Origin: Flavobacterium luteolum
GTDB taxonomy: Bacteria; Bacteroidota; Bacteroidia; Flavobacteriales; Flavobacteriaceae
Assembly: GCF_027111275.1 (NCBI RefSeq)
Contig: NZ_CP114286.1
Coordinates: 4,574,501-4,638,500, forward strand
DNA length: 64,000 nt
Direction of reading: 5' to 3'
Part shown: positions 1-64,000 of the stretch, piece by piece
Position numbering within the stretch: position 1 is the stretch's first letter
How the letters are laid out: each line of letters begins with the position of its first letter
Translations under genes and position numbers: made by a program
The notes under the pieces: generated by a model
Database searches by the model: none
Told to the model about the DNA's origin: nothing
Seen by the model: only the letters and a program-made list of their open reading frames with translations

Positions 1-84
1 TCTCCACGAGTAGTTCTACAAAGATTGTCGATTTTGTTTGCGGAGTTTCTTACGGAGATCCCTCGTTCCTCGGGATGACAAAAA
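1..84. repeat. Partial copy of imperfect palindromic repeat
   Basis: The sequence TCTCCACGAGTAG ... GGAGTTTCTTACGGAGAT followed by CTCGTTCCTCGGGATGACAAA is the inner part and right arm of the same palindromic family seen complete at 7749-7879. The left arm lies outside the window. Bases 110-170 also resemble, in inverse orientation, the decayed 'ttcacgcagatttt' repeat found near 2820-2870. No gene is visible in 1-206. Confidence 0.6.
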
Positions 85-206
85 ATGAGAATAGAAAGCT
101 TTGCGAGATTAAAATTTATCTGCTTACATCTCCTAAAATCATTAAAAATCTGCGTGAAATCTTTTTCAAATAAACTTATCTTTGATCATAACAAACCAAT
201 TACAAT

Positions 207-1223
207 ATGGAAAAAACAAAACGTTTTCAGGTTTCGCTCAAAGTCATTTGGGGAAGTTCGATTGCATTGGCAGTTATGGCTTCGATACCTAAATTATTTG
301 ATGCCGATTCTACACCTGGAGACCTTATTATAAATTCTTCGATTACGCTGTTGTTTTCCCTTTTTATATGGTATTACAACATCTACAGTTTACCAAAATT
401 TTCTGCTAATCATGCCAATAAAAGTCTTTTTAACTGGAAACTTTTATTGAGTGTTATTCTAGGGATTGTTTTAATGGTGATTCTGGTAATTGCGCATCAG
501 GAACTGTTTCAGGTTTCAAAAATGGATGCGCCAATTATGTTTGAACTTCGCGGAGTTTTGATCAACTTGATTGTGTATATGTTTTTGCATTTGCTTTTTC
601 AAAATTATCAAACACAACAGATGGGAGTTGAATTGGAACGCACAAAAGCAGTAAATCTCGGCGCTCAATACGAATTACTGAAACAGCAGGTAAATCCGCA
701 TTTTTTGTTTAATAGTTTGAATACGCTAAAATCGATGGTGGATATCCAAGATCCGCAGAGTTCTGATTTTATCTTGAAATTATCCGATTTTTATCGATTT
801 ACGTTAGAAAGCCGAAAAATGGATTTGATTCCGTTGAGCGAAGAACTTCAAATTTTAGATTCGTATGTATATCTGCTAAAAGCGCGTTTCGAAGACGGAT
901 TTGTCTTAGAAAGCGAAATTGATCCAAAACAGTACGATTCGGCAATTCCGCCTTTTACTTTGCAGTTATTAATCGAAAACTGCATCAAACACAATGTCGT
1001 TTCTTTAGACAAACCTTTAAAAATAAGACTTTATACAGAAAACGAGTTTTTGGTAGTTGAAAATAAAATTCAACTCAAAAGAGGCGCCGTGTCTACAGGT
1101 GTTGGTTTAGATAATATCAACCAGCGTTTTATGCACCTGATTCGTAAAGAAATCGAAATTGACAAAGACGAAACTACCTTTAAAGTAAAAATACCACTTA
1201 ATTATGACTATCATAATAATTGA
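207..1223 (+). CDS. LytS/YehU-type sensor histidine kinase
   Basis: This 338-residue inner-membrane histidine kinase should phosphorylate the LytTR regulator encoded directly downstream. Four hydrophobic segments lie at about residues 12-30, 40-62, 77-97 and 115-132. A His_kinase domain (PF06580 type) follows, with NPHFLFN at 163-169 and presumed phospho-acceptor His165. The ATP-binding region shows the N-box LIENCIKHN (about 255-263) and STGVGLDNIN (about 296-305). There is no recognisable extracytoplasmic sensor domain, so the signal is probably sensed in or near the membrane. Its end overlaps the regulator start by 20 bp, which indicates translational coupling. The signal cannot be read from sequence. 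Confidence 0.92.
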   Translation: MEKTKRFQVSLKVIWGSSIALAVMASIPKLFDADSTPGDLIINSSITLLFSLFIWYYNIYSLPKFSANHANKSLFNWKLLLSVILGIVLMVILVIAHQELFQVSKMDAPIMFELRGVLINLIVYMFLHLLFQNYQTQQMGVELERTKAVNLGAQYELLKQQVNPHFLFNSLNTLKSMVDIQDPQSSDFILKLSDFYRFTLESRKMDLIPLSEELQILDSYVYLLKARFEDGFVLESEIDPKQYDSAIPPFTLQLLIENCIKHNVVSLDKPLKIRLYTENEFLVVENKIQLKRGAVSTGVGLDNINQRFMHLIRKEIEIDKDETTFKVKIPLNYDYHNN

Positions 1224-1971
1224 AGATGAAGTAAAAACAGCCAAAGCACTTGGCCAATTAATTCTGAGCATCAGACCCGATGTTCAGATTTTGTCATATA
1301 TACAAAGCATTGACGGCGCAGTAGATTATCTTTTAGAAAACGATCAGCCCGATCTTATTTTTATGGATATTCAGCTGGCAGACGGTCAGTGTTTTGAGAT
1401 TTTTAAGAATGTTGAGGTTTTGTCGCCTGTAATTTTCTGTACTGCTTTTGATGATTATGCCATTGAAGCTTTCAAATCAAACGGAATTGATTATGTTTTG
1501 AAGCCTTTTTCGAGAGATAGCATTTCGCAAGCTTTAAAGAAAGCAGGAGAACTGAAAAATTTCTTTCAAAGAAACAAAAAAGCCATGCCCGATTTTGATT
1601 ATTTGTTGACTAGAACTGGTGAAAATAAAGGAAAAAGTAGTTTTTTAGTTTTCAAAAACAATAAATATCAAACCGTTTTAACGGAGAATATTGCGTTTTT
1701 CTTTATCAAAAACGAAACGCCAATGATTATGACTTTAGATAAAAATGAATATCCGTTAACGCAGTCGTTAGATGAAATTCACAAGCTTTTATCGCCAATT
1801 CAGTTCTTTAGGGTTAACAGACAATATTTGGTTAATTTTTCGGCCATTCGCGAAGCAGAACATTATTTTTCGCGTAAAATAATCGTAAAATTAAGTGTTC
1901 CGACAGAAGAAAAATTATTAGTTGGAAAAGAAAAAGCAACGGCATTTTTAAGCTGGTTAGAAAACCGATAA
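1204..1971 (+). CDS. LytTR-family response regulator
   Basis: This 255-residue regulator has an N-terminal receiver domain (about 1-115) with acidic pocket EDE at 7-9, phospho-acceptor Asp55 in FMDIQLADG and conserved Lys100 in VLKPF. A C-terminal LytTR DNA-binding domain spans about 145-250 and includes FFRVNRQYLVN. It begins inside the end of the kinase gene, so the two form a bicistronic pair. The same domain layout and the same Asp55/Lys100 positions occur in the regulator at 6856-7611. A strong hairpin terminator follows the stop codon by 2 bp. Targets are unknown. Confidence 0.93.
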   Translation: MTIIIIEDEVKTAKALGQLILSIRPDVQILSYIQSIDGAVDYLLENDQPDLIFMDIQLADGQCFEIFKNVEVLSPVIFCTAFDDYAIEAFKSNGIDYVLKPFSRDSISQALKKAGELKNFFQRNKKAMPDFDYLLTRTGENKGKSSFLVFKNNKYQTVLTENIAFFFIKNETPMIMTLDKNEYPLTQSLDEIHKLLSPIQFFRVNRQYLVNFSAIREAEHYFSRKIIVKLSVPTEEKLLVGKEKATAFLSWLENR

Positions 1972-1973
1972 AA

Positions 1974-2009
1974 CCAATTAATTTATCTGAGAAAAGATAA
2001 ATTAATTGG
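1974..2009. terminator. Bidirectional intrinsic terminator
   Basis: A perfect 15-bp stem (1974-1988 with 1995-2009) closes a 6-nt loop. It starts just after the LytTR stop codon. Read on the minus strand it is followed by TTTTATC, so it can also end the small minus-strand ORF at 2017-2097. Confidence 0.8.
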
Positions 2010-2016
2010 CTTGATT

Positions 2017-2097
2017 TTATAATCCTGGAAACATAAAACAGCTTATGAAAAACAAGGCTGAAAGTATAAAGCAGAGAATTAGAATGATCTTTTTCAT
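2017..2097 (-). CDS. Small hydrophobic peptide (26 aa), candidate
   Basis: On the minus strand an ATG opens a 26-codon frame starting MKKIILILCF, with an almost wholly hydrophobic body and a Cys in ...FFISCFM, then PGL and stop TAA. It resembles a single-span membrane peptide or a minimal lipoprotein signal. It is bounded by hairpin terminators on both sides (1974-2009 and 2126-2158), which fits an independent small transcript. No homologue can be named, and translation is unproven. Confidence 0.45.
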   Translation of the reverse strand: MKKIILILCFILSALFFISCFMFPGL

Positions 2098-2125
2098 CTT
2101 AGTTTGTATTAGAGTAAGAAATAAT

Positions 2126-2158
2126 AAAAATGCCTAATATCAATTATTAGGCATTTTT
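2126..2158. terminator. Hairpin terminator after DoxX gene
   Basis: A perfect 14-bp stem (2126-2139 with 2145-2158, 5-nt loop) has A-rich and T-rich flanks. It lies 20 bp past the stop codon of the minus-strand DoxX gene and can terminate it; the flanking T runs allow function in both directions. Confidence 0.8.
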
Positions 2159-2177
2159 ATTTTAATGTATTTTTGTT

Positions 2178-2573
2178 TTAATTGATTGCTGATGGTGTAT
2201 AAGTTGCTGTATACAGTTTTCTGTACATAACATATGTTACGCTTACCATTACAAAAGCAATAATAGCATCTGTTGCGGCGCCGAAACCTAAAACGGCAAT
2301 TTTTGAAAAGAAAGCAAAGATGATATCGAAAAATACGCCTGCGAAAACCCATTCTTTCAATCGTAATAATTTGTTCGGAATTAAAAGTGTAATAACACCA
2401 GCTACTTTAAAAACGCCAAGGATGTAAATGAAATGTGCTGGATAACCTAGTTGTTGTGTGATTCCCCAAACTAATGGATTGTTTGTTAATTCGAAGAAAC
2501 CGCTTGCGCCAAACCATAAAGAAGTTAATACTGCGCCTGTCCAATAGATAATTTTTGTTGTTTTTGAGTTCAT
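2178..2573 (-). CDS. DoxX family membrane protein
   Basis: This 131-residue protein has four predicted membrane segments (about residues 8-24, 45-62, 72-92 and 95-117), typical in size for the short DoxX/DoxX-like family. Motifs such as GASGFFELT and GYPAHFIYILGVFKVAGVITLL match the pattern of DoxX-like proteins that are frequent in Bacteroidetes. The biochemical role of the family is poorly defined. It is a single-gene unit, ended by the hairpin at 2126-2158, with a long repeat-rich gap upstream. A CACATTTG sequence about 35 bp upstream of the ATG is one base short of the TAnnTTTG box. Confidence 0.8.
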   Translation of the reverse strand: MNSKTTKIIYWTGAVLTSLWFGASGFFELTNNPLVWGITQQLGYPAHFIYILGVFKVAGVITLLIPNKLLRLKEWVFAGVFFDIIFAFFSKIAVLGFGAATDAIIAFVMVSVTYVMYRKLYTATYTPSAIN

Positions 2574-2689
2574 GATTTTGATATTTAAAGTTATTTAACG
2601 GTACAAATGTGCGTTGAAAGCCTTTAAAACGAAATCGGAAACTTGTTGAAACGGACAAACTTTAGGGTGAACTGGACAGGGAGTGAGTT

Positions 2690-3110
2690 GGTGTTTTTTT
2701 ACCGCAAAGTACGCTAAGATTCTTTTATATATAAATGCTGGAGGTTTTAAGTTCGCAAAGGTTTGTGTGCAAATATTGTGGTTTTTAATCTGGCAAAGTC
2801 GCAGAGTCGCAAAGGTTTATTTCACGCAGATTTTAAATGATTTAAGCAGATAAGCGTAGATTTTTTTAAGGTTTAAAAATCATTTTAATCTTATTAATCT
2901 GTGGCTTTAAAAATATAATTCTTTATAGCTTCGCGCCAGATAGCTTTCGTGATTGCGAGCAATTTTCATCAGCTTTATCTATACAGCTTTGCGATCTTTG
3001 CGTTTTTACAAATTCCAACGAGTAAAAAACCTTGCGTGCTTCGTGGTTAAATCACACCTGCATTTTATCTTTTTTAAAGTAAGAAACAAAAAAGGAAAGG
3101 CTATTTTTTC
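2690..3110. repeat. Decayed dispersed intergenic repeats
   Basis: The 646-bp gap 2574-3219 has no convincing gene. It contains degenerate phrases such as accgcaaagtacgctaag, gtcgcagagtcgcaaagg, ttcacgcagatttt...aagcagat and gcgtgcttcgtggttaa. Related phrases recur around 110-170, 7630-8010 and 17640-17765 in both orientations. The open frame at 2953-3162 is made of this repeat material and is not called as a gene. Confidence 0.5.
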
Positions 3111-3219
3111 AGGAATGATATTTTACGGTTGGGTCGTGAAAATTGATTATTCAGTTATATAAAAAAGGTTTAAAGCATATAATTGAGCAATTTTGCAGAA
3201 AGCTTAATTCTATTTTTTT

Positions 3220-4053
3220 ATGATTTCACCTCTTACTATAATCGCCGCGACAAATTTTTCTGATATTGCAAATAACGCCGTTGCCTACGCAGCTGGACTA
3301 GCAAAAGCTACTGGCGCAAAATTGGTTTTATTTAATTCGTTTTCTTTAAGTGTACACAGTGCCAACTCACATATCACTGCAGATGCAATGCAGAAGCAGA
3401 TTGACAGAGCTATTTCTAAGCTTGAGAATGCAGCCAAAGAAATAGCTGATTCGCATCAAATTGAAACCGCTTCAATTTGTACTTATTCGTTTTTGGAAGA
3501 TGAACTTCCGATAATTATCAAAGAAACAAATGCAGATGTTGTAGTAATGGGAATGGCAGAACGTTCTTTTGAGCAGGAATTATTGGGGAATTCAACTACA
3601 ACAGCGATTAAAAGTTTGCTTATTCCCGTTTTAGCTGTTCCAGAAAATGCACGTTTCTTAGATATCAAAAAGGTATTGTACGCTTGTGATAGCTTAAGCT
3701 TTTCGGCTATTAAAAAGTTTAGCTGGATCAAAAATGCTCTTGGAGATTTTGGCGCGGAAATTGAGTTCTTTAGCGTAGACGATAAATTAGATGATTTGAA
3801 AGAAGAACAGCACAGAATTTTGATGAATTCGAATATCGAAAAAGAATTTGAAGATGTAAAATACATGTATAAAACGGTAAGGTCGAATGCCGTTATTAAC
3901 GAAATTAGAAAAGAAATTAAAAATTATGAGGCCGATTTGCTGATTATGGTGCCTCAAAAGTATGGTTTCTGGGATTCTTTAGTCCACAGAAGCAAAACTA
4001 GGATTCTGGCAGCGGGTCTTGATATCCCATTATTGGCGTTTCCGAATTATTAA
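3220..4053 (+). CDS. Tandem universal stress protein (UspA family)
   Basis: This 277-residue cytoplasmic protein carries two USP domains, about 1-145 and 150-277. The first has the classic start TIIAATNFSD and a VVMGMAERS...LLGNSTTTAI stretch matching the nucleotide-binding signature, then IPVLAVP. The second is more degenerate (LLIMVPQKYGFWDSLVHRS) and ends in IPLLAFP, so it may have lost nucleotide binding. Tandem USPs of this length are common in Bacteroidetes and are linked to stress survival. The gene stands alone; 4054-4564 downstream holds no further gene. Confidence 0.88.
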   Translation: MISPLTIIAATNFSDIANNAVAYAAGLAKATGAKLVLFNSFSLSVHSANSHITADAMQKQIDRAISKLENAAKEIADSHQIETASICTYSFLEDELPIIIKETNADVVVMGMAERSFEQELLGNSTTTAIKSLLIPVLAVPENARFLDIKKVLYACDSLSFSAIKKFSWIKNALGDFGAEIEFFSVDDKLDDLKEEQHRILMNSNIEKEFEDVKYMYKTVRSNAVINEIRKEIKNYEADLLIMVPQKYGFWDSLVHRSKTRILAAGLDIPLLAFPNY

Positions 4054-4240
4054 AGATTGATTTGATTTAAAAATAATGATATAAAAATTACAAGGTTTTT
4101 TTGAGGAAATTTTATCAAAATAAATTTTAACAGATTTTTTTTGATTTTAGGGATTCTATAATTTTGAGGGTTGATTGCCGAATTTCAAAAGTATATTTTA
4201 ACATTTAAGGCAGTTTTGTTAATTATTCTTAATTGTCTGC

Positions 4241-4269
4241 TTGTTTCAGATATTTTTAAATTAATTTTG
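4241..4269 (+). promoter_or_regulatory. Putative Bacteroidetes sigma-A promoter for fabH leader
   Basis: TTG at 4241-4243 is followed after 18 bp by TAATTTTG at 4262-4269, which fits the TAnnTTTG -7 box. Transcription from here would give a leader of nearly 400 nt before fabH. That leader contains an unusual GC-rich patch (4390-4425, GTACCGAGTAC flanked by GTTCT/AGAAC) that can fold. Confidence 0.4.
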
Positions 4270-4564
4270 TGGCACTCTAAAAACTTAATGCAGATAGGTT
4301 TTTTTATCAGTATGGCAACAGCTAAAAATGGGGAATTATCTGCAAACTGAAATCGCATTGTATGATTTTAAAAATAAAATAAATTAAAGGTTCTGTACCG
4401 AGTACGACCGAGAGAACGCTTTGTATAGGTTTTTAATTTATTTTAATTGGATTTTGTATAATGTTTTTAGTTTGTTAAGATTTTTTTAAAACATTATTTC
4501 TCAGATAAAGTTATTGCCATCAGATTTAATTAGCTTTTAAGGAATACTGGTGCAGTTTCCTGCG

Positions 4565-4672
4565 ATGGCTCAAAAAGATTTTATTCCTAAATATGAGCTG
4601 TCAAAAAGAAGAAAAAGGTATAAGCATTGGGTTCTAAGAGTACAAAGCTTAAAAAAAAACAAAAAACAATGA
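4565..4672 (+). CDS. Small basic ORF coupled to fabH, candidate
   Basis: An ATG at 4565 opens a 35-codon frame encoding a very basic peptide with a SKRRKRYKHW segment. Its TGA overlaps the fabH ATG as ATGA, a typical translational-coupling arrangement. Many bacteria place rpmF (ribosomal protein L32, which has a PKR..SK.R.R basic N-terminus) directly before fabH. The resemblance is slight and the zinc-binding part of L32 is absent, so a remnant, a leader peptide or chance are all possible. Confidence 0.3.
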   Translation: MAQKDFIPKYELSKRRKRYKHWVLRVQSLKKNKKQ

Positions 4673-5715
4673 GCGCAGTAATTACAGCTATAGGTGGTTA
4701 CGTACCATCATCAATTCTGACCAACAAGAAAATTTCAGAAACAGTTGATACATCGGAGGAATGGATCATCAAAAGAACTGGAATTAGAGAACGTAGAATC
4801 GCAGACGACGATACAGCAACATCTGATCTTGCCGCAGCGGCGATTGAAAATCTTATCGAAAATTATAATGTAGATCGCGAGGAAATAGAAGCTTTATTAG
4901 TAGCTACAGCAACTCCAGATCACATTTTGGCGCCAACAGCAAGTATTGTTTGCGATAAAAGCGGACTTACAAATGCTTTTGGAATTGACATGAATGCAGC
5001 TTGCAGCGGATTTTTATATGCACTAGAAATGGGAGCAAACATGATCGAAAGCGGTCGCTACAAAAAGTTAATCATCGTTGGAGCAGACAAAATGAGCTCT
5101 ATCGTAGATTATGAAGATCGTAATACTTGTATTCTTTTCGGAGATGGAGCAGGAGCTGTTTTATTAGAAAAAACAGAATCTGATGCAGGTTTAATGAAAA
5201 CGATTCTTAAAACAGACGGAAGCGGTGTTTCTTCTTTGGCTGTACCAGCTGGAGGTTCTAGAAATCCAACTTCTATGCAGAGTCTTTTGCACAGAACACA
5301 CTATTTAAAACAAGACGGAGCTTTTGTATTTAAAAGAGCGGTGGCTGCAATGAGCCAGGTTTCGCAAGATGCTTTGGCAAAAAATGAGCTAGAAGCAGAC
5401 CAAATTGACTGGGTAGTTCCACACCAAGCTAATTTGAGAATTATTACAGCTGTAGGCGAAAGTTTAGGAATTGATTTTGAAAAAGTAAAAGTAAATATTG
5501 ATCGTTACGGAAATACAACATCTGCAACAGTTCCGTTGTGTTTGTGGGATTTCAAAGACGATTTTAAAGAAGGACAGAATGTATTGATAACTACTTTTGG
5601 AGCAGGATTTTCATGGGGAGCAACTTGCTTGAAATGGGGTGTAATGCGTGAAAGAAAATCAGTTGAAACTATTACAGCCATCAATAAGGCAGAAGGTGTT
5701 TTAGTAGAACACTAA
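4669..5715 (+). CDS. fabH: 3-oxoacyl-ACP synthase III (KASIII)
   Basis: KASIII condenses acetyl-CoA (or another acyl-CoA) with malonyl-ACP to start fatty-acid synthesis. The 348-residue protein has the catalytic triad in normal context: Cys in DMNAACSGFLYALE, His in VVPHQANLR and Asn in DRYGNTTSATVP. The signature EEWIIKRTGIRERR is near the N-terminus. ATG 4669 is preferred over the in-frame TTG at 4627 because homologues begin at about MSAVITAIGGYVPSS. Its position next to a kinase/regulator pair and an efflux operon, not other fab genes, suggests a specialised second copy; this is inference. A C-terminal tail after GATCLKWG is longer than usual. Confidence 0.93.
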   Translation: MSAVITAIGGYVPSSILTNKKISETVDTSEEWIIKRTGIRERRIADDDTATSDLAAAAIENLIENYNVDREEIEALLVATATPDHILAPTASIVCDKSGLTNAFGIDMNAACSGFLYALEMGANMIESGRYKKLIIVGADKMSSIVDYEDRNTCILFGDGAGAVLLEKTESDAGLMKTILKTDGSGVSSLAVPAGGSRNPTSMQSLLHRTHYLKQDGAFVFKRAVAAMSQVSQDALAKNELEADQIDWVVPHQANLRIITAVGESLGIDFEKVKVNIDRYGNTTSATVPLCLWDFKDDFKEGQNVLITTFGAGFSWGATCLKWGVMRERKSVETITAINKAEGVLVEH

Positions 5716-5755
5716 TTAAATAGGATTTTTCAATTTTTACAAGTTGGGTGAATTA

Positions 5756-6850
5756 ATGGGGAGAAAGAACCAAAATAAAAAATCGAGCAAGAATTTTTTC
5801 TATAAATACTACAGGGTTATAGTAATTCCAGCCGTTTTTTTGGTCTATCTTTCGTCTTATTATTTCTTGAATCCGTATAGAAATTTTGAAGAGGAAGGTT
5901 TGCTCGACTTAGATCAGACCTTCGATATCTTCATTATTTTATTGTATTGCGCCATACTTACAGAACTTACTTTGTTTGTTGGCCGAAAATTAAACTATTA
6001 CATAAGTTGGGAACAAAATCCAGCTTTTAGGGCTATTGCCCAATTTATCTGCTTAATTGCAGGAAATATACTTTTAAATTACTTTTTTTCATGCCTTTGG
6101 GATTATTTATATCCATGTACAGCTTTAGAAGTAAATGATTTGGTTATCATTTGGCAGTCTAAAATTATGGCCGCCATTATTTCGCTTTTCATAAGTGCCA
6201 TTCATACCGGAATATTTCTGCTGAACAGATGGCGTTTAAATGCTATAGAAACCGCTGAATTAAAAGTTAAAGCATCAGAATTGCAAGAAGCAGTAACGCG
6301 CTCGAAATTAGAATCTTTAAAAATGCAGTTAGATCCGCATTTTGTGTTCAATAATTTCAGCACATTGACAGAGCTGATTTATGAAGATCAGAAAGAAGCG
6401 GCTTCGTTTTTAGAAAATATAACGAGAGTATATCGTTATATGATTTCGAACTCTAATAAAGATACTATTACCGTAAAAGAAGAAATAGAATTTCTTAATG
6501 CTTATTTTTATTTACTAAAGAAAAGACTCGGGGATAAAATCGATTTAATAATTGAGGTTGATTCTCTTTCTTTAGCACTTCATTTACCGCCTTTGACCTT
6601 GCAGTTGTTGGTAGAAAATGCAGTAAAACACAATATGGCAACATTGACTAATCCGCTTACAATTACTGTTTTTTCTGATTCTGGAGATATTATTGTTCGT
6701 AATAACTTGCAGCGAACTGCTGGAAAAAGTCTGGTTTCAACAGGAATTGGAAATAAAAACATCGAATTCCGCTATAAAATTTTATCCGAAAGAATGCCGA
6801 TTTTTAATGAATCAAGCAGCTATTATGAGGTACGTCTGCCATTAATTTAA
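5756..6850 (+). CDS. LytS/YehU-type sensor histidine kinase
   Basis: This 364-residue membrane kinase has four hydrophobic stretches (about residues 20-40, 57-75, 94-112 and 136-157) followed by a coiled-coil-like linker and a PF06580 His_kinase domain. The phospho-acceptor motif is LDPHFVFNN (His195 from this start), with Asp where most relatives have Asn. The ATP-binding part has LLVENAVKHN and STGIGNKNIEFR. ATG 5756 is chosen over TTG 5744, which lies in the same frame. It is 40 bp after fabH and 5 bp before its regulator, so fabH, kinase and regulator may be one operon. Confidence 0.9.
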   Translation: MGRKNQNKKSSKNFFYKYYRVIVIPAVFLVYLSSYYFLNPYRNFEEEGLLDLDQTFDIFIILLYCAILTELTLFVGRKLNYYISWEQNPAFRAIAQFICLIAGNILLNYFFSCLWDYLYPCTALEVNDLVIIWQSKIMAAIISLFISAIHTGIFLLNRWRLNAIETAELKVKASELQEAVTRSKLESLKMQLDPHFVFNNFSTLTELIYEDQKEAASFLENITRVYRYMISNSNKDTITVKEEIEFLNAYFYLLKKRLGDKIDLIIEVDSLSLALHLPPLTLQLLVENAVKHNMATLTNPLTITVFSDSGDIIVRNNLQRTAGKSLVSTGIGNKNIEFRYKILSERMPIFNESSSYYEVRLPLI

Positions 6851-6855
6851 AAGTT

Positions 6856-7611
6856 ATGAAAATTTTAATTGTAGAAGATGAAAGTATTAACGCCAGCCGT
6901 TTAAAAAGACTGCTCGAAGAACTGGAACCTAATTGTGAAATTTTAGGAATCATTGACACTGTTGTGGATACAGTCGAATGGTTAAAATCGAACCCTTGTC
7001 CAGATTTGATCACAATGGATATTCGTCTAGCCGACGGATTAAGTTTTGCTATTTTTGATGAAATCAATATCACTTGTCCAGTAATTTTTACCACAGCTTA
7101 TGACGAATATGCAATTCGTGCTTTTAAGGTAAACAGCATCGATTATTTGATGAAACCTATCGAAAAGAACGAATTGGAATTTGCATTAACCAAATTCAAA
7201 TCTTTAAATAAAAACGAATCCAACGTAACCAATATCGCTGGAATTTTAAAAGAACTGATTGAAAAGCCAGTTTTCAGAATGCGCTTTTTAGTAACCTATC
7301 GCGATGGCTACAAAAGCGTAGACGTTTCAGATATCGACTTTATATATTCTGAATTTAAAACCAGCAATTTATTTCTTAAATCTGGTGTCATTATCTCTAT
7401 TCCGCAAACTATGGAAGAACTCGAGCAGGAATTAGATCCGAATATCTTTTTCCGTGCCAACCGTCAGTTTTTCATTCGTGCCGAAAGCATTAAATCTATT
7501 GCGAACTACTTCAACGCAAAACTTAAAATTCAACTAAAACTAGATCCCGAACGAGAGGTAATCATTAGTCGTGAGAAGACTCCTTTCTTTAAACAGTGGA
7601 TGGATAGGTAG
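6856..7611 (+). CDS. LytTR-family response regulator
   Basis: This 251-residue regulator has a receiver domain (about 1-115; EDE pocket, Asp55 in TMDIRLADG, Lys100 in LMKPI) and a LytTR DNA-binding domain (about 145-250, with FFRANRQFFIRAES). It starts 5 bp after its cognate kinase. It is clearly paralogous to the regulator at 1204-1971. The RND efflux operon begins 510 bp downstream, making that operon a plausible but unproven target. Confidence 0.92.
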   Translation: MKILIVEDESINASRLKRLLEELEPNCEILGIIDTVVDTVEWLKSNPCPDLITMDIRLADGLSFAIFDEINITCPVIFTTAYDEYAIRAFKVNSIDYLMKPIEKNELEFALTKFKSLNKNESNVTNIAGILKELIEKPVFRMRFLVTYRDGYKSVDVSDIDFIYSEFKTSNLFLKSGVIISIPQTMEELEQELDPNIFFRANRQFFIRAESIKSIANYFNAKLKIQLKLDPEREVIISREKTPFFKQWMDR

Positions 7612-7748
7612 TTTTTTAGGTGCTAAGGTTCTGAGATGCTGAGATTCTAAGGTTTTCTGTTTTGCCATGAATTCACGAATTTTTTTTGCTACAAATTCCA
7701 CGAATTTCCGCTAATTTTTTCCTGTGTTTATGATGTTTTGCTCTCATT

Positions 7749-7879
7749 TTTGTCATTTCGACGAAGGAGAAATCTCCACAAGTAGCTCCGCAATCTATAG
7801 CCAATCTTTGTAGAGTTTCTCGTGGAGATTTATTTCATCCGTTCGCTATCGCTCGGGTCTCCTTCGTCGAAATGACAAA
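7749..7879. repeat. 131-bp palindromic repeat element
   Basis: The outer arms, 7749-7769 and 7859-7879, are perfect 21-bp inverted repeats containing TCATTTCGACGAAGG. Inner arms AAATCTCCAC (7770-7779) and GTGGAGATTT (7822-7831) also match perfectly. A 27-bp insert (7832-7858) separates the two right-hand arms. A partial copy sits at 1-84. The element lies in the 510-bp gap 7612-8121, which otherwise holds decayed repeat phrases (attcacgaattt, cttcgtggcataaa) and no gene. It encodes nothing, as expected of a REP/MITE-like sequence. Confidence 0.8.
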
Positions 7880-8121
7880 CGTTGCGTTTTACCAACTTGG
7901 CGATAAAAATTCGAGAAATTATCTGCAGTATTTCACACAAGAATTTAATTGGAGAAAATTCGTGAATTCGTGGCATAAAAACTTCGCGCCCTAGCACCTT
8001 CGTGGCATAAACCCAAGTCAACGTTTCAGTATCAAAATATGTCGTTTGGGTAAATTTCTTCCTTAAAAAAGCGGTTTTACGCTGTTATTTTGCTGCCAAA
8101 TTTGAGGTAATTCATTTAAAA

Positions 8122-9267
8122 ATGAAAAGTAAAATGACAAAACAGTTTTTTAAAAATAATAAAGCAATTGGCAGGATTGCAATTTTATTGATAATGATCT
8201 CCCTTTCTTCATGCGGAAAAAGCGGAGATGCACAAATGGCTCCTCCAAAGCCAGAAGTAGACTTTCTTCAGACCAATTCGGTTACAGGAGAAGTAGAAAA
8301 GAAATATCCAGGTACAGTCGAAGGTACTGTAAACGTAGATATAAAAGCTCAGGTTTCAGGATACCTTGAAGCTATTTATGTGAAAGAAGGAGACTATGTA
8401 ACCAAAGGACAATCTCTTTTTAAAATTAAAGGCGATGTTTATGCTGAACAAGTAAATAATAGTCGTGCAGCTTACAAAAGCGCTTTAGCAAATCAGGCGA
8501 ATGCGAAATTGGAAGTAGAGAAAATCAAACCTTTGGTTGAAGGAAAAGTTTTCTCAGACATGCAGTTAAAAACAGCTCAAGCCAATTACGAAGCCGCAAC
8601 AGCACAAGTAGCACAAGCAAAAGCCGCTTTAGGATCATCTCAGTTAAATGCCGATTTCTCTTTGATTAAAGCTCCTGTGAGCGGCTATATTAGCCGTATT
8701 CCAAACCGTATCGGAAATTTGGTTACGCCAAATGATGCTGTTCCGTTAACGACACTTTCAGAGATTAACAGCGTATTTGTTTATTTCTCTTTAACCGAAG
8801 CAGATTACTTGGCTTTTTCGAAAGATGCAAAAAACAATCAGACCGTAAGTTTAATTATGGCCGATGACAGCGAGTATGATCAAAAAGGAAAACTAGAAGT
8901 TGCCAGCGGAAACATCGATCGTGCAACAGGAACAATTGCCTTAAAAGCGATATTTCCAAACCCTAAAAAAGAATTGCGTTCTGGAGGTTCGGCAAGAATT
9001 GTCTTGAACAAAAGTTTATCATCTGTGATTACAGTTCCAATGGCGAGCGTAAAAGACATTCAAGATAAATTTTTTGTATTTATTCTGAAAGAAGGTAACA
9101 AAATAGCCATGGTTCCAATTGAAATCGCGGGAAGCGCTGGAGCAGATTATTTTGTAAAATCTGGTTTGAAAGCTGGAGATAAAGTGGCACTCAATAATAT
9201 TGATGTCCTTTATGATGGGATGGAAGTCGTTCCAAAAATCGCTGCTAAAAACACAAGCAGTAAATAA
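8122..9267 (+). CDS. RND efflux periplasmic adaptor (MFP) lipoprotein
   Basis: This 381-residue membrane-fusion protein links the RND pump to the outer-membrane channel. It has a lipoprotein signal ending in LSSC (Cys about residue 31), a biotinyl-lipoyl half motif (VDIKAQVSGYLEAIYVKEGD), an alpha-helical hairpin (about 105-165, rich in A/Q/K) and the return lipoyl motif ending near IKAPVSGYISR, then the beta-barrel domain. Start 8122 is used; an internal ATG at 8134 (M5) is possible. It is gene 1 of an operon with the RND pump 27 bp downstream. Confidence 0.94.
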   Translation: MKSKMTKQFFKNNKAIGRIAILLIMISLSSCGKSGDAQMAPPKPEVDFLQTNSVTGEVEKKYPGTVEGTVNVDIKAQVSGYLEAIYVKEGDYVTKGQSLFKIKGDVYAEQVNNSRAAYKSALANQANAKLEVEKIKPLVEGKVFSDMQLKTAQANYEAATAQVAQAKAALGSSQLNADFSLIKAPVSGYISRIPNRIGNLVTPNDAVPLTTLSEINSVFVYFSLTEADYLAFSKDAKNNQTVSLIMADDSEYDQKGKLEVASGNIDRATGTIALKAIFPNPKKELRSGGSARIVLNKSLSSVITVPMASVKDIQDKFFVFILKEGNKIAMVPIEIAGSAGADYFVKSGLKAGDKVALNNIDVLYDGMEVVPKIAAKNTSSK

Positions 9268-9294
9268 TTTTTCATTCAATAAAATAACATTTCC

Positions 9295-12200
9295 ATGTTA
9301 AAGAAAATAATAGACAGGCCAGTATTGGCCACAGTTATCTCTATTGTACTGGTTATACTGGGGATTATAGGTCTTACCAGATTATCGGTAACACGATTCC
9401 CAGATATTTCGCCACCAACTGTTATGGTAAGCGGTTCGTATCCGGGAGGAAATAGTGAAACCGTTATTCGTTCAGTAGTTACGCCTTTAGAAGAGCAGAT
9501 TAACGGAGTTGAAAATATGCAGTACATTAAATCTACTGCAAGTAATGACGGATCTTTTTCGATCAGCGTCATTTTTAAACAAGGTGTAGATCCAGATCAG
9601 GCTGCGGTAAACGTTCAAAATAGAGTTCAGCAAGCCACTCCAAAACTGCCTCAGGAAGTTATCCGAATGGGATTAACGACTTCGAAACAGCAAAATAGTA
9701 TGATTGTTATTTTCAATTTGTATACAGATGATAATAGCAAATACGACGAGCTGTTCCTGCAGAATTACGCCAATATCAATTTAGTGCCTCAAATGAAACG
9801 TGTTCCGGGAGTAGGACAGGTTCAGATTTTCGGGCAGAAAGATTATTCGATGCGAATCTGGCTAGATCCTCGTAAAATGGCGAATGCAGGTTTGGTTCCG
9901 TCAGATGTTACTCAGGCCATTGCAGAACAAAGTTTAGAATCGGCTCCAGGAAAATTGGGAGAAGAATCTTCAGCAGCTTTAGAATACGTAATTCGTTACA
10001 AAGGAAAAAAGAACAAGCCAGAACAATATGAAAATATTGTGGTTAAGAATGTCGGAAGCAATGTTTTAAGGCTAAAAGATGTAGCAAGAGTAGAATTTGG
10101 CTCGATTTCGTACAGCGGTGATAATAAATCGAATAGTAAAAATGCCGTTACAATGGCCATTTTACAAACTTCGGGTTCTAACGCCAATGACATCGAAATC
10201 GGAATCAACAAAGAAGTAGAACGATTATCTAAATCTTTTCCTCCGGGTATTAAATACGTCAACGTAATGAGTACCAAAGAAAGATTGGATGAAGCAACAG
10301 GACAGGTAAAATCGACCTTGTTAGAAGCCTTTATTCTAGTATTTATCGTAGTGTTTATTTTCCTTCAGGATTTTCGCTCGACGATTATTCCAGCAATTGC
10401 AGTTCCGGTTGCGATTGTGGGAACGTTTTTCTTCCTGCTGGTTTTCGGATTTACGATTAACATCTTAACGCTTTTTGCTTTAGTTCTAGCGATTGGAATT
10501 GTGGTCGATGATGCGATTGTAGTTGTCGAAGCGGTGCATAGTAAAATGGAAGAAGACGAAGGAATTTCAGCCAAAGAAGCAACACACAGTGCAATGGCAG
10601 AAATTACGGGAGCGGTAATTTCGATTACTCTGGTTATGTCAGCGGTATTTATTCCGATTGGATTTATGACAGGATCTTCAGGGATTTTCTACAAACAATT
10701 TGCTTATACATTGGCGATTGCTATTATCATTTCGGCTGTAAATGCCTTGACGCTTACGCCAGCATTATGTGCGCTTTTGCTAAAAAATCACGGACATAAG
10801 CATGGAGATAATAATGAACATAAAACAAGTTTTAAAGATCGTTTTTTCGTTGGATTCAATACAAGTTTCAACAATTTAACGGGAAGATATATCAAAGGTG
10901 TTCGTTTCTTAATTGGAAGAAAATGGCTTGCGGCAGGAGTGGTTACAGGAATTACTGCCATTGCGGTATATACCATGATGTCTACGCCAAAAAGTTTTGT
11001 GCCTCTTGAAGATGATGGTTTCATGGTATACAGTTTATCAATGCCGCCAGGAACGGCATTGGATCGTACGACGGCTGTAATTCAGAAATTAGAAAAAGAG
11101 TTGGCTCCAATAGAAGCGATTGACGTTAATACGAGTATTACAGGATTTAATATTTTGAGTAATAGTGCCAGTCCTGCTTATGGATTAGGTTTTATTAAAC
11201 TGAAACCAAAGAAAGACAGGGGAGCAGTTAAGGATATTGAAGAAATCATGAATATCGTAAGCGGAAAACTGGCAAAAATTAAAGAAGGTCAGATTATGGT
11301 TTTTAGAATGCCTCCGGTAGAAGGTTTTGGGGTAACGAGCGGTGCTGAGATTGTGTTGCAGGATAGAATGGCGAGAAGTCCAGAAACTTTAAAAGCCATG
11401 TCTGATAAAGTAATCGCAGAGATTATGAAACAGCCTGGAGTGCAATATGCCTATACGACTTTTAGAGCCGATTATCCGCAGTTGGAATTGGAAGTTGACG
11501 AAGACAAAGCGCGTCAAATGGGCGTAAATATCAAAGAGCTTTTAGGAAATATTCAAACGTATTTCGCAGGAGATCAGTCAGCTGACTTTTCGAGATTTGG
11601 TAAGTTTTACCGTGTGAATGTAAAAGCCGACGGTATTTTTAGAATGGATGAAGATGCGTTTAATGAAATTTTCGTTAGAAATGCTGATATGCAGATGGTT
11701 CCAGTAAAATCAATTGTGAAGTTCCACAAAGTGTACGGACCAGAGTCGGTAAACCGTTACAACCTTTATAATTCGGTAAACATTACAGCGATGGCATTAC
11801 CTGGTTACAGTAACGGACAAATTATGGAAAATCTGGAAAAGGTTTTAGACAAATTACCATCTGACTATACTTACGAATGGACTGGTTTAAGTCTTGAGGA
11901 AAAAGCAGGAGGAAGCCAGACAGTTGCCATTTTTGGGTTGTGTCTATTGTTTGTATTCTTCCTGCTTGCTGCTCAATACGAAAGTTATTTATTGCCACTT
12001 GCGGTATTGCTTTCTATTCCGACAGGAATTTTAGGAGCTTTTGCTGGAATTAAAGCGGTTGGTTTAGACAACAATATTTACGTGCAGGTCGGATTAATCA
12101 TGCTTGTCGGACTTTTGGCTAAAAATGCCATTTTGATTGTCGAATTTGCTTTGCAGAGACGTTTGGCAGGATTAACGATAGTTGAAGCCGCAATTGAAGG

Positions 12201-12453
12201 TTCAAGATCAAGGTTGCGACCAATTATCATGACTTCGCTAGCGTTTATTGTAGGTATGATTCCGCTGATGTTTGCTTCGGGAGGAACTGCAGTTGGTAAC
12301 CGATCTATCAGTGTGAGTGCGGCTGTCGGAATGTTTAGCGGTGTTGTACTGGGCGTTTTCGTGATTCCGTTGCTTTTCATTGTATTTCAATATTTACAGG
12401 AAAAAGTATCAAGAAAAAAGATCGCGACTCAAGTTCAAACGATAAAAGAATAA
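9295..12453 (+). CDS. RND multidrug efflux permease (HAE1 family)
   Basis: This 1052-residue inner-membrane proton/drug antiporter matches the full length of the AcrB/MexB family. It begins MLKKIIDRPVLATVISIVLV and has the duplicated arrangement of one plus five membrane helices around large periplasmic loops. The TM4 region contains VLAIGIVVDDAIVVVEAVH with the paired Asp residues of the proton relay, and the second half has LVGLLAKNAILIVEFA. The substrate cannot be deduced, but the HAE1 type points to hydrophobic or amphiphilic compounds rather than metals. It ends 2 bp before the outer-membrane factor gene. Confidence 0.96.
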   Translation: MLKKIIDRPVLATVISIVLVILGIIGLTRLSVTRFPDISPPTVMVSGSYPGGNSETVIRSVVTPLEEQINGVENMQYIKSTASNDGSFSISVIFKQGVDPDQAAVNVQNRVQQATPKLPQEVIRMGLTTSKQQNSMIVIFNLYTDDNSKYDELFLQNYANINLVPQMKRVPGVGQVQIFGQKDYSMRIWLDPRKMANAGLVPSDVTQAIAEQSLESAPGKLGEESSAALEYVIRYKGKKNKPEQYENIVVKNVGSNVLRLKDVARVEFGSISYSGDNKSNSKNAVTMAILQTSGSNANDIEIGINKEVERLSKSFPPGIKYVNVMSTKERLDEATGQVKSTLLEAFILVFIVVFIFLQDFRSTIIPAIAVPVAIVGTFFFLLVFGFTINILTLFALVLAIGIVVDDAIVVVEAVHSKMEEDEGISAKEATHSAMAEITGAVISITLVMSAVFIPIGFMTGSSGIFYKQFAYTLAIAIIISAVNALTLTPALCALLLKNHGHKHGDNNEHKTSFKDRFFVGFNTSFNNLTGRYIKGVRFLIGRKWLAAGVVTGITAIAVYTMMSTPKSFVPLEDDGFMVYSLSMPPGTALDRTTAVIQKLEKELAPIEAIDVNTSITGFNILSNSASPAYGLGFIKLKPKKDRGAVKDIEEIMNIVSGKLAKIKEGQIMVFRMPPVEGFGVTSGAEIVLQDRMARSPETLKAMSDKVIAEIMKQPGVQYAYTTFRADYPQLELEVDEDKARQMGVNIKELLGNIQTYFAGDQSADFSRFGKFYRVNVKADGIFRMDEDAFNEIFVRNADMQMVPVKSIVKFHKVYGPESVNRYNLYNSVNITAMALPGYSNGQIMENLEKVLDKLPSDYTYEWTGLSLEEKAGGSQTVAIFGLCLLFVFFLLAAQYESYLLPLAVLLSIPTGILGAFAGIKAVGLDNNIYVQVGLIMLVGLLAKNAILIVEFALQRRLAGLTIVEAAIEGSRSRLRPIIMTSLAFIVGMIPLMFASGGTAVGNRSISVSAAVGMFSGVVLGVFVIPLLFIVFQYLQEKVSRKKIATQVQTIKE

Positions 12454-12455
12454 TA

Positions 12456-13865
12456 ATGAAAACACTATATAAAATCGGAATTGTTTTATTTACCGGAGCG
12501 ATTATGACGTCGTGTGTGGTAGGAAAAAAATATTCCCGTACAGATTTAAATGCTCCAGACCAATTCCGCGAGGAAATCGCGGTAACTGGAGATACGGTTT
12601 TGCTTCCGTGGAAAAACTATTACAAAGATCCTCTTCTAGTCGCTTTGATTGAAAAGGCTTTGGTTAAAAATAATGAAGTTATCATTGCCATGAAAAGCAT
12701 GGATCAGCTTGACCTTAACTATAAACAAGCCAAATTGTCTCTAATGCCAACGCTTGATTTTGATGCAGGTGCAAGCCGCGCTTATCCATCAAAAAACTCA
12801 TTAAACGGATCTTTGAGCCAGCAGTTTATTGGTAAAGATTATATGGATGATTATAGTGCGAATCTTCGTCTTTCTTGGGAAGTAGATATTTGGGGAAAAG
12901 CAGCGATGCAGAAAAGAGATGCAAAAGCAGCTTATTTTGCTCAAAAAGAAAATCTTTCGGCATTAAAAACCCGAATTATTGTTCAGGTAGCGCAATCTTA
13001 CTATAATTTGTTAGGTTTAGACGAACAATTGAAAATTGCTGAGAAAAACATCGAGTTGAGCACCAATACTTTGAACATGATGCAATTACAGTATAAATCA
13101 GGTTCAATTAGTTCTTTGGCGGTAAATCAGACAGATGCTCAGAAGAAAACAGCTGAATTATTGGTGCCTTTAGCGAAAGCGAATATTGCGGTTCAAGAAA
13201 ATGCTTTGCAGATTTTGTGCGGAGAATATCCAGATAAGATTGAAAGAGCAGGAAACATTGATGCAGCCGAAGTTGCCGTTGTTTTTCCAGCAGGAATTCC
13301 TGCTTCGCTTTTAAGCAGAAGACCGGACGTAAAAGCCAGTGAATATGCCGTAATGTCTGCCAATGCTAAAACAGGATTGGCAAAAGCAACTATGTATCCG
13401 ACTTTAAGTTTGAATCCGTCAATTGGTGTTAATTCGTTTGAATTTGAAAACTGGTTTAATTTTCCAGGTTCTGTTACCAAAACGATTGCAGCCAACTTAG
13501 CGCAGCCAATTTTTAGAAAAAAAGCATTACGAACGGCTTACGAAGTGGCTGTTATTGAACAAGAAAAAGCGGTTGTACAATTCAAACAATCTTTTATAAC
13601 CGCAGTTGGAGAAGTAAGCGATGCTATGTCTAGGTTGAAATATGCTGATGAAAGAATTGTTTTAGCGAAAGATAAAGCAGAGTCGTTAGACAAAGCAACT
13701 TCGGATGCTTCTTTGCTTTACAAAAGCGGAATGGCGAATTACCTTGAAGTAATCGCTGCCCAGAACAGTTCACTTCAAAACGAATTGGATCTGGTAACAA
13801 TAAAACTCGAAAAGCTGAATGCAGCAATTAACCTGTACCGTGCTTTAGGAGGCGGAGTAGAGTAA
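12456..13865 (+). CDS. RND efflux outer-membrane lipoprotein (NodT/OprM family)
   Basis: This 469-residue TolC-like factor is expected to form the trimeric outer-membrane channel of the pump. It has a lipoprotein signal ending MTSC (Cys about 20), then two OEP repeats (about 60-245 and 275-465) with long helical stretches. Conserved pieces include LSWEVDIWGK, the turn after the first half, and LLSRRPDVKASEY. It lies 2 bp after the permease gene, and a hairpin at 13882-13919 ends the operon. Confidence 0.94.
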   Translation: MKTLYKIGIVLFTGAIMTSCVVGKKYSRTDLNAPDQFREEIAVTGDTVLLPWKNYYKDPLLVALIEKALVKNNEVIIAMKSMDQLDLNYKQAKLSLMPTLDFDAGASRAYPSKNSLNGSLSQQFIGKDYMDDYSANLRLSWEVDIWGKAAMQKRDAKAAYFAQKENLSALKTRIIVQVAQSYYNLLGLDEQLKIAEKNIELSTNTLNMMQLQYKSGSISSLAVNQTDAQKKTAELLVPLAKANIAVQENALQILCGEYPDKIERAGNIDAAEVAVVFPAGIPASLLSRRPDVKASEYAVMSANAKTGLAKATMYPTLSLNPSIGVNSFEFENWFNFPGSVTKTIAANLAQPIFRKKALRTAYEVAVIEQEKAVVQFKQSFITAVGEVSDAMSRLKYADERIVLAKDKAESLDKATSDASLLYKSGMANYLEVIAAQNSSLQNELDLVTIKLEKLNAAINLYRALGGGVE

Positions 13866-13881
13866 CACTTAATTTTTGATG

Positions 13882-13926
13882 ATTCACCATTTCTTTAAGC
13901 AATTATAGAGGTGGTGAATTTCTTTT
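13882..13926 (+). terminator. Hairpin terminator of RND operon
   Basis: ATTCACCA (13882-13889) pairs with TGGTGAAT (13912-13919) across a 22-nt loop and is followed by TCTTTTT. The large loop lowers certainty, but the position right after the efflux operon fits. Confidence 0.5.
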
Positions 13927-13946
13927 TGAATTGAATTTACTGATTT

Positions 13947-14729
13947 ATGGACAAAATTACTTTTACCCGATCAGAACTTTATGGTTTGGTTTGGAAATTT
14001 CCGATTCCACAGATTGCAAAACATTATGAAGTTTCCAGTATGGGAATTAAAAATGCGTGCGAAAAAATGAAGATTCCGCTACCAAAAAGCAGACATTGGG
14101 TTGGGCCAGAATATAAGAGAAAAATCATCCCACAGTTACCGTTAGATTTTGACGGAAGTAATGAGATTGCTATTTTTAAAAAGACTTACGAAATGCAACT
14201 TAGAGTTCCTTCTAAATCTACACCTTTACTTGATTTGACTCAAAGCATAAAAAATGACTCTCAAGCTCCTTTAACTATTGATGTAAAGCTCGATAAGTCA
14301 ATTGATATTATCACTTCGACTAAAGAGTATTGGGAAAGTAAAATTTTAAATGATGACGTTCTAGCCGATAAATTGGAGATTTTAGATTTGAGCGTTTCTA
14401 TCGAAAACCTGAATCGTGCCTTGCTGTTTATGAATGCTTTTATAAAACTGGTTCGATACCGTGGGCACGAATTTAGAAAAGGTCTCGACGGATTGGATAC
14501 TGTGGTTTTTAAAAACGGAATTGAAATAAAAGTAGATTTAAGAGAAGCACAAAAAAGACTAATCAAAAATGGTTTAAGAGAAACTTGGGGTTACTTTTTC
14601 ACAGGCGATTTTATTTTTAGAATTTCAAGAGGATCAAATAAAAAAGAATGGCGTGATGGAAAAATTAAGATTGAAAATAATCTTGCATTGATTATGGCTA
14701 AATTGGAGTTAATGGCTGCAGAAGATTAG
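13947..14729 (+). CDS. Hypothetical protein with N-terminal HTH-like motif
   Basis: This 260-residue protein opens with FTRSELYGLVWKFPIPQIAK followed by YEVSSMGIKNACEKMKIPLPKSRHW. That layout (ELY.LVW..P...A....S...i...C.k..iP.P..rhW) is shared by a family of bacterial proteins of unknown function, frequent in accessory regions, and looks like a helix-turn-helix. The C-terminal part (about 120-255) is alpha/beta and charged, with no recognised catalytic motif. No signal peptide or membrane segment is visible. It may bind DNA and regulate neighbours, but this is inferred only from the N-terminal pattern. Confidence 0.7.
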   Translation: MDKITFTRSELYGLVWKFPIPQIAKHYEVSSMGIKNACEKMKIPLPKSRHWVGPEYKRKIIPQLPLDFDGSNEIAIFKKTYEMQLRVPSKSTPLLDLTQSIKNDSQAPLTIDVKLDKSIDIITSTKEYWESKILNDDVLADKLEILDLSVSIENLNRALLFMNAFIKLVRYRGHEFRKGLDGLDTVVFKNGIEIKVDLREAQKRLIKNGLRETWGYFFTGDFIFRISRGSNKKEWRDGKIKIENNLALIMAKLELMAAED

Positions 14730-14764
14730 ATTTTTTATCTAAAATCCTTTGTTGTAGTAAATGT

Positions 14765-15388
14765 TTAAAATTTAGGAATATCACGTCTCGTATTAATTTC
14801 ATCAGTAAGTGTACGAATTTCTGAAGTGCTTTTTTCGCCCAATACATTTGTCAATTCCCAATAATCAATTTTTCCAATTAAGTGATAATCAATAAGCGTT
14901 TTCCTTACTTTTTGAAAGTCGTCAGAATTGATTAATTCAAAATTATATCTTTTTGATGTGCCGGATTCAAAATATATAATTACAAAGTTATTAGTGCCAT
15001 TTGAAAGTGCTGGCCCCAAATTTCCACTTGAAATATGAGCCAATCTCCCAACATAATCATCATTAGAGATTTTAATTTTTAGTATTTTTTCAATTGGATA
15101 AATTTCGTTACCCACAGTAATTGATTCCTTTTCAAATGATAAGTAGCCGTCAAGTATTCCTTTAAGGGGCTCAGTTTTATTTAAGTTATAGAATTTTAAA
15201 ATTACACCAAACATAAAGGTGCCAACGGTAAGCCAAATAAAAATTTCATCAATAAAGTTAGGCTCTAGGTTAAGAACTTCTTGTTTAAAAAGCATAACTC
15301 CACAACAAAAAAATAGTATTGAATATGTAATAATTTCTGGACTCCAATAAAATTTATTTGACTTTATATAGATTGAAAATTTTGGCAT
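14765..15388 (-). CDS. Hypothetical membrane protein, two transmembrane segments
   Basis: This 207-residue protein has two hydrophobic segments (about 16-35 and 48-66) and a soluble C-terminal domain (about 85-205) with IKISNDDYVGRLAHISSGNLGPALS and a Tyr-rich beta pattern, resembling a PH-like or bacterial beta domain without clear assignment. Its stop is 28 bp from the start side of nothing recognised; the nuclease-like gene lies 28 bp upstream on the same strand, so the two are probably co-transcribed. Function unknown. Confidence 0.65.
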   Translation of the reverse strand: MPKFSIYIKSNKFYWSPEIITYSILFFCCGVMLFKQEVLNLEPNFIDEIFIWLTVGTFMFGVILKFYNLNKTEPLKGILDGYLSFEKESITVGNEIYPIEKILKIKISNDDYVGRLAHISSGNLGPALSNGTNNFVIIYFESGTSKRYNFELINSDDFQKVRKTLIDYHLIGKIDYWELTNVLGEKSTSEIRTLTDEINTRRDIPKF

Positions 15389-15416
15389 ACGTTCTTACGT
15401 CTATTGTAAGCATTAT

Positions 15417-16142
15417 TTATTCGTTTAATAAAAAAATCTTCATATTGTAGCTTTTAAGTGTGATGTTCGGATTCGTAAGGACAGCTTTTTTTAACCCTTT
15501 GTCAATTTCACCAGCAATAATACAGCCTTTTAATATTTTGTCAGTAAATCTTTCAGAAAGCAAGCCTAAGTACATAGATATTTGTCCAAAAACTTTATAA
15601 TCAGCTAATCCTGATTTCAACTCAATGACTAGAAGAGAAGATTTATCTAAGCTTTCTAATAAAACATCAATTCTTTTGCCTTCGATATAATATTCGATAC
15701 CCTCATTATCACTTCCATATATTTCATAATTGGGAAATAGTTCCTGAATTTGATAAATGATAGAGTTTTTCAGATCTTTTTCATAGCTAAAATTTTGAAT
15801 TTTATCATTAATTAGTATCAGTTCTTTATCTTCAATGTTTTCTTCAACAATATTTGTTGTCTGAAATTCAGGATTCAATAAAAATCTATATAACGATTTA
15901 ATAGCTGCTCTGTTAGTGCCCTTTCCATAATTACCAAATTCAGAATATTTTCCAGTAGTTTCATAAAGTTTAACGTACTTTTCAAGTTGCTCTGGATTTT
16001 TTATTTCGTATAAATCAATTTCTAAATTCTCATTGTCTTTATAATGTCTATTTATTTTTATTATTGCAGTCTTATAATTATATGCTGTCTGTTGGCTTTT
16101 TCTTTCTATTTCTATTAGCCAATTTTCAAAAGTTTCTTTCAA
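15417..16142 (-). CDS. NucS/DUF91-like nuclease with recombinase-like N-terminus
   Basis: This 241-residue protein seems to have two parts. Residues 1-95 (FENWLIEIERKSQQTAYNYK ... GTNRAAIKSLYRFL) resemble the SAM-like core-binding domain of tyrosine recombinases. Residues 110-241 look like a PD-(D/E)XK fold close to NucS/DUF91: GKRIDVLLESLDKSSLLVIELKSG supplies the Asp and the E-x-K motif, and GQISMYLGLL is the following helix typical of that group. It would then cleave or bind DNA. There is no tyrosine-recombinase catalytic domain. It probably forms a unit with the downstream membrane protein. Confidence 0.65.
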   Translation of the reverse strand: MKETFENWLIEIERKSQQTAYNYKTAIIKINRHYKDNENLEIDLYEIKNPEQLEKYVKLYETTGKYSEFGNYGKGTNRAAIKSLYRFLLNPEFQTTNIVEENIEDKELILINDKIQNFSYEKDLKNSIIYQIQELFPNYEIYGSDNEGIEYYIEGKRIDVLLESLDKSSLLVIELKSGLADYKVFGQISMYLGLLSERFTDKILKGCIIAGEIDKGLKKAVLTNPNITLKSYNMKIFLLNE

Positions 16143-16320
16143 TGTTTTTAGTTTTAAATATTAATGTCAAATTGCGTGTGACAATTTATAGGACAAATGG
16201 AATCTGATCTATAAAATAAAAATAAAGCTTATAAGTCTGACAGTATTCAATTTTTTATAATTATTCAAATATAAAATAATTTCCTATAAAAAATTAAAAG
16301 CGACTCATTACTCCAAACAA

Positions 16321-16350
16321 AAAAAGCCATCCCATTCAGGACAGCTTTTT
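16321..16350 (-). terminator. Putative terminator of dioxygenase gene
   Basis: AAAAAGC (16321-16327) pairs with GCTTTTT (16344-16350), with further ATCC/GGA pairing inside. Read on the minus strand it ends in a U run, 47 bp past the dioxygenase stop codon. Confidence 0.55.
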
Positions 16351-16396
16351 CAAATAGTTGTGTTGCGGTTTAAAACAAACCGGCTTAGTTTTTAAA

Positions 16397-17335
16397 TTAA
16401 TTAATTTTAACCAAATGAGCTTCAATAGCAGCTCTTTGAGGTTCATATTGAGCAGGAAGTTTTAAGTTCTGACCTAATTCTTCTAAGCTTTCGTCTACAG
16501 TAAACCCAGGATTATCAGTTGCAATTTCGAACAAAACGCCTCCTGGTTCTCTAAAATATAGAGAATGGAAATACTGTCTGTCAATTTGTGGTGTAATAGA
16601 CAATCCGTAATCTTCGATTTTTTCTCTGAATTTCATCAAAATTTCATCATTTGGAACACGGAATGCTACGTGATGAACAGTTCCGTTTGCATTTAAACCA
16701 CGTTTTTCCTCTGGTAATTCTACCAAGTCAACAATGGCAGCGTTTTCTACAGCATCTGTTGCGTAACGGTAACGATTTACTTCCTGATCGATTAATTTGT
16801 AACCGAATATGTCTGTTAAGATTGCAGCGGTTGCTTTGATATTATTTAAAGTCAAAGTAATGTTATGAAAACCTTTTGTAGCTACATCTGCTTTTACTTC
16901 GTCAGTTTCCCAAGCTTTTCGGTTATCGTCTGTTTTAGATTCGATTAACTCTAATTTTAGTCCGTCTGGATCTAGGAAAGTCAGATATTTTTCTCCGAAC
17001 TTTTCAGCAGGTTTGTTGTAAATTACATTGTATTTTTCAAAACGTTTTTGCCAGAAATCTAAGCTTCCTTTTGGAACAGAATAACCAATTTCAGTTGCCA
17101 TTCCAGAACCTTTTCTTCCTTGTTGGATTCCTTCTCCCCAAGGGAAAAAAGTTAAAATTGTTCCAGCGCTTCCTACTTCGTCACCAAAGTAAAAATGGTA
17201 CGTTCCAGGATCGTCAAAGTTTACTGTTTTTTTGATGAATCTTAATCCTAAAACTTTTGAATAAAAGTCAAAATTGCGTTTAGCGTCACCTGCGATTGCA
17301 GTAATATGGTGTAAGCCTAATATTTTATTTTCCAT
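16397..17335 (-). CDS. Ring-cleaving dioxygenase, VOC/glyoxalase family (MhqO-like)
   Basis: This 312-residue protein has two tandem VOC modules (about 5-130 and 150-290). Candidate metal ligands of the extradiol type are visible: His in LGLHHITAI, His in GTVHHVAFRV and Glu in GVLFEIATD. Proteins of this form (MhqO of Bacillus) are proposed to open the ring of hydroquinone-like compounds and are induced by quinone or thiol stress. It is monocistronic, with a terminator downstream and its own promoter carrying the TTAACCTAGATTAA box. The MhqD-like hydrolase and cupin genes lie just upstream on the same strand, strengthening the quinone-detoxification reading. Confidence 0.88.
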   Translation of the reverse strand: MENKILGLHHITAIAGDAKRNFDFYSKVLGLRFIKKTVNFDDPGTYHFYFGDEVGSAGTILTFFPWGEGIQQGRKGSGMATEIGYSVPKGSLDFWQKRFEKYNVIYNKPAEKFGEKYLTFLDPDGLKLELIESKTDDNRKAWETDEVKADVATKGFHNITLTLNNIKATAAILTDIFGYKLIDQEVNRYRYATDAVENAAIVDLVELPEEKRGLNANGTVHHVAFRVPNDEILMKFREKIEDYGLSITPQIDRQYFHSLYFREPGGVLFEIATDNPGFTVDESLEELGQNLKLPAQYEPQRAAIEAHLVKIN

Positions 17336-17374
17336 GGTATTTGTTATATTAAATTGTTGTTTGATTTTCTTTTA

Positions 17375-17419
17375 CAAATTTACGTCCGTTATGCTTCTGC
17401 ATCGATTAACCTAGATTAA
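17375..17419 (-). promoter_or_regulatory. Promoter with TTAAyCTAGATTAA operator, dioxygenase
   Basis: On the minus strand TAAATTTG (17382-17375) fits the TAnnTTTG -7 box. The 14-bp near-palindrome TTAACCTAGATTAA (17406-17419) lies exactly 23 bp upstream of it. Its centre falls near -42, a typical activator position, and no good -33 box is visible. The same arrangement with a perfect palindrome is at 27246-27290. Confidence 0.65.
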
Positions 17420-17529
17420 GAAATGAAATATGGTACGTTTTTAAATTTTTTAAAGAATAACCAAATCCTATTCCATTTGATTAAACGCTTTGTTTTCAAG
17501 GTTTTTATGAAAAAATCAATTTGATATTA

Positions 17530-17543
17530 CACGATATATCGTG
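17530..17543. promoter_or_regulatory. 14-bp perfect palindrome, possible operator
   Basis: CACGATATATCGTG is a perfect palindrome about 195 bp upstream of the dioxygenase ATG, in the 482-bp gap 17336-17817. It could bind a dimeric regulator; no partner copy was noticed in the window. Confidence 0.3.
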
Positions 17544-17614
17544 ATTTTAAGAATGGGGAATGTATATTTAGAGAATCAATAAAAAAAGAAAATTTTTAAG
17601 ATTGATATTTTTCA

Positions 17615-17765
17615 CGCTCCCGATAGCAATCGTAAAAAGATTTGAGCAGATTAAAATTAATTATTAGTTTAGAAAGAAAACTTTGTGACTCTGCGTCTTT
17701 GCGAGATTCCTTTTTATTATTCTTAAAAAAAAACTTTGTGTCTTAGCGTCTTCGTGGCAAAAAAA
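17615..17765. repeat. Decayed dispersed intergenic repeats
   Basis: Phrases such as ctttgtgactctgcgtcttt, cttagcgtcttcgtggcaaa and agatttgagcagattaaa are degenerate copies of the repeat types at 2690-3110 and 7620-8010. With the promoter (17375-17419) and palindrome (17530-17543) they account for the gap 17336-17817; no gene is seen there. Confidence 0.45.
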
Positions 17766-17817
17766 ATCCATTGAATCCTTTTTCCCGATAGCTATTGGGA
17801 GTGGCAGTTTTTTAAAA

Positions 17818-18168
17818 TTATAGTTTTATGAAGATTGATTTTCGAAGTTTTGTTTCAATATTTTTAGTTTTATGCCCTTTTCCAGTAGTGTCTTCAACTA
17901 ATAAAATTGAACCAGTTGGGAATGTTCTTTTTTCTCCCAGTGAAGTTTCGATTTCTACGCCTCCTTCCAGTAAAACAATATACTGGCGGTCTGGCGCATT
18001 GTGAAAATCGTAATCGTAAGACGGACTTACTTCTCTAAAAACAATAGATTTAACAGGTTCATCATCAGATAAAAAGCCGATATCGCCATTGTTTTTCAAC
18101 GGAACTTGAAAATCTTCAAAATGACTTTCTCCGTTTGAATCGCTGTAAACACGAGTTATGTTAATCAT
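17818..18168 (-). CDS. Cupin-domain protein
   Basis: This 116-residue protein has a single small cupin barrel: SYDFHNAPDRQYIVLLEGGVE resembles cupin motif 1 and TGSILLVEDTTGKGHKT motif 2, giving possible metal ligands in HNAPDRQ and GHKT. No signal peptide is visible. Its start codon overlaps the stop of the upstream hydrolase gene (TAATG), so the two are translationally coupled. Small cupins next to MhqD-like hydrolases may act in quinone or aromatic-compound turnover, but the substrate is unknown. Confidence 0.8.
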   Translation of the reverse strand: MINITRVYSDSNGESHFEDFQVPLKNNGDIGFLSDDEPVKSIVFREVSPSYDYDFHNAPDRQYIVLLEGGVEIETSLGEKRTFPTGSILLVEDTTGKGHKTKNIETKLRKSIFIKL

Positions 18169-18788
18169 TATTTTTTATTAAAAATCAATGCATTAGCGCA
18201 ATCTACTTCATCTTTACTGATAGTATGTCCCATATTAGGGTAGATTTTTTTAGTAACATCGGCACCCATTTTGGTCATAAGTGCTTCGGTATCATTAACT
18301 CTTTCTACAGGAACGTGAAAATCAGGATCACTTGTTCCGATAAAAACTGGCGTATTTTCAAAGTTTCCAGAGTAATGATTTTCATATACTTTGTCTCCAA
18401 TAAGTCCACCTGTAAAAGCTACAATTCCGCCATATTTTGCTGCATTTCTGGTTGTAAATTCCAAAGCAAGACAAGCTCCTTGAGAAAAGCCTAAGAAATA
18501 AATATTCTCTTTCTCAATTCCGTTTTGCTGAATAGCCACCACAACCTGATGAATTGCTTCTAAAGATTTTGAAAATGAAGGTTCATTTTCGTTTAGCGGC
18601 GCTAAAAACGAATACGGATACCAAGTTCTGTTTTCTGCCTCAGGCGCAACCAAAGCAAAATCTTCAACCTTAAGATGTTTTGCGATAGAAAGGATATCAT
18701 GAGCGCTCGCACCGCGTCCGTGAATCATAATCAAAGCTTTTTTCGCTTCATTTAAAGGAACGCCGTCTGTTAATATTTCTGTATTCAT
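18168..18788 (-). CDS. Alpha/beta hydrolase, phospholipase/carboxylesterase family (MhqD-like)
   Basis: This 206-residue cytoplasmic esterase has the core motifs of the family: ALIMIHGRGASAHD (oxyanion region), nucleophile Ser in LGFSQGACLALE, Asp in IGTSDPDFHVP and His in PNMGHTIS. The length fits the compact YpfH/MhqD group. It is the first gene of a two-gene operon with the overlapping cupin gene and lies upstream of the MhqO-like dioxygenase. The physiological substrate is unknown; quinone-related detoxification is inferred from the neighbours. Confidence 0.88.
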   Translation of the reverse strand: MNTEILTDGVPLNEAKKALIMIHGRGASAHDILSIAKHLKVEDFALVAPEAENRTWYPYSFLAPLNENEPSFSKSLEAIHQVVVAIQQNGIEKENIYFLGFSQGACLALEFTTRNAAKYGGIVAFTGGLIGDKVYENHYSGNFENTPVFIGTSDPDFHVPVERVNDTEALMTKMGADVTKKIYPNMGHTISKDEVDCANALIFNKK

Positions 18789-18853
18789 AGTATTTTAATC
18801 TTTACTTTTTAGTCTAGAGATTAGAGTGTTTCGTCTTTATTCTTTCATCTTTT

Positions 18854-19144
18854 TTACTTCTTCCAAATATCCGCATATTCCTCTGGATGTCTTTTGAATT
18901 GCGCATGAACATAAGGACAAAGCGGTAAAACCTTCAAATTATTGGCGCGAACGTATGACACCATTTCTTCTAAAAGTTTCTTTGCATAACCTTTTCCTTC
19001 AGCTTCTGGTTCGACTCCAGTATGATAAACCGTTAGTAAATCAGGTTTGATGCTTACTGTCATTTCTCCTAATTTTTTACCATCTAAATAAAGATTAAAA
19101 GCGCCATGTTTTTTTTCGTCTAATTCTAATTTTATTGTTTCCAT
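18854..19144 (-). CDS. GNAT-type N-acetyltransferase domain protein (YjdJ-like)
   Basis: This 96-residue minimal GNAT protein of the YjdJ/NATD1 type has VYHTGVEPEAEGKGYAKKLLE, matching the acetyl-CoA-binding motif (Q/R-x-x-G-x-G/A variant EGKGYAKKL), followed by LPLCPYVHAQFKRHPEEYADI, a tail characteristic of this group. ATG 19144 (METIKLELDEKK) is preferred to the longer frame from 19216, whose extra residues do not look like the family. The substrate is unknown. Confidence 0.85.
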   Translation of the reverse strand: METIKLELDEKKHGAFNLYLDGKKLGEMTVSIKPDLLTVYHTGVEPEAEGKGYAKKLLEEMVSYVRANNLKVLPLCPYVHAQFKRHPEEYADIWKK

Positions 19145-19265
19145 ATTATTGGGTTGTATTTTTATTTTATACCTAATATCAGCTATTTCTTTTTTAGGAA
19201 AAAGAGATAAAACCATTCTTTAAAGATACTATTTTATTAGTAAACTGCAATTCAAAAAGGCTTGT

Positions 19266-19937
19266 TTACTGGCTGTCTCGATGATATAAATAGCAAATAA
19301 TCATTGCAATTCCTGGCAGAATTAAAGTTCCTAATCCGAAAAACTTTCCTGCAACAGCTCCAAGAAAACAGCCTACAAGAAATCCGATTATAGTAATCAG
19401 CTGTTTTTTAAAATTTGCGAGGATTTCGACATCTTTAAATCCGTTTTTTAATAGATTTCCTAGATCAAGAGAAGCTTGAGTTACATTTCCTGTCATCATA
19501 GTTGTCGGACCGTAGGTTTCTTTTGCGTAAAGCTTTCCAAAAGCATTCTGAAGTCCCATTGCAAAAACGGTTGACATAGCGACCGTATACATGGTCCATT
19601 GTTCGAAGTTTTGCAAATAGCCAAAAGCGTAAGAAGCAATGCCGCTTAAAAGCAGTATTATGCCTTCCCAAAGTAAAATGGAATAACGATTAGTAGCTTT
19701 TAATGCAATTCTTCCACCAATAATTACTGCCATAATAAAAATGGGAAAAGTAAGCAGTTTTATCCATGCATGAAGATCTGAGCCTTTGATAGTCTGGTAA
19801 GCAAATACGATAAAGTTACCTGTAACGTGCGCCGAAAATATCGAGTCGGCAGCGACAAAAGTTACGGTATCGCAATACCCTGCTATGATCGTGAGAAGCA
19901 GGGTTACGTACCAAATATTGTTTTGTTTTATTTCCAT
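19266..19937 (-). CDS. YoaK/DUF1275 family membrane protein
   Basis: This 223-residue inner-membrane protein has about six hydrophobic segments and begins with the DUF1275 hallmark GYCDTVTFV...FSAHVTGNFIVFA. The middle carries MGLQNAFGKL and MMTGNVTQASLDLG, also typical. The role of the family is not established. It lies 9 bp after the Dps gene and probably shares its transcript, suggesting a stress-related expression pattern. Confidence 0.88.
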   Translation of the reverse strand: MEIKQNNIWYVTLLLTIIAGYCDTVTFVAADSIFSAHVTGNFIVFAYQTIKGSDLHAWIKLLTFPIFIMAVIIGGRIALKATNRYSILLWEGIILLLSGIASYAFGYLQNFEQWTMYTVAMSTVFAMGLQNAFGKLYAKETYGPTTMMTGNVTQASLDLGNLLKNGFKDVEILANFKKQLITIIGFLVGCFLGAVAGKFFGLGTLILPGIAMIICYLYHRDSQ

Positions 19938-19946
19938 AATTTCTTT

Positions 19947-20420
19947 TTAGTTTAAATGAGCGCGAAGCATCCACGCCATTTTTTCATGATTTTCTACAAG
20001 ACCAGTTATAAAATCGCTTGTTCCTGCATCTTGTAGCTCGTTAGCAATTAGATTGATGTTTTCTCGCAGATATATAATAATGCTTTCGTGATCTAAAAGT
20101 AATTCTTTAATAAAACCATTACTGTCGTTTTTCTCTTGTAATTCTTCGGTAAGATGTGTTAAAGCTAAGAAATCTTTTAAAGTTGCAGGTGTATAATGAC
20201 CTAGAGAACGGATTCTTTCTGCAACAGTATCCACGATTTCGTCAATTGCATCATATTGCTGTTCAAAGAAAATATGTTTGTTATAGAAATCAGGACCTTC
20301 GACATTCCAGTGTGCTCTTTTTGTTTTGGTATAAAGTATAAATTCGTCTGCAAGAACTTTAGTTAAAATTTCGACGATTTTTGAGATGTTCTCTTGTTTG
20401 ATTCCGATGTTTGCTTTCAT
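19947..20420 (-). CDS. dps: Dps-family DNA-protecting ferritin-like protein
   Basis: This 157-residue protein should form a dodecamer that oxidises Fe(II) with H2O2 and stores iron, protecting DNA. The inter-subunit ferroxidase ligands are in place: His37 (RAHWNVEGPDF), His49, Asp64 and Glu68 (IDEIVDTVAERI), at the spacing known from Dps proteins. The N-terminus lacks a long Lys-rich tail, so direct DNA binding is uncertain. It is followed on the same strand by the DUF1275 gene after 9 bp. Confidence 0.93.
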   Translation of the reverse strand: MKANIGIKQENISKIVEILTKVLADEFILYTKTKRAHWNVEGPDFYNKHIFFEQQYDAIDEIVDTVAERIRSLGHYTPATLKDFLALTHLTEELQEKNDSNGFIKELLLDHESIIIYLRENINLIANELQDAGTSDFITGLVENHEKMAWMLRAHLN

Positions 20421-20440
20421 TTTTAAATTAGGTTTTGTTA

Positions 20441-20498
20441 AGTTATGAATTATGAGTTATGAGTTATGAGTTATGAGTTATGAGTTTTGAGTTATGAA
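20441..20498. repeat. Heptanucleotide GAGTTAT tandem array
   Basis: About seven slightly variable copies of the 7-mer GAGTTAT run head to tail, in the gap upstream of dps. An array of the same 7-mer is at 57946-58011, 37 kb away. Imperfect copies at the edges (gaattat, gagtttt) suggest growth by slippage and decay. Confidence 0.85.
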
Positions 20499-20509
20499 GG
20501 AATCTAAAT

Positions 20510-20658
20510 AAACACATAGGAACATAGTTTTTCTAACACATAGTTCTTTGTGAGAACTTTGTCAAAGTTTTGAACTTTGACAAAGTTGACAAAGCTATGT
20601 GTATTAATGCAAGTGAAACGCCTTTTACTCGCTTCAAAAGCTATGTTTCTATGTGTTT
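20510..20658. repeat. 149-bp nested inverted-repeat element
   Basis: An 18-bp left arm (20510-20527, AAACACATAGgAACATAG) and right arm (20641-20658) match with one mismatch. Inside are a second ACACATAG/CTATGTGT pair and a central AACTTTGTCAAAGTT / AACTTTGACAAAGTT stretch. The element fills most of the gap between the DoxX and dps genes and has no coding capacity, like a MITE or REP-type repeat. Confidence 0.7.
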
Positions 20659-20661
20659 AAA

Positions 20662-21096
20662 TTAATTGTTTAATAATGTTATTAAATAATAATCAAGTGA
20701 ATATGTTCCTGCACCAAGAGCAAGAAGGAGTAATAAAGATAAAGTGTACATATAAGGCACATCGCGTACTTCTAGCGAATCATTTTTGTGAACCACAAAA
20801 TAACCAATTGCCGTTACGCCAATTGTAGGCAAGACAGCGAGCCGTGTTCCAAGTCCGAGAATAATGAAAAACGGAATTACAGTATCTGAAAATGTCGCTA
20901 CTAAACCGTTTAGTTTTTCAGGTAAATGCAACGGATTCGGGACATGTTCTTTTTGTCCGTTTTCGACTCTGAATTTCTTCATTCCGTGTACTCTGAATAA
21001 TTCAATGGCAAGCAGCACTCTAAACACTAAAAGCGCCATATTGTTGAATGATGTTCCTAAATCGGAATAAAGGATTTGTTTTATAAAATCAATCAT
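20662..21096 (-). CDS. DoxX family membrane protein
   Basis: This 144-residue protein has about four membrane segments, with MALLVFRVLLAIELFRVHGMKKF near the N-terminus and GLVATFSDTVIPFFIILGLGTRLA in the middle, both of the DoxX type. ATG 21096 is preferred over 21117 because it avoids overlap with the upstream amidohydrolase gene (10-bp gap). It is the last gene of the minus-strand group isochorismatase-porin-M17N-amidohydrolase-DoxX. The function of DoxX proteins is not settled; redox or thiol homeostasis has been proposed for some. Confidence 0.82.
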   Translation of the reverse strand: MIDFIKQILYSDLGTSFNNMALLVFRVLLAIELFRVHGMKKFRVENGQKEHVPNPLHLPEKLNGLVATFSDTVIPFFIILGLGTRLAVLPTIGVTAIGYFVVHKNDSLEVRDVPYMYTLSLLLLLALGAGTYSLDYYLITLLNN

Positions 21097-21106
21097 TTTT
21101 TTTAGT

Positions 21107-22993
21107 TTAAAAAGCAAAACAAGAACAGCCTAAAGCGCCCCAGAATGCATTATAATTGTTAACTGGAACATTGCTCAATCTGGCAGCATCGTGATTGTGT
21201 AAATGAACGTCGCAACTTCCTGAACAACTGTGAATCTGCGAAGTGAGTTTTGGTTTTGCATCTGCTTTTGCATTTTTTTCAATAGCACTTTGCAGACCGC
21301 TTCTCACAGGATATCCGTTATAGATATTCGTTGGTGACCAGTCTGGTAGAATCGGAATATGAGGCGGGGAGAAAGAAGAAAAATCTCCATTGGCATACAC
21401 AATTTTTCCGTCTACAATGGTTAAATCAGCTTCGATTTTTTTAATGTCTTCGTCGTCAATGGTAAAATAATCTCGGTCTAAAACCACTAAATCAGCAAAC
21501 ATTCCCACTTTAATATCTCCTTTTTTAGTTTGTTCCTGCGAAAACCAAGCGCTTCCTCTAGTGTATAATTCTAAAGCTGTTTGTCTGTTCAATCTGGTTT
21601 CATTGTACAATTGCAATCCACCGACAGTTTTTCCAACGGTCATCCAATACATAGAAACCCACGGATTGTAACTGCTCACACGTGTAGCGTCTGAACCCGC
21701 ACCAACAGGAACTTCCATTTCGATCATCTTTTTAATTGGCGGCGTGTTTTCGGCAGCTTTTGCTCCGTAACGATCGGTGAAATATTCGCCTTGATAAGCC
21801 ATTCTGCTTTGTACCGCGATTCCGCCTCCTAAAGCTTTTACACGTTCGATGTTTCTCTCGTCGATAGTTTCTGCGTGGTCAAATATCCAAGGAAGTCCGT
21901 TGAAAGGAACATCTTGATTTATTTTTTCAAAAACATTCAAAAATCTGGTAATGCTTTCATTGTAAGTTGCGTGAAGTCTAAATGGCCAACGATTTTCGAC
22001 TAAAAGGCGCACCACTTTTTCTAAATCGGCTTCCATATTTTCAGGAAGATCGGGTCTTGGCTGCAGAAAATCTTCAAAATCGGCAGCTGAAAAAACTAAC
22101 ATTTCGCCAGCGCCATTGTGACGATACATATCATTTCCCTGATATAATTTTACGGTATCAATCCAATCGGAGAAATCTTCAAATTCGTGTTTTGGTTTTT
22201 GTGTGAAAAGATTATACGCAATTCTTACCGTTAATTGGTTCTTTTCATTCAATTCATTGACCACTTTATAATCGTCTGGAAAATTCTGAAATCCGCCACC
22301 AGCATCAATGACACTCGTAATTCCGAAACGATTCAATTCTTTCATAAAATGACGCGTTGAATTAATCTGATGTTCATACGAAAGCGTTGGACCTTTAGCC
22401 AAAGTCGAATACAAAATCATTGCATTTGGTGTAGCAATTATAAGTCCTGTTGGTTCTCCGTTCGAATCACGTTCTATTTGCCCGCCCGGAGGAGCAGGAG
22501 TATTTTTGTTATAGCCAACAGCTCTCAGTGCCGCTCTGTTCATAATGGCTCTATCATATAAATGCAGAATAAAAACAGGTGTATCTGGCGCAATGGCATT
22601 GATTTCTTCTAAAGTTGGCATTCTTCGTTCAGCAAACTGAAATTCTGACCAGCCGCCTACGACACGAACCCATTGCGGATTTGGCGTGCGATCAACTTGC
22701 TCTTTTAGCATTCGAAGTGCGTCGGCTAAAGAAGGAACTCCATCCCACCGCAATTCCAAATTATAGTTCAATCCACCGCGAATAAGATGAATGTGAGAAT
22801 CATTGATTCCAGGAACAACTCTTTTATTCTGAAGATCGATTATTTTGGTTTCTTCAGAAGCAAAACTCATAATATCGCTATCATTTCCAACAGCAATAAA
22901 TTTTCCGTCTTTAATCGCAACTGCTGTAACATTTGGAGTTTCTGTGTTGAAACTATGAATTTTGCCATTGAATAAAATTAAATCTGCTTTCAT
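21107..22993 (-). CDS. YtcJ-like metal-dependent amidohydrolase with Cys-rich tail
   Basis: This 628-residue protein belongs to the amidohydrolase superfamily (amidohydro_3, YtcJ type). It has the N-terminal beta domain, the metal-binding HxH in NDSHIHLIRGG, LHATYNES and IFDHAETID for further ligands, and the late Asp region in GAGSDATRVSSYNPW. No signal peptide is visible, so it is probably cytoplasmic. An unusual 80-residue C-terminal extension ends with HSCSGSCDVHLHNHDAARL and GCSCFAF, rich in Cys and His. It starts 7 bp after the M17N gene. The substrate is unknown. Confidence 0.88.
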   Translation of the reverse strand: MKADLILFNGKIHSFNTETPNVTAVAIKDGKFIAVGNDSDIMSFASEETKIIDLQNKRVVPGINDSHIHLIRGGLNYNLELRWDGVPSLADALRMLKEQVDRTPNPQWVRVVGGWSEFQFAERRMPTLEEINAIAPDTPVFILHLYDRAIMNRAALRAVGYNKNTPAPPGGQIERDSNGEPTGLIIATPNAMILYSTLAKGPTLSYEHQINSTRHFMKELNRFGITSVIDAGGGFQNFPDDYKVVNELNEKNQLTVRIAYNLFTQKPKHEFEDFSDWIDTVKLYQGNDMYRHNGAGEMLVFSAADFEDFLQPRPDLPENMEADLEKVVRLLVENRWPFRLHATYNESITRFLNVFEKINQDVPFNGLPWIFDHAETIDERNIERVKALGGGIAVQSRMAYQGEYFTDRYGAKAAENTPPIKKMIEMEVPVGAGSDATRVSSYNPWVSMYWMTVGKTVGGLQLYNETRLNRQTALELYTRGSAWFSQEQTKKGDIKVGMFADLVVLDRDYFTIDDEDIKKIEADLTIVDGKIVYANGDFSSFSPPHIPILPDWSPTNIYNGYPVRSGLQSAIEKNAKADAKPKLTSQIHSCSGSCDVHLHNHDAARLSNVPVNNYNAFWGALGCSCFAF

Positions 22994-23000
22994 AATTCGA

Positions 23001-23735
23001 TTATTTAGAGTTTAATTTTTCAATTGCCTGTTTAATTCCTTCGCCAGCAACGGTATAAAATGATGGGCCTGCAAGTAAAATGATTTTTGTTAAAGGCTTA
23101 TAATCCGTTAACTTTTTCTCTTTTAAATAAGATTGCGTTCTATACGCTTCGAAAGAACCTAAAACTACATTTTCGGCAACTAAAGCGGTTGGAGAATCGA
23201 TTCCAGCGTCTTTAATATCACTTGCAAAAGAATAATTGGAAACACCTAAACGTAAGGCTTCGCGCATGGCAGTGCTTCCAACGCTAATCATTAAATCGGG
23301 TGTAAATTTATTGCGGTCTCCCAATCCGATTAATAATAATTGTTTGGATGCTAAAGTACCTTTTGGAGGCGTAATTAGTAAAGTTTCTAGAGCATGTCCT
23401 TGAAATTTACCGCTTTTGCGTAATTCGGTAATAATGCCTTTTAACGCATCGTCTAGATGCACCATTCCGTTTAAGTTTGCAGGAAGGGCAGGAGGGTTAA
23501 AAATATCACCTTCTGTATATTCAAAAACGCAGGCAACTTGTAAGTCAGCTTCTGCTGCAGATGGTCCTTGAACCAATCCGTTTACTGCAATTCCTTCTAC
23601 TTTTCCCCAAGTTACAGTAGAACCAATTGAAGCGGTTTGTGCAAATGCATTGTTACTAAGTGAGCCTGCAAATGTTATAATTAGAAGCATTAGATAGCAA
23701 TATCTAAAGCTATATTTTGAAGTGTTTGTTTTCAT
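23001..23735 (-). CDS. Exported protein with isolated M17 aminopeptidase N-terminal domain
   Basis: This 244-residue protein has a signal peptide (hydrophobic about 13-30, cleavage near NNAFAQ) and then a fold resembling the N-terminal macro-like domain of leucyl aminopeptidase (M17_N): FQGHALETLLITPPKGTLASKQLLLIGLGDRNKF and VGSTAMREALRLG. The M17 catalytic domain with its metal ligands is absent, so it is not expected to be a peptidase. A ligand-binding role in the periplasm is a guess. It is 7 bp upstream of the amidohydrolase gene. Confidence 0.78.
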   Translation of the reverse strand: MKTNTSKYSFRYCYLMLLIITFAGSLSNNAFAQTASIGSTVTWGKVEGIAVNGLVQGPSAAEADLQVACVFEYTEGDIFNPPALPANLNGMVHLDDALKGIITELRKSGKFQGHALETLLITPPKGTLASKQLLLIGLGDRNKFTPDLMISVGSTAMREALRLGVSNYSFASDIKDAGIDSPTALVAENVVLGSFEAYRTQSYLKEKKLTDYKPLTKIILLAGPSFYTVAGEGIKQAIEKLNSK

Positions 23736-23756
23736 TATTTATGGATTTAGTTTGTG

Positions 23757-23795
23757 AGAAATTGATAATTAACAATTGATAATTGACAATTAAAA
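23757..23795. repeat. AATTGATAATT-type tandem repeat
   Basis: Alternating attgataatt and aacaattg/gacaatta units fill the gap between the porin and M17N genes. The repeat runs up to and includes the porin stop codon (TAA on the minus strand at 23790-23792). Confidence 0.6.
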
Positions 23796-25181
23796 TTTGA
23801 ATGTTAATCTGGCATTAAAGAAAACACCGTCTTTAGAATTTGGAATCACGTCATTGATAAAAGCGCCAGTTTTGAAATACTGAATACCGCTGACAACCGA
23901 AATATATTTGTTGATTCCGTATGTAAAATTGGCGAGATAAGCAGTTCCAATATACTTTTCATCAGAATCGCTTCCGCGAAGGTTTAAGATACCGCTTGGT
24001 CTGTAAACTCCGTCTTGTGTTGAATATCTCCAATTTAAAACCACATCGACCTGCATCTTTAAATTCAAAAGCAAATCAAACGTTGCATACGGATGAATAT
24101 CGATAAGGTTTACCGGCCCAACTTGCGGACTAAAACCAAAATAACCTCCTTTTGGATATAAAGGATTGAACGTTTGGAGATTTCCGTTTCCTTGATTTTT
24201 ATCTCCTGAGATATAATCGTTTCGAAGATTGATGGTTGGTTTAAATTTTACATTTTCAAACATGTATCCAATATCAATAGATCCTGTCCAAGCGTTGATA
24301 TTTCCAGATCCGAATGTTCCAAATTGATAAGCTGCTTCGAGATTGTAAATAAAACCACCGCCATATTTCCATAATCTGGAACCTATTGTATGGCGTCTTT
24401 CGGGAGCAATTCCTTCTTCAAAAACAGAGGCATCTCTTCTGAACCCGAGATAATACAGATCGAGATTTCCTGCTTTTGGAAATATTATTTTAGAATAAGC
24501 TCCCCAAAGGTTAAGCTGTTTAGACATTTTGTTGTCAAAAACGCCAGTATAAACAGTATCTGCCATCATCGCAAAAGCATCAATTGATACTCTTGAGGAA
24601 GTATACATTAGTTTTCCTCCTGTGAAATAGAGCCTTGCGTTTGGACCTTCTCGAACAGAAATCAATCTTCCAGAGCCATAATCTAATTCTTGTCTTCCAG
24701 CGCTAATCGTTATTTTTTTGTCTTTTTGCTGCCAGACATTCACATCCAAAAATAAATTTTGAACATTCAGCTGATCTTCGTCAATTCCGCGTGCTCCGTT
24801 TGTTCGGCCATCTTCTAAGGCACTTCTTAATTGAGCAAATATTCTAAAGGTTTTTCCTAAATGAATATCGGCATGAAGATCGTAGCGTTGGAGCAGGAAA
24901 TTGTTATGTCCGACATTAAATCTTCCCCAATCTTCATTATTAAAATCAACATATTCATATCGAGCTTCACCGCCAATTGACATATAAATGTCTTTCTGCT
25001 GATTTAAGGGAATGAATTTTAATCGTTCATAAAAGTTCCGATTTGAATCTTTTAAAAACTCATAATTTTCATCATAACGCAAGAGTTTAAAATTTTGTGC
25101 TGATGTCCTATTTCCCATTAAAAGAAAAGAAACAATAACAAGCAAAAGGATTTTTGGCAATATGGATTTTGATGATTCCAA
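23790..25181 (-). CDS. Alginate-export-type outer-membrane porin
   Basis: The protein is an outer-membrane beta barrel of about 463 residues with a signal peptide and the features of the alginate_exp family: GGEARYEYVDFNNEDWG, FRIFAQLRSALEDGR, ITISAGRQELDYGSGRLIS, and a terminal aromatic residue (FNARLTFKF). The longer open frame back to 25331 overlaps the isochorismatase gene, so TTG 25181 is proposed: it yields MESSKSILPKILLLVIVSFL, a proper signal sequence ending near TSAQ. The start is the weak point. In Bacteroidetes such porins are often for small organic solutes rather than alginate. Confidence 0.82.
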   Translation of the reverse strand: MESSKSILPKILLLVIVSFLLMGNRTSAQNFKLLRYDENYEFLKDSNRNFYERLKFIPLNQQKDIYMSIGGEARYEYVDFNNEDWGRFNVGHNNFLLQRYDLHADIHLGKTFRIFAQLRSALEDGRTNGARGIDEDQLNVQNLFLDVNVWQQKDKKITISAGRQELDYGSGRLISVREGPNARLYFTGGKLMYTSSRVSIDAFAMMADTVYTGVFDNKMSKQLNLWGAYSKIIFPKAGNLDLYYLGFRRDASVFEEGIAPERRHTIGSRLWKYGGGFIYNLEAAYQFGTFGSGNINAWTGSIDIGYMFENVKFKPTINLRNDYISGDKNQGNGNLQTFNPLYPKGGYFGFSPQVGPVNLIDIHPYATFDLLLNLKMQVDVVLNWRYSTQDGVYRPSGILNLRGSDSDEKYIGTAYLANFTYGINKYISVVSGIQYFKTGAFINDVIPNSKDGVFFNARLTFKF

Positions 25182-25225
25182 GATAATGAAGCGTAAGAGA
25201 TTGATACTAAATTTGGTTTTCCTAA

Positions 25226-25858
25226 TTAGTGTTTTAGCATCGTGTGTGCATACTGAATGCCTAAACCGTAAGAACCGCCATATTTTTTCATTAAAGAAGT
25301 TACAGGGCCATAAGTCGCTTCGCGAGCCCAATCTCTCTGAAGTTCTAATAAATATTGGATAGAAGTAATTGGAATCACGCCAGCTTGTACCATTCTCTGA
25401 ACCGCACGTTCGTGAGCTTCGTTGCTTACATCACCACAAGCATCTGTAATGACATACACTTCATAACCTTCTTCAATAGCAGACAAAGCTGGGCCAACGA
25501 TACAAACGCCTGTCCATAAACCTGCAAGAACTATCTTTTTCTTTTTTAATGCTGTAATAGCTTTATAAGCGTTTTCATCTTCCCAAGTATTCATAGTGGT
25601 TCTGTCAATATATCCAGAAGTTGCAATTGGATAAAATTCTTCAACTTCAGGAAAAACGGGACCAGAAAAACTTTCTTCTGCCACTGTAGTTACAACTGTT
25701 GCCACATTAAAGATTTTTGATGCTCCAGCAACGATTGCTACATTGGTACGCAATTCGTGTACAGGAAGATTGCTTGTAGCAAAAGCCATCTGGCCTTCAA
25801 AATCGATTAATACTAAAGCGTGATTGTCTGGAGTTAATAAGTTAACTGATGGTTTCAT
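25226..25858 (-). CDS. Isochorismatase-family hydrolase (YcaC-like)
   Basis: This 210-residue cysteine hydrolase shows the family triad: Asp in ALVLIDFEGQM, Lys in ALKKKKIVLAGLW and Cys in TGVCIVGPALSA. The cis-peptide element lies just before that Cys, and LITDACGD-type (VITDACGDVSN) follows. The length and the C-terminal segment (WAREATYGPVTSLMKKYGG) match the YcaC subgroup of unknown substrate. It is the first gene of the probable operon running to the DoxX gene at 20662. Confidence 0.9.
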   Translation of the reverse strand: MKPSVNLLTPDNHALVLIDFEGQMAFATSNLPVHELRTNVAIVAGASKIFNVATVVTTVAEESFSGPVFPEVEEFYPIATSGYIDRTTMNTWEDENAYKAITALKKKKIVLAGLWTGVCIVGPALSAIEEGYEVYVITDACGDVSNEAHERAVQRMVQAGVIPITSIQYLLELQRDWAREATYGPVTSLMKKYGGSYGLGIQYAHTMLKH

Positions 25859-25939
25859 GATGTGTATTATTTTAGATTTATAATTAGTTAAACTTGTTGG
25901 GATATTTAGCTATTAGCGATATTTCGCAATTGAGTTATA

Positions 25940-26257
25940 TTAATGCGTAGAAAGCTTTTTGATCATTTCGGCAGAAACAGAATCTGCATAAATCCCGAAA
26001 GCACTGGTTAAAACACCTTTTATATTGTAGACGTCAGAGATTATACCGTACACAATATCTTCATCGCCAGGATCTGTGTCGCCTTCAAAACGAAATACAT
26101 ATTCGATTTTGAAATCTTCTGGAGACATACTAAGCGTATTGTTATTGTATCGAATACAATCTGAATCGAGATTAAAGTTTTCTGTAAAACCTTGTACAAT
26201 CAGCCATTGTAAAGCTTCTGTAACGGTTTCGAAATAGGGTTGTTGTAGAGAACTCAT
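25940..26257 (-). CDS. Hypothetical 105-aa protein
   Basis: A small soluble, acidic protein (YFETVTEALQWLIVQGF ... FEGDTDPGDEDIVYGI). The pattern looks like a single alpha/beta domain conserved among Flavobacteria, without a signal peptide, membrane segment or catalytic motif. It lies between a hairpin terminator and the isochorismatase gene, on the same strand, and may be the first gene of that unit. I cannot assign a function. Confidence 0.65.
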   Translation of the reverse strand: MSSLQQPYFETVTEALQWLIVQGFTENFNLDSDCIRYNNNTLSMSPEDFKIEYVFRFEGDTDPGDEDIVYGIISDVYNIKGVLTSAFGIYADSVSAEMIKKLSTH

Positions 26258-26272
26258 GGTTTGGAGAGTTTA

Positions 26273-26303
26273 AACTGTCTGCAAAACTTCTTTGCAGACA
26301 GTT
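26273..26303 (-). terminator. Hairpin terminator after alpha/beta hydrolase
   Basis: A perfect 13-bp stem (26273-26285 with 26291-26303, 5-nt loop; AACTGTCTGCAAA) lies just after the stop codon of the minus-strand hydrolase gene. It makes that gene monocistronic. Confidence 0.75.
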
Positions 26304-26316
26304 ATGTTTTTTGGAG

Positions 26317-27132
26317 TTATTTTATGAAAGCTAGAATATCGTTGTTGATTGTTTCTGCTTCTGTAGTTGGCATTCCGTGAGGAAATCCTGGGTAAGAAAT
26401 CAATTTTCCGTTTTTCAACAATGCGGCCGATTTTGGTGCTTGGTGATACGGAACGATCTGATCATCTTCTCCGTGTAAAACAAGAACTGGAATATCTAAA
26501 CTTTTTAGATCTTCTCTAAAATCGGTTTCAGAGAAAGCTTTAATTCCTTCGTAATGAGCCAAAACAGAACCCATCATTCCTTGACGCCACCAATTTTGCT
26601 TAATTCCTTCTTGAACGGTTTGTCCTTCACGATTCCATCCGTAAAAAGGAATTGGAAAATCATAAAAATATTGTGATCTCGTAAAACCTGTTCCTTTTCT
26701 AATTTCGTCAAAAATAGATAAAGGCACACCTTCTGGATTCGATTCGCTCTGAACCATAATTGGTGGTACAGCGCTAATAATTACTGCTTTTGAGATACGT
26801 CCTTTTCCGTATTTTGCTGCGTAACGAATCACTTCACCGCCTCCTGTTGAGTGACCAACGTGAATCGCATCTTTTAAATCTAAAGCTTCAACTAATTGAG
26901 CAATGTCTGATGCGTAAGTTTCCATATTATTTCCTTCAGAAGTTTGGCTAGAACGTCCGTGTCCGCGGCGATCGTGTGCAATAACTCTGTATCCTTTTTG
27001 AAGAAAAAACATCATTTGTGCGTCCCAATCATCGCTTGATAAAGGCCATCCGTGGTGAAAAACAATTGGCTGTCCTTTTCCCCAATCTTTGTAATAAATT
27101 TCTGCTCCGTCTTTTACTGTAAATGTGCTCAT
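26317..27132 (-). CDS. Alpha/beta hydrolase, non-heme chloroperoxidase/esterase type
   Basis: This 271-residue enzyme belongs to the cofactor-free haloperoxidase/arylesterase group. It shows FHHGWPLSSDDWDAQ, AHDRRGHGRS, nucleophile Ser95 in GHSTGGGEV, Asp in LHGEDDQIVP and His in GFPHGMP. Such proteins hydrolyse esters and can make peracids; the physiological substrate is unknown. Transcription likely starts at the -7 box at 27253-27246, controlled by the palindrome 23 bp further upstream that it shares with the dioxygenase gene. It is monocistronic. Confidence 0.9.
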   Translation of the reverse strand: MSTFTVKDGAEIYYKDWGKGQPIVFHHGWPLSSDDWDAQMMFFLQKGYRVIAHDRRGHGRSSQTSEGNNMETYASDIAQLVEALDLKDAIHVGHSTGGGEVIRYAAKYGKGRISKAVIISAVPPIMVQSESNPEGVPLSIFDEIRKGTGFTRSQYFYDFPIPFYGWNREGQTVQEGIKQNWWRQGMMGSVLAHYEGIKAFSETDFREDLKSLDIPVLVLHGEDDQIVPYHQAPKSAALLKNGKLISYPGFPHGMPTTEAETINNDILAFIK

Positions 27133-27245
27133 GGTTTTTGATTTTAAGATTAATATTTGTTTATATTTTTAATTTAAATTGATTTATAAGTTTAAAATTT
27201 AAACCTATAAGTGGTATTGTGTTTTGTTTTGTTATGATTACACTG

Positions 27246-27290
27246 CAAATGTATTACAGAGTGAAAGGTCTATAGGTTAATCTAGATTAA
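27246..27290 (-). promoter_or_regulatory. Promoter with perfect TTAATCTAGATTAA operator
   Basis: On the minus strand TACATTTG (27253-27246) fits TAnnTTTG. TTAATCTAGATTAA at 27277-27290 is a perfect 14-bp palindrome 23 bp upstream of it, the same geometry as at 17375-17419. The rest of the gap 27133-27608 is AT-rich and holds only the opposite-strand promoter near 27579. Confidence 0.7.
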
Positions 27291-27578
27291 GAAGTGAAAA
27301 AAATATGTTTCGAACGTGATAGAACTTGTATATAGAAGGTTATTTCGGCAATTTTCATATTTCGCATTTTTATATTTTAGAAATGATGCCAAACAGTAGC
27401 CAATTAACGTGCCTTAGTTGTAGTGCCTTTATTTTAAGGGATTTAATAAAAATGGAATGTTTTCTTATTTGCGATATTTCGTTATTTTTTGAATAATTCG
27501 TTTTTTGCAAATAAGATCGATTGTATTGTTATCCGATAAAAAATGAATAATTAGTTAAAATAAATACAAAATAGTATG

Positions 27579-27586
27579 TACTTTTG
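27579..27586 (+). promoter_or_regulatory. Putative -7 box of copper locus
   Basis: TACTTTTG fits TAnnTTTG. It lies inside the codons that would follow the first possible ATG (27576), arguing that translation starts further downstream at TTG 27609. No clear -33 box was found. Confidence 0.4.
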
Positions 27587-27608
27587 CCAGCAACTATTGA
27601 ACAAGCAA

Positions 27609-27986
27609 TTGAAAAGGGTAATCATCATAGCACTTTCTATTTTAATTCTGTCGCCATCTTTTGGCAGCTTGTTCGTTTATGCTTCTTTTAAAATCAACCA
27701 AAAGGAAATTGCAAAAACCATTTGCGTTCAGCGTAAACAAGCTTTTAACAGCTGTAATGGACGTTGCGAACTTCAAAAAAGCATTAAAAAATACTCAGAT
27801 AACGAACGAAAAATGCAGGATAGCCTAAAAGATAAGTTAGAGCTTGTGTACGTTCAACACAGCGCTGAAATCAATTTTAGCGTAGTTCCAGTTATCGAAT
27901 CAAAAGATAATTCTTCAATTTTATTTGATAAGAAACCAATCGGGGCTTCTAATCTTACTTTTCATCCTCCGCTCTATACAGCGTAG
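27609..27986 (+). CDS. Small membrane-anchored Cys-motif protein (copper locus)
   Basis: This 125-residue protein has an N-terminal hydrophobic segment (about 3-25) and the motif C-x9-C-N-G-R-C-x-L-x-K. It is paralogous to the protein at 31162-31530, which has the same spacing (C-x9-C-H-G-K-C-x-L-x-K). Aligning the two supports a TTG start at 27609 (MKRVIIIALSILIL) rather than ATG 27576, which also overlaps a -7 box. The Cys cluster in a copper locus suggests metal or thiol binding in the periplasm. No established function is known to me. Confidence 0.65.
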   Translation: MKRVIIIALSILILSPSFGSLFVYASFKINQKEIAKTICVQRKQAFNSCNGRCELQKSIKKYSDNERKMQDSLKDKLELVYVQHSAEINFSVVPVIESKDNSSILFDKKPIGASNLTFHPPLYTA

Positions 27987-28244
27987 AGGTCACTTTAGTT
28001 TTAAATCCCAAATATTTTAAACTCCAAATTCCAAATTCTAACTTTTGGATTGGCTCTGTATAATCTGTTTTTCTTTTTTGAAACTAATTTTGATCTTCTT
28101 TTGTAATTGAAAGGGAAAAACGCTTCCATTTTCATTTACACTTGCCAATCCTTTGGCTCATTCACAGCATTTTGACTCTTTTTTTGGTATTCAAAAATTT
28201 ATGGCATGATGCTAAATTTTAAACGTTTTTTATAACATCATCAA

Positions 28245-29168
28245 ATGAAATCTTTTAATTTTTGGATCATCGCATTATTGTTTGCGGTTAGTTCCTGTAC
28301 AATTGATAAAACAGATTACGAAGCTGAAACCGGTTCTGAAGTTCCTGGAAATTACGAATTTAAAGAAGCAACTTCGTTTACAAGCGGTAACTATAAAATC
28401 ACTATAGATGCCTTAAATGGAACATTCTACAAAGGATATAATGAGCTTCACTTAAAAATTGTCAATACTCAGAACAATCAAGAACTGACTTCTTCTGCTG
28501 TAACTTTTCTGCCAATATTAAGTAACGCTGACGGAAGTAAAAGTTCATGTCCGCATGAGTATAATATAGCGTACGATGCTGCTAACAAATATTACAGCGG
28601 ATATTCTGTTTTTACTGGCGAAAGCTCTACTACTGCTAGCTGGAAATTGTACATCAGTTTTACGGCTGATAATCAAAAACAGGAGATCAATAAAGATGTG
28701 ACAGTTGAAAAACAAACCAATAAGAATCTTAACATGACGGCTTTTGCAGGAAATGACGGAGAACAATATGTAATCGCGCTCGTTTCACCTCAAAAACCGA
28801 CAGTTTCAGAAAATCCGCTTGTGGCTGGGGTTTACAAATACAACAAACCAACAACGCCTGCGGGAGCTTTTCCAGATCCAACTCAATTTTCTTATTCAGA
28901 AGTTGCTGGATATACCTTAAAGTTAGATCCGAGAATGCCTGAACCTTCTATGGGAAATCATTCTTCGCCAAATAACAAGGATTTGGTTCAGGAAAATGAT
29001 GGTTTGTATCATGGTGTTGTTAATTATACGATGACAGGAAACTGGACTTTGAATTTAATTATGATGAATCAAAACGGATTAATCGTAAAAGGAACTGTAG
29101 TTCCAACGGATCACACGCCAGGAGTAGAAGGCGTGAAAAGCGAACTATATATTGATACTTTATTCTAA
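28245..29168 (+). CDS. Met/His-rich periplasmic lipoprotein, FixH/YtkA-like
   Basis: This 307-residue lipoprotein has a lipobox VSSC (Cys18) and two beta-rich modules. The C-terminal one contains LDPRMPEPSMGNHSSPNN, followed by YHGVVNYTMTGNWTLNL, resembling the YtkA/FixH-like pattern in which Met and His bind copper. The N-terminal module has a weaker version (LPILS...SSCPHEY). It ends 4 bp before the TonB receptor ATG. A periplasmic copper carrier for the receptor is the best guess. The 258-bp gap upstream has repeat-like caaattccaaattc text only. Confidence 0.72.
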   Translation: MKSFNFWIIALLFAVSSCTIDKTDYEAETGSEVPGNYEFKEATSFTSGNYKITIDALNGTFYKGYNELHLKIVNTQNNQELTSSAVTFLPILSNADGSKSSCPHEYNIAYDAANKYYSGYSVFTGESSTTASWKLYISFTADNQKQEINKDVTVEKQTNKNLNMTAFAGNDGEQYVIALVSPQKPTVSENPLVAGVYKYNKPTTPAGAFPDPTQFSYSEVAGYTLKLDPRMPEPSMGNHSSPNNKDLVQENDGLYHGVVNYTMTGNWTLNLIMMNQNGLIVKGTVVPTDHTPGVEGVKSELYIDTLF

Positions 29169-29172
29169 TAAC

Positions 29173-31152
29173 ATGAAATATATTATAATGCTGCTTTTTT
29201 TGGGATTGTCGGTAACAGCACAAAATCAGCATGCACATCACGACAGCATCAAAAACTTAGAAGAAGTAACCGTAAAAAATGCCACAAAAAAGAAAATTGA
29301 AACCGAGATGAAAATGGCAGTTTCTGTTGATGAATTTCTATCATCATCGGATAATATCAGTTTTATAAAACGTGGAGCTTATGCTTGGGAACCTTTATTG
29401 AACAATATGAGCACCGAACGTTCTACGGTTACTATTGACGGAATGCACGTTTTTGGCGCTTGTACTGATAAAATGGACCCGATTACGTCTTATGTAGAGA
29501 GCAATAATCTAGCGGCAATTGATATTAAATCGGGGCAGGAGGGAAGCCTGCACGGGTCAACCATTGCAGGAAGCATCGATTTAAAACGAAAAAGCACGCC
29601 GTTTGGTCTTCAAAAGAAATGGAATGGAGCGTATCAAACTGGATTTGAGTTTAATAATAAGCAGTTTTTCAATTTAGGAAATATCTCTTATTCGGGAACT
29701 AAATTTGTGGCAGACGGAAGCATTTCGTACCGAACAGCCGATAATTATTCTGATGGAAATAACAATGAAGTAAAGCATTCACAATACAATAAATTCAACA
29801 CTTCATTGGGATTAGCTTATAAAACCAGCGACTTATCGTCATTACGATTGGATGCTATTTTTGATGTGGCAAAAGATGTAGGTTATCCTGCTTTGCCAAT
29901 GGATTTATGGCTTTCGCGCGCATTGATTACTTCGGCTTCTTATAAGCAATTGTTTGAAGAAGGTTTGGTTAGGGTAGTGGACACAAAAGTATATTTTAAT
30001 GCCATTGAACATTATATGGATGATACAACTCGACCAGAAAATTTAGTTCATATGGATATGCCGGGCTGGAGCACGACTTACGGATTGGTTTCTAAAGCCA
30101 ATTTGAAAAAGAATAATTATTCGTCTGAAATTCAGTTGAATGCTTATGATAATTTGTCTATTGCGGAAATGCGTATGTACCCGCAGGACAGAAGTGAGAG
30201 AACAATGTTTGCTTATAGCTGGCCTTGGGTAACGACTCGTTTTGCTGGACTTTCTATGAATAATTCTTGGGAACTTTCGGAGAAAAGCACGGTAAATCTA
30301 GGAGGTTCTTTGGGAGTAAATTACAATTATTCTAAGTATATAGAGTTCAACTGGATTTTTCATCCTGGAGCGCCTCAGGAAAAAACGAGATTTCTGCCAA
30401 GTTTAAATGCTAGTTACCAATTAAATGTTGATCAATTTAATTTTTCTGTTGGAACGGGTTATGGCCATAGAGCGCCTTCTGTTTCTGAATGTTACGGATA
30501 TTACATTTATAATAGTTTTGACCTTTATGATTACATCGGAGATCCAAATCTGAAAAATGAAATTTCGTATGAAGGAAATGCAAGCGCAGGTTTTACAAAC
30601 GAAAGATTAAGCATTCAGGGAAAAATAAACTATTTCTACATTGACAATTATATTATTGGTAAAATCTTGAGTTTAGGAAGTCCAATGAATTACCAATCGG
30701 TTGGGGTAAAAGGATATACTTCGTTAGATTATGCAACACTTTTGAATATTTCTGCGAATGTGAGTTATGATATTTTGGAGCATCTTCACTGGAAAGGAAC
30801 GCTGACTTACGCCCGCGGAATGGACAATAAAGGAGGAAATCTGCCTTTTATACGTCCATTAAGTTATGTGACTTCATTGCATTATATGTATAAAAATTTC
30901 GGAATCCAGACTTCTGTAAATGGCGATTTTGAGCAGATTAACTACAGTCCGGAATATGGTGAAGATTTAACGGCGGCTTATGCAATTTGGAATATTTCTG
31001 CCAATTATTCTTTCACAATCAATAAAGTAAGAAGCACAGTGCAGATTGGAGCAGAGAATTTACTAAACGAATACTACAGCACATATGCCGACTGGGGAAA
31101 TATCCCGAGAATGGGACGCAATATTTTCACGTCTTTAAAATTGAATTTCTAG
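29173..31152 (+). CDS. OprC/NosA-like TonB-dependent copper receptor
   Basis: This 659-residue outer-membrane receptor has a signal peptide (ending LSVTAQ), a His-rich mature start (QHAHHD), a plug domain and a 22-strand-type barrel ending SLKLNF. The plug carries TVTIDGMHVFGACTDKMDP, giving CxxxM at Cys97/Met101, and the barrel has EHYMDD, giving HxM at His280/Met282. These are the two halves of the copper site described for OprC. ATG 29173 is preferred over 29152, which overlaps the lipoprotein gene. Partners at both sides (lipoprotein, MbnP, MbnH) support copper import. Confidence 0.88.
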   Translation: MKYIIMLLFLGLSVTAQNQHAHHDSIKNLEEVTVKNATKKKIETEMKMAVSVDEFLSSSDNISFIKRGAYAWEPLLNNMSTERSTVTIDGMHVFGACTDKMDPITSYVESNNLAAIDIKSGQEGSLHGSTIAGSIDLKRKSTPFGLQKKWNGAYQTGFEFNNKQFFNLGNISYSGTKFVADGSISYRTADNYSDGNNNEVKHSQYNKFNTSLGLAYKTSDLSSLRLDAIFDVAKDVGYPALPMDLWLSRALITSASYKQLFEEGLVRVVDTKVYFNAIEHYMDDTTRPENLVHMDMPGWSTTYGLVSKANLKKNNYSSEIQLNAYDNLSIAEMRMYPQDRSERTMFAYSWPWVTTRFAGLSMNNSWELSEKSTVNLGGSLGVNYNYSKYIEFNWIFHPGAPQEKTRFLPSLNASYQLNVDQFNFSVGTGYGHRAPSVSECYGYYIYNSFDLYDYIGDPNLKNEISYEGNASAGFTNERLSIQGKINYFYIDNYIIGKILSLGSPMNYQSVGVKGYTSLDYATLLNISANVSYDILEHLHWKGTLTYARGMDNKGGNLPFIRPLSYVTSLHYMYKNFGIQTSVNGDFEQINYSPEYGEDLTAAYAIWNISANYSFTINKVRSTVQIGAENLLNEYYSTYADWGNIPRMGRNIFTSLKLNF

Positions 31153-31161
31153 TAAATAAAA

Positions 31162-31530
31162 ATGAAAAAGGTTTTTAGTATCACAATGACAATTCTGTTC
31201 CTGCTGGTTTCTTTCCAGCAGGCGCTTATCATTGTACACTTTAAACTGAATCAAAATGCTATAGAAAAAGAGTTTTGTGTTAATAAAGCCAAGCCAGAAT
31301 TGCAATGTCACGGTAAATGCCATTTAAAGAAAGAGCTTCAGGAAACGGAAAAAAATACAGATTTAGAATTGAGAAGTATCAGCAAAAAGATTGATATTGC
31401 TTTAATTTCCAATATTGAATTTGCTGTTTCTGTTCCAAAAGTTATACATTCTAAAAAAGTTACTCTTTATAAAGAAAGCGATCAGACAGAACCTTGTCTC
31501 GAAATTTTTGTACCGCCGCCTATTTTGTAA
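31162..31530 (+). CDS. Small membrane-anchored Cys-motif protein, paralogue
   Basis: This 122-residue protein has an N-terminal hydrophobic segment (about 3-22), then C-x9-C-H-G-K-C-x-L-x-K and a coiled-coil-like charged stretch. The end FVPPPIL is Pro-rich, as is the FHPPLYTA end of the paralogue at 27609-27986. It begins 9 bp after the receptor stop codon and is surely in the same operon. The His next to the Cys makes a metal-binding role plausible. Confidence 0.7.
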   Translation: MKKVFSITMTILFLLVSFQQALIIVHFKLNQNAIEKEFCVNKAKPELQCHGKCHLKKELQETEKNTDLELRSISKKIDIALISNIEFAVSVPKVIHSKKVTLYKESDQTEPCLEIFVPPPIL

Positions 31531-31584
31531 TTGCCCCTTGTCAATTTAAAAATAGAATACCTTACAAAAATTTAAATTCATAAA

Positions 31585-32451
31585 ATGGAAACTTTAAAAA
31601 AATACCTTTTATTATCAGCAGCTGCTTTGGCATTTGCATCTTGTTCAAACGATGATAGCACTCCTGCAGCAAACAATCTAACGCTGGAATTCAATAATAC
31701 TTTCAAAGACAAGACAATTGTTTTAGGAGATGCGACTTCGGCTTCTGCAACTACAAATACTTCTGCTGCAGGACAAATTCATCATTTTTCCGAAGTAAAA
31801 TATGTGATCAGTAACATTCGTCTTATAAAAGATGACGGAAGTGAAGTGCCTTACAATGTAAATGATTTAGATAAAGGTGCAACGGTTATTGATCAGGCAA
31901 AGGCAGCTTCTTTGAGTTATGTTTTGAGTAATGTGCCATCTGCAACATACAAGCAAATTAAATTTGGTTTAGGAATCAAGACAGAACAAAATACTTTAGA
32001 CCAAACAAGATTTCCTAAATTTTATGCAGCTGCTGGAGCTAATGACACTCAGATGATGTGGGAATGGGGAACTGGATACCGTTTTACAAAAGTAGAAGGT
32101 TTTTATGATACGGATAATAAAGTAATGTCTATTCATACCGGAAGTACTGTTGCTGGAACAGAAGGTGCTTACACGCAAGGTGTTAATGCTTATAGAGATG
32201 TTACATTAAGCCTTACAACAAATGCAGTGGTTGGAAGTAAAGCTCCAAAAATCAAAATTAAAGCTGATTTTGATAAATTATTGAGTGGAAAAATCAATAC
32301 AATTACATTATCAACAGGAACAGGTATGAGTGACAATGCTACTCCAAATGTGCATACTGCAGCTCAAATGGTAAAATTTGTGGACAATCTGGGAGGAAAC
32401 GGAACAAACGATATTTCAGGAATGTTTTCTGTAACTAGTGTAGAAAACTAA
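31585..32451 (+). CDS. mbnP: MbnP-family copper-binding lipoprotein
   Basis: This 288-residue lipoprotein (lipobox FASC, Cys20) matches the MbnP family: LTLEFNNTF near the start, QIHHFSEVKYVISNIRLIKDDG, FGLGIKTEQNT and MMWEWGTGYRFTKVEGFY with Trp159 and Trp161. In characterised MbnP/MbnH pairs, the di-heme MbnH oxidises a conserved Trp of MbnP to kynurenine and thereby makes a copper site; which Trp is modified here cannot be told by eye. The mbnH gene follows after 56 bp. There is no methanobactin gene nearby, as is usual for TonB-linked MbnPH pairs. Confidence 0.88.
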   Translation: METLKKYLLLSAAALAFASCSNDDSTPAANNLTLEFNNTFKDKTIVLGDATSASATTNTSAAGQIHHFSEVKYVISNIRLIKDDGSEVPYNVNDLDKGATVIDQAKAASLSYVLSNVPSATYKQIKFGLGIKTEQNTLDQTRFPKFYAAAGANDTQMMWEWGTGYRFTKVEGFYDTDNKVMSIHTGSTVAGTEGAYTQGVNAYRDVTLSLTTNAVVGSKAPKIKIKADFDKLLSGKINTITLSTGTGMSDNATPNVHTAAQMVKFVDNLGGNGTNDISGMFSVTSVEN

Positions 32452-32461
32452 ATTATATTTC

Positions 32462-32490
32462 AGAGCCGTCTGAATTAAAAAGACGGCTCT
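32462..32490 (+). terminator. Intercistronic hairpin between mbnP and mbnH
   Basis: AGAGCCGTCT (32462-32471) pairs perfectly with AGACGGCTCT (32481-32490), 9-nt loop. No U run follows, so it is more likely a partial terminator or mRNA-stabilising hairpin than a full stop. Confidence 0.6.
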
Positions 32491-32507
32491 ATTTAAAATT
32501 CATTAAA

Positions 32508-33527
32508 ATGAAAAAAAAAGTCAGCTTTATTATAATTGTAATCTTTTTCACTTCTTGTAGCAGTAGTGATTCTGATGAAACTTATTTTGATAATCCTGAG
32601 CTTTCATTACATATTCCCACAGATTTTCCAGAGGTAAACAGTTATGTGAGTTTGAACAAGCCTACAAAATATGGAGCTGAATTGGGCGAAAAGCTTTTTT
32701 CTGATAAAAGATTTAGCGCGGACAATACAATTTCATGTTCAAGCTGTCATATTCAAGCAAATGCTTTTGCAGATCATAATGCACGAGCAATTGGTATTGA
32801 AGGAAGAGTCGGACTTAGAAATGCACCACCGCTTCAGAATTTAATGTTTTTAAAGTTCTTTAATTGGGATGGGAGCAGACTCCAGTTAGAAACACAGCCA
32901 TTAGTGCCAATTATTACGCACGAAGAAATGGATTCTTCGATTCTAGAAGTGATCGGAAAAATTAAAGACGATGCTTTTTATAAAAACTTATTTAAAAAAG
33001 CTTTTGGAGACCAAGAAATTACAGCTGATAGAATTTATCAAAGCATCGCTCAATTTGAATATACTTTAATCTCGGCTAATAGTAAATACGATAAAGTAAA
33101 ACGAAAAGAAGGTCAGACGTTTACTGAGAGTGAAGCGGCGGGTTATGCGACGTTTCAGCAAAAATGTGCCAGCTGTCATAGTACAGAATTGTTTACAGAC
33201 CAAAGTTTTAGAAATATTGGATTTCCGCTAAATACAGATTCTAATGAGGCGGGAAGAGGAAGAGTTACTGGAATTTCATCTGATTTTATGAGTTTTAGAG
33301 TTCCGAGTTTGCGTAATGTTGAATATACGGCGCCTTACGGAAGTTTTGGACAGTTCGCGACTTTAAAATCTGTTTTGGATTATTTTGACAATGGTGTTTT
33401 GGAAGCAGAGAATCTAGATCCTATTTTTAAAAATAATGGTAACAGAATTCCGCTTACAGAATTGGAAAAAGAAAACCTTATTGCGTTCATGAAAACTTTG
33501 AGCGACAAAGATTTTATAGGGAAGTAA
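32508..33527 (+). CDS. mbnH: MbnH-like di-heme cytochrome c peroxidase-family protein
   Basis: This 339-residue lipoprotein (FTSC, Cys17) has two c-type heme motifs: C77-S-S-C80-H and C220-A-S-C223-H. Its layout fits the bacterial CcP/MauG superfamily, and its place directly after mbnP assigns it to MbnH, which installs kynurenine in MbnP using oxidising equivalents. Segments such as GEKLFSDKRFS, LRNAPPLQNLMF and FRVPSLRNVEYTAPYGSFGQF are typical. The spacing to mbnP is 56 bp with a hairpin in between. A generic peroxidase cannot be excluded by sequence alone. Confidence 0.88.
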   Translation: MKKKVSFIIIVIFFTSCSSSDSDETYFDNPELSLHIPTDFPEVNSYVSLNKPTKYGAELGEKLFSDKRFSADNTISCSSCHIQANAFADHNARAIGIEGRVGLRNAPPLQNLMFLKFFNWDGSRLQLETQPLVPIITHEEMDSSILEVIGKIKDDAFYKNLFKKAFGDQEITADRIYQSIAQFEYTLISANSKYDKVKRKEGQTFTESEAAGYATFQQKCASCHSTELFTDQSFRNIGFPLNTDSNEAGRGRVTGISSDFMSFRVPSLRNVEYTAPYGSFGQFATLKSVLDYFDNGVLEAENLDPIFKNNGNRIPLTELEKENLIAFMKTLSDKDFIGK

Positions 33528-33700
33528 TCTCGAAAGACTTGATTTTACTGGTATTTGGCATTTCTTTTATAAAAAAGAAGAAATGTTTATAATATGTTGA
33601 TAAATAATACGTTGCGAATAGTGTTAAAATCTGATTTCGATAGATTAAATGTTTTAAATTTAGTAACTGAATGATAGTTAATTATTTAAAGTATTTGAAT

Positions 33701-33949
33701 ATGGAAAGAGCTATAAAATTACAGGTTCGCAAAGAGCTTGACGGGAAGCAGCAGGTTAATATAATTAAGCTGAAAGGCAGTTTAATCACCAAAGGCTACA
33801 CAGAAATTATCCATATTAGCGATAAGGACGATGAATTTTACATTAATTCGTTTGCAACCAAAACAGAAGCAAGCAACGAGGTAAAAGAATTTATTTTAGA
33901 TTTTATAAACAAAGAAAATTTAAGCAATACAATTAGTGTTCTAGCATAA
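33701..33949 (+). CDS. Small hypothetical protein (82 aa)
   Basis: A soluble, charged protein beginning MERAIKLQVRKELDGK, with a beta-rich first half and a helical end (EVKEFILDFINKEN). No signal peptide or membrane part is seen. The frame is open from ATG 33671, but MERAIKLQ (33701) gives a more natural start. It lies 170 bp after mbnH, probably outside that operon. No function can be named. Confidence 0.55.
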   Translation: MERAIKLQVRKELDGKQQVNIIKLKGSLITKGYTEIIHISDKDDEFYINSFATKTEASNEVKEFILDFINKENLSNTISVLA

Positions 33950-33990
33950 TTTGATAGAATTGTACAATTGTAGTGCTTAATATCGCAGAT

Positions 33991-34194
33991 TTAAACTGCA
34001 CTTGTAAAAGTTGTATTTTGATCCAGATAAATAGGCTTATCTTGTTTAGCATCATCTGGTTTCTCGTCCCAATCTCCCCAATCTCCTACATAAGTTTTAC
34101 GGAATATTAATTCGTTATTATCACCATTACAAACCAAAGTTCGGTCTGTACAGGTTTCATTGTTTGGACTGAAATTTATTTGTAAATCTTTCAT
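33991..34194 (-). CDS. Small acidic protein with two Cys (67 aa)
   Basis: From ATG 34194 this encodes a 67-residue acidic protein with Cys in ETCTDRTLVCNG and a Trp/Asp-rich YVGDWGDWDEKPDD segment. The longer frame from 34248 would add an unlikely hydrophobic start. It is convergent with 33701-33949. No family is recognised; it might be a small secreted or peptide-type product, but there is no signal sequence. Existence as a gene is moderately likely. Confidence 0.45.
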   Translation of the reverse strand: MKDLQINFSPNNETCTDRTLVCNGDNNELIFRKTYVGDWGDWDEKPDDAKQDKPIYLDQNTTFTSAV

Positions 34195-34326
34195 GACGTA
34201 ATTATTATAATTGTTTGTAAATGAGATTATAAAAGTAGAAATAACCAATCATAATTAATTATAAAATAATATTAAATTATTGTTTAATTTGCATGTATAG
34301 GTTTGAAAATTAACTCCATAAAAACA

Positions 34327-34585
34327 GCTGTCTCAAAAAGACAGCTGTTTTTTTGTAAGCTTCAGAGAAGCGAAATATTTATAGTCAAAAATGTTTTTTG
34401 CAATAAAAATAGCTCCGGAGGAGCGACATATTTTTTTTCATAATCGGAATACATGTCGCTCCTCTGGAGCTATTCTTTATTTGTCTTATTGGATTCTATA
34501 AATATTTTACCCCGCTGGGGTTTGCTGATAGAATAATTTTATCAATATCCTGTTAACTCAAAATGATTGTGCTTTTGAGACAGCC
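34327..34585. repeat. Repeat cluster bounded by 12-bp inverted repeats
   Basis: GCTGTCTCAAAA (34327-34338) and TTTTGAGACAGC (34574-34585) are perfect inverted repeats at the edges. A second hairpin occupies 34321-34351 on its own (13-bp stem). Within lie GCTCCGGAGGAGCGACATA (34412-34430) and its inverse ATGTCGCTCCTCTGGAGC (34453-34470), and a TACCCCGCTGGGGT palindrome near 34508. No gene is present in 34195-34595. Confidence 0.6.
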
Positions 34586-34595
34586 TTTTTTATAT

Positions 34596-36023
34596 TTAAA
34601 TTTTTCTGTTTTCCTCTCTATTAAGACACCTTCCTCGAGGTTCATCGCCTTCAAGAAGTATAATTTCAGAATGTAAAAACTGAGCGGCATCTGCAGAACC
34701 TTGCACTTTTGCCGCACTACGTTCTAGCATTTCAGCTTCAAATTCGTTTAGTACACATGCTCTCAATCCTCTTTCTCTCCATTTCGATTTAGCGTTACAG
34801 CCTTTCGAAATTTTTCTAGCCAGTTTTAAAGCATCAAGTAAGGCTTGATTGGCACCTTGTCCCTTAAACGGACTCATCGGATGCGCCGCATCGCCAATTA
34901 AGGTAATATTCGGATTCTTTTCTAATAATGTTGCACTTAATAATTCACGATCATAAACAGGATATCCAGAAATTAAATTTTCCTGTGTTGCTTCTAGAAT
35001 TTGAGGAATAGGAGTGTGCCATTGCGTTCTTCTGCGAGCTTCTTCTTTTAATGCTTTTGGGCCTTTTGCGCTTAATTCTTTGGCTTCTTCTTCTGACATA
35101 GGAAAACTAAGTTGCCACATTACAGAATCTACAGTATATGGCATTATGTAAATACGTTCGTTTCCGTTGGCCGTCTGAAATATTGTTGCGCCATCTAATA
35201 ACTCGCTTGAAAGTCCTTCGAGAGCACTTAAAGGACAAATTCCTAAGATTACAATACAATCCAAATAACGAAGTGGTGTAGTTTGGTTTCCAATTGTTAG
35301 TTTTCTAACAGCACTTCTAATACCATCTGCACCTACGACAAGGTCAGCTTTTGCAGTTTTTATTTCTCCGTTTACCTGAAAATTAAGTTCGACACCGTTT
35401 TCAGATTCATTAAAATCTACTAATTGATGTCCCCATTGAACATTGTTATTTCCTCCAAGCTGTTCCAAAAGCGCCAATCGAAGCGATTGTCTAGCGATAT
35501 GTATGTTGGTGCGTTTTGTAGGTGTTTTGATGGCAGTTTCCAGCCATTTTCTAGTTCCCCATTCACCCAATATTTTGCCTTCAGTATTGTGTACAATATG
35601 TTTTGTTGAAATTACGCCATCCAAAGAAGTAATTCCTAAACCTTTCATAGCCTTACTGGCTTGCTGTAAAGTAAGTCCATAGCCTTGAGATCTCGCATTG
35701 AAGTCACTGTCTCTTTCATAAATTGTAAAAGGAATTCCGCGATGTAAACATGCTACGGCCAAAGCGACACCGCCTATACCTGCACCAATAATGGCAATAT
35801 GTGGTTTTGTAAGATCAGGTTCAAGATAATTTTCAGATTGAATTAATCCAGATCCTGAGCAATTTTGGCACAAATGCAAGTGAGCTTTAGGACGAATGGG
35901 CGCTACACCGCTTTGTGTACTCTCAAATGCAGCCAATTCCGTTTTATAAAGACGTTGTGCTTTTTTAGTGAGTCCGCGATTTATTTTACCTTGTCCCTGG
36001 CATTCATGGCATATAGTCCACAT
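34596..36023 (-). CDS. FAD-dependent monooxygenase with N-terminal DnaJ-like Cys motif
   Basis: This 475-residue flavoprotein is of the group-A aromatic hydroxylase type: the dinucleotide-binding GAGIGGVALAVACLHRG follows HIAIIG (about residue 75), VVGADGIRSAVRK is the DG motif, and LIGDAAHPMSPFKGQGANQALLDAL is the GD motif. An unusual 70-residue head carries CHECQGQG and CQNCSGSG, two CxxCxGxG repeats as in the DnaJ zinc-finger, so it may bind zinc. It is in the TetX-like superfamily but no substrate can be assigned. Downstream is the repeat cluster that holds its presumed terminator. Confidence 0.85.
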   Translation of the reverse strand: MWTICHECQGQGKINRGLTKKAQRLYKTELAAFESTQSGVAPIRPKAHLHLCQNCSGSGLIQSENYLEPDLTKPHIAIIGAGIGGVALAVACLHRGIPFTIYERDSDFNARSQGYGLTLQQASKAMKGLGITSLDGVISTKHIVHNTEGKILGEWGTRKWLETAIKTPTKRTNIHIARQSLRLALLEQLGGNNNVQWGHQLVDFNESENGVELNFQVNGEIKTAKADLVVGADGIRSAVRKLTIGNQTTPLRYLDCIVILGICPLSALEGLSSELLDGATIFQTANGNERIYIMPYTVDSVMWQLSFPMSEEEAKELSAKGPKALKEEARRRTQWHTPIPQILEATQENLISGYPVYDRELLSATLLEKNPNITLIGDAAHPMSPFKGQGANQALLDALKLARKISKGCNAKSKWRERGLRACVLNEFEAEMLERSAAKVQGSADAAQFLHSEIILLEGDEPRGRCLNREENRKI

Positions 36024-36078
36024 AATCTTTTCTGTAATTGTAATAGGGCAAAGTTAGTGTTTTTAGAAGGATTTTTTT

Positions 36079-37062
36079 TTAGGCAACGTGCAGACCATTT
36101 GCAAAATATTCAATTTCTCTAGTTGTTTTTTGAACTACCTTTTCATTAGAAATTTCCAGTTTTTCCGTCCAATTGCCAAATTGATCATAGGTATATTGAA
36201 AACTATTATCTCGCGATTGAATTACATTGTCATGAACATCATATTCAAAAAAATTACAAGTTCCCATTGTTCTTCCAGGATACGATATTTTGTCTTCAAT
36301 TAATAAATCTTTATCATTATAAAAATAGTAGTGATTTTCAAAAGAGTCTTCATCGTTAAAAGAAATACATTGAAACAATCTGTTTTTCTCATCATAAAAA
36401 AACATTTTTTTACTTTTAACAGCTTCATTACGATACATGATTTTTTCTATCAAAGTATCATCATCATAACTATATTTTTCCAAAGAATCCATTTGATTAT
36501 CGATATAATACGTTTTAGTATAATATCCTTTTTTTGAGAAAGACAAATAATCAATTACAATTTCAAAGTCTCTGTAATTCGCTTTTTTACTAGTTATTCT
36601 TTCATAATTATCATATTGAATATCATAGTCTTTATCAGAATGATAAATCGATCCATCTTTTTGAATTTCTATTTTCAGATTTTGCTGTGTTTTTCTTCCA
36701 TCACTGCTAATTTTAGTATACTTATTAGCAAGTCCCATTGCATCATCATATTCAAATAATTCTACAGAATTAGCTGAGTGATGCTTGTTGGAGAGCATTT
36801 TGTCTTCTATGAAACTTTTATATTTGGTTTCATAGCTATCTCCAACACTCCATTTTGTAATAATTTCCTTCTGCTCATTAAATTCAAGAGACATTGATTC
36901 TATTCCCAATACAGGTTCAAATTCGTCAGTATTACTGTTTATTAAATAAGCAGTCTGTTTCATGAATTTGATATTTCCCTTTAGACTTTTTAGCATATTT
37001 GCTTCAGAAGAGCCGTAAAACCATTGTGCCTTTTGATAGTTTTTTTCGAGATATGGAAACAT
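36079..37062 (-). CDS. Hypothetical protein with YD-repeat-like pattern
   Basis: This 327-residue protein has repeated Tyr/Asp-rich units such as YYFYNDKDLLIEDK, FFEYDVHDNVIQS and YTYDQFGNWTEKLE, like YD (RHS-type) repeats, forming a beta-rich body after a short helical start. There is no signal peptide and no toxin-like C-terminus. It may be a scaffold or binding protein. Its upstream neighbour is 200 bp away on the opposite strand, so it stands alone. Function unknown. Confidence 0.65.
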   Translation of the reverse strand: MFPYLEKNYQKAQWFYGSSEANMLKSLKGNIKFMKQTAYLINSNTDEFEPVLGIESMSLEFNEQKEIITKWSVGDSYETKYKSFIEDKMLSNKHHSANSVELFEYDDAMGLANKYTKISSDGRKTQQNLKIEIQKDGSIYHSDKDYDIQYDNYERITSKKANYRDFEIVIDYLSFSKKGYYTKTYYIDNQMDSLEKYSYDDDTLIEKIMYRNEAVKSKKMFFYDEKNRLFQCISFNDEDSFENHYYFYNDKDLLIEDKISYPGRTMGTCNFFEYDVHDNVIQSRDNSFQYTYDQFGNWTEKLEISNEKVVQKTTREIEYFANGLHVA

Positions 37063-37265
37063 AGAATAAATTGGTTAAGATAGTAGTTAGTATTTTTTTA
37101 ATTTAAATACTCTTTTTGATTAAGAGTAAAAATAAAAATTTTCTTGAGAAATTGACATTTCAATTCAAACAATAAAAGTTTTATTTTATAATTTTTAAAA
37201 ATGATTATATAAGTCAAACCATTGTATTTGAGGTAATTTTAATAATCATTTAAAAACGAAGAATT

Positions 37266-37583
37266 ATGGAAAAGAATAATCAAACCCAGAAAAATCCGAA
37301 TCCTAAACAACAGGGCGGAGGAGATCATCGAAATGACACGAGAAAACATCAATATAAAGAACATGACGAAGTTTTGACAAATGATGGAAATTATGATGGT
37401 GACACCAAAAAGTTTAAAGGTCAAGAACCAGAATTCGATGATAAATTGAATAATGAAGAAAAAAATAATACAAAGACGTCTCAAGTTTGTTTGAGGCGTT
37501 TTTTTTTAATACCAAATTCAATTATTGTCTTTAAACGACTTTTTTTAAGAGATAAAAGAGAAGAAGTAAAAAATATGAGTTGA
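37266..37583 (+). CDS. Small hydrophilic protein, likely frameshifted at its end
   Basis: The first 66 codons encode an extremely hydrophilic, Asn/Gln/Lys/Asp-rich protein (MEKNNQTQKNPN, QQGGGDHRNDTRKHQ) that looks intrinsically disordered. The reading frame then runs through an intrinsic terminator (37476-37506) into dissimilar sequence. One extra A in the A7 run at about 37460-37466 would give ...EEKK-stop just before the terminator. The tail from about 37467 on is therefore probably an artefact of an indel or sequencing error. Confidence 0.5.
   Translation: MEKNNQTQKNPNPKQQGGGDHRNDTRKHQYKEHDEVLTNDGNYDGDTKKFKGQEPEFDDKLNNEEKNNTKTSQVCLRRFFLIPNSIIVFKRLFLRDKREEVKNMS
37476..37506 (+). terminator. 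Intrinsic terminator
   Basis: ACGTCTCAA (37476-37484) pairs with TTGAGGCGT (37491-37499; one G-U) and is followed by a run of T to 37506. Confidence 0.75.
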
Positions 37584-37653
37584 TTTTTATAGATTTGTAA
37601 AAATCTATTACAATCCCTAAGAATAATTGGGAAGCAATAATATAATACAAGGC

Positions 37654-38289
37654 ATGAAATCGGTTACTTCAGTTTTTTTACTTTTAATGTTTGTCTGTTC
37701 AAGTTCTTACTCACAACTGAGCTCTGATAAAATATTCGAGAGTTTTAAACAAGGGGAACGCACCAATTGTTCATCTATAGCTTTTATCAAAGCGTCTTTA
37801 AACATTTATGGTCTAGACAACTTGTTTGTGAGCGAAAAGTTAAACGACGATTTGTATAAAATCACACTAAAAAATAACGCAACATTTAATCTGAATAGCA
37901 GTGAAATAAATAAAGCCAAAGAATCTGCAGGTTTTGTTTATATTAAAGACAATTGCGATAGCGAAAAAATTACCGATTATGCAGAACTGACTTACGCAGT
38001 AATGGCAAAATACAAACAGATTATAGATAAAGAATCTACTTTTGACAAAGCGCTGGAAGATTTAGAAGATGGAACAGTGTATACTCCAACAATTTACAAA
38101 TACCTTGGATTTGCATTAGGCAAACAGATTCAAAAATTAAAAAAAGAATCAGGAACAGACTATTGCGGTGTTGTGGCTTGGTCAAAAGTGCATGCTGTTT
38201 TTGTGTGCGGAGAATTTATGGATTATTATGGCAATAAAAAGAGCTTGTGGATTAAATATCCGAGCCGTTTTAGAATAATTAAGTCGTAA
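37654..38289 (+). CDS. Exported hypothetical protein with conserved-looking Cys and His
   Basis: From ATG 37654 this is a 211-residue protein with a signal peptide (MKSVTSVFLLLMFVCSSSYSQ). The mature part has GERTNCSSIAFIKASLNIYG near its start and VVAWSKVHAVFVCGEFMDYYGNKKSLWIKYPS near its end. A Cys at the head of a helix and a late His in a beta strand is the order seen in papain-like folds, but I cannot confirm this. The upstream TTG 27 bp earlier would add a non-signal start. Its function is unknown. Confidence 0.6.
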   Translation: MKSVTSVFLLLMFVCSSSYSQLSSDKIFESFKQGERTNCSSIAFIKASLNIYGLDNLFVSEKLNDDLYKITLKNNATFNLNSSEINKAKESAGFVYIKDNCDSEKITDYAELTYAVMAKYKQIIDKESTFDKALEDLEDGTVYTPTIYKYLGFALGKQIQKLKKESGTDYCGVVAWSKVHAVFVCGEFMDYYGNKKSLWIKYPSRFRIIKS

Positions 38290-38410
38290 AACAGTAAAAT
38301 AACTTTTGGAAAAATGTGCTGAAATAGCCAAAATTCGTGCTTTGGCTGTACTATTTTCCCTATCGCAACGTCACAAATATAATTTTATTGTGAAAAAGAA
38401 ATTATAAAAG

Positions 38411-38440
38411 TTGCATTTTAACATAATTTATATATTTTTG
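38411..38440 (+). promoter_or_regulatory. Putative sigma-A promoter
   Basis: TTG at 38411-38413 and TATTTTTG at 38433-38440 are 19 bp apart, fitting the Bacteroidetes -33/-7 pattern, 30 bp upstream of the ATG of the exported protein gene. Confidence 0.5.
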
Positions 38441-38470
38441 TTTTCATTCAAGAACCAAATCTATTAGAAA

Positions 38471-38914
38471 ATGAAGAGTAAGATTATTTTATTATGTGTC
38501 CTTTTCTTCTTGACAACTGCTGCTGTTTCCGCACAGGCAAAAAATGCACCAAGAAGTATTATTAGTACAACAGCCTTAATTCGTAAATACCATGATCAAA
38601 AAGAGTTAAGTGGTATGCAAAAAGGAGAACTTTTAGAATTGTACATCGAACGTATTAAAGTTTTAGTAAAAACGCTTCCTTACATCGCTTTGGTTACTAA
38701 GCCGGGTGTAACAATGGCAGATTTAGGGATTCCTGATACTGGTGAAAACAAAAAAATCTTAGACGGACAGGCAGAAGGTACAACTGTTTTCTTAGATACT
38801 ACAGTAGATTTCCAAAGAAAAATGATGCCTTATTCTGATAAAGGAAATCTTATCGCTGCAATCTTGTTTTATGAAACTACATTGAAATCATTGCACGAGT
38901 TTAACGAATTATAA
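38471..38914 (+). CDS. Exported protein of unknown function (147 aa)
   Basis: A signal peptide (MKSKIILLCVLFFLTTAAVSAQ) precedes a 125-residue, mostly helical mature domain with MQKGELLELYIERIKVLVKTLPYIAL and KKILDGQAEGTTVFLDTTVDFQRKMM. There are no Cys residues in the mature part and no known catalytic motif. It is monocistronic, with its own promoter and a strong terminator at 38939. Probably periplasmic; family not recognised. Confidence 0.7.
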   Translation: MKSKIILLCVLFFLTTAAVSAQAKNAPRSIISTTALIRKYHDQKELSGMQKGELLELYIERIKVLVKTLPYIALVTKPGVTMADLGIPDTGENKKILDGQAEGTTVFLDTTVDFQRKMMPYSDKGNLIAAILFYETTLKSLHEFNEL

Positions 38915-38938
38915 TATTTCAATACCAAAAATATAGAA

Positions 38939-38973
38939 AGCTCCAAGGTCTTATGATCTTGGAGCTTTTTTTT
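38939..38973 (+). terminator. Intrinsic terminator
   Basis: AGCTCCAAGGTC (38939-38950) pairs with GATCTTGGAGCT (38955-38966) over a 4-nt loop and is followed by T8. Confidence 0.9.
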
Positions 38974-39143
38974 GCATTTAACTTTACAAAAAATGCAATT
39001 AAAAGTAATTTTTAAGTTTCAGATTAGTACAATTCTTATAAAACCATAAAAAACTACATTTTATATAACTATTTTATTTTTAGGTTTTTAAGGTGTTTTG
39101 TTGACGGGAGTTAACATTTTTTTTGCAAAAAGTTTAATTAAAA

Positions 39144-39174
39144 TTTGGGAACTAAAATTTTTAACATACTTTTG
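39144..39174 (+). promoter_or_regulatory. Sigma-A promoter of SusC/SusD operon
   Basis: TTTG (39144-39147) and TACTTTTG (39167-39174) are 19 bp apart, a full match to the Bacteroidetes -33/-7 consensus. Transcription from here gives a leader of about 370 nt before the SusC-like gene. The gap 38915-39549 holds this promoter, the leader ORF and the hairpin. Confidence 0.7.
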
Positions 39175-39396
39175 TTCTATCAAATTAGTAGAGTTTAAAA
39201 TTTAGTTAGAAATACAGAGATTAAAACCTTATCATTTCATTTTCAGAAATATAAAAGCATAAGACGTTTACACCTTATGCATCACTACGGTTAAAATTCC
39301 TCTTTTTAAATTCATTATAGATTTTTAATGACACTATCCTGAACAAGGGTAAAAATTGTATAGGCCAAATAAAATAATAATCTAAAAAAAGTAAAA

Positions 39397-39423
39397 ATGA
39401 AAAAACGAATGTGCTGCAGATAA
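39397..39423 (+). CDS. Leader peptide MKKRMCCR, candidate
   Basis: An eight-residue ORF, MKKRMCCR with stop TAA, lies in the long leader of the SusC/SusD operon. It has consecutive Cys codons (39412-39417) placed just before a stable hairpin (39431-39458). The Cys-codon segment TGCTGCA is exactly complementary to TGCAGCA (39443-39449) in the hairpin, so ribosome position could decide between two folds, as in amino-acid attenuators. Translation is not demonstrated. Confidence 0.55.
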   Translation: MKKRMCCR

Positions 39424-39458
39424 AAAAAGAAACCATTTCTGTTGCAGCAGAAATGGTT
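39412..39458 (+). promoter_or_regulatory. Attenuator-like alternative hairpins
   Basis: Stem AACCATTTCTG (39431-39441) pairs with CAGAAATGGTT (39448-39458) over a 6-nt loop. The competing pairing is TGCTGCA (39412-39418) with TGCAGCA (39443-39449). The two are mutually exclusive. No U run follows, so Rho or translation-related control is more likely than intrinsic termination. Confidence 0.5.
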
Positions 39459-39549
39459 GGAGTTTAAAGAAATTGTCATCTCTAAAAGGAAAGCAGGAAT
39501 AGTAAAAATCTGTTCACAGCTCGCCTTATTATTAAACTAAAACAAAGTA

Positions 39550-42500
39550 ATGAAAATAAAATTAAAAAGATATGCTTGGTTATGTATTTTGTTGATTACC
39601 ATAGGAGTTAAAGCTCAAGATACTAAGCCTTTGATTCAGTCTAAACTGGAAGGAACAGTAGTCGATGCCGTTACAAAAGAGCCAATTATTGGGGCTTCGG
39701 TTACTATTAAAGGAACTACACATGGTGTTATCACAGATACAGATGGAAAATTTTTCTTCCAAACAGGACAAAAATTCCCTTATACGCTTTTAATTAGTTA
39801 TTTAGGATATAAAAAAGAAGAAGTTGTAGTTAACAAAAACGCGATTGTTATTGATCTTACCGAAGAACAAAATGCATTGTCTGAAGTAGTAGTTACGGCA
39901 CTTGGAATTTCAAAAGAAAAGAAATCTTTAGGATACACGACTCAAGCCGTTAAAGGAAAAGAATTGGCAACTACAAAAGAAACCAACTTTTTGAATGCTC
40001 TTTCGGGTAAAGTGGCGGGTGTTCGTATTACCAATTCACAAGGAGATATGGGATCTTCACGTATTATTATTCGTGGAGAAACTTCTATCGCAGGAAATAA
40101 CCAGCCGCTTTTTGTGGTAGACGGAGTTCCTGTAGATAATTCACAATTGAATTTTGGTGGAGCTACACGTGATTTTAGAAATGCAATTGCCGATTTGAAT
40201 CCGCAGGACATTGAAACTTTGACAGTTTTGAAAGGACCAAATGCTGCTGCTCTTTACGGATCGCGTGCTGCGCATGGTGTAGTGCTTATTACAACAAAAT
40301 CCGGAAAAGGTCAAAAATCAGGATATGGAGTTACTTTTAATACTGGTATAACCGTTTCTCAAGTCGCTACGTTACCTTCTTTCCAGAATAGTTTCGGACA
40401 AGGTTCTAATGGAAGATTTAGCTACGTAGACGGAAAAGGAGGAGGAGTTAATGATGGTGTTGATGAAAGCTGGGGACCAAGATTGGATGGCCGTCTTATT
40501 CCGCAGTTTTATTCTAAAGGTGAAGCAGTTCCTTTTGTGGCACACCCAAATAATGTGAAGGACTTCTTTAACACCGGACTTACGTATGACAATAGTGTTT
40601 CTATTGCAAAATCTAATGAAAAATCGGATTTCCGTTTAGGTGTAAACAACCAAAAACAGCTTGGAACTGTACCGAACAGTGAAATAAACAAAACAAACTT
40701 TACAATTAATACCAATTATCAGATTTCTGAAAATGTAAAAGTTGGGGTTAATGCGAATTATATTGTAACGAATTCTCCACAATTGCCAGGTGGTCCATCT
40801 GGTGGACGTGCGGCAGGTGTAATGCTTCAGTTTCTTTGGTTCGGACGTCAAGTTGACATCAATGAATTGGATAAAGACTGGAACACTAACTGGAATAACA
40901 GTTACTATAGCAACCCATATTGGAATGCGTATTACAATACAACAAGCCAACAGCGTAACCGTATAATTGGAGATATTCACTTAGATGCGAAATTGGCTGA
41001 AGGACTTAACTTTAGATTCCGTACAGGTGTTGATTATTACAACGATCGCAGAAAATATACTATCAAGTATGGTACAAACGGAACTCCTTTCGGATCGTAT
41101 GCAGAAGATGCTTACACTGTAAATGAACAAAATACTGAGGGTATATTTCAATATACAAAACAGCTTAATGATGATTTTACTGTAGATGCACTTGCTGGAT
41201 TCAACATTCGTAATCATAGCGATGCCAACAACTATCAGAAAGCGCCACGTTTAGCGGTTCCAGATTTGTATACTTTGACAAACTCGAGAGATCCGTTAAC
41301 GTCATCAAATTCATTATCTAGATTGAGAGTTTACAGTGCTTACGCTTCTGCTCAGTTTGGTTTTAGAAATTATGCTTTCTTGAACGTTACGGCACGTAAT
41401 GATTGGTCTTCTACGTTACCAAGCAGCAACCGTTCTTATTTCTATCCTTCTTTTAACGGAAGTGTAGTTTTAACCGATGCATTAAACATCAAGAGCAGTA
41501 CGCTTGATTTCTTAAAAGTGAGAGGTGGATGGTCTGAAGTAGGTAACGATGCAGATCCGTACCAATTGGCTACGGTTTACAATTTCCAAACTGCTTTTGA
41601 CGGAAACCCAATTCAGACTTCTTCTCAAAAGAAATTAAATGAAAACTTAAAACCAGAAACAACTCGTTCTACAGAGGTAGGTCTTGAAGCTTCTTTCTGG
41701 AAAAACAGACTTCATTTTGATGTAGCGTATTATAATACGAATAGTTTTGACCAGATTTTAGAAATAAAAACGACAGCGGCGAGTGGTTATACTTCACAGT
41801 TAATCAATGCAGGTAAAATTAACAATCAAGGTATAGAAGTGCAGTTGGACGGAAATCCAGTTCAAACAGAAAACTTCAAATGGAATGTGGCTTTAAATTA
41901 TTCTAAAAATAAAAGTAAAGTAGAAATTCTAGATTACGCGGGAGATATTAAAAACTACACAATTGGTTCTTCTGGAGGTGTTGATGTTTTGGCATCTGTT
42001 GGACAAGCTTATGGAGCACTTTACGGAACAGCCTATGAGCGTAATGCAAGCGGTAATATTGTGGTAGGAGCAAACGGTCTTCCAAAAGCAGATCCGACAA
42101 AAAAAGTTTTAGGACATTATACGCCAGATTATTTAGCAGGTCTTACAAATACTTTGACATACAAGAATCTTGAACTTTCGTTCCTTGTTGATGCTAGTGT
42201 TGGTGGAGAACTTTTCTCTGGAACAAATAGAACAGGAAACTATACAGGAGTTTTAGCACAGACTCTTCCAGGGCGTGGTGCTGAAAACGGCGGATTAAGC
42301 TATTACTATCCAGGAAACAATACGGCTAACCCGAAAACTCTCGTAGCTGGCGGAGCTGCTCCAAGCGGAGTAACGGTTTATGATGATGGAATGATTTTCG
42401 AAGGTGTATTTGCAGACGGAACTCCAAACAATAAATTGATTAGCGCGCAGGAATATTACAAAGCGTCTTACAACATTAGCGAAGCATATGTCTATAGCTC

Positions 42501-42741
42501 AACTTTTGTAAAAATGAGAGAGATAAAACTTACTTATAATGTTGACAAAAAGCTAGTTAAAAAACTGGGATTAGAAGGAGCAAGTATTACTGCTGCTGGT
42601 CGTAACTTATTCTTTATTTACAAAGATGCACCAAATATTGACCCAGAAACGGCTTTCAATACAGGAAATGCACAAGGATTAGAAAGCTTAGCGTTGCCAA
42701 CAACGAGAAACTTCAGTCTTAACCTTAATGTTAAATTTTAA
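39550..42741 (+). CDS. SusC/RagA-family TonB-linked outer-membrane transporter
   Basis: This 1063-residue receptor has a signal peptide (ending GVKAQ), a carboxypeptidase-D regulatory-like domain (about 32-110; GTVVDAVTKEPIIGASVTIKGT), a TonB-box-like LSEVVVTALG and plug (about 110-240; NFLNALSGKVAGVRIT, RGETSIAGNNQPLFVVDGVPV, ALYGSRAAHGVVLITTKSG), and a long barrel ending SLNLNVKF. It would form the barrel of a SusCD complex with the lipoprotein 12 bp downstream. The ligand is unknown; no glycosidase, sulfatase or peptidase gene is adjacent. The leader suggests response to cysteine or sulfur supply. Confidence 0.95.
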   Translation: MKIKLKRYAWLCILLITIGVKAQDTKPLIQSKLEGTVVDAVTKEPIIGASVTIKGTTHGVITDTDGKFFFQTGQKFPYTLLISYLGYKKEEVVVNKNAIVIDLTEEQNALSEVVVTALGISKEKKSLGYTTQAVKGKELATTKETNFLNALSGKVAGVRITNSQGDMGSSRIIIRGETSIAGNNQPLFVVDGVPVDNSQLNFGGATRDFRNAIADLNPQDIETLTVLKGPNAAALYGSRAAHGVVLITTKSGKGQKSGYGVTFNTGITVSQVATLPSFQNSFGQGSNGRFSYVDGKGGGVNDGVDESWGPRLDGRLIPQFYSKGEAVPFVAHPNNVKDFFNTGLTYDNSVSIAKSNEKSDFRLGVNNQKQLGTVPNSEINKTNFTINTNYQISENVKVGVNANYIVTNSPQLPGGPSGGRAAGVMLQFLWFGRQVDINELDKDWNTNWNNSYYSNPYWNAYYNTTSQQRNRIIGDIHLDAKLAEGLNFRFRTGVDYYNDRRKYTIKYGTNGTPFGSYAEDAYTVNEQNTEGIFQYTKQLNDDFTVDALAGFNIRNHSDANNYQKAPRLAVPDLYTLTNSRDPLTSSNSLSRLRVYSAYASAQFGFRNYAFLNVTARNDWSSTLPSSNRSYFYPSFNGSVVLTDALNIKSSTLDFLKVRGGWSEVGNDADPYQLATVYNFQTAFDGNPIQTSSQKKLNENLKPETTRSTEVGLEASFWKNRLHFDVAYYNTNSFDQILEIKTTAASGYTSQLINAGKINNQGIEVQLDGNPVQTENFKWNVALNYSKNKSKVEILDYAGDIKNYTIGSSGGVDVLASVGQAYGALYGTAYERNASGNIVVGANGLPKADPTKKVLGHYTPDYLAGLTNTLTYKNLELSFLVDASVGGELFSGTNRTGNYTGVLAQTLPGRGAENGGLSYYYPGNNTANPKTLVAGGAAPSGVTVYDDGMIFEGVFADGTPNNKLISAQEYYKASYNISEAYVYSSTFVKMREIKLTYNVDKKLVKKLGLEGASITAAGRNLFFIYKDAPNIDPETAFNTGNAQGLESLALPTTRNFSLNLNVKF

Positions 42742-42753
42742 AAACTCGGAATC

Positions 42754-44178
42754 ATGCTAAAAAAACTATCATATACAATACTGTTTGCATTGGCACTGAG
42801 CTCTTGCAGTGATACTTTAGACGATATAAATAAAAACCCAAATGCAACTGAAACTCCGTTAGCGCCTTATTTGCTAACAGGAACCTTAAAACAAGGAGCA
42901 GATTTATATTGGGGAGATGCCAATAACTTTAACTCGACTTTGTTATTTGCACAGCATTGGGCAAAAATCCAATATACAGAACCAGATCGATACGATGTTT
43001 CGAATGCTTCTTTCACCACATTGTGGGATAAAGGATATTCGACTCTAATTACAGATTTGAACACCATTTTAAAATTTCCAGATGCGCAAGCTAATTCTAA
43101 TTATAAAGGGATTGCTTTAACGCTTCGTTCATGGACATTTTTATTGCTGACAGATGCTTACGGAAGCATTCCGTACAAAGAAGCGGGGCAAAATGTAACG
43201 CCAGCGTACAATACTCAAAAAGAAGTGTACACAGGATTGCTTGAAGATTTAAAACAAGCTCAATCGCTATTAAATCCTGCAAACGGAAGTGTTATTGGAG
43301 ACTTGGCTTATAAAGGAGATATCTTGAAATGGAAAAAACTGGTTAACTCACTTCGTTTGCGTATTGCTTTGAGAATTTCTGACAGAGAACCTGCTTTGGC
43401 CAAACAAGTTGCAATAGATGCTACAAGTGATGCGGCAGGTTTAATAAGCAGTAATACCGAAACATTCCAGTTTGTTTATACCAGTTCGCCACAGCAAAAC
43501 CCTGCTTCAGCTTGGTTTGAAACGAGAGACGATTTCCGTATTTCGAAAACTATGGTCGACCAATTATACGCATTATCAGATCCGCGTTTGCCAGTTTTTG
43601 CGCAATTGCCATCAGACGCAAGCGTAGGTAAATATGTTGGAGGAGCAAACGGATTATCAAATAGTGATGCAAATAGCCAAGGTTTTGCTAAAACATCAAA
43701 ACCGGGAACTTATTTCCTTACTTCGGCTTCGCCAGCAGTAATTGCTTCTTACTCTGAAACTCTGTTTAATCTTGCAGAAGCTGCTGCACGCGGTTATATT
43801 TCTGGAGACGCAGAACAATATTATAATAATGCTATTACAGCTTCTTTAAATCAGTTTGGAGTTAACAATGCGACAACTATTTCAACTTATCTGAATCAGG
43901 CAAGTGTAAAATACGATGCTTCAAATTATGCTAAATCAATTGGTACGCAAAAATGGATTGCTTTCTTCGGACAAGGTCTTGATGCTTTTACAGAATGGAG
44001 AAGATTGGATTATCCAGTGTTAACAGCTGGTCCAGCTACTGTTTTGGACGGAAAAATTCCTTCGCGTCTTTTCTATCCTGGTACAGAACAGTCACTAAAC
44101 GGAGCTAGCTATCAAGCAGCTGTTACAGAACAAGGAAAAGATTTATTGACAACCAAATTATGGTTTGATGTGAAATAA
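42754..44178 (+). CDS. SusD/RagB-family nutrient-binding lipoprotein
   Basis: This 474-residue lipoprotein (LSSC, Cys18) starts with CSDTLDDINKNPNATETP, the usual beginning of the SusD-like_2 group, and has TPR-like helices and LRSWTFLLLTDAYGSIPYKEA, the signature helix of the family. It forms the lid of the SusC barrel on the cell surface. It is 12 bp after susC, and a terminator follows at 44202-44237. Ligand unknown. Confidence 0.94.
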   Translation: MLKKLSYTILFALALSSCSDTLDDINKNPNATETPLAPYLLTGTLKQGADLYWGDANNFNSTLLFAQHWAKIQYTEPDRYDVSNASFTTLWDKGYSTLITDLNTILKFPDAQANSNYKGIALTLRSWTFLLLTDAYGSIPYKEAGQNVTPAYNTQKEVYTGLLEDLKQAQSLLNPANGSVIGDLAYKGDILKWKKLVNSLRLRIALRISDREPALAKQVAIDATSDAAGLISSNTETFQFVYTSSPQQNPASAWFETRDDFRISKTMVDQLYALSDPRLPVFAQLPSDASVGKYVGGANGLSNSDANSQGFAKTSKPGTYFLTSASPAVIASYSETLFNLAEAAARGYISGDAEQYYNNAITASLNQFGVNNATTISTYLNQASVKYDASNYAKSIGTQKWIAFFGQGLDAFTEWRRLDYPVLTAGPATVLDGKIPSRLFYPGTEQSLNGASYQAAVTEQGKDLLTTKLWFDVK

Positions 44179-44201
44179 ACAATGTGTTGTTTTTTTGAGT
44201 C

Positions 44202-44240
44202 AAAAAGCCCTGCATCTTAATTGATACTGGGCTTTTTTAT
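44202..44240 (+). terminator. Intrinsic terminator of SusCD operon
   Basis: AAAAAGCCC (44202-44210) pairs with GGGCTTTTT (44229-44237) and runs into T-rich sequence. It lies between the convergent susD and hydrolase genes and can serve both. Confidence 0.8.
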
Positions 44241-44257
44241 TTAGATTACAATTTTTT

Positions 44258-45028
44258 TTATAATTTTTCATACCAATTTAAAATATAATCGGCGACACCT
44301 TCCCAGCCGGGTTCTCCACAAATAAAATGACTTTTGCCATCAAATATTTTAAGATCAACACGACCTGCATTTTCTTTATATCTGCTGGCAATTGACTCTG
44401 TTAAACTTGGTGGAAAAATATGATCGCTGCCACCGCCAATAAACAGAATTGGCTCATACGGTTTTTTGAAATTGATATTAGAGAAAGAATTTAAAACCAA
44501 TTCTCGACTTACTTTATAACTTTCGGGTACCGCAAATTTTTCAAAAGCATTCTTCTTTTCTGCTGCAGGTATAGTATTAAAAAAAGCGTAATCGTACCAA
44601 TCACGGCTTCCCATAAAATATTTTTTAGAAGAAAAGAAACCAAAAGCAGGCAATACAGTTTTTAAGGTTTGAAATGGCGGAAAAACATTTTTTGGAGGTG
44701 CTCCGTCAATGCTTACACCTGCAGCTGCTTTTCCTAATTCTACCAATTTTAACGTAGCCATTCCTGCCATTGAATGCCCAATTACCAAAGGTTTTTCGGG
44801 TAAAGTATCTATTAATCTACTGATATTATTCACAATATCTATAAATCCAGTTTTAACCAGATCTGGGTGAACTTTTGCTCTTAAGTCGGCAGGATTTCCA
44901 TCGTGCCCAGGATTGGTAGGGGCATAAACAGTATATCCTTTTTGTTCATAGTACTTTTTCCATTCGGTCCAAGTTTTGTCGTTGACAAAATTTCCGTGTA
45001 TCAGTACAATTGTTTTTGATTTTGACAT
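44258..45028 (-). CDS. Alpha/beta hydrolase (sigma-54 regulon candidate)
   Basis: This 256-residue hydrolase has KTIVLIHGNFVNDKTW, nucleophile Ser86 in IGHSMAGMATLKL, Asp in GGGSDHIFPP and His in GKSHFICGEPGWE. ATG 45028 is preferred over 45109: the extra N-terminal residues of the longer frame do not resemble the family. It is clearly related to the hydrolase at 49953-50741 (same GHS, IFPPSL/VFTPASL and final IANW/ILNW pattern). A sigma-54-like promoter is centred about 90 bp upstream. The substrate is unknown. Confidence 0.88.
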   Translation of the reverse strand: MSKSKTIVLIHGNFVNDKTWTEWKKYYEQKGYTVYAPTNPGHDGNPADLRAKVHPDLVKTGFIDIVNNISRLIDTLPEKPLVIGHSMAGMATLKLVELGKAAAGVSIDGAPPKNVFPPFQTLKTVLPAFGFFSSKKYFMGSRDWYDYAFFNTIPAAEKKNAFEKFAVPESYKVSRELVLNSFSNINFKKPYEPILFIGGGSDHIFPPSLTESIASRYKENAGRVDLKIFDGKSHFICGEPGWEGVADYILNWYEKL

Positions 45029-45112
45029 GATTCTTTTTATTTGATTAATGTTAGAATTTCTTTTAAAATTTCTTGTCTTGAATCTTATAAAAGTTAACTT
45101 TTTTTTCAAAAA

Positions 45113-45128
45113 AACAATTTATATGCCA
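45113..45128 (-). promoter_or_regulatory. Putative sigma-54 promoter
   Basis: The minus strand reads TGGCATATAAATTGTT, matching TGGCA...TTG at the -24/-12 spacing. The last two bases differ from the consensus GC. The same GGCAT-N6-TTGTT is found upstream of the related hydrolase at 50788-50803. Confidence 0.6.
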
Positions 45129-45253
45129 TGCTTTAAAGTGTTTGATAATAGGAGCTTATCGTTATTTTGTTGATATAAAAGCACTATATATCGCTAAACA
45201 AATTTATATTAGTGAGATTTCGCTATAAAATCAATTCACGCTTGTTTTTCAGA

Positions 45254-47689
45254 TTATCTTCTTTTTTCATTGATTGGGAATTCTTTTGAAAACTCAATTT
45301 TAAGAATCGTTCCGTTATTGTTTTCCATAGAAAAAGTAGCATCCAAGTCATCACTTAAGCCTTTTATCAGACTTAATCCAAACGAATTGATTTTTTTATC
45401 GCTGATATTCGTATCAAAACCAACTCCGTTATCTGCAATAGTCAAGAGATATTTGTTTTCAGATGTGGCTTGCAATGTCACGTAAATCATTCCGGTTCTG
45501 TTGTCTGGAAAAGCATATTTTATAGAATTGGTAATTGATTCGTTTAAAATAAGTCCAAGCGGAACAGCTTGTGCAACGTCTAATTCAAGTGGATCAATTT
45601 TGAGTTCAAAACGAATGCGCTGTCCAAGCGAAAAAGATTCTTTTAAATACTCCACCAATTCTTTGATATAATTGGGCATATTAATTGTCGAAATATTCTC
45701 TGAATTGTACAATTTCTGATGAATCAAAGACATGGAATGAATACGATGCTGGCTGTTTTTAATAGCAGATAATGCCATATCATTCTCCAAATAAGCAGAT
45801 TGCGAATTCAAAAGACTGATTACAGTTTGAAGATTGTTTTTTACACGATGATGAATTTCTTTCAAAAGCCATTCTTTCTCGTCGAGCAAATGCCTTAGAT
45901 TGATATTCTTTTGATTGATTTCTTTTTCTTTCTGTTCTAATTCGGCATTGGTTCTCTGTTTTAAACGGTAGCGATTGTACAATAACACAATTGAAAGAAC
46001 CAATAAAACCAAGCTCCAGATCGATACAGTGTTTAATAATTTTGATTTTTTTAATGCCGTTTGCTGTAGATCTGTTTCTTTGTCTAATAATTTGATTTTC
46101 TGTTCTTTATTTTCAGTTTCATACTGTATCCTAAGTTCTTCAATCTGTTTGTTTTTAGCATAATCCAAAAGAGAATCACTCATTTTTTTATATAATTTAT
46201 GATGTGCCAAAGCCGATTTAAAATCGCCATTCAAGGAATCTAATTTATATAAAGACATTTGTAGCGCTTCAGAATTGTAGTTTTGACTATACTTTTTTGA
46301 AACAGCCGCAATCTTATCGATATACAATTTTGTTTTCTGCAGGTTATTTCGGTTTGAGTAAAACAAAGCAATAGACGAGTAGGTATTGCAGATATCTCGA
46401 TACGTTTGTGGTGAATCTAAGCCATCGGCAGCTTCTCCTGCTTTTATAAAATATTTTTCTGCGGTGCCGTAATTTTTAATTCGCCAATAGCAATTAGCGT
46501 AACCATAATTCATAAGCATATTGTCAAACTTATTGGGTGGCGGATATTTGCTCGTTACCGAATTCATGTATTCAACAGCCTCTTTGTTTTTCCCTTTCAT
46601 CGACAAAGCTACGGTTGCTGTCATAAAACTTTTGTACCAACTACCGCTATTATAAGCATTTTGTCCGTATTTAATGCTTTTTTCAGCAGCCTTCATTGCA
46701 TCGTCAATATGACCCATATTTAAATAAATTAATCCCAATCGCATATAAAAAATATCGGCAAAGGTGTAATCATTGGTAGATTCCATGCTTTCGACACTTT
46801 TTAGGGCATAATACAGCGCATTCTTCATATTAAACTGCACGCCTTCGATATAAGCAATTGTGGTTTCGCTAAATTGCTGCTGCCTAAAACCGATTTTGCG
46901 CATATCGGCAATATTTTGATAAAGGATTTTCTTGGCATCATTTATTTTTCCGTGCCAAAAATAAATGGTGCATATTCGTGCTTTTGTTGCAAGTCTTTTT
47001 TCTTCAAAGCCTAAAGTTTTATATAAAGCTTCCGCTTCTATTAAGATTTTTTCTTTTTCGGGATCTAAATCGTGCTGATTGGTAGCCTGATTAAATAATG
47101 CATCTGCCAGTGCGGCTTTGTCATTTTGTTTTCGGCACTCATTTACTACTTGAGAAAAGCATTTTTTGCTTTCCGGATAGTTGTTAATTTGAAAATAAAA
47201 CTTTCCTAATAACATCAAACTCTGATGGAGCCATTTTTGAATTTTTAACTGATTACTGATTTTAACTGCTTCAGATATATAAAGATTAGCGTTTTTTATG
47301 TCGTCTGGTTTTGTAAAAGGTTTGAATAAGTAAAAAGTTCCCAATTGCAGAGCCAGTTTTATTTTATCGACGTTTTTTGACTTGTGGTAAAGCTTCTTGG
47401 CAGCTTCTATATTTCCTTTTTCAATTAAATCATTTCCAATTAGATAAGAACCATCATTATAACCTTCATCATAAGCTAAAGAGACAGGCAGTTTATAAGC
47501 TTTACAAGTTAAAACCACAGCACTGTCTGCATCTATTGATCCTTGATTGGAATTGTATAAATAGGAGGAACAGGTATGTATTAAAAGACGCTTCTTTTTT
47601 AAATTATAACCAGCTGTTGCGGGATGATTTTGTGCTTCGAAATTAATTGTAATAAAGAACAGCAAACAAAAAAAGTACAGTGGCTTCAT
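45254..47689 (-). CDS. TPR-repeat sensor histidine kinase (HisKA_2 type)
   Basis: This 811-residue protein has a signal peptide (ending NFEAQ), a periplasmic part with multiple TPR-like repeats (about 50-500), a coiled coil, one membrane segment (about 560-580), and a cytoplasmic HisKA_2 domain with EIHHRVKNNLQ, followed by the ATPase region (GLILNESITNSIKYAF, IADNGVGFD, GLSLIKGL). ATG 47689 is preferred over 47731 because only it gives a signal sequence first. It is divergent from the sigma-54 activator gene at 47896 and is the natural kinase for it. Confidence 0.92.
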   Translation of the reverse strand: MKPLYFFCLLFFITINFEAQNHPATAGYNLKKKRLLIHTCSSYLYNSNQGSIDADSAVVLTCKAYKLPVSLAYDEGYNDGSYLIGNDLIEKGNIEAAKKLYHKSKNVDKIKLALQLGTFYLFKPFTKPDDIKNANLYISEAVKISNQLKIQKWLHQSLMLLGKFYFQINNYPESKKCFSQVVNECRKQNDKAALADALFNQATNQHDLDPEKEKILIEAEALYKTLGFEEKRLATKARICTIYFWHGKINDAKKILYQNIADMRKIGFRQQQFSETTIAYIEGVQFNMKNALYYALKSVESMESTNDYTFADIFYMRLGLIYLNMGHIDDAMKAAEKSIKYGQNAYNSGSWYKSFMTATVALSMKGKNKEAVEYMNSVTSKYPPPNKFDNMLMNYGYANCYWRIKNYGTAEKYFIKAGEAADGLDSPQTYRDICNTYSSIALFYSNRNNLQKTKLYIDKIAAVSKKYSQNYNSEALQMSLYKLDSLNGDFKSALAHHKLYKKMSDSLLDYAKNKQIEELRIQYETENKEQKIKLLDKETDLQQTALKKSKLLNTVSIWSLVLLVLSIVLLYNRYRLKQRTNAELEQKEKEINQKNINLRHLLDEKEWLLKEIHHRVKNNLQTVISLLNSQSAYLENDMALSAIKNSQHRIHSMSLIHQKLYNSENISTINMPNYIKELVEYLKESFSLGQRIRFELKIDPLELDVAQAVPLGLILNESITNSIKYAFPDNRTGMIYVTLQATSENKYLLTIADNGVGFDTNISDKKINSFGLSLIKGLSDDLDATFSMENNNGTILKIEFSKEFPINEKRR

Positions 47690-47728
47690 CGTTTTATTAG
47701 AATTAAATTTTAGTAAGTGTTTAATTAA

Positions 47729-47736
47729 CAAATATA
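47729..47736 (-). promoter_or_regulatory. Putative -7 box, histidine kinase gene
   Basis: The minus strand reads TATATTTG, a full TAnnTTTG match, 40 bp upstream of the kinase ATG in the 206-bp divergent gap. Confidence 0.45.
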
Positions 47737-47844
47737 AAGAGAAACAATTGTGTTTGGGTTGAAAAATAACACGAAAATTATGGTAAAATATGATTTTTAT
47801 TTAGCTAAATTTGGAAACGCTTAATTTTAATTGTGATAATTAAC

Positions 47845-47852
47845 TATTTTTG
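47845..47852 (+). promoter_or_regulatory. Putative -7 box, sigma-54 activator gene
   Basis: TATTTTTG matches TAnnTTTG 43 bp upstream of the regulator ATG. The regulator itself thus appears to be driven by the housekeeping sigma factor. Confidence 0.45.
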
Positions 47853-47895
47853 TATCAATTAATTAAGTGTAATATAGGACAAAATTTACTCACTT

Positions 47896-49866
47896 ATGAA
47901 AAAGTCTGCCGATAACGGATTTGAAGCTGCAACTTCAGCATTAAAAAAGCGAATTTTAATTGTTGAAGATCAGTTTATTGAGGCACACGATTTACAGCTA
48001 ATTCTTGAAAAAGCAAACTATGAAGTTACAGGAATTGCACGATCGGTAGAGCAGGCTTTGGAACAGATTGAGATTGAAAAACCAGATTTGGTATTTTTGG
48101 ATATCATGCTCAAAGGCAAGCGAGATGGTATAGAACTAGCACATATTCTTAAAGAAAAACATATAGGTTTTATATTTCTTTCGGCAAATTCCAGTAAAAG
48201 TATTTTAGACGAGGCAAAAACTACCCAACCCTACGGATTTATTGTAAAACCATTTCGAGACCAAGATGTTCTTACGACTCTCGAAATCGCTTTTTATCGT
48301 CAGCAATATAGTTTAGAAAGCCAGTTGAGGCAACAGTTTCAGCTTCAGAAATTAATTTCAGAAATTATAAATTCAGATGTAAAGAAAGAAGAGGCTTTGT
48401 TGGCTTTTGCAAAAGCGGTTCAGACTTTTATTCCTTTTGATTATTTAGAAACGGGTTTTGTAACGACAACACATTATGATAATCTCGGAATTGTTCGCAG
48501 AAATATAGATCAGTATCAGATTATTAACCTGCAGAAACTTTCTCAAATAACAGAATTATCTGAAAAAGAAATAAACGAAACTTATAAAAAGTCAAAAACA
48601 GATAAAGAGCCTATAATTTATAGTGAAGAAGCCCTGATAAATAACTTTCAGGAAGCTCCAATAAAGGCTTTGATTGCTCATAATTTTGGGATAAAATCGT
48701 ATTTGGTTTTTCCGCTTTCAATTGCTGCGATTCAGAATTATCATTTTACTTTTTACAGCCGCAATCTGAATGTTTATTCTCAGGAGCATTTACGAATTTT
48801 AAGTTCGCTTGAACCCATTTTTAGTCAATTTGTAGCTAAAATTTATTCGAAAGAAGATTTAAACTTGTCCTCTAAAAAAGCTGAAATCAAAAATGCTAAA
48901 GTTGTTACCGAAGAGGGTTTTGAAGGCATTATTGGCAATAGTTCGCAAATGAATTCTGTTTTTAATTATATCCGAAAAGTGGCGCCTTCTGACACTTCGG
49001 TTCTCGTTCTTGGCGAAAGCGGGACAGGAAAAGAAAAAATTGCGCAAAGTATTCACGCCTTATCTCCAAGAAAAGATAAGCCATTGGTTATTATTAATTG
49101 TGGAGCTATTCCCGAAAATCTTGCTGAATCATTGCTTTTTGGACATGAAAAAGGGGCTTTTACAGGCGCATTGGATAAACGTATCGGTAAATTTGAATTG
49201 GCAGACGGAGGAACGATTTTCTTAGACGAAGTAGGAGAGATGTCTCTAGAACTTCAGGTAAAGCTGCTTCGTGTTTTGCAAGAAAGAGAAATTGAACGCG
49301 TAGGCGGTACTTCTTCTATGAAAATTGATGTTAGGATTATTGCAGCGACCAATAAAAACCTTGAAGAAGAAGTAGCAGCAGGAAGGTTTAGAATGGATTT
49401 GTATTATCGTCTGCACGTTTTCCCGATTATGGTTCCGCCATTAAAAAAGAGAAAAGAAGATATTCCTGATTTAGCCAATCATTTTATTGCGGTTTACAGT
49501 GATAAAATGGGCAGAAAAGCACCAATTCTCTCCGATGCGGCTTTGCAGCAGATTATGAATTACAACTGGCCAGGAAATATTAGAGAACTTGAACACGTTA
49601 TGCAACGAGCAATTTTACTGACTGACGGAAATACAATTAAAGAAATTGAGCTTTCTATGTCATCAAAAATGCATCCTGAACCAGTATCAGAGTCATTTTC
49701 TATAAAAACGATATTAGAAAACGAAAGGGACTATATTCTCTATATTCTCAAAAAATGCAACGGAAAAATTTCGGGATCTGGCGGTGCAGCCGAAATTCTT
49801 GATATTCATCCGTCGACGTTGAATTCTAAAATTAAAAAGCTGGAAATAAAGAAAGGGATTATTTAG
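47896..49866 (+). CDS. Sigma-54-dependent response regulator (REC-GAF-AAA+-Fis)
   Basis: This 656-residue activator has a receiver domain (about 18-135; VEDQF pocket, Asp in VFLDIMLKG, Lys in IVKPF), a GAF-like middle domain (about 150-320), a sigma-54-activating AAA+ domain (about 335-575) and a Fis-type HTH at the end (GGAAEILDIHPSTLNSKIKKL). The AAA+ domain shows Walker A GESGTGKE, the GAFTGA loop that contacts sigma-54, Walker B GGTIFLDEVGEM and arginine fingers in RFRMDLYYRL. Its targets are probably the nearby genes carrying -24/-12 elements. Confidence 0.95.
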   Translation: MKKSADNGFEAATSALKKRILIVEDQFIEAHDLQLILEKANYEVTGIARSVEQALEQIEIEKPDLVFLDIMLKGKRDGIELAHILKEKHIGFIFLSANSSKSILDEAKTTQPYGFIVKPFRDQDVLTTLEIAFYRQQYSLESQLRQQFQLQKLISEIINSDVKKEEALLAFAKAVQTFIPFDYLETGFVTTTHYDNLGIVRRNIDQYQIINLQKLSQITELSEKEINETYKKSKTDKEPIIYSEEALINNFQEAPIKALIAHNFGIKSYLVFPLSIAAIQNYHFTFYSRNLNVYSQEHLRILSSLEPIFSQFVAKIYSKEDLNLSSKKAEIKNAKVVTEEGFEGIIGNSSQMNSVFNYIRKVAPSDTSVLVLGESGTGKEKIAQSIHALSPRKDKPLVIINCGAIPENLAESLLFGHEKGAFTGALDKRIGKFELADGGTIFLDEVGEMSLELQVKLLRVLQEREIERVGGTSSMKIDVRIIAATNKNLEEEVAAGRFRMDLYYRLHVFPIMVPPLKKRKEDIPDLANHFIAVYSDKMGRKAPILSDAALQQIMNYNWPGNIRELEHVMQRAILLTDGNTIKEIELSMSSKMHPEPVSESFSIKTILENERDYILYILKKCNGKISGSGGAAEILDIHPSTLNSKIKKLEIKKGII

Positions 49867-49908
49867 TAGAAATGTTGATTCTGTTTTTAGTCACATTTAC
49901 AAATATAG

Positions 49909-49928
49909 CCTGTGGTTTCAACCACGGG
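49909..49928. repeat. Short palindromic repeat (CCTGTGGTT...AACCAC)
   Basis: GTGGTT and AACCAC form a small perfect hairpin between the convergent regulator and hydrolase genes. It may double as their terminator and looks like a common dispersed repeat type. Confidence 0.45.
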
Positions 49929-49952
49929 AACACAAAAAAAATTCGCGATCAA

Positions 49953-50741
49953 TTAAGTAATTTTCATTAACCAATTTGCGATAAATTCAGCGATATTTTC
50001 CCAGTTTTCCTGAATGATACTTAGATGATTTGAATTTTGAAATTCTTTGTAGCAAGTTATGGAATGTAGGTTTTTGTATTTTTTAAAATTGGAATAATTC
50101 AAAGAAGCGGGGGTAAAAACATCTTCGGAACCCGATATAAACAAAAGTGGATTGTGTTTCTTATTAAAATCTATTTTTCCTGTTTTGGTAAAAATATCAC
50201 GCATAATTAATTTCGATTCTGGAATTAATAGCGCTTCATAGCTTTCTTTTTGTTCTTCAAAAGTCATTTCACCAGTAAAATAGTATTGCCAATCCTTAAA
50301 AGACATTAAATAGGTTTTCCTTTTTGAACCGAAAAAAACCGAAGTTTTCCAGATTGTTTTATAAAAAGGTAAATTAAAATAAAGCACATTGGCGGGCGGA
50401 ATAGAATTAATGCAGATTCCTGCAGAACATAACTCTTTCTGAATTAGTATTTGAGTTAAGAGACCTCCATAAGAATGACCTATTATAATAGGTTTTTCAG
50501 GGAGTTTGTCCATAATTTCGATATAATAATCCACTAGATTACTTAAACGAATTTGCGCAATTTTTGACTCGCGATGTGTTTGTCTTAAAACGGCAGGCAG
50601 TTCGTTTTTGTGCGGCCAGGGCGGTGCGACAGTTTTATATCCTTTACTTTCAAAAAAAACAATCCATTCTTTCCAGCAAGTATGGCTTACAAAAGCTCCA
50701 GTGATAAACATAATTGTTTTTTTATTAGATAAATACATCAT
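49953..50741 (-). CDS. Alpha/beta hydrolase, paralogue of 44258-45028
   Basis: This 262-residue hydrolase shows KTIMFITGAFVSHTCWKEW, nucleophile Ser in IGHSYGGLLTQ, Asp in SGSEDVFTPASL and His in QNSNHLSIIQENWE. Either of two adjacent ATGs (50741 or 50738) may be used. The sequence is clearly paralogous to the hydrolase at 44258-45028. Its upstream region carries an equivalent sigma-54-like promoter. Function unknown; expression control by the local activator is the best-supported inference. Confidence 0.87.
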   Translation of the reverse strand: MMYLSNKKTIMFITGAFVSHTCWKEWIVFFESKGYKTVAPPWPHKNELPAVLRQTHRESKIAQIRLSNLVDYYIEIMDKLPEKPIIIGHSYGGLLTQILIQKELCSAGICINSIPPANVLYFNLPFYKTIWKTSVFFGSKRKTYLMSFKDWQYYFTGEMTFEEQKESYEALLIPESKLIMRDIFTKTGKIDFNKKHNPLLFISGSEDVFTPASLNYSNFKKYKNLHSITCYKEFQNSNHLSIIQENWENIAEFIANWLMKIT

Positions 50742-50787
50742 ATCGAAGCTATTAGATTAATTTCTAGAAAACCAATAAACCTTTAAA

Positions 50788-50803
50788 AACAAAAGAGATG
50801 CCT
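50788..50803 (-). promoter_or_regulatory. Putative sigma-54 promoter
   Basis: The minus strand reads AGGCATCTCTTTTGTT, with GG and TTG in -24/-12 spacing and GGCAT-N6-TTGTT identical to 45113-45128. Confidence 0.55.
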
Positions 50804-50954
50804 TTTTTGTAAAGTATTGATTATAAAAGAATTGCTGACTCAGATTATTTCTGAGTTATTATATATCGTTAAAATCAAGTTTTGATTATTGAAATATCAT
50901 CAGTTTATAGCTAAAAAAAGCTTGCAAGTGCTTTATTTTTAAGCTTCTGCGTTT

Positions 50955-50970
50955 TGGTTTAATCTTTGTC
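50955..50970 (+). promoter_or_regulatory. Weak sigma-54 promoter candidate
   Basis: TGGTTTAATCTTTGTC keeps TGG and TTG in the right spacing, 48 bp upstream of the hydrolase ATG. The -24 half is weaker (TGGTT instead of TGGCA). The rest of 50742-51017 shows nothing else. Confidence 0.4.
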
Positions 50971-51017
50971 TTCGTCTTTAAAAAATAATATAGGTTTCAA
51001 TCTTTTAAATTATAATT

Positions 51018-51854
51018 ATGGAAAAAATTTATAATACAGAAACAAGTTTCGCAGAAATTGGTGACCGTACAATTGCTTATCGTTCTTACGGAAAAGGAAA
51101 AGCAATAATTTTTGTAAACCGTTTTAGAGGAACGCTGGATACTTGGGATCCGTTATTTATTGCTGAGTTGGCAAAAAAGTTCAACGTTATTGTATTTGAT
51201 TATTCTGGAATTGGTTCTTCTACAGGATATCTTACTCCAGATATTACAGTTGTAGCCAAAGATGTTAAAGATCTAGCAGATTTCTTAAAGCTCGATTCGG
51301 TTATTGTTTTAGGATGGTCTTATGGAGGATTGGTAGCGCAAACGGCAACTTTACTATATCCTAATTTGGTGACGCATGCTATTTTAGTAGGAACAAATCC
51401 GCCAGGGAAAAATGAGATTCCGATCGAACAGGCATTTTTTGATGCTGCATTAAAACCATTAAATGATTTTGACGATGAAATTGTTTTATTTTTTGAACCA
51501 AAATCAGAATCTAGCCGATTGGCAGCAAAGGCTTCGCATGATCGAATTCATAAAAGAATTGAAGTAGAAAAAATTCCTTCGACAATGGATGTTTTTCAAT
51601 TGTATTTTGGTGGTGGAGATACTTTTAGAGAAGATCCACTTAATTTTAGAGAACAGCTTAAAAAGATAAAAACACCAATTTTGATTATTTCTGGAGATCA
51701 TGATATCAGTTTTGCGGTAGACAATTGGTATCCGATTATCAATCAAATGACAAACGCACAAATGATTGTTTATTCTGGAACAGGACATGGACCTCAGCAT
51801 CAATATCCTGAATTGACAGCACAGTATATTATCAATTTTGTAGAATACATATAG
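51018..51854 (+). CDS. Alpha/beta hydrolase
   Basis: This 278-residue hydrolase differs from the paralogue pair nearby. It has AYRSYGKGKAIIFVNRFRGTL in place of the usual HG oxyanion motif (NRF replaces HGF), FDYSGIGSSTGY, nucleophile Ser in LGWSYGGLVAQ, Asp in SGDHDISFAVD and His in GTGHGPQHQYPE. The substitution at the oxyanion-hole motif may alter activity. A terminator follows at 51888. The substrate is unknown. Confidence 0.87.
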   Translation: MEKIYNTETSFAEIGDRTIAYRSYGKGKAIIFVNRFRGTLDTWDPLFIAELAKKFNVIVFDYSGIGSSTGYLTPDITVVAKDVKDLADFLKLDSVIVLGWSYGGLVAQTATLLYPNLVTHAILVGTNPPGKNEIPIEQAFFDAALKPLNDFDDEIVLFFEPKSESSRLAAKASHDRIHKRIEVEKIPSTMDVFQLYFGGGDTFREDPLNFREQLKKIKTPILIISGDHDISFAVDNWYPIINQMTNAQMIVYSGTGHGPQHQYPELTAQYIINFVEYI

Positions 51855-51887
51855 TTTTAAGTTCATCAGCAGAACTTAATTATATGC

Positions 51888-51921
51888 AAAAGGAATAGTG
51901 TCAGCAGCTATTCCTTTTTTT
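51888..51921 (+). terminator. Intrinsic terminator
   Basis: AAAAGGAATAG (51888-51898) pairs with CTATTCCTTTT (51908-51918) and runs into T7. Confidence 0.85.
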
Positions 51922-51966
51922 ATGTAAAAAAATTTCAGAATCTATTTTGAGGATTAATTGCAAATG

Positions 51967-52000
51967 ATATTTCGCTAAAAGCTGTTTTTTAGCGAAATAT
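51967..52000. terminator. Hairpin between convergent genes
   Basis: A perfect 14-bp stem (51967-51980 with 51987-52000; ATATTTCGCTAAAA) sits 20 bp after the MBL hydrolase stop codon. A good U run is missing, so terminator function is likely but not certain. Confidence 0.55.
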
Positions 52001-52019
52001 AGCAAAGAAAATACTCAAT

Positions 52020-52700
52020 TTATATATTTATCGTGCTGTTTATTTTAGGGAGAAATAATTGAAGCGAAGCACCTTTAAACGCGTCTAAAGCTTTTTGATG
52101 ATCCATTACAATAAAACCAAAAGTATCATAATGAACGCCTAAAATTTTATTGACACCAACAAGTTTTGAAGCTTCAATAGCTTCTTCGATTCCCATTGTG
52201 AGTCCGTCGCCAATAGGAAAAACAGCAAAGTCAAGTTTTGTAAACTTAGGAATAAGCTGCATGTCTAAGGTTAGAGCGGTATCACCGCTGTAATAGAAAT
52301 TGCCATCGGCAGTTGTAAGCACAAAACCACAGGCAATTCCGCCATAAGAACCATCCATAAAACTGCTTGGATGCTGTGCTACGACACATTTTACAGTTCC
52401 GAAATCAAAATCAAATTTACCGCCTGGATTTATGGGATGCGCATTTTCGATTCCGTTTTTCAATAGCCAATTATAGATTTCGAAATTCCCGAGCACTTTT
52501 GCTCCCGTATTTTTAGCAATTCGTTCCACATCTAGAATATGGTCATAATGCGCATGAGAAATAAAAATATAATCTGCTTTTATGGCATCAACATCAACCT
52601 CTTTGGCTAATTCGTTTGGTGTAATAAAAGGATCAAAAAGAAGGTGTTTTCCGTTGGCATAAACAGAAAAACACGAATGTCCGTAGTAAGTAATTTTCAT
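52020..52700 (-). CDS. UPF0173-type metal-dependent hydrolase (MBL fold)
   Basis: This 226-residue protein has MKITYYGHSCFSVYANGKHLLFDPF, the start typical of UPF0173, the metal-binding HxHxDH as SHAHYDH, the next His in AQHPSSF, Asp in YSGDTALTLDM and a late His in VHYDTFG. ATG 52700 is chosen over 52757 because homologues start here and because the 57 extra bases contain the -24/-12 promoter (52741-52756). The reaction of the family is not established. Confidence 0.92.
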   Translation of the reverse strand: MKITYYGHSCFSVYANGKHLLFDPFITPNELAKEVDVDAIKADYIFISHAHYDHILDVERIAKNTGAKVLGNFEIYNWLLKNGIENAHPINPGGKFDFDFGTVKCVVAQHPSSFMDGSYGGIACGFVLTTADGNFYYSGDTALTLDMQLIPKFTKLDFAVFPIGDGLTMGIEEAIEASKLVGVNKILGVHYDTFGFIVMDHQKALDAFKGASLQLFLPKINSTINI

Positions 52701-52740
52701 GGTAAATAGTTTTAAATCAGTTAATAATGAAGAATATTTT

Positions 52741-52756
52741 TCCAATAAATGTGCCA
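52741..52756 (-). promoter_or_regulatory. Sigma-54 promoter candidate, strong -24 box
   Basis: The minus strand reads TGGCACATTTATTGGA. TGGCAC is a perfect -24 half and TTGG the -12 half at correct spacing, about 40 bp upstream of the ATG. Confidence 0.65.
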
Positions 52757-52804
52757 ATGGGAAAGAGTGTTATAAAAGCAAAAATCATTAAGAAATGCAT
52801 AAAT

Positions 52805-52877
52805 GCTCCAGCGGAGCAAAATATTTATAGAAGAATCCATTTAGCAGTCACAAAAAAGCTCCAGCGGAGCGACATAT
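52805..52877. repeat. Paired GCTCCAGCGGAGC palindromic repeats
   Basis: Two copies of the hairpin GCTCCaGcGGAGC (52805-52817 and 52858-52870), the second followed by GACATAT, lie in the 503-bp gap 52701-53203. The same family occurs at 34412-34470 as GCTCCGGAGGAGCGACATA. Apart from the sigma-54 site nothing else is seen in this gap. Confidence 0.7.
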
Positions 52878-53203
52878 AAAATACTTCTTATTTCTTGTTT
52901 TGATAAAAAACGAAAGGCTATGATTTTCCATAAATTAAAATAGCACTTGTAAAATAAAATCTTTATCTTTAACTAGTTGGTATATCGGTTTATATGTGTT
53001 TTTTGCTGTTATACTTTTTGTAGCTGTTTAGGTTAAGAACCCCATATTTTCGTACACAGTAATTCTAAATACATTCAAACAATTTCAGAATTTATCTGAA
53101 TAATAAGTTTTTATCTCATTTCTATTTTATCCTGTTGTTTTTAATTAAACAGCAAAGAAGTCGCTAGTTAAAAGTAATTTCAATTCATAAGAATATTATA
53201 TAG

Positions 53204-54655
53204 ATGCACGTAAGACTACATTTTCTAAAACCTATTATTTTGTTTTGCTTTTTGTTTGTTTTGAAAACAAAAGCTCAGACTACTTCTCTTGAAGAATGTT
53301 TTTCTATAGCAAAGCAAAATAATATTACCATCAAACAGGCAAAATCTGCATTAAAAACAGGCGAATATAATCTTCAGGCCGAAAAGAAAGGCTATCTGCC
53401 AAAAGTAGATCTCTTATCAAGTTATTCCTATTTAAGCAGTCCGCTAACGATAAACTTGCAAACCGTTAGAGACGGAGTTGTTGAAGGTTCGTCTAAACAA
53501 AGTGTCAACACGGCAAACGAAATCTATCATGAAATTACAGGAGGCAATTTATCTCAGGCTGCACAAGATCGTATTTATAATGCTTCAAAAACGGTCATTG
53601 GCGGTATTTATCCCGATTACAATCCGAGTTTAAGCAAGCAGTCTTATTTTGTTGCTGGAGTGGGAGTTCGTCAGCCTATTTTTCTTGGAAATAAAATAAA
53701 TTCAAGCATAGATCTGGCTCAATCAGTTGCAAATTCAGCGGGAATTGGAGTAGAGATTGCGGGCAAAGAAGTCGATTTTTTAATTGCAATTCAGTATTTA
53801 AGAATATTGTACCTCAACTCTTTAATTAAAAAACAAGAACAAATTGTAAATGCTTTAGATAAAAATAGAAACTACGCCGAAGAATTGGTCAAAAATAAAA
53901 TTCTGCCTCCGTACCAACAAAACTGGACCAATGTGGTTTTAATTCAGGCGCAGAGCCAGTACAATAATATCAAGATGGAAAAACAAAATGCCCATCTCGA
54001 ATTGAATAAACTAATGGGAGTTGACCTTGACACCACAATTGTGATTTCAGATACTTTAAGATATGCGGAAATCAATCTAGAAAAACCTATGAAAGATTAT
54101 TGGCTTACTAACCCGGTTTACAGAATTGCAAACAACAAAATCTCTTATGCAGAAACTGCAGAAAAAATCAGTAAATCTATGGCTTTACCTAATGTTTTTG
54201 CGATAGGTAATTACAATTTGTATCAGAAAGATTTGCCAGTTTCTATTCCCGATTGGTTCGTAGGTTTAGAATTGCAATGGACTTTGTATAACGGGCAGAC
54301 CAATAAAAAGACTTTAGCAGCCAAACAGCTTATTGAAGAAGCCAAGTTAGGAGAGGAGAATTCCAGTCTAATGCTTCAAGTGCAGTCGAGAGTGGCAAAG
54401 AATAAAATGAGTTCGCTGCAAAATGATGTTATGGCTATGGATGCGGCGAGAAAAGAAGCCAATACGACCAGCAGCTTAATTACCAAAAGAATGAACAATC
54501 AGCTTTCATCGCCAAAAGACGTTAATGATGCTTTGCTGGTGGAAACAGAAATAGAAAAAGGGTATTATACCGCTGTTTTAGGATACTACTTAGCATTAGC
54601 TGAATATTTTAATAGTTTAGGAAATCCAAGTCAAATAACGCAATTTATTAAATAG
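53204..54655 (+). CDS. TolC-family outer-membrane efflux protein
   Basis: This 483-residue protein has a signal peptide (ending KTKAQ) and the two OEP repeats (about 25-245 and 290-480), rich in long amphipathic helices. SYFVAGVGVRQPIFLGNK marks the first barrel section and GLELQWTLYNGQTNKKTL the second. No lipobox is present, so it differs from the NodT-type factor at 12456. It is directly followed by the HlyD gene (stop and ATG adjoin) and should be the outer-membrane exit for that exporter. Confidence 0.92.
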   Translation: MHVRLHFLKPIILFCFLFVLKTKAQTTSLEECFSIAKQNNITIKQAKSALKTGEYNLQAEKKGYLPKVDLLSSYSYLSSPLTINLQTVRDGVVEGSSKQSVNTANEIYHEITGGNLSQAAQDRIYNASKTVIGGIYPDYNPSLSKQSYFVAGVGVRQPIFLGNKINSSIDLAQSVANSAGIGVEIAGKEVDFLIAIQYLRILYLNSLIKKQEQIVNALDKNRNYAEELVKNKILPPYQQNWTNVVLIQAQSQYNNIKMEKQNAHLELNKLMGVDLDTTIVISDTLRYAEINLEKPMKDYWLTNPVYRIANNKISYAETAEKISKSMALPNVFAIGNYNLYQKDLPVSIPDWFVGLELQWTLYNGQTNKKTLAAKQLIEEAKLGEENSSLMLQVQSRVAKNKMSSLQNDVMAMDAARKEANTTSSLITKRMNNQLSSPKDVNDALLVETEIEKGYYTAVLGYYLALAEYFNSLGNPSQITQFIK

Positions 54656-55648
54656 ATGAAAGATATATTTAAAAACTACTGGGCGCTGATCATTCCAATC
54701 TTTGTAGTAATAGCAGGACTGATTTTTTTCTTAAAAGACAATAACAAAGAGGACAACAATTTCATAGGAATGGTTGATGCAACAAGTGTTGACGTAGCGG
54801 CCGAATTTCCAGGTAGATTGGATTCGTTGCTTGTAAAACAAGGTGATACCGTAAAAACGGGACAATTGCTGGCTGTACTTCGTTCTAACGAAATAAACGC
54901 CATAAAAGCTCAGGCATTATCGGCCATTGATGCCGCAAAAGGACAGCAGGAACTGCTTACACAAGGAGCAAGACCAGAATTGATAGAAGCGACTTCTAAA
55001 CTATATCAAATTAGTCAGGAGCAATATAAATTGTTTAGCACAACTTACGATCGTATGGAACGTCTGTATAATGAAGATGTGATATCGGGACAGGAAAAAG
55101 ATGTTTTCTATTTTAAATTTCAAGCCGCAAAAAAGGAAATGGAAACCGCTCAGTTAAATCTTCAGATGCTAAAAAACGGAACTCGACCAGAATTACTAAA
55201 AACGGCAAATGCTATTGTAAAACAAGCAGAACAAGCGTATGAACTGACCAAAGCACTTGGCGATAATACAAGAGTTTATGCTCCTGCAGATGGCGTAATT
55301 TCTAACTTGGTTACGCATCAGGGCGAAATTATTTCTATAGGATATCCGATTATGACGATTGAAAAGAAAAACTCCACTATAATTAAATTTAATATCCGAC
55401 AAGACAAATCAAATCTGCTTAAAGTTGGAAGCAAGACAGCGGTTAAAGTTCCCGGTTGCGAACCAGAAACGTTTGATGCCGTTGTGCATTCTATTGCGCC
55501 AACATTAGAATTTGCCAATTGGGTTCCGTCCAAAGATAAAGGAGAATTTGAACTGAGAACTTTTACGATAGAAGTAAAACCCGAAAACCTTGGGCAAATT
55601 AAAGGACTTCGTTCTGGTATGACCGCTTCTTTAATTCTTCCTCAATGA
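54656..55648 (+). CDS. HlyD-family membrane-fusion protein
   Basis: This 330-residue adaptor has an N-terminal membrane anchor (about 9-27), lipoyl half motif VDVAAEFPGRLDSLLVKQGDTVKTGQLL, a helical hairpin (about 85-195) and the returning half DNTRVYAPADGVISNLVTHQGE, then a beta-barrel part. It begins right after the TolC stop codon and its own stop overlaps the next ATG (ATGA). It links the ABC-2 permeases to TolC. Confidence 0.93.
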   Translation: MKDIFKNYWALIIPIFVVIAGLIFFLKDNNKEDNNFIGMVDATSVDVAAEFPGRLDSLLVKQGDTVKTGQLLAVLRSNEINAIKAQALSAIDAAKGQQELLTQGARPELIEATSKLYQISQEQYKLFSTTYDRMERLYNEDVISGQEKDVFYFKFQAAKKEMETAQLNLQMLKNGTRPELLKTANAIVKQAEQAYELTKALGDNTRVYAPADGVISNLVTHQGEIISIGYPIMTIEKKNSTIIKFNIRQDKSNLLKVGSKTAVKVPGCEPETFDAVVHSIAPTLEFANWVPSKDKGEFELRTFTIEVKPENLGQIKGLRSGMTASLILPQ

Positions 55649-56829
55649 TTTTGATGCTGAACATAATTATTAGAGAATGGAAGCGCATTCTAAGTCTAAA
55701 GGTATTTTATTTGGTAATGCTTGTAGTTCCTGTCGCTTTGTTTTTCTTCTATGCTCTTATTTACCAAAAGCAGGATGCCAAAAATTTAGCATTTGCAATT
55801 TGGGACGAAGATCAAAGCGCGATAAGCCGAGAGCTGATTTTTTTATTAGAACAAAAAGAAACGCTTCAAATTACCAGAAGAGTAAGCAGTGAAGCTGAAG
55901 TTAAAAAATTGATTCAAGAAGGGAAAATATTGGGTGCCGTACATTTTCCTGCCAATCTTCAAAAGAATATTTATAGCCGTCATCCGAGCAATGTGACTTT
56001 GTACACCAATGCCGCCGCGCTTGTTCCTGCTAAGTTAGTTTATAAGGCTGTCGCCGAAGTTGTAATTACAGGAAGTACAGGCGTAATTTTACAAAAATTG
56101 GTAAAAACCGGAATGAAAGCTGATCAGGCAATGGCAATTGCAAATCCAATAAGTCTTAAAACCTATCAGCTTTATAACCCAACTTACAATTATCAAGAAT
56201 ATTTGGTTCCTGGATTAATAACAGTCGGAATGCAGATGATTTTGATTATTAGTTCTATGCTGGCTTTAAATTATGAATGGGTTACAGGAACGATGCAAGA
56301 ACTTTACGATTCATCAAAAGGTTCTGTTGTTGCTGTAATTGTCGGAAAAACAATAGCGCATCTTAGCATCAGCTGGATTAATTTTCTCATTATTACAGGA
56401 ATTATTTTTACTTTTTTCGATATTGGGGTTCCCGCAGCCACAGGGAAGTTTTTTGTACTATACACCATGCTTTCTTTGGCATGTATTGGTATCGGAATGT
56501 TTATATCGGCTTTGTTTAAAGACGTTATGCTTTCGGGAGATGTTGCTCTTTTTTATACTTCACCCGCTTTTGTGTTCAGCGGATTTACTTTTCCGAGATG
56601 GGCAATGCCTTGGTACGATCAATATTATGCGCTTATTATGCCTTATACCGCATTTTTAGATGGATTTTTTGAGGTGTATTATATGAATTTACCCTTGAGA
56701 TATGCTCAAGGAGAAATGGCCAAACTCTTATTGTTTTGTCTGGTAATGTATCCGACAGCGATGTTGTTGTTTAAACGTCAATTTAATTCGATTAAAGATG
56801 AAAAAGAAACCGCAACAATCGCTGATTAG
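55645..56829 (+). CDS. ABC-2 type exporter permease
   Basis: This 394-residue permease has one N-terminal helix (about 16-38), a periplasmic domain (about 45-185) and five more helices (about 188-385), the YbhS/YbhR layout. NPTYNYQEYLVPGLITVGMQMILI, in which the second helix starts, and FSGFTFPRWAMPWYDQ are typical. It overlaps HlyD by 4 bp and the next permease by 32 bp. It needs an ATPase partner, none of which is encoded here. Confidence 0.92.
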   Translation: MILMLNIIIREWKRILSLKVFYLVMLVVPVALFFFYALIYQKQDAKNLAFAIWDEDQSAISRELIFLLEQKETLQITRRVSSEAEVKKLIQEGKILGAVHFPANLQKNIYSRHPSNVTLYTNAAALVPAKLVYKAVAEVVITGSTGVILQKLVKTGMKADQAMAIANPISLKTYQLYNPTYNYQEYLVPGLITVGMQMILIISSMLALNYEWVTGTMQELYDSSKGSVVAVIVGKTIAHLSISWINFLIITGIIFTFFDIGVPAATGKFFVLYTMLSLACIGIGMFISALFKDVMLSGDVALFYTSPAFVFSGFTFPRWAMPWYDQYYALIMPYTAFLDGFFEVYYMNLPLRYAQGEMAKLLLFCLVMYPTAMLLFKRQFNSIKDEKETATIAD

Positions 56830-57961
56830 TCTTTTCCTAAGGGAAGCTTCGCAAGTGGTAAAGGATCATAGTTTGCTGCTTACGCTTCTTATTGCTCCTC
56901 TGCTTTATGCCTTTTTTTACGGAAGTATTTATATCAATAAAGAAGAATTTGATGTAAAATTGGCCGTTGTTGATGATGACGGCTCGAGATTATCGCGTTT
57001 GCTGCAGCAAAATATAGACGATTCTCCAATAGTAGAACTCATTCATTTTTCGAATTTGGAACAGGCAAAAGAACAGATGTATCAAGGGAATTGCCAAGGA
57101 TATTTTTATATTCCAGAAGGAACAGAAGCCAATTTATTGAGTTTAAAACAAAGCAATGTGGTATTGGCAATCAATGCAGCGAGATTTCTTCCTTCGAGTG
57201 ATTTGTTATTAAATGTACAGCAGATATGTCTGACCGTTGGAGCAGGAGTGAGACTTCAATATTATCAGAAAAAAGAAGGCATGAGCACTACTATTGCTAT
57301 GGAAAATGTGATGCCTGTAAATTTAGATTATCGCCCTTTGTTTAACGAAAGATCAAGTTATGGCGCATTTTTATTGCCCGGATTGCTGGCCTTGATTTTA
57401 CAGCAGACCTTATTGATTGGCTTATGCGAAAGTGTGGCAGGTGAGCGTCAGCGTTCTCGTTTAGGCGAATGGCTAGGTTCTGGTATTTCTAATGGTATTT
57501 GGGGAAAAGGATTGTTTTATCTCATACTTTTTTCTTCGTATGGTTTTTTCTTTTTAAATGTAAATTATAAACTGCTTAATTTACCTATGAGAGGAAACGG
57601 TTTTGAATTAAGCTTATTATTACTTTTGTTCATAGTAACTTTAATTCCGATGGCTCAGTTTATCGGTTCGCTTTTCAAATCGCAATTGCTTTGTCTGCAG
57701 ATGATGGCTTTCTCCACTTATCCGATTTTCTTGATTACTGGATACAGCTGGCCTTTTGAATCGCTTCCGTTAGCATTGCAGTGGCTGTCTAATCTTTTGC
57801 CTACAACGCCTTTTATTGTTTTGTATACCTCTATTGTGCAGTCTGGGGCAAGTTTATGGGATAATCCGTCTGTTTTGTTGCATCTTATTCTGCTTTTTGC
57901 TTTTTACAGTACGATCTGTTTTATTCGTTTAAAATATCTGAAAAAGAGTTATGAGTTATGA
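56798..57961 (+). CDS. ABC-2 type exporter permease
   Basis: This 387-residue permease has the same helix layout as its upstream neighbour and overlaps it by 32 bp. It includes SYGAFLLPGLLALILQQTLLIGLCES and ITGYSWPFESLPLALQWLSNLLPTTPF. The two presumably form a heterodimer. Its last codons (SYEL-stop) are encoded by the start of a GAGTTAT tandem array, so the natural C-terminus may have been altered by repeat insertion. Confidence 0.92.
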   Translation: MKKKPQQSLISLFLREASQVVKDHSLLLTLLIAPLLYAFFYGSIYINKEEFDVKLAVVDDDGSRLSRLLQQNIDDSPIVELIHFSNLEQAKEQMYQGNCQGYFYIPEGTEANLLSLKQSNVVLAINAARFLPSSDLLLNVQQICLTVGAGVRLQYYQKKEGMSTTIAMENVMPVNLDYRPLFNERSSYGAFLLPGLLALILQQTLLIGLCESVAGERQRSRLGEWLGSGISNGIWGKGLFYLILFSSYGFFFLNVNYKLLNLPMRGNGFELSLLLLLFIVTLIPMAQFIGSLFKSQLLCLQMMAFSTYPIFLITGYSWPFESLPLALQWLSNLLPTTPFIVLYTSIVQSGASLWDNPSVLLHLILLFAFYSTICFIRLKYLKKSYEL

Positions 57962-58011
57962 GTTATGAGTTATGAGTTGTGAGTTGTGAATTGTGAATTG
58001 TGAATTGCGAA
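57946..58011. repeat. GAGTTAT tandem array overlapping gene end
   Basis: Head-to-tail 7-mers run from GAGTTAT into variants GAGTTGT, GAATTGT and GAATTGC. The first copies encode the final residues and stop codon of the ABC-2 permease. The same 7-mer forms the array at 20441-20498. Confidence 0.85.
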
Positions 58012-58094
58012 TGATTCGTAAATCTAATTAATCTGCGAGAGGAAAAATAAACTAGCTTTTAAAGCCTATTTAAATCTTCAGAAAAACAAATAAA

Positions 58095-58136
58095 AAAAGC
58101 TGGAATAAATCGCATTTTACGATTTGCTCCAGCTTT
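58095..58136. terminator. Bidirectional terminator
   Basis: AAAGCTGGA pairs with TCCAGCTTT, and AAATCG with CGATTT inside, giving a long stem between the convergent ABC exporter and asparagine operons. Confidence 0.8.
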
Positions 58137-58161
58137 TGAATTGAGTTAGTTACTTAAATTT

Positions 58162-59355
58162 TTATAACACGACTAACGGAGAAATTACACCAAGCATAAT
58201 TTTGCCAGTATTGTTATTAGATTGTCCCAAGCTTGCTTTCGAATAATCACTATAATCGTACCATCGAGCTACATAAGTGGCAAAAAATTTCAAGTTAAAG
58301 TTTTTAATCGGATAAAACTCTACTGTTGGAATAACGCCCCAAGCGGTACGAATTCGGTTTGAACTCACATTTGGATCAGGGATTTCTTTCCATGAAGCCT
58401 TGCTTACCATTCCGATCACTGTAAGTTTCCACTGTTCATTTAGAGAATATACAGTTCTAAGCCAATGTTCAATATAATATACATTTTCTGCTGCATGATC
58501 TAAAACAGTGTCTGGAATAATATTGCTCACAACTCCTGTTCGATCTAGATCTTCGCTGCTCCATTTGAAATCATATTGAAAAAGCCATTTTTTGGTTCTA
58601 AACTGATTCCCTAATGCTGTATAATACATATTTACAGGTTTTCCATTTTTTGTGGCTTCCTGAAAAATACTGAAACTGTAAATGGTTTTAAATTTTCCAT
58701 CTAAAAAGCTTCCGTTCCAGTTTCCGACGTATGCAGCAGGAAATTTTGCCTCTTCAACATCGGGTACATTTTGATACAGTTCAGAGAAAGTTTTTGTTCT
58801 CGAATTTAAAATCTGACCAGAAAAAACGTGATTGGCATTTAATTTCCAGTTTACCTGAACCCCAGTTAAAAAGTTATCTGAATTATCTACGATATCATTG
58901 TATTGATAGATATCAATCGGATTCATATCAAACTCATAACCACCCCAGTTTGCTGTCATTTTCCCGATAGCAATACTGGTTCTGTTGGATATATTATACC
59001 CAATAAAAGCTAAATCTGTAGAGCTGCTGATGTTATCTGTAGATTGCGGTTCGGTTTCTTTAGTATATCGGTCTCTAAACCTAAAAAATACCTTATCCTT
59101 ATAGACTTTCCCTTTTACTTCCAATCTAAACTGGTTTACTTCAAATTTACTGCCAGTATATTTTCCGTCGTCGACATAGGTATTAAAGCCTAATTGAGTA
59201 TTAAAAATTAAATCAACATTATTGAGCAAATCAACTTTGGTTGCTTTTATCAATGGTGTTTTGTGATTTAAGATGGTATCAGTCTGTTTTTCTTGCTGTG
59301 CATAAGCGCCAGCCACCAGAAAAACGCCCAAAATTATTGAAGTTAAGATACGCAT
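58162..59355 (-). CDS. OprP/OprO-like outer-membrane porin
   Basis: This 397-residue outer-membrane protein has a signal peptide (ending AGAYAQ) and a beta barrel of the phosphate-selective porin O/P type: FRLEVKGKVYKDKVFFRFRDRY, NRTSIAIGKMTANWGGYEFD and INPIDIYQYNDIVDN-like (MNPIDIYQYNDIVD). It lies 20 bp after the asparaginase gene as the last cistron of that operon. The family name is historical; its place in the operon points to uptake of asparagine, aspartate or another small acidic solute. Confidence 0.85.
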   Translation of the reverse strand: MRILTSIILGVFLVAGAYAQQEKQTDTILNHKTPLIKATKVDLLNNVDLIFNTQLGFNTYVDDGKYTGSKFEVNQFRLEVKGKVYKDKVFFRFRDRYTKETEPQSTDNISSSTDLAFIGYNISNRTSIAIGKMTANWGGYEFDMNPIDIYQYNDIVDNSDNFLTGVQVNWKLNANHVFSGQILNSRTKTFSELYQNVPDVEEAKFPAAYVGNWNGSFLDGKFKTIYSFSIFQEATKNGKPVNMYYTALGNQFRTKKWLFQYDFKWSSEDLDRTGVVSNIIPDTVLDHAAENVYYIEHWLRTVYSLNEQWKLTVIGMVSKASWKEIPDPNVSSNRIRTAWGVIPTVEFYPIKNFNLKFFATYVARWYDYSDYSKASLGQSNNNTGKIMLGVISPLVVL

Positions 59356-59375
59356 AGTTTACAATTTCAATTGGT

Positions 59376-60425
59376 TTAATACTCAAAGAAGTATTCTTGG
59401 AGTTTTTTACTGTCAGTAGTTTGTGTAAGTCCCAGCATTAATAGAATCCTCGCTTTTTGCGGAATTAAATCATCTGCGACTATAGTACCAAGCTTTTGAT
59501 CATCGGTTTCATCAAATAAAGTCACCCTTCCTGACGGAACTCTTGAGGCTCTCGCCACAACGATTCCTTTTTTAATTGCTGCTACTGCAGCATCTGAGTT
59601 TACTTTATTAAGATTTCCGTTGCCAAGACCGCCCGTTACAATTCCTTTTACTCCAGAAGCCACATAAGCATTTAATGCAGTTGCAGGAGCATCAGCATAT
59701 AATTCTACAACAGCAACTTCAGGTAAAGAAGTTAAACCTGTAATATCAAACGGGGTATTTTTATTGGCTTTTCGAACTGGGGTTTCATAAAGTGTAACTT
59801 TTCCATCATAAACTTGTCCGATTGGGCCACTATTTGGCGCCGTAAAGGCATTTAAGTGCGTTGTACTAGTTTTTACAGCATTTCTTCCAGTCAAAATGTA
59901 CTCATTAAATACTAGTAAAACACCGCTGTGTTCGGCTTGTTTTGAAGCCGCTAGAGTCACCGCATCATATAAGTTTTTTGGACCGTCTGCGCTTATGGCT
60001 GTTGCCGGACGCATAGAGCCAGTAATAACTACAGGCTTGTCATATCTTACGGTTAACGATAAAAAATAAGCTGTTTCTTCCTGTGTGTCGGTTCCGTGAG
60101 TGATTACAATACCATCAGCTTCATTATTTTTATAAATTTCGTTTATTCTTTTATTAAGCTTAATCCAGATATCTACGGTCATGTCTTGACTTCCTACGTT
60201 TGAAATCTGTTCTCCCGTAATTTCTGCAACTTTTTCAATTCCCGGAACGGCCGCGATCAAATCTTTTATCGGCAATTCTCCCGCTTTATAAGCAGAACGG
60301 TCTGCCGAAGCTCCTTTTCCTGCAATTGTTCCTCCGGTTGCTAGTATCTTGATTCTAGGTAATTTTTGAGCATAAATACCTGTTACTAATAAAACCGATA
60401 ATAATAATGTAGATAAATTTTTCAT
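59376..60425 (-). CDS. ansB: Periplasmic type II L-asparaginase
   Basis: This 349-residue enzyme hydrolyses asparagine to aspartate and ammonia. It has a signal peptide (MKNLSTLLLSVLLVTGIYAQ), catalytic Thr33 in ILATGGTIAGKG and the second signature VITHGTDTQEETAYFL with the Thr-Asp pair. Also present are TGSMRPATAISADGP and the C-terminal region ARILLMLGLTQT. Export to the periplasm means that extracellular asparagine would be deamidated before aspartate enters by AspT. It lies 28 bp downstream of aspD. Confidence 0.95.
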   Translation of the reverse strand: MKNLSTLLLSVLLVTGIYAQKLPRIKILATGGTIAGKGASADRSAYKAGELPIKDLIAAVPGIEKVAEITGEQISNVGSQDMTVDIWIKLNKRINEIYKNNEADGIVITHGTDTQEETAYFLSLTVRYDKPVVITGSMRPATAISADGPKNLYDAVTLAASKQAEHSGVLLVFNEYILTGRNAVKTSTTHLNAFTAPNSGPIGQVYDGKVTLYETPVRKANKNTPFDITGLTSLPEVAVVELYADAPATALNAYVASGVKGIVTGGLGNGNLNKVNSDAAVAAIKKGIVVARASRVPSGRVTLFDETDDQKLGTIVADDLIPQKARILLMLGLTQTTDSKKLQEYFFEY

Positions 60426-60453
60426 AGATCAGATGTGTTTAATTTAACTTTTA

Positions 60454-62100
60454 TTATTTTGTTGAGTTCTCCCAGCTGGTTACATATTCAATTAAAATTT
60501 TACGGATGTTTTTTCCAAGAATTAAGTAGCTATCTGTTGGAAGATTGGCAAGAGAAACTCTAATACTCCATTCGGGTCCCGCAAAACCGCCGCCATTTAA
60601 AAGTACAATAGCTGTTTTTTCTGCTAAACGGAATAAAATATCAACAGGTTCAAAGTTCTTTTTCAGCCAATTAGCAAAATCATCTCCATAAAAGTGTTTT
60701 GCAGCCACCATAATATCAATTTGAGAATAATATCCCGCACGCATCGGGTCTTCTAGAATAGGAACCTCTAATCCTTCCCATAACAGACTTAAACGTCTAT
60801 TGATAATAGATTGTGTAAGCGTTTTATAAACATCTTGAGTATCTAATAAACAAAATGCAGAGAAAAGCATCATTTGAAATTGCTGAGGCAAGGATAGTCC
60901 TGCTGTGTGGTTTAAAGCTACTTGACGGCTATCGGCAACAAGTCTGTCAATAAACTTGATTTTTTCTGGCTGTAATGTCAGAGAAGAATAACGATCGTGC
61001 AGTTCTTTTTTGTGAGCAGGACTTAAATTGGCAATTTTTTTATCGAAAATATTGTCCTGATGAATGGCAATTGTTCCTAGTCTCCAGCCTGTACAGCCAA
61101 AATATTTTGAGAATGAATATACTGTGATGGTATTTTGCGGAATAATAGCCATTAATGATCTAAAATTATTTACAAATGTGCCATAAACATCATCTGTAAT
61201 CACCATCAAACCTGGATTATGATTTTTTACAATATCAGCAATATAATTGAGTGTATCGGTACTCATTGCAGAGGATGGCGGATTGCTCGGATTTACCACA
61301 AAAGCCACTTTAACGGCTGGATCTTTAAGCTTATCTAACTCAGAATTTGGATATTGCCACGTATGAAAACCGTTTTCTCCAACGCCGCTTGCTTCTACAT
61401 AAACGACATCAAATTTGTATCGATCTAATTCTGGAATTTCAATATAAGGGGTAAAAGTAGGAGTAAGCAAGGCTATTTTATCACCACGTTCGGTAAGGTG
61501 ATTTTGCATAAGCGAATCAAAAATATAACACATTGCGGCAGTTCCGCCTTCAACAGCAAAAATATCATATTTGCCTTTGTCATTTCCTGCGCCACACATT
61601 TCTTGCACCAAATAGTCATGAACAATAATTTCTATCTGACTTAACATACGATCAGGGACAGGATAGTTAAATCCGATTACAGCTTCTATCCATTCACGAA
61701 TCCAAGCATCACCATCAAACTCATGTTTGTCTACACCATAATGATATGTTTTCCCTAAAAGGGATGCAGCAGGACTATCTTTATGTTTAGCCAAAAATGC
61801 TTCAAAACGTGAAGCCACACCACTTTTATTTTGTACAATTCCTGCTAGAATGCCTTGTTCTTCCATAACATTACGACATTCTTCTAATGCAAATTGTCCG
61901 AATAGGAAAAAAGCCTCTCTCGGAACTGTAGCAATCCAGTTTGGGTTTCCTCTTCCCGCATTAAGCGTTATCGCTGTCGATTTAAGCGCGCTTTCTTCTG
62001 CCAGATGAATTAATTCGTTTTTAATTTCAAATGGACTGAGGGTCTGAAGTGTTTTTTCTACCTCTCTTGATGTTTTTATTTTTGAAATATCAATTGCCAT
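60454..62100 (-). CDS. aspD: Aspartate 4-decarboxylase (bifunctional aminotransferase)
   Basis: This 548-residue PLP enzyme converts aspartate to alanine and CO2. It matches the longer AspD branch of class I aminotransferases (usual length about 530-550): LNAGRGNPNWIATVPREAFF, VVNPSNPPSSAMS, ITDDVYGTF, and the PLP Lys332 in SFSKYFGCTGWRLG. The final part has NGGGFAGPEWSIRVSLANL, including the substrate-binding Arg. It is between aspT (35 bp upstream) and ansB (28 bp downstream), an arrangement that defines the aspartate-alanine pathway. Confidence 0.95.
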   Translation of the reverse strand: MAIDISKIKTSREVEKTLQTLSPFEIKNELIHLAEESALKSTAITLNAGRGNPNWIATVPREAFFLFGQFALEECRNVMEEQGILAGIVQNKSGVASRFEAFLAKHKDSPAASLLGKTYHYGVDKHEFDGDAWIREWIEAVIGFNYPVPDRMLSQIEIIVHDYLVQEMCGAGNDKGKYDIFAVEGGTAAMCYIFDSLMQNHLTERGDKIALLTPTFTPYIEIPELDRYKFDVVYVEASGVGENGFHTWQYPNSELDKLKDPAVKVAFVVNPSNPPSSAMSTDTLNYIADIVKNHNPGLMVITDDVYGTFVNNFRSLMAIIPQNTITVYSFSKYFGCTGWRLGTIAIHQDNIFDKKIANLSPAHKKELHDRYSSLTLQPEKIKFIDRLVADSRQVALNHTAGLSLPQQFQMMLFSAFCLLDTQDVYKTLTQSIINRRLSLLWEGLEVPILEDPMRAGYYSQIDIMVAAKHFYGDDFANWLKKNFEPVDILFRLAEKTAIVLLNGGGFAGPEWSIRVSLANLPTDSYLILGKNIRKILIEYVTSWENSTK

Positions 62101-62135
62101 AACTAAAATGTTTAGAGATTATATAAAAAATTCGA

Positions 62136-63830
62136 CTAACTCATGATTAAAATAATGACGACGCCCCATATAATGAGCAGCGTGTTCCCGACGGCATAGG
62201 TCACAGTATAACCCAATGCAGGGGTTTTGCTTTTTACAGCATCTTGTAAAGCTCCCAAGGCCGCGGTAGTAGTTCTTGCTCCAGCAGCACATCCTAAAGT
62301 TATAATAGGATGGAATTTGAAAATATATCTTCCGATAAAAAGTGCTAGGATTAACGGAATAGCGGTTGCCGCTGCACCTGCAATGAAAAGTCCCCAGCCA
62401 GCTTCTTGAAAACCTACAATAAAACTCGGTCCCGCTGTAATACCCACAACTGCTATAAAAATATTTAGACCAACATTATTCATAATCCACAAAGCAGGTT
62501 CCGGAATTCGTCCAAAAGTAGGATGCTGACCTCTTAGCCACCCGAAGAAAAGCCCAGATATTAAGGCACCTCCACTAGTACTAAGGCTTATTGGAACTCC
62601 GCCAACTTTAATAGTCAGTGCGCCAAGCAATCCTCCCAATACAATTCCTAAACCTACAAAAGCCATATCTGTAGTATTTGTAGGGCGGTCAGGATATCCA
62701 ATATGTGTTGCTACTTGATCTACATCTCGTTTAATGCCAATAAGTTCGATCATATCTCCTTTTTGAAGAACAGTATTGGGTAATATAGGCATCTGAATCC
62801 CTGATCGTTTTAGAGATCTTACCACAACACCATGCATATATTTTAAATGACGTAAATCGGCAATAGTTTTGTTTATGACTTCTTTTTTTACAATTAATAT
62901 GCTTAATACTTCTACAGGAAAATTAAGAAGTTCGATATCCAGAACTTCTTTTTCATTCACCGCAACATAGTTCATCATGTATTCTCTTCTTCCACCTAAA
63001 GCAACAACATCATTTTCTTTAATTACAAATTCTGGAGTAGCATCTATAATTTCTTTTCCTCTTCGAATTCGCTGTATAAATAAACGTCTGTTATTTCTTT
63101 CCAGCTCGTTTTCAACTTCTGCAACTGTTTTGTTGTTCGCATAAGAGTGACCAGAAATTTGGTAAGCATTATATATTACACGATCATAAGCAGAGGCAAT
63201 ACTTGGATCATCTCCTATGGCGTCTCCTCCAAGCTGAATCTCAAGTTCTTTTGCTTTTTCTACTAAATTACCACCAAGTAATTTTGGACCGATAGAAGCC
63301 AATAGCCAAGCAGAACCTGCTGTTCCGAAAATATAGGTTACAGCGTAAGCAACGGGAATTTTATTAATTAAAGCCGTTTTCTGATCGGCCGGAATATTTA
63401 ACTGATTGATCGTGTCTGATGCAACACCAATTACAGCAGATATGGTTTGAGAACCCGCAAGCATACCAGAGGTTAATCCCATATCGTAGCCCATAATTTT
63501 GCCTATTAGATAGGGACATATTAAACATAGGATACATACTATAGCTGCGTAAAACATTTGAGGCAGCCCATCTTTTTTTAAACCTCCAAAAAATTGAGGT
63601 CCAACGCTATATCCTACAGCAAAAAGAAACATGAGAAAAAAGACCGATTTTACATTGGGAGAAATCACAATGTCTAATTGTCCGACTAAGACTCCCACAA
63701 GCAAAACACTGGTAACAGTTCCTAGAGAAAAGCTTCCTATTTTAAATTTTCCGATAAAATAGCCTAATGATAGTGTGAGAAAAACTGCCAGTTCGGGATA
63801 ATCTTTTAATGTAGTAATAATCCAATCCAT
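62136..63830 (-). CDS. aspT: Aspartate:alanine antiporter
   Basis: This 564-residue transporter exchanges aspartate for alanine; with intracellular decarboxylation this is electrogenic and yields proton-motive force. It has the YidE/AspT layout: five hydrophobic helices with [18 protein letters not shown] (about 10-190), a large cytoplasmic middle with two TrkA_C-like domains (about 205-375), and a second set of helices (about 380-564) with [21 protein letters not shown] and [19 protein letters not shown]. It is the first gene of the operon, with a -7 box at 63939-63946. Confidence 0.94.
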
Positions 63831-63938
63831 AATTATTTGTTTTTTAGTTTAGATATATCAATAATTGATTATGAAAATCGATAGGAGCAGGAAGAAGATA
63901 AAGGGAGGGCTTGTAAAACAGATTTTTTTTACGTCGTT

Positions 63939-63946
63939 CAAATATA
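63939..63946 (-). promoter_or_regulatory. Putative -7 box of aspT operon
   Basis: The minus strand reads TATATTTG, a full TAnnTTTG match, about 110 bp upstream of the aspT ATG. A TTTG lies 24 bp further upstream (63971-63974), slightly far for a -33 box. Nothing else is visible in 63831-64000. Confidence 0.45.
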
Positions 63947-64000
63947 GGTCACAAACTGAGAATAATTGTACAAATTGAAAGACGGAGATGTTCCATTTTA

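Follow-up and report, generated by a model that had tools for sequence, protein, structure and literature searches.

The stretch of DNA analysed here, referred to below as the window, comprises 64,000 nucleotides (G000:C1:4574501-4638500) of the 5.36-Mb genome of Flavobacterium luteolum, and contains an importer operon of the SusC/SusD type preceded by a leader with a short ORF rich in Cys codons. The SusC gene, one of 46 in the genome that score above the cut-off, has its start codon at 39550, which gives a leader of about 370 nt. Upstream of it, TTTG at 39144-39147, a 19-nt spacer and TACTTTTG at 39167-39174 can be read directly and fit the promoter consensus of Bacteroidota; a similar element of the TA-N2-TTTG type is located upstream of the operator-like motif in the other leaders listed. 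No sulfatase gene adjoins the window importer, whereas two sister SusC loci with Cys-codon leaders do have sulfatase-like genes. An Rfam scan of the whole window at gathering scores gave no matches. The features of the locus are collected in Table 1. An earlier note on this DNA had described the promoter, the leader length, the ORF MKKRMCCR (here uORF2), the 11-bp hairpin (here HP1) and a complementarity between the Cys codons and that hairpin, TGCTGCA (39412-39418) to TGCAGCA (39443-39449), and on direct reading all of these proved to be correctly placed. The motif at the expected transcript start, the decayed first ORF (uORF1), the second hairpin (HP2) and the antisense U-tract of HP1 did not figure in it.

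Table 1. Features of the leader and of the importer genes that follow it (positions in the window).
Feature	Position	Strand	Basis or remark
Bacteroidota-type promoter, TTTG-N19-TACTTTTG	39144..39174	+	sequence read directly
Operator-like motif CTATCAAATTAGTAGAGTTTAAA, at the presumed start of the transcript	39177..39199	+	genome matches, leader comparison
Decayed first leader ORF, uORF1, MHHYG-stop	39277..39294	+	aligned position is that of MCFCC-stop/MCCCC-stop in other leaders
Leader ORF uORF2, MKKRMCCR-stop, tandem Cys codons	39397..39423	+	direct reading, leader comparison
A-tract directly 5' of HP1 (minus-strand U-tract)	39424..39432	+	leader comparison
Hairpin HP1, 11 bp, AACCATTTCTG-TTGCAG-CAGAAATGGTT	39431..39458	+	minus strand terminator-like, then TCTTTTTTTA
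Candidate third ORF, MVGV-stop, start inside the HP1 3' arm	39453..39467	+	ATG conserved; coding candidate only
Hairpin HP2 between HP1 and SusC, compensatory changes	39486..39527	+	sense-strand structure
SusC/RagA family TonB-linked outer membrane protein	39550..42741	+	TIGR04056, 633 bits (cut-off 368)
SusD-like lipoprotein (SusD-like_2)	42754..44178	+	PF12771, 358 bits

Related leaders were collected in several steps. In a first search of 59 relatives they were found in six (L002-L007), one of which, from G030, precedes a sulfatase-linked paralogue, and two further copies lie in the same genome as the window, at 540 kb and 552 kb. Of 299 congeneric genomes, 76 matched a model of the ORF together with the hairpin (R1) at E ≤ 0.05, with E below 0.001 in 70, and 2 of 249 genomes of the family matched, both again Flavobacterium; since the ORF is part of this model, the copies found are biased towards having one. 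The set of 116 leaders analysed comprises 30 and 80 from the R1 match list and 6 from the earlier searches, the R1 places outside it being mostly weaker, with a few strong ones, e.g., in G089. Because R1 contains the ORF, a scan with HP1 only is the cleaner test of conservation, though its matches come mostly from the genus already sampled and in part from genomes used before. It gave at least 120 loci, and among the 120 listed a short ORF lies just upstream of HP1 in 119, with at least one Cys in 110 of the ORFs and at least two in 97. Of the 80 titled loci among these, 79 are from Flavobacterium or Flavobacteriaceae and one (L229) from a Neomarinimicrobiota MAG, the latter being the single listed locus lacking a short ORF. 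The earlier note had proposed looking for ORFs of the MKKR.CCR type ahead of hairpins in leaders of other SusC-like genes of Bacteroidetes, and such ORFs do recur widely before HP1 in the genus.

In all 116 leaders the short ORF ends 2-11 nt ahead of HP1. At least one Cys codon is present in 108 of the 116 copies and at least two in 88, and among 80 distinct leader ORFs Cys makes up 162 of 634 residues (25.6%), compared with 0.62% in 42 window ORFs; TGT is used 89 times and TGC 73 times. The Cys runs differ in length and codon use between leaders and are kept across whole-codon indels, as in MKKRMCCR, MRKRMCCCR, MEKRMCCSCK, MKTMQTCCCK, MKKMQSCCCCK, MKLMCCK and MKRSCC. The eight copies devoid of Cys (MKKRMHS, MKKRMQYR, MKKRMQLR and similar) all belong to the window's own group. 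The pattern ATGTGYTKYTGYTGYTAA was sought in 395 Flavobacteriales genomes and occurs at 29 places in 21 of them: of 12 loci read, four (L294, L299, L315 and L318) belong to this type of leader and to the genus, and six (L291, L297, L305, L308, L310 and L316) look like chance. Another, L311, is doubtful, and at L309, in a genome of another family (G038), a similar Cys ORF, MNKMIINISCTMCCCC-stop, stands before a TonB receptor and looks real. A conserved cysteine-codon leader of sulfur-linked SusC importers is real as judged by sequence, and the leader type appears confined to Flavobacterium among the matches listed, apart from one chance-like match.

The leaders were sorted by peptide and uORF1, and not by tree, into groups A (60, including 12 referred to as basal), B (52) and C (4). 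Among leaders with an identified motif, which sets aside four, a uORF1 with at least three Cys codons (MCFCC, MCICC, MCMCC, MCCCC and similar, each followed by a stop codon) is found in 49 of 49 from group B, 4 of 4 from group C and 11 of 12 basal group-A leaders, in none of the 47 from the window group. Where Cys-rich, uORF1 starts 108-125 nt past the motif, and its pN/pS is 0.10. The corresponding position in the window group holds decayed forms with the consensus MSCRC, and in the window copy the Cys codons are retained in uORF2 only, which starts 220 nt past the motif. Two Cys ORFs per leader would be the ancestral state. As to the candidate third ORF, all 116 copies have its ATG (MARLKEHLSL..., MVKLKEIV... 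and the window form), and coding was not borne out: the stop codon lies anywhere between 85 nt ahead of the start of SusC and 20 nt past it, or the frame is that of SusC, and pN/pS is not clearly below that of other frames, so that it is left as a candidate.

The link of the leader with cysteine and sulfur, suggested in the earlier note by the Cys codons, is now well supported by the company that the motif keeps in the genome and by Cys ORFs in other sulfur leaders. In 107 of the 116 leaders the motif CTATNNAATTAGTAG, located at the presumed start of the transcript, has its 15-base core with at most one mismatch. Its form CTATNNAATTAGTAGAGTTTAAA occurs at nine places in this genome at up to three mismatches, three of them at SusC genes with Cys leaders, two of which have SusD and sulfatase-like genes downstream (arylsulfatase being the top NCBIfam name, at a score under the cut-off). 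The fourth is an operon of a serine O-acetyltransferase-like (CysE-like) gene, scoring just under the cut-off, with genes of an encapsulin shell of family 2A and of the cysteine desulfurase cargo, which both exceed the cut-off, and its leader also carries MCFCC-stop. The remaining places are at an O-acetylhomoserine sulfhydrylase gene (over the cut-off), at a cysH cluster (cysH over the cut-off, the remaining genes named by eye), before an Rrf2-family gene (superfamily over the cut-off; CymR model 78 bits against a cut-off of 195), between a second Rrf2 gene and a TonB-type gene, nearer the latter, and at a weak ninth site (L053) with no evident sulfur gene nearby. In one relative (G017) an Rrf2 gene adjoins the window-type SusC gene. 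At most one mismatch being allowed, a strict pattern, the motif was found among 296 Bacteroidota genomes in 9, all of the same genus. It is a candidate for a sulfur-regulon site of the Rrf2/CymR type, the binding protein being presumed.

As a control, 30 of the 46 SusC loci over the cut-off were scanned, the window locus excluded, and the motif together with CC-type ORFs was present at only two, both sulfatase-linked; the scan covered 450 nt, and at one of the two the motif lies farther out and is known from the genome-wide motif search. Three other loci have looser Cys ORFs and no motif. A Cys/Met leader peptide followed by an intrinsic terminator precedes the O-acetylhomoserine sulfhydrylase gene in 18 of 18 loci scanned from a set of 25; in this genome the peptide is MKTIAKGNMMCCKMMQMCIQICCCQK-stop, and a second such peptide, MKFTVCNMMSCK..., precedes a TonB receptor. 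These two kinds of Cys/Met leader lie near each other in at least 10 of the 25 loci.

The fold z-score is -2.72, with 4 of 200 shuffles equally good. In HP1, 10 of 10 pairs are unchanged across 49 group-B sequences, so no covariation signal can come from HP1 there, and its closing pair is A-U in some leaders and G-C in others. Because a conserved A-tract precedes it, HP1 is terminator-like on the minus strand. The main rival to ribosome-mediated sensing starts from this, and we regard it as possible rather than probable: HP1 would be the intrinsic terminator of a cis-antisense RNA like those of the DonS family, 78-128 nt long and found at Bacteroides susC homologues (PMC7366714), starting near the SusC start and ending just past the Cys ORF, which would itself be a separate device or would set the extent of ribosome protection of the leader. 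The U-tract directly follows HP1 on the minus strand. Of 116 copies, 110 have the A-tract, taken as at least seven A in the 8 nt before HP1, compared with 1.9% of 8-mers drawn 200-60 nt upstream, a control that is not strict because the region near the uORF2 start is A-rich too. Non-Watson-Crick cells lean to the minus strand in HP1 (26 G-U against 6 on the plus strand) and to the sense strand in HP2 (136 against 12), although the lean of HP1 is not decisive, falling to 9 against 6 without the closing pair and standing at 13 against 6 over distinct hairpins. Only 2 of 28 other SusC leaders examined have a minus-strand terminator, and the distance from the start of HP1 to SusC, mostly about 115-130 nt, compares with the reported length of the DonS RNAs. 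Against the antisense RNA speak the 2-11 nt spacing of the Cys ORF stop to HP1, which it does not explain, and the want of a conserved consensus promoter on the minus strand downstream: no site occurs in 25% or more of the 48 window-group leaders; in group B one site is shared by 18 of 52 leaders, and among the basal leaders one is shared by 4 of 12. Still, HP1 may be an antisense terminator instead of, or besides, having a role in the sense strand.

The behaviour of HP1 in the sense strand was modelled by folding the leader with a ribosome placed on a Cys codon or on the stop codon, its leading edge assumed to lie 15 nt from the A-site codon, or with none. The modelled probability of HP1 is 0.92-1.00 in the first case, in agreement with the proposal of the earlier note that stalling at the Cys codons leaves the hairpin free, 0.11-0.30 in the second and 0.88-0.99 in the third. 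Since it shifts with ribosome position, HP1 could report that position. The pairing of HP2 and of the SusC start site is nearly constant throughout and HP1 is formed even without a ribosome, so that equilibrium folding gives no output step.

The earlier note had further supposed that free passage of the ribosome allows the Cys codons to pair with HP1 instead. The complementarity is real: the mean duplex energy of this alternative helix is -7.6 kcal/mol in group A and -13.1 in group B, HP1 itself having -13.2, and the helix is far stronger than with base-shuffled ORFs; 92.7% and 74.7% of its cells are paired. Swapped partners pair as well in 45 of 500 cases in group A and 149 of 500 in group B, and only with both groups pooled does the true pairing beat 500 of 500 swaps, which favours the supposition, yet may be caused by group ancestry. 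The eight Cys-less copies have 1-3 of the 7 alternative pairs left, whereas 40 other copies average 5.75. The covariation for which the earlier note had proposed a test is absent for this helix from both groups (49 group-B and 48 group-A sequences), which neither proves nor excludes it because both sides are fixed by the Cys codons and HP1, and without a ribosome it is HP1 that wins in the model.

HP2 does show compensatory changes. In the group-B alignment (A4, all but 2 of 51 distinct sequences) double changes affect four of its pairs and 53 cells; shuffles give 21 such cells, and none of 500 reaches 53, although 291 of 500 have as many pairs of this kind and all 500 as many pair types in the group. 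In group A (A5, the 12 basal leaders aside) 6 pairs and 27 cells change on both sides, all in HP2 (reached by 5 and 0 of 500 shuffles, respectively). Because the sequences are related, these shuffle counts are not probabilities.

HP2 is central to a second alternative, classical transcription attenuation, in which it would terminate weakly, its formation being decided by HP1 or by the helix of HP1 with the Cys codons. Attenuators of the trp/his type are marked by an ORF with control codons, a fit of these codons to the physiology of the regulated genes, a sense terminator, mutually exclusive helices that covary and a response to the amino acid via those codons. The run of control codons is present here; as to physiology, the motif is shared with cysteine, cysH and sulfatase-linked genes, but the window importer itself has no neighbouring sulfatase. 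HP2 is a conserved sense hairpin with a 3' flank that reads as moderately U-rich in the alignments, canonical attenuators occur at sulfur genes of the same genus, and the Cys:HP1 pairing outdoes every swap across groups. However, neither HP1 nor HP2 is followed by a U-tract on the sense strand, and hence there is no classical terminator, none having been found between the leader ORF and SusC; HP2 has a weak 3' flank and was not called by the terminator scan, which called nothing on the plus strand of the leader, and its pairing hardly differs between a ribosome on Cys, one on the stop codon and none. Inspection by eye showed an exchange pairing of HP1 with HP2 in some group-A leaders and not in group B, and none conserved in both. 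Classical attenuation is on these grounds unlikely. From the attenuation logic of the earlier note there remains the conserved Cys ORF before a TonB-linked importer, whereas the sense intrinsic terminator is missing.

That the short ORF is non-functional, an RNA or DNA element being conserved which happens to read MKKRMCCR, is very improbable, since against the eight Cys-less copies, the very high nucleotide conservation of the hairpin and the position-biased choice of Cys codons in group B stand the varied Cys runs with whole-codon indels, the low pN/pS (0.27 for the Cys codons of group-B uORF2, and the still lower uORF1 value), and further Cys ORFs both in many of the same leaders and at unrelated sulfur genes.

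The leader probably acts as a cysteine sensor that works through the ribosome and serves a sulfur-scavenging SusC/SusD importer, a reading drawn from sequence comparison and modelled folding. The Cys codons, the spacing of the stop codon to HP1, HP1 and HP2 are conserved, and the motif keeps the company of sulfur genes. A repressor, probably Rrf2/CymR-like, at the motif would set transcription by sulfur status, and the short ORF with its terminal Cys codons would be translated within the leader. With Cys-tRNA scarce, the ribosome would stall at the Cys codons upstream of HP1 and HP1 would fold; with ample cysteine it would reach the stop codon and keep HP1 open. The state of HP1 would be relayed to SusC via translation, mRNA stability or an antisense RNA ending at HP1, low cysteine presumably giving more SusC. 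Such a leader resembles ribosome-mediated attenuation, yet it is not classed as a classical attenuator because the defining sense terminator is missing. A bolder combination, which we consider quite unlikely, is a switch with two inputs, in which tandem poly-Cys ORFs read Cys-tRNA and the ribosome-controlled hairpin doubles as the conserved terminator of an RNA antisense to the start of SusC; the supply of cysteine would then set the reach of this RNA or its action on the importer.

If the sensor is as proposed, Cys-codon leaders would provide a rule for spotting, among SusC/SusD pairs as numerous as those of this genome, the ones that serve sulfur rather than carbon supply, and would tie the importer to a candidate sulfur regulon including the operon of the 2A encapsulin and cysteine desulfurase. 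They would also offer a test bed for attenuation in Bacteroidota, a phylum in which Shine-Dalgarno sites play a small part.

The open-licence literature searched yielded no report of leader ORFs with Cys codons from Bacteroidota; for F. psychrophilum, the transcriptome gave clues of leader-peptide attenuation before amino-acid operons, mentioned in general terms (PMC9723704). Polycysteine leader ORFs with cysteine-responsive attenuation are known from mycobacteria (Canestrari et al. 2020, as cited in PMC13236596), and with these the Flavobacterium ORFs share their shortness, the consecutive Cys codons and the location in leaders of sulfur genes. The mycobacterial ORFs are, as the title has it, leaderless and located at cysteine biosynthetic genes. 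No Cys ORF lies at the mRNA 5' end here: counted from the motif, and so from a presumed transcript start, uORF1, where Cys-rich, begins after 108-125 nt and uORF2 of the window after 220 nt; uORF2 precedes an outer-membrane importer, often as the second of two tandem Cys ORFs. The uORFC-8-2 motif, which precedes cysS in Rhodobacterales (PMC8632094), likewise combines tandem Cys codons in a leader ORF with stem structures; it differs in having a sense intrinsic terminator, in preceding the gene of cysteinyl-tRNA synthetase and in belonging to another phylum. With DonS the leader shares the geometry of an antisense terminator near the susC start, an intrinsic terminator opposite susC near its start being a feature of this family that is present here; no conserved antisense promoter of the known consensus was found in the leaders compared, and the DonS account, in its available part, is given without a Cys ORF, although antisense promoters of other types are also reported to exist (PMC7366714). 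Closest to hand are the O-acetylhomoserine sulfhydrylase attenuators of the same genus, which differ in their longer peptides, their Met codons and their sense-strand intrinsic terminators, but resemble the leader described here in having Cys-rich leader peptides and, in this genome, in standing under a related motif.

Read on the minus strand, HP1, the 11-bp hairpin 3' of the leader ORF, forms together with its A-tract a terminator-like structure (Table); the A-tract is conserved in 110 of the 116 related SusC leaders. A second hairpin of terminator-like form, also on the minus strand, lies within the window leader and adjoins the decayed uORF1. One match to the HP1 pattern, in a Neomarinimicrobiota MAG, is devoid of a leader ORF and is probably due to chance.

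Elsewhere in the genome of F. luteolum, a TonB receptor and O-acetylhomoserine sulfhydrylase are preceded by two Cys/Met leader peptides, with an intrinsic terminator after each; among 25 related loci, at least 10 have the two near each other. The encapsulin operon of the same genome carries both the sulfur motif, an operator-like site shared by several of its sulfur-linked loci, and a leader ORF, MCFCC-stop.

Features of the window and of other loci (bare coordinates, window)
Feature	Position	Position in G000:C1 (window's genome)	Strand
HP1 and A-tract, terminator-like	39422-39458		minus
Second terminator-like hairpin	39257-39280		minus
Serine O-acetyltransferase-like gene, family 2A encapsulin shell and cysteine desulfurase cargo, single operon	L050:10335-14461	559335-563461	
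Two Cys/Met leader peptides with terminators	L051:2950-6600	2632950-2636600	
Rrf2-family regulator gene, relative G017	L059:4347-4760		
Leader ORF MNKMIINISCTMCCCC-stop	L309, ~1500		minus
TonB receptor group	28245-33527		

In a relative, the Rrf2-family regulator gene is located upstream of, and divergent from, a SusC gene of the window type. Outside the family, in a different one of the same order, a leader ORF is found 157 nt upstream of a TonB receptor; its start region, inspected by eye, is able to pair with the sequence 3' of its own stop codon. In the window itself, a TonB receptor gene stands in a group with genes for small lipoprotein-like and cytochrome c peroxidase-like products; the group may be a metal-handling cluster.
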